Source: Methanothrix sp. (GTDB lineage: Archaea > Halobacteriota > Methanosarcinia > Methanotrichales > Methanotrichaceae). Taken from it: DNA of 34,057 bases. The stretch is taken from the NCBI GenBank assembly GCA_003857025.1, contig RPOO01000004.1, forward strand, positions 1-34,057, in the 5' to 3' direction. A model generated the notes under the pieces. The model saw only the letters and a program-made list of their open reading frames with translations. It searched no databases and was not told where the DNA came from. This document shows, piece after piece, positions 1 through 34,057 of this stretch. How positions within the stretch are numbered: position 1 is the first letter of the stretch; every line of letters starts with the position of its first letter. A program made the position numbers and the translations under genes.

Positions 1-25
1 ATGCCTGCCGGGAATCAGGTCGAGC
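1..25. repeat. 25-bp dispersed repeat, copy 1
   Basis: This stretch matches the one at 863-887 with a single mismatch (position 6 is T here and C there). The shared core is GCCGGGAATCAGGTCGAGC. The two copies have the same orientation and flank the toxin-antitoxin pair. They could be target-site or recombination remnants, or members of a genome-wide intergenic repeat. The window cannot decide between these. Confidence 0.6.
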
Positions 26-183
26 GTCAATCGCCTGTGATCGGACAGGCTGGCCGGGCCTCGCTTGCTGCCAGCTCGTTGACTCTCACTGCGGTCGGGC
101 GAAGATCACTGGTGCCCGATGCTGAGCTGAATCTCGAGGAAGAGGAACGATGCATGTCTGGCATGCATGCTGCAAGTGGAGAT

Positions 184-473
184 TTAGTCAACTCGTTCTA
201 TCTTTTCCATGATCGCTGCTGCCTTCTGATAGACAAAATCATGGTGATCTACATACAAAAATTGAATTCGATCTCCTTTGATCCTATAGACGATGACATA
301 GGGATCGACGTGAGAACCTCGGGCAAGTCGCAGCTTATGGCGTTTAGGAGTGCGATCGATGGATTATCCAAGATCTGGCCGATTTTCTTGAGAAGACGTT
401 CCTCCAATGCCCTGTTCTTTCTTGTGAGCCTCAAGAACTGAGCATCGAATTCAGGCGTGGATTCATATTCCAT
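184..473 (-). pseudogene. RelE/ParE-superfamily toxin, frameshifted
   Basis: The first frame, from ATG at 473, encodes about 38 residues with a typical RelE opening (EYESTPEFDAQFLRL, then a helix ending in ILDNP). The ORF track then follows a nonsense tail. Moving one frame at about 358-363 restores the family C-terminus: RHKLRL, VIVYRI, then YVDHHDFVY, ending at TAA 184-186. Joined, the product would be about 96 aa, the usual RelE length. The simplest explanation is a single-base deletion. The start lies 5 bp after the stop of the small ORF at 479-643, the usual spacing in a type II toxin-antitoxin operon. RelE toxins cleave mRNA on the ribosome; ParE toxins poison gyrase. The family assignment is by motif only. 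Inactivation is likely unless the base is a sequencing error. Confidence 0.7.
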
Positions 474-478
474 GTGGC

Positions 479-643
479 TTATTCAAGATTTTTTAGGTGA
501 TTCACAAACTCTTCCTTTGTCTTGAAAGTCTTAACTAAACCTGCATCGGCCTGCTCAATGCTCCTTTGGAGACCAGCCTTAAATTCCTGCAGAGAGGCTT
601 CGTTCGCATCTTGGATTATCGCTTTCTCTTTCGCTCCGGCCAT
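479..643 (-). CDS. small antitoxin-like protein (54 aa)
   Basis: This ORF is too short for the supplied track. It runs from ATG at 643 to TAA at 479-481 and starts MAGAKEKAIIQDANEASLQ. It is charged and mostly helical in pattern, and it ends 5 bp before the RelE-like toxin start, so the pair has the antitoxin-then-toxin order of type II systems. I see no classical ribbon-helix-helix or Phd/AbrB motif, so the antitoxin family is unknown and the role is inferred from position. A TATA-like CTTATAG (minus strand, about 669-675) lies about 28 nt upstream of the ATG, which suggests a leaderless or nearly leaderless transcript. Confidence 0.6.
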   Translation of the reverse strand: MAGAKEKAIIQDANEASLQEFKAGLQRSIEQADAGLVKTFKTKEEFVNHLKNLE

Positions 644-983
644 GTTAGGTACTGCATCCTATTGAGCTATAAGGATTGCGAAAAGATATGGATATGAGGA
701 GGCTAGCCTCGATTGCTCATTGAATGCATCTATATCGAGCAGGATGAACGGGCCTTTTGGCTGCAGATGTAAGTCCTGGGATGCCGGGTATCAATCAAGG
801 CGCTCGTGGGCCGGATCATCCGCAGGCGGAACCCTGGGTTAGATGCAACTTGGGCGGCGTGGATGCCCGCCGGGAATCAGGTCGAGCACGAATCACAAAT
901 CAGACCCAATCAATTCAACACCGAATAATATAATTTAACCATCATGAGAAAGCATTTTAAGTTGGCGCATCAATCTGCATACC
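644..983. other. intergenic region between TA pair and lysA
   Basis: No convincing ORF. It holds the TATA-like element for the minus-strand toxin-antitoxin pair near 670, a 12-bp perfect palindrome GAGGCTAGCCTC at 699-710, the second copy of the 25-bp repeat at 863-887, and an AT-rich AATATAATTT at about 927-936 that could be the lysA promoter. Confidence 0.5.
863..887. repeat. 25-bp dispersed repeat, copy 2
   Basis: Second copy of the sequence at 1-25, one mismatch, same orientation. It lies about 100 bp upstream of lysA. Confidence 0.6.
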
Positions 984-2282
984 ATGTTCGGACCCAAATC
1001 GCACCTTACCTCCCGCAACAATCATCTTTTCATGGAAGATGTTGACTGCTTCCTTCTCGCCCGCCAACTCGGCACGCCTCTTTATGTCACTTCGGAGAAG
1101 AGACTGCGCCAGAACATTCGCGCTTACCATCAGGCTTTCCCGAAAGCCGACAAATACTTTGCAGTGAAGGCCAACGGCAACCTCACAATCCTGCGCATCG
1201 CCGCTCAGGAGGGCATGGGAGCCGACGTCTTCTCGGCAGGCGAGCTTTCCATAGCCCGCAATGTCGGCATCCCGCAAGACATGATCCTCTACAACGGCAA
1301 CTCCAAGAGCGAGAAAGATCATGAAATGGCCTTGCAGGCGGGCGTGCGCATGTCCGTGGACTCGCGCGAGGAGTTGGAGCATCTGGCAGGCACTGTTCAG
1401 CGGCTTGATCAAGATCATGAAGCTGAGATCCTTTTCCGCGTCAACCCGGATGTCTCGCCCAAGACTCATCCCAAGATCGCCACCGGGCTTCGCTCCTCAA
1501 AATTCGGCATTCCTGCGGAGCAAGTAGCCGAGACTTACAAGAGAGCAATGGACCTGCCAGGCATCCTGCCGGTGGGGCTGCACTGCCATATCGGCTCTCA
1601 GATTCTGGATACGGCACCCTTCGCCGAAGCGGCTGGAAAGATGATGGATATCGCAGCAGCCGTAGTTGGTGCGGGCGGCGAGATCAAAAGGATAGACCTT
1701 GGCGGCGGCCTGGGCATCCAGTATCATCCGGACACACCGGCTCCGTCGCCCGCGGATCTTGCCAAAGCAGTGCTGCCGATATTCGGCGACCGCTGCCGGG
1801 ACCTGGGCATATCTCCCAAGCTCATCCTTGAGCCGGGCAGGAGCATCGTGGCGGATACAACCATCATGCTTTCCGGCGTGAATGTGGTAAAGAGGGCGCA
1901 TGTGAATTTCGTGGCTGAGGACGCAGGCTTCAATGTCCTGGCCCGGCCCATGCTCTACGACTCCTATCATCATATCATCGTGGCCAACAAGTCAGACGAG
2001 CCGGCAGCGGAGCCTTACACGGTGGTCGGGCCGATCTGCGAGACCGGCGATATCCTAGCCAAAGACCGGCAGTTGCCAAAACTGGAAAGGGGCGACGTCC
2101 TGGCCTTCCTGGATGCAGGGGGCTATGGCTTCAGCATGGCATCGCAGTACAACGGCCAGCCCCGGCCTGCGGAGATTCTGGTTTCGGGTGATAAAGCCGA
2201 TGTCACGCGCCGGGCCGAGGATGCAAGCGCACTTCTGGCCGGACAGAAGATCCCGGAGAGGCTCTACTGGCAAATCGAATAA
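984..2282 (+). CDS. lysA: diaminopimelate decarboxylase
   Basis: PLP-dependent fold-type III decarboxylase that converts meso-diaminopimelate to L-lysine, the last step of the DAP lysine pathway in the cytoplasm. At 432 aa it has the usual LysA length. Visible signatures are FAVKANGN with the Schiff-base lysine near residue 62, VFSAGE, the GLHCHIGSQI segment, the glycine-rich phosphate-binding GGGLGIQY, EPGRSIVA, the CETGD substrate/dimer-interface motif, and DAGGYGFSMASQYN near the C-terminus. The ATG at 984 is used because an upstream ATG at 944 is in another frame. No strong Shine-Dalgarno is seen. An AT-rich AATATAATTT about 50 bp upstream may be the promoter. The stop lies inside a tandem 11-bp repeat. 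It stands alone, without other lysine genes. Confidence 0.95.
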   Translation: MFGPKSHLTSRNNHLFMEDVDCFLLARQLGTPLYVTSEKRLRQNIRAYHQAFPKADKYFAVKANGNLTILRIAAQEGMGADVFSAGELSIARNVGIPQDMILYNGNSKSEKDHEMALQAGVRMSVDSREELEHLAGTVQRLDQDHEAEILFRVNPDVSPKTHPKIATGLRSSKFGIPAEQVAETYKRAMDLPGILPVGLHCHIGSQILDTAPFAEAAGKMMDIAAAVVGAGGEIKRIDLGGGLGIQYHPDTPAPSPADLAKAVLPIFGDRCRDLGISPKLILEPGRSIVADTTIMLSGVNVVKRAHVNFVAEDAGFNVLARPMLYDSYHHIIVANKSDEPAAEPYTVVGPICETGDILAKDRQLPKLERGDVLAFLDAGGYGFSMASQYNGQPRPAEILVSGDKADVTRRAEDASALLAGQKIPERLYWQIE

Positions 2283-2317
2283 TTATCGAATAATGATCGA
2301 ACAATCATCGAATAATG
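2274..2317. repeat. 4 x 11-bp tandem repeat over the lysA stop
   Basis: Four consecutive 11-bp units follow the pattern ATCGAAtAATn: 2274-2284, 2285-2295, 2296-2306 (one change, ACAAT) and 2307-2317. The first unit encodes the last residues and stop of lysA. An array like this can change copy number by replication slippage. Confidence 0.8.
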
Positions 2318-2342
2318 CTGCCGCAAATTCTAAGAAAGAAGT

Positions 2343-2370
2343 GCTGCAGGACGGTTCAAATCCCTGCAGC
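2343..2370. terminator. hairpin between convergent lysA and secreted peptidase
   Basis: An 8-bp perfect stem GCTGCAGG/CCTGCAGC encloses a 12-nt loop, and AAAAAAAGTTTTT follows. It lies between two convergent genes, so it may block transcription in both directions. The loop contains GGTTCAAATCC, which looks like a tRNA T-arm, but no full tRNA can be built here. Confidence 0.45.
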
Positions 2371-2398
2371 AAAAAAAGTTTTTCGAATTTCTGGATGC

Positions 2399-4033
2399 TT
2401 ATTTTGGAAGCTCATCGTTTACATCTTTCAGTTCCACCGTCTCAGAATCATCTCCGCATACGAGGTTCATAGGCATAGGCTGCGAGTTTCCGGTCCAGTT
2501 TCCGTATTGCAGAACCGCCACACAATCCGGTGCGATCTCGACGCCCTCATGCCCGAACAACTGCTCTCCGGATTCATCGATGCGCCCGATGCCCATGTCG
2601 AAAGTGTAGTCCTTTGTGGTATTGGTGTATGTGAACCCAAAGGATGCATAGTTCGAGATATCAAGCATTGTGAGCGCCATGCCTTCCTGCAGATCGTTGG
2701 TTGCAACAGCAAAGACATACGAGGTGTTATTGCCCAGAGCGCCAATCGTCAAGGTTGGCGATTCATCCCCTCCGGGATAATACACGACGGAATTTGTGGT
2801 CGGATTGCCCATTAAAGACTGAGGTGGACTGATGGCGATAATATCCGCCTGTCCGGGACCAAGAGTGATATTCTCTGCATAGATGATGTTCTCCGGAGAT
2901 AGAATGGTCAGATTGACTACGGAATCCGTCTCAGGATTAGTGTTTTGCAGCAATACCTTGAAATCCTCCAATGCGGGCATGATGAAGAATGTTGTCGCAT
3001 TATCCTTGTCGTCTGCTACAGGCGTGACGACCTGCGATCCCGGAATCTCATTCATCAACTCGCCGTTTTCAAATCCGAGCATGCGGCTCTTCCCGTCTAC
3101 AATGAGCAGGTCGGCGTCTCCCTCCGCCCATATCTGACAGACATCTTCGCTGAGCGAGGAGCAGTTTTGCAGGACAAGCTGCGAGTAAAGGGGTAGAAGC
3201 TCTAAAGTTAACGAATCTGCATCGCCTTCGTAAAGGCTTGACGGATCGTTGGGATTGGATGCGCTTTCATAAGTCCAGCTCTCATTGCTGCGATCCACCA
3301 CAATTGCGCGAGCTTCTCTTGGATAGTTGTTATCGTAGACCAGTATCTCGTAAATACCGTCTCCTGCATCGCGGACGGCGAAGGGCGTGACCGCATGGCC
3401 ATCGCTGCCGTCGCGTTTATAAAAGGCGATTGTGTATTTCCGGGTCTTGTTTTCATCTTGGAGCGACTTTTTCAGCTCGTCCAGAATGAAGGAGGGCTTT
3501 GCCGTGATTCCTGAGGATATGGTTGGCTCAAGCAACTGGTGGCTGAACCAATAAGCGATCTCCTTTTGCAGGACTCCGTTGCCTGCTACTCCGAGGTCAA
3601 TGGTCCGATCAGCTCCAAAGTCATTGACGTCGATCAGTTTCTCGTAGAGCAGGAGGCTGAGCACAGCCATGCCCTGGCAGTGTCCGCCGTCCGACATGCT
3701 GTTGGCCATTTCCAGCCAGTAGGTCCAGGTAGGCGTGAGGATGCAGTTCCCCTTGGGCTGGCTGGCGCAGACATCTTTGCCCACCATGCGCCGCAAGTCT
3801 TCCGGCGTTAAGCCCTCATAGCCCTTCTCGCCGGCATAATTGGAAAAGCTGAAGCCGTCCACGTCGGGGCGAAAGCCGAGATCGGCGACGATGCTGCTGT
3901 CGTTCAGATCGTCGTTTGCCTGATTCTTTGACTCAGCCAGGCCGCAGAGACTGAGGAGAAGAAGAATCGACACAAACGACGCTACAAACCCTAATTGTGT
4001 TCTTAAGTCGCATTTTTTTGATAATGGTCTCAT
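2399..4033 (-). CDS. secreted papain-like cysteine peptidase (putative)
   Basis: A 544-aa protein with an N-terminal hydrophobic signal segment at about residues 13-33. The mature part has the Cys-His-Asn/Asp order and spacing of papain-fold enzymes: GGHCQGMAV (Cys119) starting a helix, DGHAVTPFAV (His213), and VYDNNYP (Asp234/Asn235) on the next strand. Beyond about residue 300 is a long beta-rich region with many N-x-S/T sequons, consistent with a glycosylated exported protein. I cannot name the family. Peptidase activity is inferred from the triad pattern, and a non-peptidase papain-like fold remains possible. The start ATG is preceded by CGGAG about 8 nt upstream. A TATA-like CATTATAAAT (minus strand) lies at 4095-4104. 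The gene is monocistronic and converges on lysA. Confidence 0.6.
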   Translation of the reverse strand: MRPLSKKCDLRTQLGFVASFVSILLLLSLCGLAESKNQANDDLNDSSIVADLGFRPDVDGFSFSNYAGEKGYEGLTPEDLRRMVGKDVCASQPKGNCILTPTWTYWLEMANSMSDGGHCQGMAVLSLLLYEKLIDVNDFGADRTIDLGVAGNGVLQKEIAYWFSHQLLEPTISSGITAKPSFILDELKKSLQDENKTRKYTIAFYKRDGSDGHAVTPFAVRDAGDGIYEILVYDNNYPREARAIVVDRSNESWTYESASNPNDPSSLYEGDADSLTLELLPLYSQLVLQNCSSLSEDVCQIWAEGDADLLIVDGKSRMLGFENGELMNEIPGSQVVTPVADDKDNATTFFIMPALEDFKVLLQNTNPETDSVVNLTILSPENIIYAENITLGPGQADIIAISPPQSLMGNPTTNSVVYYPGGDESPTLTIGALGNNTSYVFAVATNDLQEGMALTMLDISNYASFGFTYTNTTKDYTFDMGIGRIDESGEQLFGHEGVEIAPDCVAVLQYGNWTGNSQPMPMNLVCGDDSETVELKDVNDELPK

Positions 4034-4094
4034 ATATCAATCTCCGAATGTTACGCGCTTATTCCATGTCTATTTGCAGATCTTTGAGCCCAAA

Positions 4095-4104
4095 CATTAT
4101 AAAT
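4095..4104 (-). promoter_or_regulatory. TATA-box-like element for the secreted peptidase gene
   Basis: Reads ATTTATAATG on the minus strand and is preceded by an A-rich BRE-like stretch. Initiation about 25 nt downstream would leave a leader of roughly 40 nt containing the GGAG ribosome site. Confidence 0.45.
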
Positions 4105-4278
4105 TTTTGTATTGTGATCGAATGGTACTAATGCAAATTTTTAGTTAAATCATATTTTCGGCCATACATCTGCACCATTGATCTTGCCGGAAAATCTTTT
4201 GATATCAAAGCAACGTTCAGATTTGGGGCAGTTAAGTGTGGCCGGATTGGATTATTATTATTATAGGGGCAGGATCAA

Positions 4279-4422
4279 ATGATCGAGAAGCAAGATCGTC
4301 TATTGGATGAAGCCAAAGGAATTCGAAAAGAGATTAAAGAAAGCATGGATGACCGACTGGAACGTATCGAAACCGATGTAGAGGAGATAAAGACTGCCAT
4401 AAAGCAAAAGGGCATAATCTAG
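4279..4422 (+). CDS. small charged coiled-coil protein (47 aa)
   Basis: Not in the ORF track because of its length. ATG at 4279, TAG at 4420-4422. The product starts MIEKQDRLLDEAKGIRK and continues as an uninterrupted, strongly charged amphipathic helix (heptad-like Leu/Ile spacing, about half of residues charged). A purine-rich GGGGCAGGATC precedes the start and TATTATTATTATAG provides a possible TATA element about 15-25 nt further upstream. The function is unknown. Short helical proteins of this kind are often oligomerisation or adaptor peptides, but nothing here shows that. Confidence 0.5.
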   Translation: MIEKQDRLLDEAKGIRKEIKESMDDRLERIETDVEEIKTAIKQKGII

Positions 4423-4475
4423 AGATGCCAATTTCTTCTCAAACTATATTCTCATTCTGCGATTTGCTTGCCTGT

Positions 4476-5153
4476 TCACCAGTAGTCATTCAGCGCCTTT
4501 CGTACGATCCGGCACCGCTCACACACGTCTGCAGAAAAAATGTCTCGGGGAATCAGGCTTATCATGTGATCCAGGTACGCCGCTTTTTTCTCCATGAGTT
4601 TCATGGTGCCAAGTGTTGGCAGATCCTCATGCATCCGTCTTGCCGATTCGGTTGTGGCAACAATAAATTCGCAAAGCTGCTCCTTGGAATTCATGGGATG
4701 GCAGCGGGATTCGTTTGAAGACTCGTTTTCTCCATCTGGCTCGGTTTCCTTTGCTGCATCTTTTTCTGCATCCTTTGCTGTTATGTCTTGATAGACGACC
4801 CTTCCCAGTTCCTGAAACGCCTCGATGAAGCGACTGAATGCAGAATTCTCATCATCGCAGCGCCCGTGCGTAACTCCGTAGCCGCACCCCTGGCAGCTTC
4901 TGTCCCGTCCGTACTGGATGCAAAAAGGGCAAGTGCCGGGCCGGGTAGGCAGATGGCCGAGCATGGTGAGCACTAAAGCGCGGGCAAATTTGTGCAGCTC
5001 GGAAGGCTCCACCGTTTCCAAGCGCCGGGAGAATAGATTCGCCCAGCGGATGTACTCTTGGCAAGATTCGGTAATGGCAGCCTTGGCCGCTTCAAGGGAT
5101 GCGGGATCAATGGCTATTGTGGCTGCATCAAGTTCTCCGGCACGATCGGTCAT
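4476..5153 (-). CDS. hypothetical protein with Cys/His (zinc-binding-like) cluster
   Basis: 225 aa, not recognised. The N-terminal half is helical. Around residues 75-99 there is a compact metal-site pattern: CPFC (C75, C78), CQGCGYG (C87, C90), then HGRC (H96, C99). This is the spacing expected of a treble-clef or rubredoxin-like zinc knuckle. A low-complexity acidic stretch (about 125-150) follows, then a helical C-terminus with a second CERC pair near residue 213. There is no signal peptide or membrane segment, so it is probably cytoplasmic. It lies in its own transcription unit between divergent and unrelated neighbours. Zinc binding is inferred from the spacing of Cys and His only. Confidence 0.65.
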   Translation of the reverse strand: MTDRAGELDAATIAIDPASLEAAKAAITESCQEYIRWANLFSRRLETVEPSELHKFARALVLTMLGHLPTRPGTCPFCIQYGRDRSCQGCGYGVTHGRCDDENSAFSRFIEAFQELGRVVYQDITAKDAEKDAAKETEPDGENESSNESRCHPMNSKEQLCEFIVATTESARRMHEDLPTLGTMKLMEKKAAYLDHMISLIPRDIFSADVCERCRIVRKALNDYW

Positions 5154-5269
5154 TTTTTACAATACGCTCTTTTGTTTTTTTTGTTTTATGTAATATCCTG
5201 CAGTTTGCAGCTTAGAGCTTATTACAGGTATAATTGCATGCTAGTAGGTAGTCTGATTCAAGTCGGTTC

Positions 5270-5821
5270 CTAGACCATCCCCGTGCCCCCATAGTTTCCC
5301 TCGTAGGTTGGCAAACCAGACGGGTCGCCAAGCCACGGATAATTAGACGATGTTGGCCTGCGGATATAGTTCGAATAGGTTGGAATACTGCTATAGATTG
5401 GTATTCCTGTTGTACCTGAATTAATGTAAACCGGCTTTCCGGTCTTGGGGTCTACATAGAAATAGTCCGGATATCCTGTGTAGGGATCCGCAAAAGCGTA
5501 AACAGGATATCCTGTTTTGGGATCTATATAAGCTTGCCCCATCCAACCACTTGTTAGGTTGAGCGACTTCCAGATGTAATATGGATCCGCCACCAGCGAT
5601 CCACCCTGAATCGTACTGCCTTTGGGCGCTCCACCCCAACTCCACAGAGCTGTAGAGTTCTGAGCCAGGGGTTGTGCAGGATTCTGGGCTTGGAAGTTCT
5701 TAATCCAGGTCCGGCCAAAATCGCTACCGACGCTCTGGAAAGTACCTGTTGCCTGGGCCGCGCAGTCGGCCAATAAGAATCCCGAGATTAGTACCATCGT
5801 CGCTATGAATTTGTAATCCAT
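5270..5821 (-). CDS. secreted Tyr/Pro-rich repeat protein (DPxTGxP repeats)
   Basis: The ORF is open from 5866, but ATG at 5821 is preferred: it begins MDYKFIATMVLISGF, a clean signal peptide ending near LADCAAQA, and a GGTGGGG stretch lies upstream. The mature protein (about 160 aa) carries successive short repeats of the form DPKTGYPVY, DPYTGYPDY, DPKTGKPVY, then TTGIPIY. These are rich in Tyr, Pro and Gly and probably form a repetitive beta structure outside the cell. LADCAAQ resembles a lipobox only loosely. The function is unknown. A cell-envelope or sheath-associated role is a guess from composition and export. Confidence 0.6.
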   Translation of the reverse strand: MDYKFIATMVLISGFLLADCAAQATGTFQSVGSDFGRTWIKNFQAQNPAQPLAQNSTALWSWGGAPKGSTIQGGSLVADPYYIWKSLNLTSGWMGQAYIDPKTGYPVYAFADPYTGYPDYFYVDPKTGKPVYINSGTTGIPIYSSIPTYSNYIRRPTSSNYPWLGDPSGLPTYEGNYGGTGMV

Positions 5822-5975
5822 TGATACCCCACCATCAGGACATATGTTACAGAGCGATAAAAGCATTTCTCGCCGAAAACCGAAAAAGTCTTCACGGCTT
5901 TTTTTGAAGACAGAATTTGCTCACTCTTCATCCATGTGCAGTCTACGATGCTATAAGGGAGCATCCTCGTACCGC

Positions 5976-6323
5976 ATGTTAATATCAATGAAGAGTCAAA
6001 GAATTCTTGGTGAATTTGCTTTGAATATTGGCCGACTCCTCGTCAAGATAAATCGCATCTCTGCCTGGATGCTGTTAATTTTCATGATCATCTTCCTGGT
6101 CTCCGGCTATGCCTGGTCAAATAGAATCATACTGCCTTTGCAGCAGGCGAAGTACATGCACACAAATCTTGACCTTTTCCTCGTCTTCTTCTTCCTCGTG
6201 CATGTTCTGATCAGCGCCAGATTCACATTAGCACGCTGGAGAGTGGGCCACGGACGGCTGGTTAGCGGAATGCTTATCGCCATCGGCATTGCTGCATTCT
6301 GGATAGTGCTGACTATTAGATAA
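5976..6323 (+). CDS. small membrane protein with three helices
   Basis: The ORF is open from 5844, but that start would overlap the divergent secreted-protein gene and add a polar tail. ATG at 5976 or 5988 gives a sensible membrane protein of about 115 aa. Helices are centred on ISAWMLLIFMIIFLVSG, NLDLFLVFFFLVHVLI and MLIAIGIAAFWIVL. A histidine just before helix 2 (YMHTN) and another inside it (LVHVL) are spaced about 15 residues apart. That is reminiscent of heme-binding helices in small cytochrome b-like proteins, but no heme protein family is recognised. It is followed by the unrelated regulator gene after 148 bp. Confidence 0.55.
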   Translation: MLISMKSQRILGEFALNIGRLLVKINRISAWMLLIFMIIFLVSGYAWSNRIILPLQQAKYMHTNLDLFLVFFFLVHVLISARFTLARWRVGHGRLVSGMLIAIGIAAFWIVLTIR

Positions 6324-6471
6324 CTGAGTATTTGGTAGCTTTGTAATAGATAAATGTGCAATAGATAGCTATGCAATGCCTGTAAAATACAGCCAAATTG
6401 CAGGCTTAAAGCGCAAGGTTTATTTAACGTGTCGTTACTAACCTTAAGTATAATTAAGCAATTGTCGAGTG
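6324..6471 (+). promoter_or_regulatory. promoter region of the regulator-CDC48-LonB cluster
   Basis: Short and AT-rich. It contains repeated AATAGATA motifs after the membrane-protein stop, and the TATA-like TTTATTTAA at 6419-6427 preceded by a purine-rich AAGG. Initiation near 6450 would give a leader of about 20 nt. A second AT-rich block, AAGTATAATTAA, lies at about 6447-6458. Confidence 0.4.
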
Positions 6472-7122
6472 ATGATCTTGGACCCCATTGAGCTTTTGGA
6501 TATACTAGGAAATGAGAACAGGAGGAGGATTCTTCAGCTCCTCTCATTCCGGCCCTTTTACTTTAATGAGATGGCCAAGCGTCTCGATGTGGGGCCGAAG
6601 GCCGTCATCGACCATCTGGAGATGCTGGAAAAGGCCGGGCTGGTGGAATGCTACCAGGTGCAGGGCCGCAGAAAGTACTTCCGCATCGCCCAAAAGACGG
6701 TGCTGGAGGTAGCGGTCTCACCCAATTCATATGGCGTTCGATCCTATCGATCCGAAGATGTGCCCAGAAGCGACGAAGAGGAGGCTCAAGCTCCGGGCGT
6801 TGCCCAAAACAGCGCAGAGGACATGAAGCGCCTGCGTAAAGAGCTTTCCGATCTGGAAGAGAAGCGCAAGGAGATGCGCAGGCTTCTCGAAGAGATCGAG
6901 TCGAGAGAGATGGAGGTCAAGCAGCTTGCCGTCGGAACCGCCCAGGGATTTGCCGAGGATCAGCTGGAATCCGAGATACTGGTGGCGCTGCTGTCCGGCA
7001 GGGCGAGGTCGTCCGATTTGGCCATGCGGCTGGAAGTGCCGGAGATTGTGGTAATTGACCGGCTGAGACGGCTAGAAAAGCGCGGTGCAATTCAATTGAG
7101 GGGCCAGGAATGGAACATCTGA
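6472..7122 (+). CDS. ArsR-type winged-helix regulator with second C-terminal wHTH
   Basis: About 216 aa. The track starts at GTG 6469; the adjacent ATG at 6472 is equally good and I use it. Residues 1-80 form an ArsR-like winged helix: LLDILGNENRRRILQLLS, then the recognition-helix region FNEMAKRLDVGPKAVIDHLE and the wing KAGLVECYQVQGRRKYF. A charged coiled-coil linker (about 120-155) leads to a shorter second helix-turn-helix (SDLAMRLEVPEIVVIDRLRRLEKRG). It probably binds DNA as a dimer. No metal-sensing Cys pair typical of ArsR/SmtB is visible. It ends 35 bp before the ATG of the CDC48 frame and is co-directional with CDC48, LonB and TldD, so regulation of that protein-quality-control cluster is a reasonable inference. 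Confidence 0.8.
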   Translation: MILDPIELLDILGNENRRRILQLLSFRPFYFNEMAKRLDVGPKAVIDHLEMLEKAGLVECYQVQGRRKYFRIAQKTVLEVAVSPNSYGVRSYRSEDVPRSDEEEAQAPGVAQNSAEDMKRLRKELSDLEEKRKEMRRLLEEIESREMEVKQLAVGTAQGFAEDQLESEILVALLSGRARSSDLAMRLEVPEIVVIDRLRRLEKRGAIQLRGQEWNI

Positions 7123-7157
7123 GTTCAAACAGTCCGAGTAGGCCGGGCATTGCCGAT

Positions 7158-7289
7158 ATGAGCGAAACGACAGGCGAAGCGGAGATGCAGTAAAACGAAA
7201 AGGAAGATAAAAATACACTTCAGATCAGAGAAGAAGAGGACTATCACAAGGATGCCGGAAAGGGGATCGCCAGAATTGGCGTCTCTGCT
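7158..7289 (+). other. interrupted N-terminal coding region of CDC48 (in-frame TAA)
   Basis: ATG at 7158 is in the same frame as the CDC48 ORF and opens MSETTGEAEMQ, but codon 12 is TAA (7191-7193). The codons after it continue as [20 protein letters not shown], which is the conserved beginning of the VAT/CDC48 N-domain, directly up to the ATG at 7290. There is no ATG, GTG or TTG between the TAA and 7290. A CAA-to-TAA change (Gln to stop) would account for it. Either the base is wrong, the stop is read through, or the protein starts late and lacks its first strand. Confidence 0.75.
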
Positions 7290-9371
7290 ATGACACAGCT
7301 TGGCATTGAGAACGGCGGCGTAGTGGAGATCAGGGGAAAGGACAAGGTCTACGCCATCGCCTGGCCGGGAACTCCTGAAGACCCACAGGATATCATCAGG
7401 ATCGACGGCAGCACAAGAGCCAATCTTGTGGCGGGAATCGACACCAAAGTGCAAATCTTGCGGGCGGAAGCGCGGCCTGCCAGAAAAGTAGTGCTCGCTC
7501 CTACTCGCCAGATCCGGCTCATGGGCGGGCCTCAGTATCTGCTGCGCATGCTGGACGGGCGGGCAGTGGTCAAGGGCGAGATGCTGCGCGTGGAGATGAT
7601 CAATAACAGCCTGAGCCTGGCAGTGGTCAGCACGCTTCCTGCGGGCCCGGTGCTGGTGACCCAGGAGACCATCATCAGCATCACCAGAGAGACACTGGAA
7701 GAGCTGGCGCTGCATGTGCGGGACATCTCCTACGAGGATATCGGCGGCCTCTCTCGCGAGATCAGGGAGATCCGGGAGATGATCGAGGTGCCGCTGCGCC
7801 ACCCGGAGCTGTTCCAGAAGCTCGGCGTCAATCCGCCGCGCGGAGTTCTGCTGCACGGTCCGCCGGGAACAGGCAAGACGCTCATCGCGAGAGCCGTGGC
7901 CAGCGAGACCGATGCCAACTTCGTGTCCATCTCAGGACCCGAGATCGTCTCAAAGTTCTACGGCGAGAGCGAGCAGCGGCTGCGTCAGATCTTCGAGGAA
8001 GCGGCAAAGGCTGCCCCATCCATCATCTTCATCGATGAGATAGACTCCATCGCCCCCAAGCGCGAGGAGGTCTCCGGGGATCTGGAGAGGCGCGTCGTGG
8101 CACAGCTACTGGCCCTGATGGACGGCCTGTCCGCCCGCGGCGAGGTGATTGTGATCGCCGCCACCAACCGGCCCAATGCCCTCGATCCGGCCATCCGCCG
8201 GGGCGGGAGGTTCGACCGCGAGATTGAGATAGGCATTCCCAATAAAAACGGTCGATTGGAAGTGCTTTACGTTCACACCAGAGGCATGCCGCTGGATGAC
8301 AACCTGGACCTGAAGGAGATTGCCGATTCGACGCACGGCTTTGTGGGCGCAGACCTTTATGCACTCTGCAAAGAGGCGGCCATGAGAACCCTGGAGCGGG
8401 CGCTGCCGGACCTGGATGTCAAAGAGGATATCCCGGTTGACGTGCTGGAAAATCTCAAGGTTACAAAAGAGGATTTCCGGGAGGCATTGAAGAAGATTGA
8501 ACCATCCGCCATGAGGGAGGTCTTCGTCGAAGTGGCCGAAGTTCACTGGCACGAGGTAGGTGGTCTTGAGGATGCCAAGCAGTCCATGATAGAATCCGTG
8601 GAGTGGCCGCTGAAGTATCCCGAAGCTTTCGAGTCGGTGGGCGTGCGCCCGCCGCGAGGCTTGCTGCTCTACGGCCTTCCCGGCACGGGAAAGACGCTGC
8701 TGGTAAGAGCGCTGGCTACGGAGAGCAATATCAACTTTATCAGCGTCAAAGGACCGGAGCTGCTCAGCAAATGGGTAGGAGAATCGGAGAAAGCGGTGCG
8801 GGAAATCTTCAGGAAAGCCCGCCAGGCAGCTCCGGCTCTTATTTTCTTTGACGAGATAGATTCCGTCGTGCCGGCCAGGGGCTCCGGATCGGATACAAAT
8901 GTCACGGAAAGAGTGGTCAGCCAGTTCCTGACGGAGCTGGATGGGCTGGTTGAGCTGAAGGACGTCATAATCGTTGCCGCAACCAACCGCCCCGATCTGG
9001 TGGATCGCTCGCTGCTCCGTCCGGGAAGGTTCGATCGATTGATTTATATTCCCATGCCGGATAAAGCCGCTCGTCAGAAGATCATCGAGATTAACCTCTC
9101 CGAGATGGCCGCCAGAGGCGTTTCTGCCGAATGGCTGGCCGAAGTGACCGAGAACTTTAGCGGCGCAGACCTGGAGATGCTCTGCCGCGAGGCGGGGATG
9201 CTGGCACTGCGCCAGCACATTTTGCCGGGCATGAGCAAGGAAGAGCTGATAATTGATAAAATTACAGTCACCAAAGAGCATTTCCAAGAAGCAAGATTGC
9301 GTATCAAACCGCATCTGTCCGAAGAAATGATGGATGAATATTTACAGATGATACGAAATTTCGAAGTGTGA
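7290..9371 (+). CDS. cdc48: CDC48/VAT-type AAA+ ATPase
   Basis: A hexameric unfoldase that extracts and unfolds proteins for degradation, acting in the cytoplasm, probably upstream of the proteasome. From ATG 7290 the protein has 693 aa. There is a truncated double-psi-barrel N-domain (1-145), then D1 with Walker A GPPGTGKT (190-197), pore loop KFYGES, Walker B IIFIDEID (245-252) and arginine-finger region RRGGRFDR. D2 has Walker A GLPGTGKT (462-469; Leu where Pro is usual), KWVGES, Walker B LIFFDEID and RPGRFDR. Family members normally begin about 40 residues earlier. That part is present in the DNA but is cut off by an in-frame TAA (see 7158-7289). The stop overlaps the LonB GTG start by three bases (GTGA), showing translational coupling. 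Confidence 0.93.
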
Positions 9372-11359
9372 GTAACTCGAAGGATAGAAAGATGGATTCA
9401 AAGCACCAGATATATAGGTCAGAAGAATCAAACAATGAACTGATGGCCGAAAAAATGACTTCGGAAGAAGAGTCGAATGAGCTGCTCGGAGATATCGATT
9501 TCAAAGATACGAGCAGCATTACCGTGCCTGAGAGCCTCATAGATCAGGTCATCGGCCAGGACGAAGCAGTGGAAGTCATCAAAAAAGCGGCGCACCAGAG
9601 ACGTCACGTCATGCTCATCGGTTCGCCGGGAACGGGAAAATCCATGCTCGGCAAGGCCATGAGCGAGCTGTTGCCCGTAGAAGAGCTGCAAGATGTTCTG
9701 GTTTATGCCAATCCTGAGGATAACAACACTCCCCGCGTCAGAGTTGTACCGGCAGGCAGAGGCAAGCAGATTGTAGATGCCCAGAAGATGGAGGCCAGAA
9801 AGAAGGTTCAAACAAGGAACATGTTCTTGATGCTCATCGTCATGGGCCTCATCGTATATTCCTATTACACCGGCCAGCTCCTGTTTGGCGTCATAGCAGC
9901 AGCGCTCATCTTCCTCTCTTTGCGCTACATGCTGCCCAAAGAGGATGCACTGGTTCCCAAGCTCCTGGTGGACAACAACAGCAAGAAGAAGGCACCTTAT
10001 GTGGATGCCACCGGCGCACATGCCGGAGCACTGCTCGGCGATGTCCGCCACGACCCGTTCCAGTCCGGCGGCCTGGAGACTCCATCCCACGAGCGTGTGG
10101 AATGCGGAGCCATCCATAAAGCCCACAAGGGCGTCCTGTTTATAGACGAGGTCAACACCCTGCGCCTCGAGTCGCAGCAGAGCCTGCTCACCGCCCTGCA
10201 AGAAGGCGAGTACCCCATCACCGGCCAGAGCGAGCGCAGCTCCGGTGCCCTGGTGAGAACTGAGCCCGTGCCCTGCAACTTCATCATGATTGCAGCAGGA
10301 AACCTGGATGCCGTGCAGGGAATGCATCCCGCGCTGCGCTCACGCATCAAAGGCTACGGATACGAGATTTATATGCGGGACTCGATGGACGACACACTGG
10401 AGAACCGCAATAAGCTAATCAGATTCGTGGCTCAGGAGATCGTTCGAGACGGCAAGATTCCGCACTTCACTAAAGATGCGGTGGCCGAGATCATGCGAGA
10501 GGCAAAGAGACGCTCGGGAAGAAAAGGGCATCTCACACTCATGCTTCGCGATCTGGGCGGCCTGATCAGAGTATCGTGCGACGTAGCCCGGGCTGAAAGT
10601 GCAAGCCTGACGACTACCGACCACGTTTTGCAGGCCAAGAAGATGGCCCGGTCCGTGGAGCAGCAGCTCGCCGACAGGTACATGGAGAGGCGCAAGGATT
10701 ACACCATGTTCCATTCCACGGGCGATGAGGTTGGCAGGGTCAACGGTCTCGCCGTTATGGGAGATTCCGGAATCGTCCTGCCCATCATGGCCGAGGTAAC
10801 ACAGGCCCAGTCCAAGGATGAGGGCAAGATCATTGCCACAGGCAAGCTGCAGGAGATCGCCAAAGAGGCAGTCACAAACGTATCCGTGCTCATCAAGAAG
10901 TTCCTGGGCGAGGACATCACTAAAAAGGACGTCCACATCCAGTTCATCGGCACCTATGAGGGCGTGGAGGGCGACAGCGCTTCCATCTCCATCGCCACGG
11001 CGGTCATCTCTGCCCTGGAAGGCGTACCCGTGAAGCAGACGGTAGCCATGACCGGCTCTCTGTCTGTGCGCGGAGACGTCATGCCTGTAGGCGGCGTAAC
11101 CCAGAAGATCGAGGCCGCAGCTGCGGCGGGCATCAAGACCGTGCTCATTCCCAAAGCAAACATGGGAGATGTGCTGATAGACGAGTCCATCAGAGGCAAG
11201 ATCGAGATCATACCCGTCTCGACCATGAGCGAGGTCTTCGAGTACGCCATGGGCAGCCAGAGGACCCGTTTGATTGAGAAGCTCAAGAGATTCGCCACTG
11301 ATGCGAAGATCGGCATCAGCCTGCCGGAGAGTATTCCAACTCCCAGCAGGAGCATTTAA
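9368..11359 (+). CDS. lonB: archaeal LonB membrane-anchored ATP-dependent protease
   Basis: 663 aa. It degrades unfolded and membrane-associated proteins using ATP, with the active sites facing the cytoplasm. Walker A is GSPGTGKS (85-92). Two adjacent membrane helices (about 152-188) are inserted between Walker A and Walker B, the archaeal LonB signature. Walker B is GVLFIDEVN (255-263), followed by sensor and arginine-finger segments. The C-terminal Lon protease domain has the catalytic Ser537 in GDSAS and Lys580 in VTQKIEAA. The GTG start overlaps the CDC48 stop as GTGA; an ATG lies at 9392 eight codons downstream. The overlap makes co-translation with CDC48 likely, joining an unfoldase and a protease in one operon. 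Confidence 0.95.
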
Positions 11360-11388
11360 ACTCCTCGATGCAGGTTATGGTGAAGACA

Positions 11389-12705
11389 ATGTCGGAATTT
11401 TACGACACGCGCATCTTGAGGGGCAGCAGAACCAGAATCGTATTGGACAACGGCAAACTGGAAGAGATTGCCGAGACACCATTCCAGGGCGCAGCAATTC
11501 GCGCCCTGGCCGGTGGTGCCTGGGGTTTTGTTACTACTGATATCGTTAACGGTCTGGCCAAGGAGATCGACCTGGCCAAACGCATTGCCAGAAAGATCGA
11601 TCGCCGGGAAAATCTGCAACTCGCCAAGGCCCCTGCGGGAAGAAGCATGCAGGTGCCGGTCAAGAAAGACCCAAGGGATCTTTCCCTAGAAGAAAAGGTA
11701 GCTCTTTTGCGGGAGATTGAGGACGCAGCCAAGGTCAAAGGCGTCACCTCAACTCAGGCGGTTTATTCCGAGATGGATCTTACAACCAGCTATTCCTCTT
11801 CCGAGGGCCTGGATCTGGAGTCGAAGATGTGCCGGATGGGCTTTTTCATCAGTGCTGTTGCACAAAAGGGCGGCATCTACCAGACCGATGGCATAGGCCG
11901 CTCAGGCGTTGGCGGCCTGGAATTATTCGACCGGGAAGATCCGGTGGCTCTGGCCCGAGAAACCGGAAAAACCGCGGTGGCACTTTTGGATGCAGAGACG
12001 CCCAAAGGCGGCACTTATCCCGTAGTTCTCGATCAGGAGCTGGCCGGAGTATTCGTGCATGAAGCCGTCGGCCATGCCACCGAGGGCGACATCATCCTGG
12101 CCGGCGACTCCTGTCTGGAAGGAAAGCTGGGGCAAAAGATCGGCTCGGAATTGGTGACCGTCAAGGACGACCCAAGCTTGATGCAGAACGGCTACTATCC
12201 CTTTGATGATGAAGGAAGCCTGGCCCAGGAGACGGTTTTAGTCGAGAATGGCATATTAAAATCATACCTCAACTCCCGCGAGACCGCAGCGCGCCTGGGA
12301 GGCGTGCCTCGCAATGCCCGCGCAGAAGGCACGGCGCGGCCCGTAGTACGCATGAGCAATACCTACATCGCCAACGGAGAGATGAAGCTGGAGGAGATTT
12401 TGCAGGAGCTGGGAGACGGCGTCTATCTGGCAGGAAGCCGGGGCGGTCAGGTTAGCACCGGCGAAGGCGTCTTCCAGTTCAATGCCAAGCGCGGCTATTT
12501 AGTCGAGAACGGCGAGAAGGCAAAGCTGCTCCGGGACGTCTCGCTGTCCGGCAAGATCCTGGAGACACTGCTGCATGTGCAGGCCGTGGGAAACGACCTC
12601 AGGTACAACAGTGGCCGCTGCGGCAAGGCAGGGCAACTGGTGCCTGTGAGCGACGGATCACCGCATCTGCTGGTGTCCAAGGCGACGGTGGGCGGAGCGG
12701 GATAA
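11389..12705 (+). CDS. tldD: TldD-family metalloprotease
   Basis: About 438 aa from ATG 11389. The track starts at 11368, but GGTGA at 11379-11383 is well placed for 11389, which also gives the usual TldD beginning (MSEFYDTRIL). The zinc motif HEAVGHATEGD, the family's HExxxH form, lies near the middle. SRGGQVSTGEGVFQF and the C-terminal LVSKATVGGAG are further family signatures. TldD normally works with TldE/PmbA as a heterodimeric peptidase that opens peptides through a narrow channel. No tldE is seen in this window, so the partner must be elsewhere or absent. It lies 29 bp after lonB, on the same strand, and probably shares its transcript. Confidence 0.9.
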   Translation: MSEFYDTRILRGSRTRIVLDNGKLEEIAETPFQGAAIRALAGGAWGFVTTDIVNGLAKEIDLAKRIARKIDRRENLQLAKAPAGRSMQVPVKKDPRDLSLEEKVALLREIEDAAKVKGVTSTQAVYSEMDLTTSYSSSEGLDLESKMCRMGFFISAVAQKGGIYQTDGIGRSGVGGLELFDREDPVALARETGKTAVALLDAETPKGGTYPVVLDQELAGVFVHEAVGHATEGDIILAGDSCLEGKLGQKIGSELVTVKDDPSLMQNGYYPFDDEGSLAQETVLVENGILKSYLNSRETAARLGGVPRNARAEGTARPVVRMSNTYIANGEMKLEEILQELGDGVYLAGSRGGQVSTGEGVFQFNAKRGYLVENGEKAKLLRDVSLSGKILETLLHVQAVGNDLRYNSGRCGKAGQLVPVSDGSPHLLVSKATVGGAG

Positions 12706-12757
12706 GCCATTGGCTGCATAAAGATATTTTGCTCATGAATCCTTTTTACATGAAACC

Positions 12758-12783
12758 CTCATGCCCAATTGGGCACCCATGAG
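12758..12783. terminator. hairpin between convergent tldD and beta-CASP gene
   Basis: Outer arms CTCATG/CATGAG enclose a perfect 14-bp palindrome TGCCCAATTGGGCA (12762-12775). It lies midway between two convergent stops (12705 and 12885), where a bidirectional terminator would be expected. There is no long T-tract next to it. Confidence 0.45.
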
Positions 12784-12884
12784 CATGCATCGAGCTTCAT
12801 CTGCTTCACGGGTGGCTGTTTCGAGAATTGGGCTTCTCCTCGGCTTCTCGGCCCTGCCGGCGGATGAACTTGGGTGGCCTCGAG

Positions 12885-14285
12885 CTAGAGACTGAACTCT
12901 TGTCCGCGCGCCGGAATGGTGACATCTTTAAAGCCCGATCTTTTCAACGCGCTCTCCATCGCCACAGCCGCCTCCGGCTCGCCGTGGACCACAAAGACCT
13001 TTTGGGGCTTTGGGGAAATCGCGCCGATGAAATCAATCAGCTCGCCCTCATCGGCATGGGCGCTGAAGCCGTCGATCTTCTCGATGCGGGAACGCACTTC
13101 CTGCTCCTCGCCGTAGACACGTACATGCTTCTCGCCGTCTGTCAATTTGCGGCCCAGGGTGCCTTCCGCCTGGTAGCCGACGAAGAGAACCGTCGTTCTC
13201 GAATCACCCATCCACTGGCGCAGATGGTGTAGCACCCTGCCGCCCTCGCACATCCCCGAGGCGCTGATGATGATCGCACTCTCTTGCAGGTTGTTCAGGC
13301 TCTTCGAGTCCGCGGGGCTATGCACGTACTCCAGCATCTCAAAGCCGAAGGGATCGTGATCATCATCTTCCATCAGGAGCTTATTCGTCTCCTCGTCGTA
13401 GCATTCCGGATGCTGCCGAAAGATCTCGGTCACGTTGGTGGCCAGAGGGCTGTCGACAAAGATCGGCAACGATGGGATTTCACCGGCTTTCATCAACTCA
13501 TGAAGGTCGTAGACAACATCCTGAATCCTGCCGACGGCAAAGGCCGGGATGATCAGTATGCCGCCCTTGGCTACAGTCTCATTTACTATCGCTTTCAATC
13601 GCTCTCGCACCTCGGCCATGGGGCCGTGGTGACGGCCACCGTAAGTCGATTCGGTGATGAGGATATCGGCACGCGTCAGGATCTCCGGATCGCGAACCAC
13701 TGCGGCCCCTTTGCGTCCCACGTCGCCGGTAAAGACGAGAGTCTGGGCTGCACTCTTTCCCTCGGTAATCTCAAGGGTGATTGTCGCCGATCCGAGGATG
13801 TGGCCTGCATCGTGAAATGTCAGTTTGATTCCCGGAAAAATCATGAGAGATCGACCATATTCGATTGTCTGAAACAGGCGCATGGACGCGGAGGCGTCTA
13901 TTGCAGTGTAGAGCGGCTCGACGGGAGGAAGGCCTTTTTCTTTATTGAGCTTGGTTACGAACTTTGCATCGGACTCTTGAAGAGAGCCGGAATCACGCAG
14001 CATGGTGCTGCAAAGATCGCGGGTGGCCGAGGTCGAATAGATGCTGCCGAAAAAGCCGCTCTTGACGAGCAGAGGGATCTTGCCGGAGTGGTCGATGTGA
14101 GCATGAGATAGCACGACCGCATCGATTTTTCTCACATCAAATGGGAACTCCGAGTTCAGAGCGCGGGCCGCCATTCGTTTTCCCTGCACCAGGCCGCAGT
14201 CCAACAGGACCCGATGTCCGTTTGCCTCTACAAGATGCATCGAGCCGGTGACCATCTGCGCGGCTCCCCAGAATTGAAGTATCAA
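12885..14285 (-). CDS. metallo-beta-lactamase / beta-CASP ribonuclease-like protein
   Basis: 466 aa. The MBL fold is shown by the zinc motif HAHIDH (61-66), FTGDVG, and downstream beta-CASP elements: ESTYGG (motif A region), GFSAHADEGEL (about 406) and VHGE (about 433). This architecture belongs to the CPSF73/RNase J-like RNA-processing group, in the shorter form without N-terminal KH domains. The expected activity is metal-dependent endo- or 5'-3' exonucleolytic RNA cleavage in the cytoplasm, but the substrate is unknown. The start codon is TTG (14283-14285), supported by a strong GGAGGGG about 7 nt upstream. The gene is monocistronic, converges with tldD and diverges from pspA. Confidence 0.88.
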   Translation of the reverse strand: MILQFWGAAQMVTGSMHLVEANGHRVLLDCGLVQGKRMAARALNSEFPFDVRKIDAVVLSHAHIDHSGKIPLLVKSGFFGSIYSTSATRDLCSTMLRDSGSLQESDAKFVTKLNKEKGLPPVEPLYTAIDASASMRLFQTIEYGRSLMIFPGIKLTFHDAGHILGSATITLEITEGKSAAQTLVFTGDVGRKGAAVVRDPEILTRADILITESTYGGRHHGPMAEVRERLKAIVNETVAKGGILIIPAFAVGRIQDVVYDLHELMKAGEIPSLPIFVDSPLATNVTEIFRQHPECYDEETNKLLMEDDDHDPFGFEMLEYVHSPADSKSLNNLQESAIIISASGMCEGGRVLHHLRQWMGDSRTTVLFVGYQAEGTLGRKLTDGEKHVRVYGEEQEVRSRIEKIDGFSAHADEGELIDFIGAISPKPQKVFVVHGEPEAAVAMESALKRSGFKDVTIPARGQEFSL

Positions 14286-14291
14286 CTCGCG

Positions 14292-14298
14292 CCCCTCC
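14292..14298 (-). promoter_or_regulatory. strong Shine-Dalgarno supporting a TTG start
   Basis: Reads GGAGGGG on the minus strand, 6-7 nt before TTG 14285. It settles the start, because no in-frame ATG near it gives an intact MBL N-terminus (MILQFWGAA). Confidence 0.6.
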
Positions 14299-14431
14299 AG
14301 AAATCAGATCTATTAACTCAAACCTTCTCACTCAAATCAGATTCCGACTGAATCAGGTCTCATAACCAGAGATCTTCTCACTCAAAACCAAATCTTTCGC
14401 GCTAATCAGGATTACTCAAGTCAATTGATAG

Positions 14432-14441
14432 CTTATAAATA
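14432..14441 (+). promoter_or_regulatory. TATA box for pspA
   Basis: CTTATAAATA is close to the archaeal consensus. Initiation about 25-30 nt downstream (about 14462) leaves a leader of about 45 nt with AAAGGAGAG just before the ATG. Confidence 0.6.
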
Positions 14442-14507
14442 CTTCCGAGACAATCTCTATATTTGTATCGCTATTTCAGACATGAGTGAAACAAAGGAGA
14501 GTGCAAA

Positions 14508-15203
14508 ATGGGTTTCTTGGATCGCGTAAGCACGGTAGTGCAAGCAAAGATGAATAAGATCATGGACAAGATCGAGGACCCCAGGGAAACCCTGGATCTG
14601 TCTTATGAGAAACAGCTCCAGCTTCTGCAAAATGTGAAACGGGGCGTGGCCGAGGTCACCACCTCCAAGAAGAGAATCGAGCTGCAAAAGGCGAAGCTGC
14701 AGGTGAGCATCGATAAGCTGGACTCCCAGGCCAAGGAGGCGCTGGCAGCCAACCGGGAAGATCTGGCTCGCAAAGCCCTGGAGAACAAAGCCGGGTTGCA
14801 GTCGCAGTTCGCAAGCATGGACCAGCAGATCGCAGACCTGAACGATCAGCAGCAAAAGCTAATTGCCGCCGAGTCGCGCCTGGCCACAAAAGTGGAATCC
14901 TTCCGCACCAAGAAAGAGACCATAAAAGCCCAGTATTCCGCAGCCGAGGCCCAGGTCAAGGTCACTGAGTCCGTGACCGGAATCAGCGAGGAGATGGCCG
15001 ATGTGGGCATGGCCGTGCAGAGAGCCGAAGAGAAGACCGATAACATGAAAGCCCGTTCTGCGGCATTGGACGAATTGCTGGAGACCGGCACCCTGACCGA
15101 CTTCTCCGGCGACGATGAGCTGGGGCGAGAGCTGGCCAAAGCCAAGACACAGAGCAGCGTTGACGATGAGCTGGCGAAGATGAAGGCGGAGATGAAGAAA
15201 TGA
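14508..15203 (+). CDS. pspA: PspA/IM30 family membrane-stress protein
   Basis: 231 aa, almost entirely helical and coiled coil. The N-terminal MGFLDRVSTVVQAKMNKIMDKIEDP is the amphipathic membrane-binding helix and first conserved segment of the PspA/IM30/Vipp1 (ESCRT-III-like) family. Gln-, Lys- and Glu-rich heptads follow, and the C-terminus is acidic. These proteins polymerise on damaged membranes and preserve ion gradients. A good TATA box and a strong AAAGGAGAG ribosome site suggest high expression. The stop overlaps the next start (ATGA at 15200), so it is translationally coupled to the PspAA partner. No PspF, PspB or PspC is present. Confidence 0.93.
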   Translation: MGFLDRVSTVVQAKMNKIMDKIEDPRETLDLSYEKQLQLLQNVKRGVAEVTTSKKRIELQKAKLQVSIDKLDSQAKEALAANREDLARKALENKAGLQSQFASMDQQIADLNDQQQKLIAAESRLATKVESFRTKKETIKAQYSAAEAQVKVTESVTGISEEMADVGMAVQRAEEKTDNMKARSAALDELLETGTLTDFSGDDELGRELAKAKTQSSVDDELAKMKAEMKK

Positions 15204-15478
15204 TCATCAGAATCTTGGGCGAAGGACAGTTCAAATTGGACGGCAAACATCTGGACAAATTGAACAAAATCGACAATGAGATCGTCTGGCATGTGTCCAA
15301 GGGCAACAAGGCTGAGTTTCGCAGGGACATCGCAAAATTGATCGCCATCATCAAAGAAGAGGGCGAGCCGCTGGACATAGTGGAGATCGTTCCCTCGGAC
15401 ATCATCATTCCGCCGGGCGATATGTCCATCGCCGAGGCCAAGAAGATTTTTTGCGGCGAAGGACTTATTAAAGGTTGA
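15200..15478 (+). CDS. PspAA-type partner of PspA
   Basis: 92 aa, with an ATGA overlap with pspA. The start MIIRILGEGQFKL and the pattern of a small alpha/beta domain ending in PPGDMSIAEAKKIFCGEGL match the PspAA domain proteins often encoded next to pspA in archaea and bacteria. It presumably binds PspA or modulates its polymers. The evidence is gene position plus domain resemblance. There is no membrane segment. Several T-tracts follow immediately. Confidence 0.8.
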   Translation: MIIRILGEGQFKLDGKHLDKLNKIDNEIVWHVSKGNKAEFRRDIAKLIAIIKEEGEPLDIVEIVPSDIIIPPGDMSIAEAKKIFCGEGLIKG

Positions 15479-15504
15479 TCGTCCTGGACGTTCAGCTTTG
15501 TCTC

Positions 15505-15611
15505 ATTTTTTTGTGATGATTTTTTATGCATAATTTTTTATTCATCACTTTTGTGTATCCTCTTTTTGCACATCATTTTTTATGATAGTTTTTTGCGCTG
15601 GTTTTTTTTAA
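15505..15611 (+). terminator. multiple T-tract terminator after pspA operon
   Basis: At least six runs of 5-8 T occur in about 100 nt, beginning with a 7-T run at 15506-15512 and ending with an 8-T run near 15603-15610. Archaeal RNA polymerase terminates at such tracts. The repetition suggests a strong, fail-safe stop. Confidence 0.7.
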
Positions 15612-15737
15612 TATGCGGGCTAATTGCTGCAAAAATGGTATTGTTCAATTCTTGATGAAATTATCCCACTGACACGCGCAGAATAGATGAACTGACACGC
15701 GTATCGTCTTTAACTCGTAGGATTGCGAAGGACGAAT

Positions 15738-15858
15738 CTCGCTGACCGCAGGTCTGCGAGAGTTTCGACGAGTTGTCGAAACTGCGAGAAGTCCCCATCC
15801 TTCAGGGTGGTCTCGCCAACTCTGCAGAGTTTGCGGGAGTTGCGACACGAGTCGCAAC
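15738..15858. repeat. cluster of five inverted repeats
   Basis: Five hairpins are packed into 121 bp: CTCGC/GCGAG (15738-15760), GTTTCGAC/GTCGAAAC (15762-15782), CCATCC-TTCA-GGGTGG (15795-15810), the 14-bp palindrome AACTCTGCAGAGTT (15818-15831), and GTTGCGAC/GTCGCAAC (15839-15858). The third, in the context GAAGTCCCCATCCTTCAGG, resembles the right-end hairpin at 16215-16249. Together they suggest a structured RNA or an end of an IS200/IS605-type element rather than coding sequence. Confidence 0.6.
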
Positions 15859-15957
15859 AGGATGGAAGCGGAGTCCTTTGCTATAATTACTTTCACCCTG
15901 CCCAGATTAACTATATATTTCACGGTATCCCTCCTTCCAATTAAGATATGATTCCTT

Positions 15958-16202
15958 GGAGGCTCAAAGTGCTACCTGGAAGATCTGCGCCCTGATAAGG
16001 TGCGTTGCGTGGGGATATACGCGCAGCAATATTAGGGAGGGAGCACCCCGAAATGATTGTCCCTGTGTGCCTTGATGATCCCCTGTAAGGTGAATGGGCC
16101 GAGCTGGAACCTCTGGATAGGCCAAGTTCTGGTGATGAAGGGGAGACCGAAAATTCCCGCAAAACGGTCGAGGAGCCAGAGGGCGATGATCCACTACCAT
16201 GA
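15958..16202 (+). pseudogene. TnpB (IS200/IS605-type) C-terminal remnant
   Basis: No open frame covers it, but pieces fit the TnpB zinc-ribbon and tail. One frame gives SKCYLEDLRPDKVRC. After a frame change near 16010 the next reads GDIRAAILGREHPE, like the family's RDxNAAxNIL segment. An in-frame TAA at 16086 then interrupts a tail GEWAELEPLDRPSSGDEGE that runs to TGA 16200. The right-end hairpin follows 12 bp later, the expected position. Everything upstream of the zinc ribbon is missing, so this is a heavily decayed fragment. TnpB is an RNA-guided nuclease of transposon origin. This copy cannot be active. Confidence 0.55.
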
Positions 16203-16214
16203 AGAAACAGCAGG

Positions 16215-16249
16215 GAAGCCCCGGCCTTCAGGCCGCGGGAGGAGTTCAC
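16215..16249 (+). mobile_element. IS200/IS605-type right end / omega-RNA 3' hairpin
   Basis: GAAGCCCCGGCCTTCAGGCC followed by GCGGGAGGAGTTCAC has the layout of the right-end hairpin found after tnpB genes: a GC-rich stem, a TTCA loop and a trailing TTCAC. In active elements this is both the transposition end and the 3' end of the guide RNA. Here it lies directly after the TnpB remnant. Confidence 0.6.
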
Positions 16250-16300
16250 GTACTTCCACGTTCTTATCATATTGAACTATTTCATTGAGGTGAATCGTTA

Positions 16301-17116
16301 ATGCGATATCTGATTGGACCAAGTCTCCGCAAAATTGCGGTTATTACCCTGATCACGCTGGCTCTCTGTTCCCTTGCCTGCGCCGATAATCCCGGTTATT
16401 CAGGCGATCTGTCCGGCCAATGGAATATGGCGGCCAACACGAAATACACGTTCAACCTGGATCTGCAAGAAAACGGAATGACGATAACCGGCCTTATGAC
16501 TCCCACCAGCTCCGTCGAACCCGCGGATACCATCAGCGGCACGGCATCTCCTAATGGAACAATCATGTTCACCCGGGAACGCGCCGGCCAATGGGTGCAG
16601 ATCTACTCCGGCAAAGTGTCCGGCTCTCCAGGCTCAATGACGATGGCAGGCACCTTTAGCCAAAATGGCCAGGGGCAGTATCCCTGGAGCGCCAGCAAGA
16701 AACAGGATTCTGGGCAGGGTCCGGTCTGGGAGACCAACGGGCCGGATGATGCATCTGCAGAAAAACAGGCAGGCGAATCTAGCATGCCACCGGCAGCCGA
16801 AGAAAGTCTACAAAGCAGTGCCGGAACACTGAGCGCTATGAAATTATCGGCAATCCCTCAGCCTTTCTTCGGCATGCCTGCAAATTCGGTTATGTACTAT
16901 ATTTCAAATGATCAGAGCCGGTGCTATTACTTCGTTCTGTCAAAAGATGATCCCATGTCCGAGGCATGGTTCGACATTTTGAAGGATGGAGTGTCAACTC
17001 AAATGGAAATGCTGACATACTATGGTTTGCAGCCTGATTCTAGTGTTGAGATCAATGGGCAGAAGACTGACATTTACAGAGTTAAACAAATCGATATTGT
17101 CAATTATGCATCCTAG
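16301..17116 (+). CDS. secreted hypothetical protein
   Basis: 271 aa with a clear signal peptide (about residues 1-28, ending LACA before DN). The ATG is supported by GAGGTGA about 8 nt upstream. Residues 35-130 look like a small beta-barrel: a stretch GQWNMAANTKYTFNLDLQ, then DTISGTASPNGTI and MTMAGTFSQNGQG, alternating hydrophobic residues as in lipocalin-like or 'extracellular ligand' domains. A low-complexity Ala/Ser/Glu linker (about 140-185) separates a second alpha/beta domain. I do not recognise the family. It lies just after the IS remnant and is probably monocistronic. Confidence 0.65.
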   Translation: MRYLIGPSLRKIAVITLITLALCSLACADNPGYSGDLSGQWNMAANTKYTFNLDLQENGMTITGLMTPTSSVEPADTISGTASPNGTIMFTRERAGQWVQIYSGKVSGSPGSMTMAGTFSQNGQGQYPWSASKKQDSGQGPVWETNGPDDASAEKQAGESSMPPAAEESLQSSAGTLSAMKLSAIPQPFFGMPANSVMYYISNDQSRCYYFVLSKDDPMSEAWFDILKDGVSTQMEMLTYYGLQPDSSVEINGQKTDIYRVKQIDIVNYAS

Positions 17117-17320
17117 CGAAACGACAAAATGATCAAAATAGATGGATGGGCCGTATTTCATCCATTCGTCTCAAATTTTAATTTTTGGCCACAGATTAAT
17201 ATGGCATTTTAATTGTTACGTTTTAATGCCACGTAATAATATAGCCAGAGCGGATTCAAATCCAAAAGAAGATTAAGCATCTGATGCAAAAGCCAAATTT
17301 CGCGCTATGTGCTTCTCGAT

Positions 17321-17704
17321 TCAGCAGACTGCACCCATATTCCGTTCGATAGCAGCCCCCAGTTCCTCCATCTTCACGGGCTTGTTGAGAAAATCATCCG
17401 CGCCGACTTCAAAGCATAGTTCGCGACAGGCATCTGCATTAAAAGCCGTAACCACAATTATCTTGGGACCCTGAGGCCAGCGCTTGCGTATCATCTTGGT
17501 GGCCTCGATTCCGTCCATCTCCGGCATCTGAATATCCATGAGCACCAAATCGTAAGAATGACCTTCCAGGGCCAGCAAAACCTCCTGGCCGTTGTTGGCC
17601 GTATCCGCTCTGTATCCCAGCCTCTTGAGGAAGATCAAAGCCATCTTCTGATTTACCGGATTATCTTCGGCGAGAAGAATGTTCAATTTGGATTGGGTTT
17701 GCAT
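17321..17704 (-). CDS. stand-alone response regulator (receiver domain)
   Basis: 127 aa, a complete CheY-like receiver domain with nothing attached. The acidic pair is E13/D14 (LLAEDN), the phospho-acceptor Asp57 lies in VLMDIQMPEMDG, the switch Thr86 in IIVVTAFN, and Lys108 in LNKPV. With no output domain it probably acts by protein contact in a histidine-kinase phosphorelay. The segment EDNPVNQK is typical of receivers that partner with hybrid kinases. No kinase is adjacent. The truncated sensor at 32.3 kb is too distant to link. A TATA-like CTTATATGA (minus strand, 17728-17736) lies about 27 nt before the ATG, implying a leaderless mRNA. Confidence 0.93.
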   Translation of the reverse strand: MQTQSKLNILLAEDNPVNQKMALIFLKRLGYRADTANNGQEVLLALEGHSYDLVLMDIQMPEMDGIEATKMIRKRWPQGPKIIVVTAFNADACRELCFEVGADDFLNKPVKMEELGAAIERNMGAVC

Positions 17705-18221
17705 CTAATAATATATCGGCACTCATCATATAAGAATTTTTCTTTAGTAATTAATTTTGGCGAAATAGTTATGATTATTTTACATGCCATTGGATATCTA
17801 TTTTAGAGAGCTGGTTGCGTAATATTAACATAAATTTAAACATGCACTGAAATTAATTAAAATAAGTACAAAATCTTAGAACTAAGATACAACTAATGTT
17901 ATGGTTAGTTATACGAGGATATCGTTCTCCTCGGAGTCAGGCCGAAAAAAAAAGCGAGAAATTTTCTCGCTTGTGGATGAATGCATTTAAAAAAAATACA
18001 AAATCCTGTCGTGGCACTTTGGTCGCCAGTTAATTCCATTTTTATCGTGGGTTTACGGCTTTCGCGTTCCTCAAACCAATATAGGGTGAGAGACAGACTT
18101 TCAGGAAAATAGGGAATACGCGGCAAAAGAAGCACATTTGGTGACGCTTATCGCATACATGAAGGAAACATAATAGCCGAGTGCAAACCTATTTCCCGTT
18201 GCGGTGAGAGTCAATAGGTCG
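17705..18221. other. AT-rich intergenic region with inverted repeats
   Basis: No convincing gene. It contains the response-regulator promoter (TATA at 17728-17736, minus strand), an inverted repeat ATCTTAG-AA-CTAAGAT (17873-17888), and the hairpin at 17952-17972. Minus-strand ORFs of 76 and 105 aa here have no recognisable features. Confidence 0.5.
17945..17972 (-). terminator. intrinsic-terminator-like hairpin on minus strand
   Basis: A 9-bp stem AAGCGAGAA/TTCTCGCTT with a 3-nt loop is followed, on the minus strand, by a run of nine to ten T. No recognised minus-strand gene lies upstream of it, so it may end an unannotated transcript. Confidence 0.5.
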
Positions 18222-18692
18222 ATGGAAAATATCCGGCGGATCGAAGAGGACTTCTTTTTGTCCCCAACCTTCCAGGCTCTGACCATCGGCGTGCCGTTCT
18301 GCATCTTCAAATTGCTCTTTGGGGAACTCGCCACGCGCGTCGGGTCCGGGCAGGAGTTCGGACTGCTCACGTCTTTGGGCTGGCTTATCATTGCCTGGGC
18401 CTGCATCGACTTATTCATGAATCTGAAACGCGTCGCCTATCACCATTCCGGGCGCTCGTCTCCCATCGAGTACTGCTCCATTGCACAGGTGGGGCGAATG
18501 CTGAAACGGCCAGGGCTTTTCTTGGCATTGGACACATTCATCTCGTTCTCCATCATCTGCTTCGTGCTCTGGTCAGGATGGATCATTCTCCTTACCAAAA
18601 CCGAATCTTATCTGTGGTATGCGGCAACGACGCTGAACCTGATCAGCATCGCCGTCGTCAATGTCTGGCTTGAGTATCAAAGAGGGACCTGA
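18222..18692 (+). CDS. hypothetical membrane protein
   Basis: About 156 aa from ATG 18222 (the track starts at GTG 18204). A charged N-terminal segment (MENIRRIEEDFF) is followed by about four hydrophobic helices: FQALTIGVPFCIFKLLFG, LGWLIIAWACIDLFM, ALDTFISFSIICFVLW and YAATTLNLISIAVVNVW. A polar loop (about 75-105) contains HHSGRSSPIEY. The family is unknown. The chagasin-like gene starts 92 bp downstream on the same strand, with its own ribosome site and probably its own promoter. Confidence 0.55.
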   Translation: MENIRRIEEDFFLSPTFQALTIGVPFCIFKLLFGELATRVGSGQEFGLLTSLGWLIIAWACIDLFMNLKRVAYHHSGRSSPIEYCSIAQVGRMLKRPGLFLALDTFISFSIICFVLWSGWIILLTKTESYLWYAATTLNLISIAVVNVWLEYQRGT

Positions 18693-18784
18693 TGGCGAAC
18701 AGAGCATAATCGATCCGGACAACTTTCGACTCAAACAAGCCTTAAATATTAGAATAGTAATAGCATCATATTTGAGGAATATCG

Positions 18785-19165
18785 ATGAAGCGAATAGCAA
18801 GCATAATTCTGGCTGCAGCATTTTTATTAGTCGTTGCTGCCACTGCCAGCGTCTGCGATAATGCGCCATGCGAGAACGTCACCAATGCCGCAGTGGGCGA
18901 GGATTTTACCATAGCCCTCGAATCCAATGCCGGGTCCACCGGATATGAATGGTGGACACAATTCGATCCCGCTTACCTGACACTTGTGAACTCATCCGAG
19001 AAGGCTAAAGCAGAGAGTTCGGGTATGGTCGGCGTCCCAGGAGAAAAATCCTTTACTTTCAACGCCAAAAAAGCTGGCAGCACTGAGATAATACTGCTGC
19101 AACTACAGCCCTGGGAGAATGGGTCCATCGGAGCACGCAAGATCTTCCCCGTGATAATCGCGTAA
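18785..19165 (+). CDS. secreted chagasin-type (I42) cysteine-protease inhibitor
   Basis: 126 aa with a signal peptide (residues 1-22). The mature protein has the three conserved loops of the chagasin/amoebiasin family in order: NAGSTGYEWW (48-57, the NxTTGYxW loop), SSGMVGVPGEKSF (78-90, the glycine-rich loop), and LQPWE (107-111, the RPWE loop, with Gln for Arg). The Ig-like beta pattern between them, such as FTFNAKKAGSTEIILLQL, also fits. Family members bind the active-site cleft of papain-like peptidases. Outside the cell it could restrain the organism's own secreted cysteine peptidases or those of neighbours. The start has GAGGA 9 nt upstream. Confidence 0.85.
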   Translation: MKRIASIILAAAFLLVVAATASVCDNAPCENVTNAAVGEDFTIALESNAGSTGYEWWTQFDPAYLTLVNSSEKAKAESSGMVGVPGEKSFTFNAKKAGSTEIILLQLQPWENGSIGARKIFPVIIA

Positions 19166-19520
19166 ATCTCGCGACCGTAATGGACGGACTTGCAGGATAA
19201 CCGCTCGGAGCGATAGACGCTTTATGAGCGCGACTATCCTTCAATCTTTTATTTGATATTATTATTTGGTATTATTTATATGTTTTTCAAATTTAATTCA
19301 GTCTCGGACATTTGCCGCGCCGACGGCACCTATTTTTATCCCTGAGTTACAGGCTTTTGGAAGGAAAAGGTTTTATCAGTAATCAAGTAATGACATTCTT
19401 GTTCAAGAGTATGAAATCGGGATAATTGAGTTGGATCATTGAGCTAGTTCGTCAAATTGATCACCGGATTAGATCACTGAACCGGATCACCGAATCGGAT
19501 TGAAGAGAAGCAGGAGAGAG
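19166..19520. other. intergenic region before the large surface protein
   Basis: No gene seen. It holds AT-rich promoter-like sequence (TTTATTTGATATTATTATTT near 19250 and AAGGTTTTATCAG near 19367). A run of degenerate short repeats of the form GATCAC(C/T)GAA(C/T)CG fills the last 70 bp before the start codon. Confidence 0.45.
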
Positions 19521-22500
19521 ATGAACTTGAGGCAGGCCGCTCCACCACCCTGGCATCTGATCGCATGTGTTTTACTCCCAGTTTTCTCGCTGATACTCGT
19601 TCATCTGACACCGGACGCCAGTCGAAGCTATGCGGCGATATTGGGGCTGGCCTTGGTGATCCTGGTCCCCGGATATTTGCTGACGCTGGTGCTTTTCCCA
19701 GGCAATGCCGATCAGGACGCGCAAAAGAGGGTGCTGCTTAGCCTGGGATTGGACGCGGCCCTGGCAATTCTCGTCAGTCTGATCCTCACATTCACGCCGC
19801 GAGGGCTTGAGACGGAATCTCTGGCAACAATTCTTTCCATGCTGTGCTTCCTCCTTGCCCCTGTCGCCTACTTGCGCTGGTCGGCTCTTCCTCGCAGAAA
19901 GAGGTTCGTCATCGCTGCGGATAAAGGCTTTCGATCTACTGCCGCCACCACGCGGCCTGCTAAGTCCAGACCTCGGACGGGAAGGAAGAGCCGCGCCGCC
20001 TACATTTTTGCGGCATTGGTGGCCGTCTGCATAGTTGCCGCATTGGCTTATACCATAAACATGCAGCGAGGGGCAAATGAGCAGGGCTATACTGAATTTC
20101 ATGTCTCGCTAATGAAGGGCGAGGATGGCTTGAACCAGGCTTCGTTGCCGGTAGGAACTGCACTCCCGGCTCTGGCCGAGATTATAAACCACGAGGGCAG
20201 GGGCATCAACTACACACTGCAGTTGGCGGCAGAAGGCGCTGTCTTGTTCAGCAAAGACCTGGATCTGGAAAATAACCAGATTTGGAAAGGTCCGGTGGAT
20301 TGCATCATGGAAAAAACCGGCAGTCGCCAGAAGCTCGATCTGCTGCTTTATCGAGAGGAAGATTTTTCCAAGCCGTATCAGGAAGACCACCTCTGGGTCG
20401 ATGTAACTGAAAAGGGGGCTGGCAATGAAAGCGAATCTTTGCCGGTCGGCAATTCGTCATCGTTCAACTCATCCGCAAAGACGGCTGCGATAACGAATGA
20501 ACAGAGCGCTTCAGCCTCAGTCGTGAGCACAGCCAAAGCGAGCACACCAAAGAGTTCGACTGCTGCAAGCGGCTCATCGGCAGGCACGTCCTCGCAATCT
20601 AGCGCTGCGACAAAGAGCGCGAGCAGTACTGCCAAGAGCAGCAAGAGCACGTCGGCTCCGTCCGCTGCTGCCACTTCATCTTCGGCCCCCTCTTCGGCCT
20701 CACCTTCTGCCTCACCTTCGCCTGTATACTCATCGTCATCCACCTCACCAGTATCCACTTCATCAACTGCAACTTCGTCAACATCGACCTCACCAACAGC
20801 AACAGCGTCAGAAGCAGCATCATCTACATCATTTGCATCATCCGGCCAAAACTCGTCAGCCTCTGCACCATCAACATCAAGCGACCCACTTCTGTCAAGC
20901 TCGCCGTCAATGGCATCATCATCTTTGAGCAATGCATCTAACGCCGCACCCTCATCTTTATCGAATCAGTCATCAAATCAATCATCACCGTCGATCCGAT
21001 CAGCATCGGCCACAACGGCTTCGATCGCTCCAACCTCGGCAAACGAATCTACAAGAGTGCCGACAAAAGAATCGTCAATAGGATCGAAAACGAATGCCTC
21101 GACCGCGGCAAAATCATCTGCATCCCGCATGGTATCCAAGGATGACATCGGAAATCAGCCGCCGACTTTGAAGGATCTTCATGCGGATAGGTCCAGCCCG
21201 ATGGTTCCCGGCGCGACTATTATCTGGACTGCAAATGCCACTGATCCGGAATACGATCAGGTGCAATACAAATTCCTCCTCAACGGAGAGCCGGTAACGG
21301 TCTGGTCCAAGTTCAATTCCTGGAGCTGGACCACAAAGGGACTGTCGCCCGGCGACTACATGATCACCGTCCAGATCAAGGATGGAAAGCGTCTGCCCAA
21401 GGATTCTGCGGACTCTTCACTGAATGCGACCTTCACGCTTGCTTCTCCCAACCGCATTCCAGTCCTGCAAAGTCTGGTCGCCGGTCCGGCCAGCCCAAGG
21501 GAGAAAGGAACGAGCATAACCTGGACTGCAAAGGCCATAGACGCGGACGGCGACCCGATATCCTACAAGTTCTTCCTGAACGATCGAGAAGCAACAGGCT
21601 GGTCCTCATCCAATTCCTGGCTCTGGGACACGTCCTCTCTTGATCCCGGCGACTACAAGATAAGCGTCGTTGCCAAAGACGGCAAGCACGCCGCAGGAGA
21701 TAACTTCGACAGCTCCAAGGCAGCTTCTTTCACACTTCTGCAGCCTGCACCGACACCGCTGCCAAATCAAAGTCCAACTCTGACGGGCCTTCAGCCAAGC
21801 CCGGCCAGCCCGCAGAGTAGCGGCACGCGTATCACCTGGATGGCGAATGCCACAGATCCGGACGGCGATCAAATATCCTACAGGTTCCTGCTTGGCGGCA
21901 AGGAAGCGGCGGATTGGTCCAATTCCAACACCTGGGTTTGGGATACAGCCAAGGAAAACGTCGGTGATTATGATGTCGAGGTCCGGGTTAGAGACAACAA
22001 TCACGCGTCAGGCGACTCCTTCGACGATGCAAAGAATGCCAGCTTCAAGTTGCTCGCACCAAACCGGCCACCTGTTTTGGAGAGCCTGACGCCGGACAAA
22101 TCCAGCCCCCAGAGCCGGGGAACGACGATCTTCTGGAAGGTCAAGGCCGATGATCCGGACGACGATCGCATCCTGTACAAATTCCTCCTCGACGGTAAGC
22201 CGATGACCAAGTGGACCAAGTCCAATAGCTGGAGCTGGTCCGCCGGCGACTCACCCGCAGGAGATTACGAGATTCGCGTGCTGGCCAGAGATGCCAAACA
22301 TGCGGATGAAAACTCCCAAGATAGCTCCATGAATGCGACATTCACGTTATCCTCGCCAAATGAGTCGCCGGTTCTCAAAATGCTTGATGCCGACAGGGCC
22401 AGCCCGCAAAGTCGCGGCTCGCACGTAACCTGGACGGCCAGGGCCAGCGATTCCGACGGCGATCCGATATCCTACAAATTCCTGCTGGATGATAAAGATA

Positions 22501-23447
22501 TGACCGGCTGGACAACATCGGATACCAGGACATGGGATTCGTCGTCTTCCGACTCAGGCGAGCACAAGATCAAAGTTCTGGCCAGAGACGGAAAGCACGG
22601 CTCTGAGGATTCATACGACGGAGCGATGACAAAATCATTCACACTCACTACCTCCAGCAACATGCCCGTTTTGCAGTCGCTCAGCTCGAACCCGGAAAGC
22701 CCGCAAAATACCGGGACGAGCATTACCTGGACGGCCCAGGCCAGCGACACTGACGGCGATCCGATATCCTACAAATTCCTGCTGGATGACAAGGACATGA
22801 CAGGCTGGTCGACATCGGGCACATGGACATGGGATTCGTCATCTTCCGCCCCGGGCGACCACAAGATCAAAGCCCTGATCAGAGACGGAAAGCACGCCGC
22901 GGAAGATTCTTACGACGACTCCAAAGAGGCTGATTTCACTTTGCAGTCCTCTAATCAGCTGCCGACATTGGCAAACCTCACGCCGGACAAATCCAGCCCA
23001 CAAACGCAAGGCGTGACCATTACCTGGAATGCAAAGGCCACGGACCCGGAGGACGATCCGATCCAATACCGCTTCCTTCAGGACGGCAAAGCCGTGACCG
23101 GCTGGTCGGAATCAAATAGCTGGAGCTGGTCCACTGCCGAGGTTCCCGCCTCAAAATACCGCATTCAGGTCCAGATAAGGGACGGCAAGCACGCGCCGGA
23201 GAATTCCTTTGATAGATCTTTAGAGCAGAGCTTCACGCTGATCTCCGAGATCGATCAGCAGATAGAACAGCTGATGAAAAAGAGAAGCGCTGATGCTAAA
23301 AGCAAAGAGGGCTACCAGTCCCAAGACATAAAATTATCAGAGGAAACTGCATCAGGAGACAACAGCACAAAAGAGCGTGCAGTCCTCGGTAAGAGCACTC
23401 CGGAGCAAGATGCCCAGAAGTCCACCGAGCCACGAAGGTTGGGTTAG
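19521..23447 (+). CDS. giant surface protein: DUF1616-like membrane part, Ser/Thr stalk, seven Ig-like repeats
   Basis: About 1308 aa from ATG 19521, chosen over the TTG at 19500 because AGGAG lies just upstream. The N-terminus has several membrane helices (about 10-130), a basic linker and another helix near 165. The pattern and the following soluble domain (YTEFHVSLMKGEDG to LWVDV) resemble DUF1616 proteins. Next is a stalk of about 230 residues made almost only of Ser, Ala, Thr and Pro, mucin-like and probably glycosylated. Seven repeats of about 99 aa follow, each with an [ST]SPxxxGxxIxW opening, an acidic D.DGD.ISYKF turn that could bind calcium, a Trp-Ser-Trp strand and RDGKHA. The C-terminus is charged and helical. 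The likely role is cell-cell or surface adhesion. Confidence 0.8.
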   Translation: MNLRQAAPPPWHLIACVLLPVFSLILVHLTPDASRSYAAILGLALVILVPGYLLTLVLFPGNADQDAQKRVLLSLGLDAALAILVSLILTFTPRGLETESLATILSMLCFLLAPVAYLRWSALPRRKRFVIAADKGFRSTAATTRPAKSRPRTGRKSRAAYIFAALVAVCIVAALAYTINMQRGANEQGYTEFHVSLMKGEDGLNQASLPVGTALPALAEIINHEGRGINYTLQLAAEGAVLFSKDLDLENNQIWKGPVDCIMEKTGSRQKLDLLLYREEDFSKPYQEDHLWVDVTEKGAGNESESLPVGNSSSFNSSAKTAAITNEQSASASVVSTAKASTPKSSTAASGSSAGTSSQSSAATKSASSTAKSSKSTSAPSAAATSSSAPSSASPSASPSPVYSSSSTSPVSTSSTATSSTSTSPTATASEAASSTSFASSGQNSSASAPSTSSDPLLSSSPSMASSSLSNASNAAPSSLSNQSSNQSSPSIRSASATTASIAPTSANESTRVPTKESSIGSKTNASTAAKSSASRMVSKDDIGNQPPTLKDLHADRSSPMVPGATIIWTANATDPEYDQVQYKFLLNGEPVTVWSKFNSWSWTTKGLSPGDYMITVQIKDGKRLPKDSADSSLNATFTLASPNRIPVLQSLVAGPASPREKGTSITWTAKAIDADGDPISYKFFLNDREATGWSSSNSWLWDTSSLDPGDYKISVVAKDGKHAAGDNFDSSKAASFTLLQPAPTPLPNQSPTLTGLQPSPASPQSSGTRITWMANATDPDGDQISYRFLLGGKEAADWSNSNTWVWDTAKENVGDYDVEVRVRDNNHASGDSFDDAKNASFKLLAPNRPPVLESLTPDKSSPQSRGTTIFWKVKADDPDDDRILYKFLLDGKPMTKWTKSNSWSWSAGDSPAGDYEIRVLARDAKHADENSQDSSMNATFTLSSPNESPVLKMLDADRASPQSRGSHVTWTARASDSDGDPISYKFLLDDKDMTGWTTSDTRTWDSSSSDSGEHKIKVLARDGKHGSEDSYDGAMTKSFTLTTSSNMPVLQSLSSNPESPQNTGTSITWTAQASDTDGDPISYKFLLDDKDMTGWSTSGTWTWDSSSSAPGDHKIKALIRDGKHAAEDSYDDSKEADFTLQSSNQLPTLANLTPDKSSPQTQGVTITWNAKATDPEDDPIQYRFLQDGKAVTGWSESNSWSWSTAEVPASKYRIQVQIRDGKHAPENSFDRSLEQSFTLISEIDQQIEQLMKKRSADAKSKEGYQSQDIKLSEETASGDNSTKERAVLGKSTPEQDAQKSTEPRRLG
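21153..23241 (+). repeat. seven tandem ~297-bp coding repeats
   Basis: Units start near 21153, 21450, 21764, 22063, 22358, 22659 and 22954. They differ at the DNA level except units 5 and 6, which share an identical 38-bp block (22455-22492 and 22752-22789, exactly 297 bp apart). That points to a recent duplication or gene conversion. Confidence 0.75.
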
Positions 23448-23536
23448 GCGGGGATGAAAGATGGGGGTGATTGCTTAAGCAGGTGCTAAAGGCTCAGAGA
23501 AAGATCTAATGAACCATCCGATGAACCGCCTGTAGA

Positions 23537-24508
23537 TCACATCCACTCATAATGAGCCATGACCTCCGGCACGAAATCGTAAAGCAGGCTGTTTTCCACA
23601 TAGCCGAAGAATAAGCATCCCCGGCATTCCTGGACCGTCTTTCCTCGCCGCGTGGCGGAGTTTGTCCAAACATTGGCCAGGCCGTCTGAGACATTGCCCA
23701 GTGGTTCTTTGTGTACCCGGCAAGTCTCGACGGTCCCATCCGATGAGACATGCAGAACAATATCGCTGGCATGGCATTTGAAGCACGGATTTAGGGACTT
23801 GATCATAGAAAGATACGTCGAAGAGTTAATGATGGGTGCGCCGCCCTTTTTGAGCTCGATCAGGCGCGATATCGCCGCCTCGTATTGTGGACGATCGCGA
23901 ATTCCAATCGAGTTCCAGACATCTTCTCCGATGCCTTTTGATTCATGCATCGGCTCAAAGGAGATCCATGTTCCCAGGGACTCGGCCAGATGAACCAGCT
24001 CCTCCAGCTCATGCAGGTTCTTGCCGCTGATCACGCAGTTCATGAGTATCTCGTGGCCCGCTTCCTGCGCGACCTTGATGCCCTGCAAGACCTCTTGTAG
24101 ATCGATGCCCCTCAACTCTCGATAACTCTTGATCCCGTCCACGGAAACTGACAATAAATCAAGGTCGGGAAGCTCATGAGCCCTCTGGCGAAGCAACCGG
24201 CCATTGGTAATGAGCGAAGTGGTCAGGCCCAGGGATTTGGCATGCCTGAGAATATCCGGCAGATCGGGGCGCATCAGAGGCTCAACCGTCCAGGCGTTGT
24301 AAACACCGATGCCAAATGCTCCGGCATCTTCCAGCATCCGGAAGATCTCTGAAGTTTTCATCTCTCGCCCCGGATGCCGCCAGTACTCGCAGAAGCTGCA
24401 GCTCAGGTTGCACCGGGCATTTATGCCATGAGACAGAACAAAGGGCCTTCTTTTAACCCTCATCTGCCAGAGGGCCTTGGCAGCCATGCGAGGCGAAAAG
24501 GTTCTCAT
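23537..24508 (-). CDS. radical SAM protein with SPASM-like C-terminus
   Basis: 323 aa. The 4Fe-4S/SAM motif is CNLSCSFC (C33, C37, C40), followed by the barrel elements FGIGVYNAWTVEPLMRPDL, TSLITNGRLL and LLSVSVDG. The C-terminal third has further cysteines in the SPASM/twitch pattern (NPCFKCHASD, then TVETCRV, then ECRGC), which would hold extra iron-sulfur clusters. SPASM enzymes modify peptides or small molecules. No substrate peptide gene is evident nearby. It is the third gene of a minus-strand run after the STAS and RsbW-like genes, 90 bp downstream of the latter across an AT-rich spacer, so co-transcription is possible but not certain. Confidence 0.88.
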   Translation of the reverse strand: MRTFSPRMAAKALWQMRVKRRPFVLSHGINARCNLSCSFCEYWRHPGREMKTSEIFRMLEDAGAFGIGVYNAWTVEPLMRPDLPDILRHAKSLGLTTSLITNGRLLRQRAHELPDLDLLSVSVDGIKSYRELRGIDLQEVLQGIKVAQEAGHEILMNCVISGKNLHELEELVHLAESLGTWISFEPMHESKGIGEDVWNSIGIRDRPQYEAAISRLIELKKGGAPIINSSTYLSMIKSLNPCFKCHASDIVLHVSSDGTVETCRVHKEPLGNVSDGLANVWTNSATRRGKTVQECRGCLFFGYVENSLLYDFVPEVMAHYEWM

Positions 24509-24598
24509 AATCCAAAAAGCGCCTGTTTTGGCCTCTGCGTATTTTCATTCATGTTTAATCTTTCATTCGCATTTAAGTTTAAATTTGTATTTAATTTT

Positions 24599-25036
24599 TT
24601 ATTCATATTTGATAAGAGTGAGAACATTTTTCCCATCGATGTGCTTGTATTTTATGTCATCCACATAGCTCTTGATGAGATGAATTCCCAGGCCGCCGAT
24701 GGGCCTCTCTTCTGCACCGGCATCGGATATAGGCTTTATATGCTTTGTCGGATCGAAAGGAATGCCCCAGTCTTCAATGGTCAGCTTCATCCCGCGGTGC
24801 TTGCCATGAGCAATTCCGGCGGCGATTCTCATGAGCCCTTCCTGGTTGCCGTCCTTGCCAGCGTAGGCATAGAGTGCGACATTTGTGCATGCTTCTTCTA
24901 CCGCCAGCATGACCTCTAGGGTCTTTTGAGGATCAAATCCTCGAGAATTCATCAGCGCTTCGACGAACTCCGTAACAACTGGGATCTGATCTTTCTTTGC
25001 CGGGACTATGATCTCCTGGGCTGTAATCTCCTGCAT
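24599..25036 (-). CDS. RsbW/SpoIIAB-like serine kinase ATPase (anti-sigma-type)
   Basis: 145 aa, GHKL-fold ATPase. The N-box is EEACTNVALYAY (Asn52), the G1 box EDWGIPFDP (about 88-96), and the G2 loop PIGGLGIHLIK (112-122). In bacteria these proteins phosphorylate a STAS antagonist and bind a sigma factor. Archaea have no sigma factors, so the target here must be different. It lies 16 bp after the STAS gene, which is its expected substrate, as in rsbV-rsbW operons. The full set of nucleotide-binding motifs suggests an active kinase. Confidence 0.85.
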   Translation of the reverse strand: MQEITAQEIIVPAKKDQIPVVTEFVEALMNSRGFDPQKTLEVMLAVEEACTNVALYAYAGKDGNQEGLMRIAAGIAHGKHRGMKLTIEDWGIPFDPTKHIKPISDAGAEERPIGGLGIHLIKSYVDDIKYKHIDGKNVLTLIKYE

Positions 25037-25052
25037 ACACTTATTTTAGCTT

Positions 25053-25415
25053 TTAATGGGATTTCGCGTGCAAAAGTGCCTCTGCCTGGCCCGGAAAGAT
25101 GGCGAACAGCCTCGTGAATCCGGTTATCTCAAAGACCTCCTTCACAAAAGGCTGCATAGATACCAGCAGCAGGTCACCCTTCTTTGGCTTCACCTTCTTC
25201 AAGGCTGCCAGCATAACCCGCAAGCCCACGCTGCTGACATACTCAACGCCGCCCAGGTCAAGCACTATCATCGACTGATTCTGCTCGATCAGGTCATTCA
25301 ATACGGTTTCCAGATCCCGGGATGTAGCGGCATCGATTCTCCCGGAAACGGAGACGACTGGAACATCATTGATAGTAGTCTGGCTTATCTCCATGTTTTC
25401 ACATTCTAAATTCAT
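25053..25415 (-). CDS. STAS-domain anti-sigma-antagonist-type protein (RsbV/SpoIIAA-like)
   Basis: 120 aa, a single STAS domain. VVSVSGRIDAATSRDLE gives the first strands and helix. VLDLGGVEYVSSVGLRVML is the switch region, with Ser62 at the phosphorylated position of RsbV/SpoIIAA. An ATG at 25394 (MEISQ) is an alternative start and would suit the family length better. An AT-rich ATAAACGTATAAG upstream could be the TATA box and would give a very short leader for the first ATG. It is first in the minus-strand cluster with the RsbW-like kinase 16 bp downstream. The two form a probable partner-switch module. Confidence 0.87.
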   Translation of the reverse strand: MNLECENMEISQTTINDVPVVSVSGRIDAATSRDLETVLNDLIEQNQSMIVLDLGGVEYVSSVGLRVMLAALKKVKPKKGDLLLVSMQPFVKEVFEITGFTRLFAIFPGQAEALLHAKSH

Positions 25416-25465
25416 GCATCTGTTTGTACTTATACGTTTATCTCCAAGGAAAATATAGAGCCATC

Positions 25466-25594
25466 AAATATACCGAGTCTCCGATATAGAGTCATATATT
25501 TAATATTAAAATATACCAAGTTTTCAATATAGCATCATAGATCTAATCTTTAAATATATTGAGTCTTCAAATTCAAAGAGAGAATCCCAAATTA
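25466..25594. repeat. 3 x 43-bp AT-rich tandem repeat
   Basis: Units begin AAATATACCGAGTCTCC (25466), AAATATACCAAGTTTTC (25509) and AAATATATTGAGTCTTC (25552), spaced exactly 43 bp apart. A partial, more diverged copy precedes them (TCTCCAAGGAAAATATAGAG). The array fills the space between the divergent STAS and Gate-protein genes, so it lies among both promoters. Confidence 0.75.
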
Positions 25595-25721
25595 TCAAAC
25601 GCAAAACTTCAAATGGAAATGCTAGAAGATGAGATAATGTTATATAATGATATGAATCCAGACAATAATATGAATACTGCATTACTGCGCGGATGAAATC
25701 GCAATATTGCTGAAGACTATT

Positions 25722-26663
25722 ATGCTTGACTTGATTGCCCAGACTCTGGAAGATACCATCACTACCATGACCACGGTATTTGTAATGCTCTTTATTACCG
25801 GGATCATGACTGAAATGGGCATGTTCTTTCGTCTCTCGCACCTTGCCAGACCGCTGGCATCGGTTTCGCATCTTCCGTCTGCGGCAGCCTCAACCTTCGT
25901 GATCAGCCTGGGATCGGCACTGGCCGCCAACACTATGATCGCCAGGCTAAAGAACGAAGGTCACCTGACGGAGCGCCAGGCATTCTTCTCCGCCATCATG
26001 AACAGCGTTCCCGTCTACTTCCGCGAGCTTTTCACATACCAATTGGCCTTTGTGGTGCCGGTTCTTGGGCTCTTCGTGGGAGGGGTTTATGCAGTGGTAG
26101 CTGTCTCCACAGGCATCATAAAGCTGCTCTTGGTTATGATCCTGGGAAGGGTATATCTCGATGCAGATTCGATTGAATCACATCATGTGCTCGAATCTCA
26201 GGAGAAGAAAAATCTGTTGGAGTCTGCCATAAAATCTCTACAGGGGCAGAAATGGATATTCTTCCGCATGACTGCTCTTTATTTTATCATGACCTTCCTC
26301 GTCCTCTACCTGAGCGAGGAAGGCATCTTGCAGTCTTTGGATGTCCTGCCTGTCGCACATTTTTTCAAAGTTCCTCCAGAAACCGTGATCCCTCTGACCA
26401 TTTATGTGGCCAGCCCAAGAGCTGGAATAACCCTTCTCGGACCCTTGATCCAGAACGGCGGCATAACGGAGACGAAGGCGTTAATCGTCCTGATGCTGGG
26501 GAGCCTCTTCATGCTGCCTTTCTACTCCATCAGATCGCTGATGCCCAACTACACTTCCGTCTTCGGCATGAAGCTTGGTCTCTCACTGGTTGCCGTTTCG
26601 ACGGGAATCAGCGTCCTAGTCAGGCTCATGGTGCTGGTGGCGCTGCTGTTAGCGACGGGATAG
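25722..26663 (+). CDS. nucleoside-recognition (Gate) domain membrane protein
   Basis: About 313 aa from ATG 25722; the track's TTG at 25707 is five codons longer. Eight or so hydrophobic helices occur with the Gate-domain signatures GIMTEMGMFFRLSHLARPLA, SLGSALAANTMIARL and, in the second half, VASPRAGITLLGPLIQNG. Gate domains occur in FeoB, nucleoside carriers and spore-maturation proteins and line a transport path. In methanogens, free-standing copies are common but their substrate is not known. It is preceded by the 43-bp repeats and TATATAATG near 25640, and followed by a T-tract terminator. Confidence 0.8.
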   Translation: MLDLIAQTLEDTITTMTTVFVMLFITGIMTEMGMFFRLSHLARPLASVSHLPSAAASTFVISLGSALAANTMIARLKNEGHLTERQAFFSAIMNSVPVYFRELFTYQLAFVVPVLGLFVGGVYAVVAVSTGIIKLLLVMILGRVYLDADSIESHHVLESQEKKNLLESAIKSLQGQKWIFFRMTALYFIMTFLVLYLSEEGILQSLDVLPVAHFFKVPPETVIPLTIYVASPRAGITLLGPLIQNGGITETKALIVLMLGSLFMLPFYSIRSLMPNYTSVFGMKLGLSLVAVSTGISVLVRLMVLVALLLATG

Positions 26664-26668
26664 CCGCA

Positions 26669-26707
26669 TTTTTTTTTCGGGCTAACGTTTTGGGATATCG
26701 TTTTTGG
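26669..26707 (+). terminator. T-tract terminator after the Gate protein gene
   Basis: A run of nine T (26669-26677) starts 6 nt after the stop, with two further T-rich runs within 30 nt. Confidence 0.6.
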
Positions 26708-26746
26708 ATTATGTTTCCAGTTTTAGGTCTGGGTTTATGCTTCAGT

Positions 26747-27199
26747 CTAATGCTCCGCTGCCTTCCTGGTCTGCACCGCCAGACCGCGCTTGATTTGCAG
26801 CATCTCCTCGGGCGCGAGCACTGCCGTGCCCGTGGCCAGCAAAGAGTCGGAGGAGTCCACCACCAGCACTTCCTCTCCGGCGCGAATCTCGGGATCGACG
26901 CTTGTGACATGCTTGGCGAAGATATTGCCGCCCTTGGCCACAAAGGGTGCGGCATCGTCCGAGGCCACAACTCTGAGCCGCGGGCTGGGGAGCGCGGCAT
27001 GAAGCCTCTTTGCGCCGAGCATGGAGAGCGTCAGAAGATTGTCATTTGCCCGGACGGTGGCTATCCGCTCCTTCCCGGAGTAGAGATATCTCAGCCGACC
27101 TGTCTTAGAGAGGCTGTAGGTCGTGTCGTCGGAGAAAAGAGCCATCCCCGCACCTCTGCCAAACTGATAGTCGGCTATGATCCTGGCGCGCTTAAGCAT
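26747..27199 (-). CDS. PUA-domain protein (archaeosine transglycosylase-related)
   Basis: 150 aa. The N-terminal part (RARIIADYQFGRGAG, RIATVRANDNLLTLSMLGAK) matches the domain that precedes the PUA domain in archaeal tRNA-guanine transglycosylase-like proteins. The C-terminal part, VVASDDAAPFVAKGGNIFAK, DPEIRAGEEVLVVD and LLATGTAVLAPEEM, is a PUA fold, which binds tRNA or rRNA. It has no catalytic domain, so it is an RNA-binding accessory protein rather than the enzyme itself. It stands alone, convergent with the Gate protein gene. Confidence 0.85.
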   Translation of the reverse strand: MLKRARIIADYQFGRGAGMALFSDDTTYSLSKTGRLRYLYSGKERIATVRANDNLLTLSMLGAKRLHAALPSPRLRVVASDDAAPFVAKGGNIFAKHVTSVDPEIRAGEEVLVVDSSDSLLATGTAVLAPEEMLQIKRGLAVQTRKAAEH

Positions 27200-27284
27200 A
27201 ATTCAAACCATAGAGGCGCGAAATAAAAAGAGTTGTGGTGCTAAAAAGAATTGTGATACTGGCCTGCATTCGGTGGAGCACTCT

Positions 27285-28340
27285 TTAGTAGACTCTCTCG
27301 AACTGAGCAGTTTTAGGAACTTTGAAGCAGGTGCAGTCAAATATTCCTCGTGCGCTTTTTTTCTCAGTCAGGTCCCACATATTCATATCCGCGAATCCGC
27401 CAAAGCAGCAGGGCAGCCAATTGTCTACCCGTCTGTAATCATCCTCGTAGACGTAGAGATTAATGCCTTTCTTGATGTGGAATGATCCTACATAGACCTC
27501 ATCAATTTCCAAATCCGGCTTGTGCCATGCCTTCATAGCCTGGCCAAGGGCTCGCTTTTCATACAGACCATCTGCATCGCTCGAGTCTTCTTCTTCCTCA
27601 TCTTCTAAAAGCTCATCGCGAGGAATTCCGGCCAATTGAACAGCGCCAAAGTGAGCCTGGCCGTCTGTGATATTCTCGTCCACACTAATTGAATTATTGA
27701 ATATATCGGCTTCAGATTCCAGCAGTAGATCCAGGGCATGAGCATATCGCACATCATGGCTGATGGAATTAAACTCGCCGCGGTTCTTCGTGGATACATG
27801 CTCATTGAGCAAGGAATTGAATGTGATGGGGTGATCTGCATAGTATCGCGATCCGACTGTCATGGCCTGCGGGCTGTAGGTCATTTCGCTATCATCATCC
27901 AGCGCGATGCCTGCTTCAGTATCTATGAGATAGGCCTCATCGTCCTGCAAAACCAGCTCACCGTCTTCATCATAGGCCCCGTCAATCCAGGTCCTATTCA
28001 TGTATTTGCTTTCGGCATACATCATAGAATCCGAATCAATCTGGCCGCTTCCGTGAACCTTATTCTTGGCCTCGACACCGTTATAAATGTATCCTTCTTC
28101 GCCGCCGGCGTCCGGCATAATAGCATATTTATATGCAGAAAAGAACCCTGCACCTTTGACACTTTGCTCCATGTTGAATGTCAGATTCTTTGTTTCGAGG
28201 CTTGAAGGATTCGCATACGGAACATAGCTTTCTTCTGCAAGGGCAACATTAGCTCCCATCAGAAGCAACAAGGCCAGCATCATCACGATATCTCTCAGAT
28301 ACATCCCTCCCAAAACGGCCAGATTTTTTTTCAATGCCAC
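27285..28340 (-). CDS. secreted acidic hypothetical protein
   Basis: 351 aa, starting at GTG 28340 with GAGGA about 10 nt upstream. An internal ATG at 28304 would give a shorter signal peptide. The signal segment is MYLRDIVMMLALLLLMGANVALA. The mature protein has repeated short beta-like segments, several sequons, an acidic patch (LEDEEEEDSSDADG near 250) and a cysteine-rich end (LPCCFGG, FDCTCFK). I do not recognise the family. Such single-copy exported proteins with terminal CC/CxC motifs may be surface-associated, but this is not shown. Confidence 0.6.
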   Translation of the reverse strand: MALKKNLAVLGGMYLRDIVMMLALLLLMGANVALAEESYVPYANPSSLETKNLTFNMEQSVKGAGFFSAYKYAIMPDAGGEEGYIYNGVEAKNKVHGSGQIDSDSMMYAESKYMNRTWIDGAYDEDGELVLQDDEAYLIDTEAGIALDDDSEMTYSPQAMTVGSRYYADHPITFNSLLNEHVSTKNRGEFNSISHDVRYAHALDLLLESEADIFNNSISVDENITDGQAHFGAVQLAGIPRDELLEDEEEEDSSDADGLYEKRALGQAMKAWHKPDLEIDEVYVGSFHIKKGINLYVYEDDYRRVDNWLPCCFGGFADMNMWDLTEKKSARGIFDCTCFKVPKTAQFERVY

Positions 28341-28903
28341 GTAGATGTCCTCTTATTTTAAGATATCTACATGCGGTTGAGATCATTAATAACTATTGCA
28401 TAACAATCGTAAGATAGGTATGTTCTTGAGGAGGATCAGAATTGGTTTCCCATGGGAAACTGAATTTTAATGTCGATAGATCCTGTTTCCCATCCGTCAC
28501 GTGTGAGCCCCTGCCTGGGCTCATGGGCGTTTCATTCGTGCACTGGCAGATTTGCTGAGATCAATAGGTCCGAGCAACATTCAATTTCCAGTTAAACGAT
28601 TAGACCGGCAGATTCATAGCGATCACATAGCTTTCATTTGGTGATAGGTTCAATGCCCAGTACTCAGCAGATGCGAATTTATGCGTTCGGTTTGTCGCTA
28701 AATGATTACAAAAAATCACAATAGATCAGAAAAATTATTTAATTGAATTGTTTTGCGACAAATATTTAATTTAATTGGATTTAGTTGCAATGATACAGGC
28801 ATGCAGATCAGATGTAGCATAAATTTTTAAAATTTATCATACTTATTATGCCCATGCGATATCCTTTTATAATTAAAAGAGACTTCTATGCCGCGGTGAA
28901 ATA
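28341..28903. other. long intergenic region upstream of cbiM
   Basis: No gene. It contains a perfect 16-bp palindrome GTTTCCCATGGGAAAC (28445-28460) with a half-site GTTTCCCATCC near 28488, a 7-bp-stem hairpin TGAGCCC/GGGCTCA (28504-28523), and widely spaced arms TTTGTCGC (28691-28698) and GCGACAAA (28755-28762). The 3' end is very AT-rich with TATA-like TTTTATAATTAA (28866-28877). I looked for a cobalamin riboswitch B12 box and saw none. Confidence 0.5.
28445..28460. promoter_or_regulatory. 16-bp perfect palindrome (possible operator)
   Basis: GTTTCCCATGGGAAAC is self-complementary along its whole length. It lies 444 bp upstream of cbiM and about 100 bp upstream of the divergent secreted-protein gene, so it is better placed to control the latter. 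Operator function is inferred from symmetry alone. Confidence 0.35.
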
Positions 28904-29623
28904 ATGCATATTCCTGATGGCTACTTGGGGCCATACACATACATCGCAATGTGGATCATAATGATCCCCATCTGGTATTATGCGGGCAAGAAGCTTAGCA
29001 CGGAACTGAGGTCCAAACAGGTGCCTCTGCTGGCACTGGCTGCAGCATTCTCGTTCGTGATCATGATGTTCAATGTCCCCATTCCCGGCGGCAGCACCGG
29101 CCATGCCGTGGGTGGTGCCATTATTGGAATAGTCCTCGGTCCCTGGGCCGCAATAATTGCCATCTCCGTCGCGCTTGTATTGCAGGCGCTGATGTTCGGT
29201 GACGGCGGCATAACCGCAATCGCCGCCAATTGCTTTAACATGGCCGTAGTGATGCCTTTTGTCGCCTACTATGTGTATCGAGCCATAAGTGCAAACACAG
29301 AGATCACCTCCTCAAGAAGGGTTATTGCATCCGCCGTTGCAGGATGGCTTTCCCTGACCACAGCCGCGGCATTTACAGGATTTGAATTCGGAATTCAGCC
29401 GCTGTTGCATCACACCGCAGAAGGAGTTCCGCTCTACATGCCCTACTCGCTGAATGTAACGGTTCCTGCCATGATTTTAGAGCACGTTCTCGGCTTCGGC
29501 ATCCTTGAAGCATTGGTCACGGCCCTTATCTTCGCCTACATTCAGAGAACCGATACTACTATCTTATACGGTGAGAAGATTGCGGCGCAGAAAAAGAGTA
29601 AGAAGAGCGCAACCATAGCATGA
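28904..29623 (+). CDS. cbiM: cobalt ECF transporter substrate-binding subunit CbiM
   Basis: 239 aa membrane protein. It begins MHIPDGYLG, where the N-terminal Met-His and a further conserved His coordinate Co(II) or Ni(II) in this family. FNVPIPGGSTGHAVGG is the CbiM core motif containing that further His. About seven hydrophobic helices follow, ending in a Lys-rich cytoplasmic tail. It binds the metal ion for uptake through the CbiQ-CbiO energy-coupling module. Cobalt is needed for the corrinoids of methanogenesis. GGTGA lies 4 nt before the ATG. cbiN follows after 9 bp. Confidence 0.93.
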   Translation: MHIPDGYLGPYTYIAMWIIMIPIWYYAGKKLSTELRSKQVPLLALAAAFSFVIMMFNVPIPGGSTGHAVGGAIIGIVLGPWAAIIAISVALVLQALMFGDGGITAIAANCFNMAVVMPFVAYYVYRAISANTEITSSRRVIASAVAGWLSLTTAAAFTGFEFGIQPLLHHTAEGVPLYMPYSLNVTVPAMILEHVLGFGILEALVTALIFAYIQRTDTTILYGEKIAAQKKSKKSATIA

Positions 29624-29632
29624 GGTAAGACA

Positions 29633-29947
29633 ATGGATAAGATAACGAGAAATTTTGCCATTGGCCTGATATTACTGATAATTCTTGCGCCCCTAGGGCT
29701 GTTGGCTGTCGGAGAAACTTTTGGCGAGTGGGGTCCCGAGGAGGTAAAGGAGAAGCTGGGCTTTGTGCCGCCGGGCCTTGAGCATCTCTCAGGATTGTGG
29801 AGTGCTCCGCTTCCCGATTACGCCATGCCGGGCAGCGGAGATTCCATGACGGTAGCCGCAGGAGCCTACATACTCTCGGCAGTCCTCGGTGTCCTGATCT
29901 GCGGCGGTCTCTTGTACTTCATCGGCAAGAAGGTTGCTAAAGACTAG
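29633..29947 (+). CDS. cbiN: PDGLE/CbiN-type small subunit of the cobalt transporter
   Basis: 104 aa with two membrane helices (about 8-26 and 78-96) around an extracellular loop. The loop carries GFVPPGLEHLSGLWSAPLPDYA, a form of the PDGLE motif. These proteins are required with CbiM for metal uptake. It starts 9 bp after cbiM and is followed by T-rich sequence before cbiQ. Confidence 0.88.
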   Translation: MDKITRNFAIGLILLIILAPLGLLAVGETFGEWGPEEVKEKLGFVPPGLEHLSGLWSAPLPDYAMPGSGDSMTVAAGAYILSAVLGVLICGGLLYFIGKKVAKD

Positions 29948-29953
29948 CGCCAG

Positions 29954-29976
29954 CTTTTTATTTTATCCCTTTTTTG
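29954..29976 (+). terminator. T-rich tract between cbiN and cbiQ
   Basis: CTTTTTATTTTATCCCTTTTTT just after the cbiN stop. It may partly terminate the transcript, so that cbiMN are made in excess of cbiQO. The 170-bp gap before cbiQ also holds repeated ATCACAAA motifs. Confidence 0.4.
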
Positions 29977-30144
29977 AATCCTGGGCCAGAACCATGCCTA
30001 ATCATAAACCGATCTGAAGGCAATCGATCAGATCACAAAGCGACATATCACAAATCACAAACCGATATGATCCATAATCCAATTTAGTTGATAAATGGTC
30101 ATACCACGAAGCCGATTGAAGAGACTGCCCAAGAGGAAAACAAA

Positions 30145-31083
30145 ATGATACCGGACTGGATGAAAGATGTTGACGCGAGTCCATGCAAATGCTCTGCCAC
30201 CCGCCACGGCAAGAAAGGCTTCGTGGGAAAGACGATCGACGGCATCTTCGGCTTCCTGGAAGAGGCTTTCGTCTCAGAGACCTACTCCAAAAAGAACGGC
30301 CTGTTGCAGAGCTTGGACGCGAGAGCAAAATTGGTCTCCATTCTCGCCGTGATCTTCGCCACCAGCATGATCGGCGACTTAAGGATATTGATATTCGTCT
30401 ACCTCTTGACGCTGCTCTTCTCTTTCTTGAGCCAGATTCCCGTCTTGTTTTTCATCAAGCGCGTCTGGCTCTTCATTCCCGTCTTTGCGGGCATCATCGC
30501 CCTGCCCATGATCTTCAATATCTTCATCCCCGGCGACCCTCTTCTGCCCGTGCTAACCTTGGGACCCGGCGCTCATCTGGGGCCGTTTTCTCTGCCCGAA
30601 GATATCTACATCACCAGCCAGGGCGTCAATGCCGCTATCATATTCACTGTGCGCGTAGCCGCTTGTGTCTCTGCCGTAGTCCTGCTCTTCCTCACCACGC
30701 CCCAGCAGATCCTCTTCAAATCTCTGCGCACTGTCGGCGTTCCCAAAATCTACGTCCTGACGCTGGAAATGGCTTACAGATACATATTCTTACTTATGGA
30801 TCTGATTAGAGAGATGTACATAGCCAAGAAAGCCAGGACTATCAGAGCCAGAGGAATGCTTGAGGAGCAGAAATGGGTGGGAGGACGCATGGGATACACG
30901 CTGATCAGATCGATAGATATGAGCGAAAAAGTTCACATGGCCATGATGTCCCGCGGCTTTAGCGGCGAGGTCAAGATCATGCAGGAGTTTAAGATGCAAA
31001 GCCGCGATTATGCGGCAGGGGCAATGGCTATATCCCTGGGCGTAGTGCTGGTGTTGATATCTCATGGCGTCTTGCGGGTCTAA
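30145..31083 (+). CDS. cbiQ: cobalt ECF transporter transmembrane subunit CbiQ
   Basis: About 312 aa from ATG 30145, which has GAGGA 8 nt upstream. The track's TTG at 30088 has no such support. The N-terminal cytoplasmic extension includes a CKC motif (ASPCKCSATRHG), then five or six membrane helices. The coupling motif ARTIRARGMLEEQ and the later MMSRGFSGE (two Ala/Arg-Gly segments) contact the ATPase. This is the T component linking CbiM to CbiO. The Cys-rich N-terminal extension is not a general feature of CbiQ. Confidence 0.92.
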   Translation: MIPDWMKDVDASPCKCSATRHGKKGFVGKTIDGIFGFLEEAFVSETYSKKNGLLQSLDARAKLVSILAVIFATSMIGDLRILIFVYLLTLLFSFLSQIPVLFFIKRVWLFIPVFAGIIALPMIFNIFIPGDPLLPVLTLGPGAHLGPFSLPEDIYITSQGVNAAIIFTVRVAACVSAVVLLFLTTPQQILFKSLRTVGVPKIYVLTLEMAYRYIFLLMDLIREMYIAKKARTIRARGMLEEQKWVGGRMGYTLIRSIDMSEKVHMAMMSRGFSGEVKIMQEFKMQSRDYAAGAMAISLGVVLVLISHGVLRV

Positions 31084-31087
31084 GAAC

Positions 31088-31921
31088 ATGAAACCTATCT
31101 TTGATTTGAGGAATGTATCATATTCCTATGTGGGAAAGATCGATGCCTTAAAAGACGTCAGCCTCAAGATCGATCTAGGCGAGCGGGTCTGCATAATCGG
31201 CTCCAACGGCAGCGGCAAATCGACACTCCTGGCCATACTAAACGGCCTCGTTTACCCGACATCCGGAGAGTTCTACGCATTCGACAATCAGATAACGGAA
31301 GAAGCCTTCGATTCCATCAAAGACAACGAATTCAGAACCTATTTCCGCACCAAAGTCGGATTCGTCTTTCAGAATTCAGATGTGCAGCTCTTCAGTCCGA
31401 CGGTGTTTCAGGAAATCGCCTTCGGGCCGCTGCAACTGGACCTTCCGCCCGATGAGGTCAAGACACGGGTGGAAGATGTCCTGGAGATGATGCAGATCAC
31501 CAAGCTTCGGGATCGCTCGCCCCACACATTGAGCGGCGGCGAGAAGAAGAAAGTGTGCATTGCTTCCGTCCTGGTCAACAATCCTGATGTGCTGCTGCTG
31601 GATGAGCCCTCGGCGGGGCTTGATCCGCGCACGCAGCTATGGCTGGTAGAGCTGTTGCAGGAGCTGGGTGAAGCCGGCAAGACCGTTATCACCGCCACCC
31701 ATGATCTGGAGATAATTGATCAGATCAGCAAGCGTGCCATCGTCATGGGCGAAGACCATATGGTCAAAGAGGATGGGGAGACGCAAAAAGTGCTGGACGA
31801 CCTGGCGCTTCTTCTCAGCGTTAACCTTGTGCATGAGCATATGCATTTTCATGGAAAGACCGTGCATGAACACGTTCACGCTCACATGGACGGACACACG
31901 CATGAGCATGGAACTCACTGA
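31088..31921 (+). CDS. cbiO: cobalt ECF transporter ATPase CbiO with His-rich tail
   Basis: About 277 aa from ATG 31088, 4 bp after the cbiQ stop; the track's start at 31064 would overlap cbiQ. Walker A is GSNGSGKST, the Q-loop FVFQNSDVQLF, the signature LSGGEKKKV, Walker B VLLLDEPSAGLD and the H-loop TATHDLE. The last 29 residues hold 12 histidines (HEHMHFHGK then VHEHVHAHMDGHTHEHGTH), a probable cytoplasmic metal-binding tail. It powers cobalt uptake by ATP hydrolysis. The four genes cbiMNQO form a complete transporter operon. Confidence 0.95.
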   Translation: MKPIFDLRNVSYSYVGKIDALKDVSLKIDLGERVCIIGSNGSGKSTLLAILNGLVYPTSGEFYAFDNQITEEAFDSIKDNEFRTYFRTKVGFVFQNSDVQLFSPTVFQEIAFGPLQLDLPPDEVKTRVEDVLEMMQITKLRDRSPHTLSGGEKKKVCIASVLVNNPDVLLLDEPSAGLDPRTQLWLVELLQELGEAGKTVITATHDLEIIDQISKRAIVMGEDHMVKEDGETQKVLDDLALLLSVNLVHEHMHFHGKTVHEHVHAHMDGHTHEHGTH

Positions 31922-32291
31922 GCCATGCAACGGTAGTCAGGAGTCAATAGCAACAAAGATCAAAATAGCAGTCACGATTTAATAGCAATCACCCATCTCC
32001 TTTCGACAATGTGAAGATGAGTCCTGTAATTTGCTATCTTTAATTTATGCCCATTATTTTTATAGTATCAAAATCACGCCAATTAACAGGAATGACTGAG
32101 CACCCACCCATTTTTATTAATTTGCATGTCATAGCTTCCTAAGTGAGCTTTTTATAGTTAAAGCCGTTTATTTTAACGGCTTTGCCCAAATTTCTCGGAT
32201 AGGAGACTTCGTGTCGGAACGATCCGGATGGGAGGCTTGCTTACGCACATTTCAACGACAGGATGCACGAGAGGATTAGAGGAGCAGGCGG
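31922..32291. other. intergenic region between cbiO and sensor gene
   Basis: No gene seen. It contains degenerate short repeats just after the cbiO stop (CAATAGCAA-type), T-rich sequence, and the inverted repeat at 32160-32183 before the sensor gene. Confidence 0.5.
32160..32183. promoter_or_regulatory. 9-bp inverted repeat upstream of sensor gene
   Basis: AAAGCCGTT-TATTTT-AACGGCTTT, a perfect 9-bp stem with an AT-rich 6-nt centre. It could be a transcription terminator for the region to the left or an operator. The centre itself resembles a TATA element. Confidence 0.45.
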
Positions 32292-34057
32292 ATGTTCACT
32301 TTAACAGATCATAGATACCTCTGCTATATCCTTTGCATCCTGATTTTAGCGACAGTGGCGACGGCACCAGCGGAAACGGATAACCATGGGCCTCAGATAC
32401 TGATTATATGTTCTTATTCCCAGGATTCTTCCTGGACCGAAGAAGAACTGCAAGGGTTCATGAATGTGTATGCAAAAGGGTCGAACGAAGGACTGAACGG
32501 AAGACCGAATGGAGGACCGAAAGAAGAAACGCCTTCGACGAAGCCCTTTATCGAGTTCATGGCTCTCAATAGATATCCTGATGATGAAAATTTGAGGCAT
32601 CTTCTCGATGTATTCCGCAATAGATACTCCGGGAAGAGACTGGACGCAGTTATTGTTTTTGATCCGCCTGCTCAGTTCTTTACACTCGAAAACCGAAAGG
32701 AACTCTTTTCGGATGCCTACCTGATTTTTGCCGGGCTCAACGCCTTCAACACTGCTAACAGCTCGAAAATCTACGGCCAGGACAATATCACGGGCGTGCT
32801 GGAAAAACCCGATGTATCCGGGACGCTCGAGATAATGCGAACGCTTCATCCGAATGCCAGAGAAGTCCTCGTCCTCCTAGACAATGCAAAGAATAAAAAT
32901 GCACTTCAAGAAAGCCTGGACGAGCAGATCACTTCCGTCTCGAACCGTCCGGGCATTCGTGTGCTGAAAATAGCCAACATGAGTCAAGCTCTCCATGCCG
33001 TGCGGGGCTTGAACAATAGCAGCCTTGTGCTTTGCGCTCTGCAAGACAATCCGGAAGGAGCGACCAACGGCACGCAATTATGGGACGCGACACAACAAAT
33101 CAGCTCGCAAAGCTCCGTGCCCGTCTACGGTTTATGGGATTTTCAGCTAGGTCACGGCATAGTGGGAGGAATGCTGCAGTCAGGCCAAGCGCAAGGTGAG
33201 AATGCGGCAGCCCTTGCCCTAAAAGTCACAAAAGGTGAGAAGCCGCCCGCCGTGCAAAACACTTCAGCCACGCCCGCATTTGATCTGCAGCAGCTCAAGC
33301 GATTCGGCATTGACGAGCAACAGCTTCCGAAAAACAGCTTGGTAATCAACAATCGGCCAACCGTCTTTGAGCAGAACAATTCCCTGATCCTGTCGCTGGC
33401 AACGATGCTCCTGTCCATTGTTCTTGGCCTCGTCATCATCTCTGCACTAAATATCAGGCAGCGCTCCGGCACCCAGAAGGAGTTGAAAGAGAGCGAACGC
33501 AAATATCGCGAGCTGGCAGTTCAGCTGCCTCAAACGGTCTTCGAACTGGATTCCCTGGGAAATGTGGTCTTTCTCAACCAATTCGGCTTGCAGATATTCG
33601 GCTACCGTTTGGAGGACCTATCGCCCGGCTTTAGCGTGCAACGATTTGTGGCGCTTGAGGATAAAGAGAGGTTTGAGCGCGACATAACGCAAGCCTTGCA
33701 GGGACAGGCGCAGGTGCTGGAGTGCCGGCTGCAAAAGAGGGACGGCAGCACATTTCCGGCCATTGCTTACTCCATGCCGCTGGTGAAAGACGGCAAGACG
33801 GTAGGCGTGAGAGGAATTTTCCTGGACATCTCCGAGCGCAAACGAACCGAGCAGGCATTGCTGGAATCCGAACATAAATTCAGAAGCCTTGCCGAGCAGT
33901 CGCCGGTGGGAATCTACATCATCCAGGATATGTCGTTCAAGTATGTCAATCCAAAATTAGCGGAGATATTCGGATACAGCGTTGCGGATTTTACGGGCCT
34001 CTCGCCAAAGGACATAATCCTGCTGCAGGACTGGCAAAATGTTGAAGAGAGCTTTCA
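32292..34057 (+). CDS. PAS sensor protein with periplasmic-binding-like domain (partial, right edge)
   Basis: Missing from the ORF track because it has no stop in the window. 588 codons are visible from ATG 32292, with GAGGA about 9 nt upstream. A signal or anchor helix (about 9-26) leads to an extracellular domain (30-350) that resembles ABC-transporter substrate-binding proteins: QILIICSYSQDSSW, then VIVFDPPAQFF, TGVLEKPDVSGTL and VPVYGLWDFQLGHGIVGG. A single membrane helix (about 364-386) follows, then a PAS domain from KYRELAVQLPQTVFEL (about 403) ending in FLDISERKR, and a second PAS starting HKFRSLAEQSPVGIYII (about 527). A histidine kinase or further PAS domains would be expected after the edge. 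It probably senses a small molecule outside the cell. Confidence 0.85.
   Translation, partial: MFTLTDHRYLCYILCILILATVATAPAETDNHGPQILIICSYSQDSSWTEEELQGFMNVYAKGSNEGLNGRPNGGPKEETPSTKPFIEFMALNRYPDDENLRHLLDVFRNRYSGKRLDAVIVFDPPAQFFTLENRKELFSDAYLIFAGLNAFNTANSSKIYGQDNITGVLEKPDVSGTLEIMRTLHPNAREVLVLLDNAKNKNALQESLDEQITSVSNRPGIRVLKIANMSQALHAVRGLNNSSLVLCALQDNPEGATNGTQLWDATQQISSQSSVPVYGLWDFQLGHGIVGGMLQSGQAQGENAAALALKVTKGEKPPAVQNTSATPAFDLQQLKRFGIDEQQLPKNSLVINNRPTVFEQNNSLILSLATMLLSIVLGLVIISALNIRQRSGTQKELKESERKYRELAVQLPQTVFELDSLGNVVFLNQFGLQIFGYRLEDLSPGFSVQRFVALEDKERFERDITQALQGQAQVLECRLQKRDGSTFPAIAYSMPLVKDGKTVGVRGIFLDISERKRTEQALLESEHKFRSLAEQSPVGIYIIQDMSFKYVNPKLAEIFGYSVADFTGLSPKDIILLQDWQNVEESF

Follow-up and report, generated by a model that had tools for sequence, protein, structure and literature searches.

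A metallo-beta-lactamase-fold protein as candidate target of an RsbV/RsbW-type partner switch in Methanothrix and other methanogens

Bacteria use kinases of the RsbW type, together with phosphorylatable switch proteins of the RsbV type, to control sigma factors. To our knowledge, sigma factors are absent from archaea, and the presence of such a pair of genes in an archaeal genome raises the question of what the pair controls. The case analyzed here lies in a window of 34,057 nucleotides (the whole stretch of DNA that was studied) from a Methanothrix species, a member of lineages responsible for a large share of biological methane production worldwide. A first-pass annotation of the window had described a sigma-type partner switch in an archaeon, had left its output open, which we judge to be the right question, and had put forward the radical SAM-SPASM enzyme encoded downstream as a possible effector or regulated product. 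SpoIIAA, SpoIIAB and SpoIIE proteins were described in Methanomicrobiales by Anderson et al. in 2009, who could not determine their targets from sequence and stated that such proteins were absent outside that order (PMC2686161). An archaeal switch has already been reported, so its existence is not fully new.

All genes of the locus are encoded on the reverse strand. The first (25053..25415) specifies an RsbV/SpoIIAA-like STAS protein of 120 aa (Pfam STAS, E=4e-21) that scores above the curated cut-off of the NCBIfam model TIGR00377 (ant_ant_sig, anti-sigma factor antagonist) and consists of a single, stand-alone domain, as is the case with proteins of the RsbV-SpoIIAA type. Its predicted phospho-acceptor, Ser62, is found in the motif YVSSVGLR at the expected position, two residues before the conserved Gly-Leu, and every one of the 91 STAS domains in the alignment has the pair Ser61-Ser62. 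The ORF coordinates place a gap of 16 bp (25037..25052, same strand) between this gene and the one downstream of it (24599..25036), which encodes an RsbW/SpoIIAB-type serine kinase of 145 aa with the GHKL fold (HATPase_c_2, E=4.7e-25). In the alignment, the N-box residues Glu48 and Asn52 of the kinase are invariant, Asp89 and the glycines of the G2 box are nearly so, and the G2 box itself (GGLG, residues 114-117) is intact; the N-box Glu and Asn, G1 Asp and G2 glycines of GHKL enzymes are all in place. The best solved relatives are SpoIIAA-type STAS proteins in one case and the RsbW structure 6m36 of the PDB in the other. The kinase falls below the NCBIfam equivalog cut-offs for RsbW/SpoIIAB (55 against 145, 46 against 155 and 25 against 135 bits), and for this reason we call it RsbW-like from its sequence and make no call of orthology. 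Coordinates, Pfam matches, Ser62 and kinase motifs agree with the initial description of a STAS protein with its phospho-serine in place 16 bp from an intact kinase and, judged by these sequence features, they form a real and intact pair, well past anything that chance would produce. The two genes are likely to form one transcript. They are followed by a spacer of 90 bp with an A+T content of 71% (24509..24598), which could provide space for a separate promoter, and by the gene of the radical SAM-SPASM protein (23537..24508; 323 aa; Pfam Radical_SAM, E=6.3e-20; SPASM, E=5.2e-5). On the other side of the locus, divergent from the STAS gene, is an ORF for a membrane-protein-like product of 318 aa (25707-26663) that has no Pfam or NCBIfam match.

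Elsewhere in the window genome we found the further components that a partner switch would need. The genome encodes one STAS domain and one stand-alone RsbW-type kinase, three SpoIIE-type proteins and one metallo-beta-lactamase (MBL) protein. The search for a PP2C/SpoIIE phosphatase that had been suggested with the first annotation was therefore productive, all three SpoIIE-type proteins being encoded on contigs other than that of the STAS/RsbW pair and two of them having intact metal ligands. These two, one on contig C136 with three PAS domains and one on C164 with a partial 5TM-LYT and a PAS domain, keep the metal-binding Asp residues and combine a PP2C/SpoIIE phosphatase with sensor domains in the same genome as the switch. 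The third, on C195 (L003:729-2792, genome G000), has dCache and HAMP domains and has lost three of the metal-ligand Asp residues (replaced by Gly, Asn and Ser); it is probably an inactive pseudophosphatase with another role. Homologues with the same dCache-HAMP-SpoIIE architecture, of 630-740 aa, occur in most genomes of the family, where the protein is near-universal and is also found when RsbW is absent. STAS protein, kinase and serine phosphatase occur together in this methanogen, as in the system of Anderson et al.

The Methanotrichales relatives of the window species (the family, 50 genomes) offer a view of what accompanies the switch. Their RsbW loci consist of SpoIIE-STAS-RsbW or STAS-SpoIIE-RsbW operons, or of SpoIIE-RsbW fusions in which a sensor protein of 1000-1400 aa is followed by two separate STAS genes; in several Methanothrix relatives the single chain is of the type CHASE4-HAMP-PAS-SpoIIE-RsbW, again with two STAS genes after it (L045:4425-8624, L048:4052-8251, L050:8936-13135 and L052:6110-9160). 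The most recurrent other gene near these loci encodes an MBL protein of about 575 aa, usually divergent from the operon and sometimes inside it. Presence of RsbW and MBL agrees in 44 of the 50 genomes (two-by-two table 20/3/3/24, p=6.6e-8, a value that, like the others of these surveys, is inflated by relatedness, genome counts not being independent), and the exceptions are mostly incomplete bins or truncated contigs; restricted to the 33 good genomes, the table reads 11/2/0/20. On the family tree, RsbW, MBL, STAS and the operon class of SpoIIE have been gained or lost together about 12 times. Taken alone, a tree-based test finds that MBL follows RsbW in five of six well-supported independent pairs and never goes the opposite way (p=0.06). 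At one locus (L054, genome G047), stops or frameshifts interrupt the SpoIIE gene, the RsbW gene and the MBL gene alike; here the module is decaying as a unit. The MBL protein of the window genome has 596 aa and is encoded on contig C30 (L111:2772-4562); its linkage to the switch, which lies on a different contig, is one that we infer from these relatives.

A wider scan, with one genome per species, extended this distribution to Methanotrichales, Methanomicrobiales, one member of the Methanomassiliicoccales and a few bacteria; relatives in viral contigs were not found. In a survey of 217 genomes drawn evenly from the phylum, 26 carry the MBL protein and 40 carry RsbW, and RsbW is present in every one of the 26 (p=8e-24, with the same inflation by relatedness). 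Because kinase and MBL gene are far apart in several of these genomes (e.g., G187, G061, G168, G175 and G251), the association is not just a matter of shared location. The remaining 14 of the 40 RsbW-bearing genomes have no MBL protein, and other outputs must therefore exist. Where the MBL gene is linked to the switch, the linkage is close: among archaeal MBL loci flanked by at least 5 kb upstream and at least 1 kb downstream, a STAS, RsbW or SpoIIE gene lies within 5 kb in 37 of 37, and the corresponding count for bacterial loci is zero of five. In Methanomicrobiales, the STAS gene is immediately upstream of the MBL gene and overlaps it, the length of the overlap being approximate as the start codons are predicted, and in the Methanomassiliicoccales locus (L192) the gene order is SpoIIE-RsbW-STAS-MBL. 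Finally, two Methanolinea-like species (L153 and L245) have MBL and STAS fused in one protein of 694-696 aa; since both species, 75% identical to each other, carry the fusion, a single assembly error is ruled out. By co-occurrence, adjacency and fusion, the MBL protein is strongly associated with the switch and is a candidate for its third partner. Bacterial relatives of the protein, found without a switch, adjoin MFS transporters (L198, L201) or a PLD-type enzyme (L190), neighbours that could give hints of a substrate.

The MBL protein comprises an N-terminal domain with the metallo-beta-lactamase fold and about 300 C-terminal residues without a Pfam match. The metal ligands (HxHxDH, His, Asp, His) show no change in any of the 45 sequences compared, from archaea and bacteria, as expected for an active hydrolase, and the protein is predicted to be a zinc hydrolase. 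AlphaFold2 models had a mean pLDDT of 93 for the L153 fusion and of 92 for the C-terminal domain, which was modelled by itself after a first Foldseek run had been swamped by MBL matches. The best PDB matches of this domain are DHp-CA structures of histidine kinases (Foldseek, E about 1e-7, prob 1.00), with whole-chain TM-scores that are modest (0.33-0.43 by query), and the packing of its subdomains probably differs from that of histidine kinases. Pfam detects neither HisKA nor HATPase in the domain, and conserved phospho-His, N-box Asn, DxG and G boxes were not found there. We read it as a pseudo-histidine kinase, DHp-CA-like in fold and missing the catalytic motifs.

We consider it probable that a pair formed by a sensor phosphatase and a kinase sets the phosphorylation of the STAS protein, and that the STAS protein controls the MBL-pseudokinase hydrolase. 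This reading is built on components that are present and intact and that occur together, with genes that are adjacent, overlapping or fused; from this we infer phosphorylation, binding and the direction of control. SpoIIE/RsbU-type phosphatases with PAS, 5TM-LYT or CHASE4 sensors and the RsbW-type kinase would together determine whether Ser62 is phosphorylated, and the output would be an enzyme and not a sigma factor, namely the zinc hydrolase of C30 with its C-terminal pseudo-histidine-kinase domain. The STAS protein would bind the MBL enzyme and set its activity in one of its two states, probably when it is not phosphorylated; in the other it would either not bind or be held by RsbW. Once released from RsbW, it would dock on the MBL protein, perhaps at the kinase-like domain. 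A more specific version, which we put forward tentatively and with somewhat less than even confidence, is that the STAS protein alternates between a live kinase, RsbW, and a dead one, the DHp-CA domain of the hydrolase, which would serve as a decoy docking platform; a module for the control of transcription would in this way have become one for the direct, post-translational control of an enzyme. A profile-profile comparison of the C-terminal domain with the RsbW family gave no sequence similarity (probability 0.6%), and the decoy idea therefore draws on the fold and not on the sequence.

The components of the switch are those of the RsbV/RsbW/RsbU (sigma-B) and SpoIIAA/SpoIIAB/SpoIIE (sigma-F) systems of Bacillus subtilis: a phospho-Ser STAS protein, a GHKL serine kinase and a PP2C/SpoIIE phosphatase, encoded by adjacent genes. 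Unlike in B. subtilis, we found no Sigma70 region 2 protein, and the candidate output that goes with the switch is an enzyme of the MBL fold. In Mycobacterium tuberculosis, Rv1364c combines PAS, PP2C, kinase and STAS in a single chain (PMC10950880); several Methanothrix relatives likewise fuse sensor, SpoIIE and RsbW in one protein, although their STAS proteins are separate and the output is not SigF. Bacteria also have partner switches that act on something other than a known sigma factor, such as SypA/SypE of Vibrio fischeri and BtrV/BtrW of Bordetella, and in the Syp system the STAS protein SypA is the downstream component, acting on a target not yet named (PMC8256260, PMC10120452). By analogy, SypA would be the nearest functional parallel, with the difference that the candidate target is here encoded next to the STAS protein, overlapping it or fused to it. 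Among methanogens, the system of Anderson et al. has the same three components; we find these also in Methanotrichales and in one member of the Methanomassiliicoccales, and the MBL-pseudokinase gives the system a named candidate target. Searches of open-access papers brought up no archaeal partner switch directed at an MBL protein. The switch adds new lineages to a reported system and, as far as this literature shows, its proposed target is new. By comparing hundreds of genomes we can name one specific and testable target for a switch known since 2009 and, if this target were confirmed, partner switching would be a general device for the control of proteins, one that archaea can couple to an enzyme.

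Other outputs have to be weighed against this one. The radical SAM-SPASM enzyme is the candidate suggested by the window itself, where its gene is adjacent to the kinase gene on the same strand. The same arrangement is found in G028, and decayed STAS genes beside the radical SAM gene in G019, G037 and G023 indicate that it is older than the window species. The proposed three-gene order goes no further, however: the radical SAM gene adjoins the kinase gene in the window species and G028 only, and was not close to any other switch locus examined. It is present as a single copy in 43 of the 50 family genomes (32 of the 33 good ones), with no association with RsbW (Fisher p=0.69). In G019, G037 and G023, where RsbW and the MBL protein were not found, the gene is intact at 79-80% identity and follows directly on what is left of a STAS gene, interrupted by stops or frameshifts; the radical SAM gene has outlasted the switch. 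Because it occurs regardless of the switch and persists after the switch is lost, we reject it as effector and judge it a core gene of the family, a bystander outside the switch; the chance that it is an effector or regulated product after all seems very slight. A steadier neighbour of this gene is a DUF1616 protein, encoded at 19500-23447 of the window with a Ser/Thr-rich linker and several Ig-like repeats, whose relatives adjoin the radical SAM gene in G019, G037, G023 and G003. A true anti-sigma/anti-anti-sigma pair that controls transcription through TFB, TFE or a sigma-region-4-like HTH protein would account for the resemblance of RsbW and STAS to bacterial sigma regulators, and HTH proteins matching Sigma70_r4 do exist in the window genome. 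Yet such matches occur in all archaeal controls and are generic for archaeal HTH proteins, and a Sigma70_r2 domain, as expected of a partner of RsbW or SpoIIAB, was not detectable in the window genome (91% complete assembly), in line with the original view of a sigma-type switch in an archaeon without a sigma factor. Anderson et al. argued that the binding regions are missing (PMC2686161), and we saw no transcription-factor gene recurring beside the annotated switch loci; we regard transcriptional control as improbable.

Control of the MBL-pseudokinase by the STAS protein could also be read in reverse, with the MBL protein placed upstream as a sensor or scaffold that gives input to the switch; the kinase-like nature of its C-terminal domain speaks for this, and an upstream role would give the same linkage. 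This is unlikely, if slightly less so than transcriptional control, for the SpoIIE proteins already carry sensor domains, the MBL active site shows the full conservation expected of an enzyme, and overlap and fusion involve STAS, the mobile component. Against the MBL protein as output stands the existence of its bacterial relatives without a switch and, against its being the sole output, the linkage of another protein, STAS-X, to RsbW in Methanomicrobiales, where its gene is part of the RsbW operon. STAS-X could even be the main output and the MBL protein one branch only, or the main output could be a protein such as a xanthine/uracil permease, whose gene lies beside RsbW in G049, G009 and G011; the 14 genomes with RsbW and no MBL protein would be in keeping with either. 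The window genome has one STAS domain, hence no STAS-X, and the permease recurs at three loci only, which makes a main output of this kind as remote a prospect as the radical SAM enzyme. The hydrolase remains our preferred target in the genomes that carry it, with the 14 genomes and the position of STAS-X beside RsbW indicating further outputs. The permease-family genes follow or face a STAS-SpoIIE-RsbW operon (L044:9053-10762, L055:7708-9477 and L057:8201-9907), and one of the three genomes, G049, is without the MBL protein. STAS-X, which may be a second output, has 420-440 aa, with an N-terminal STAS domain and a C-terminal domain of about 320 aa that has no Pfam match, and its gene adjoins RsbW in Methanomicrobiales at L170:3886-5211, L252:3692-4987, L253:1615-2934, L254:5156-6418 and L247:2337-3650.
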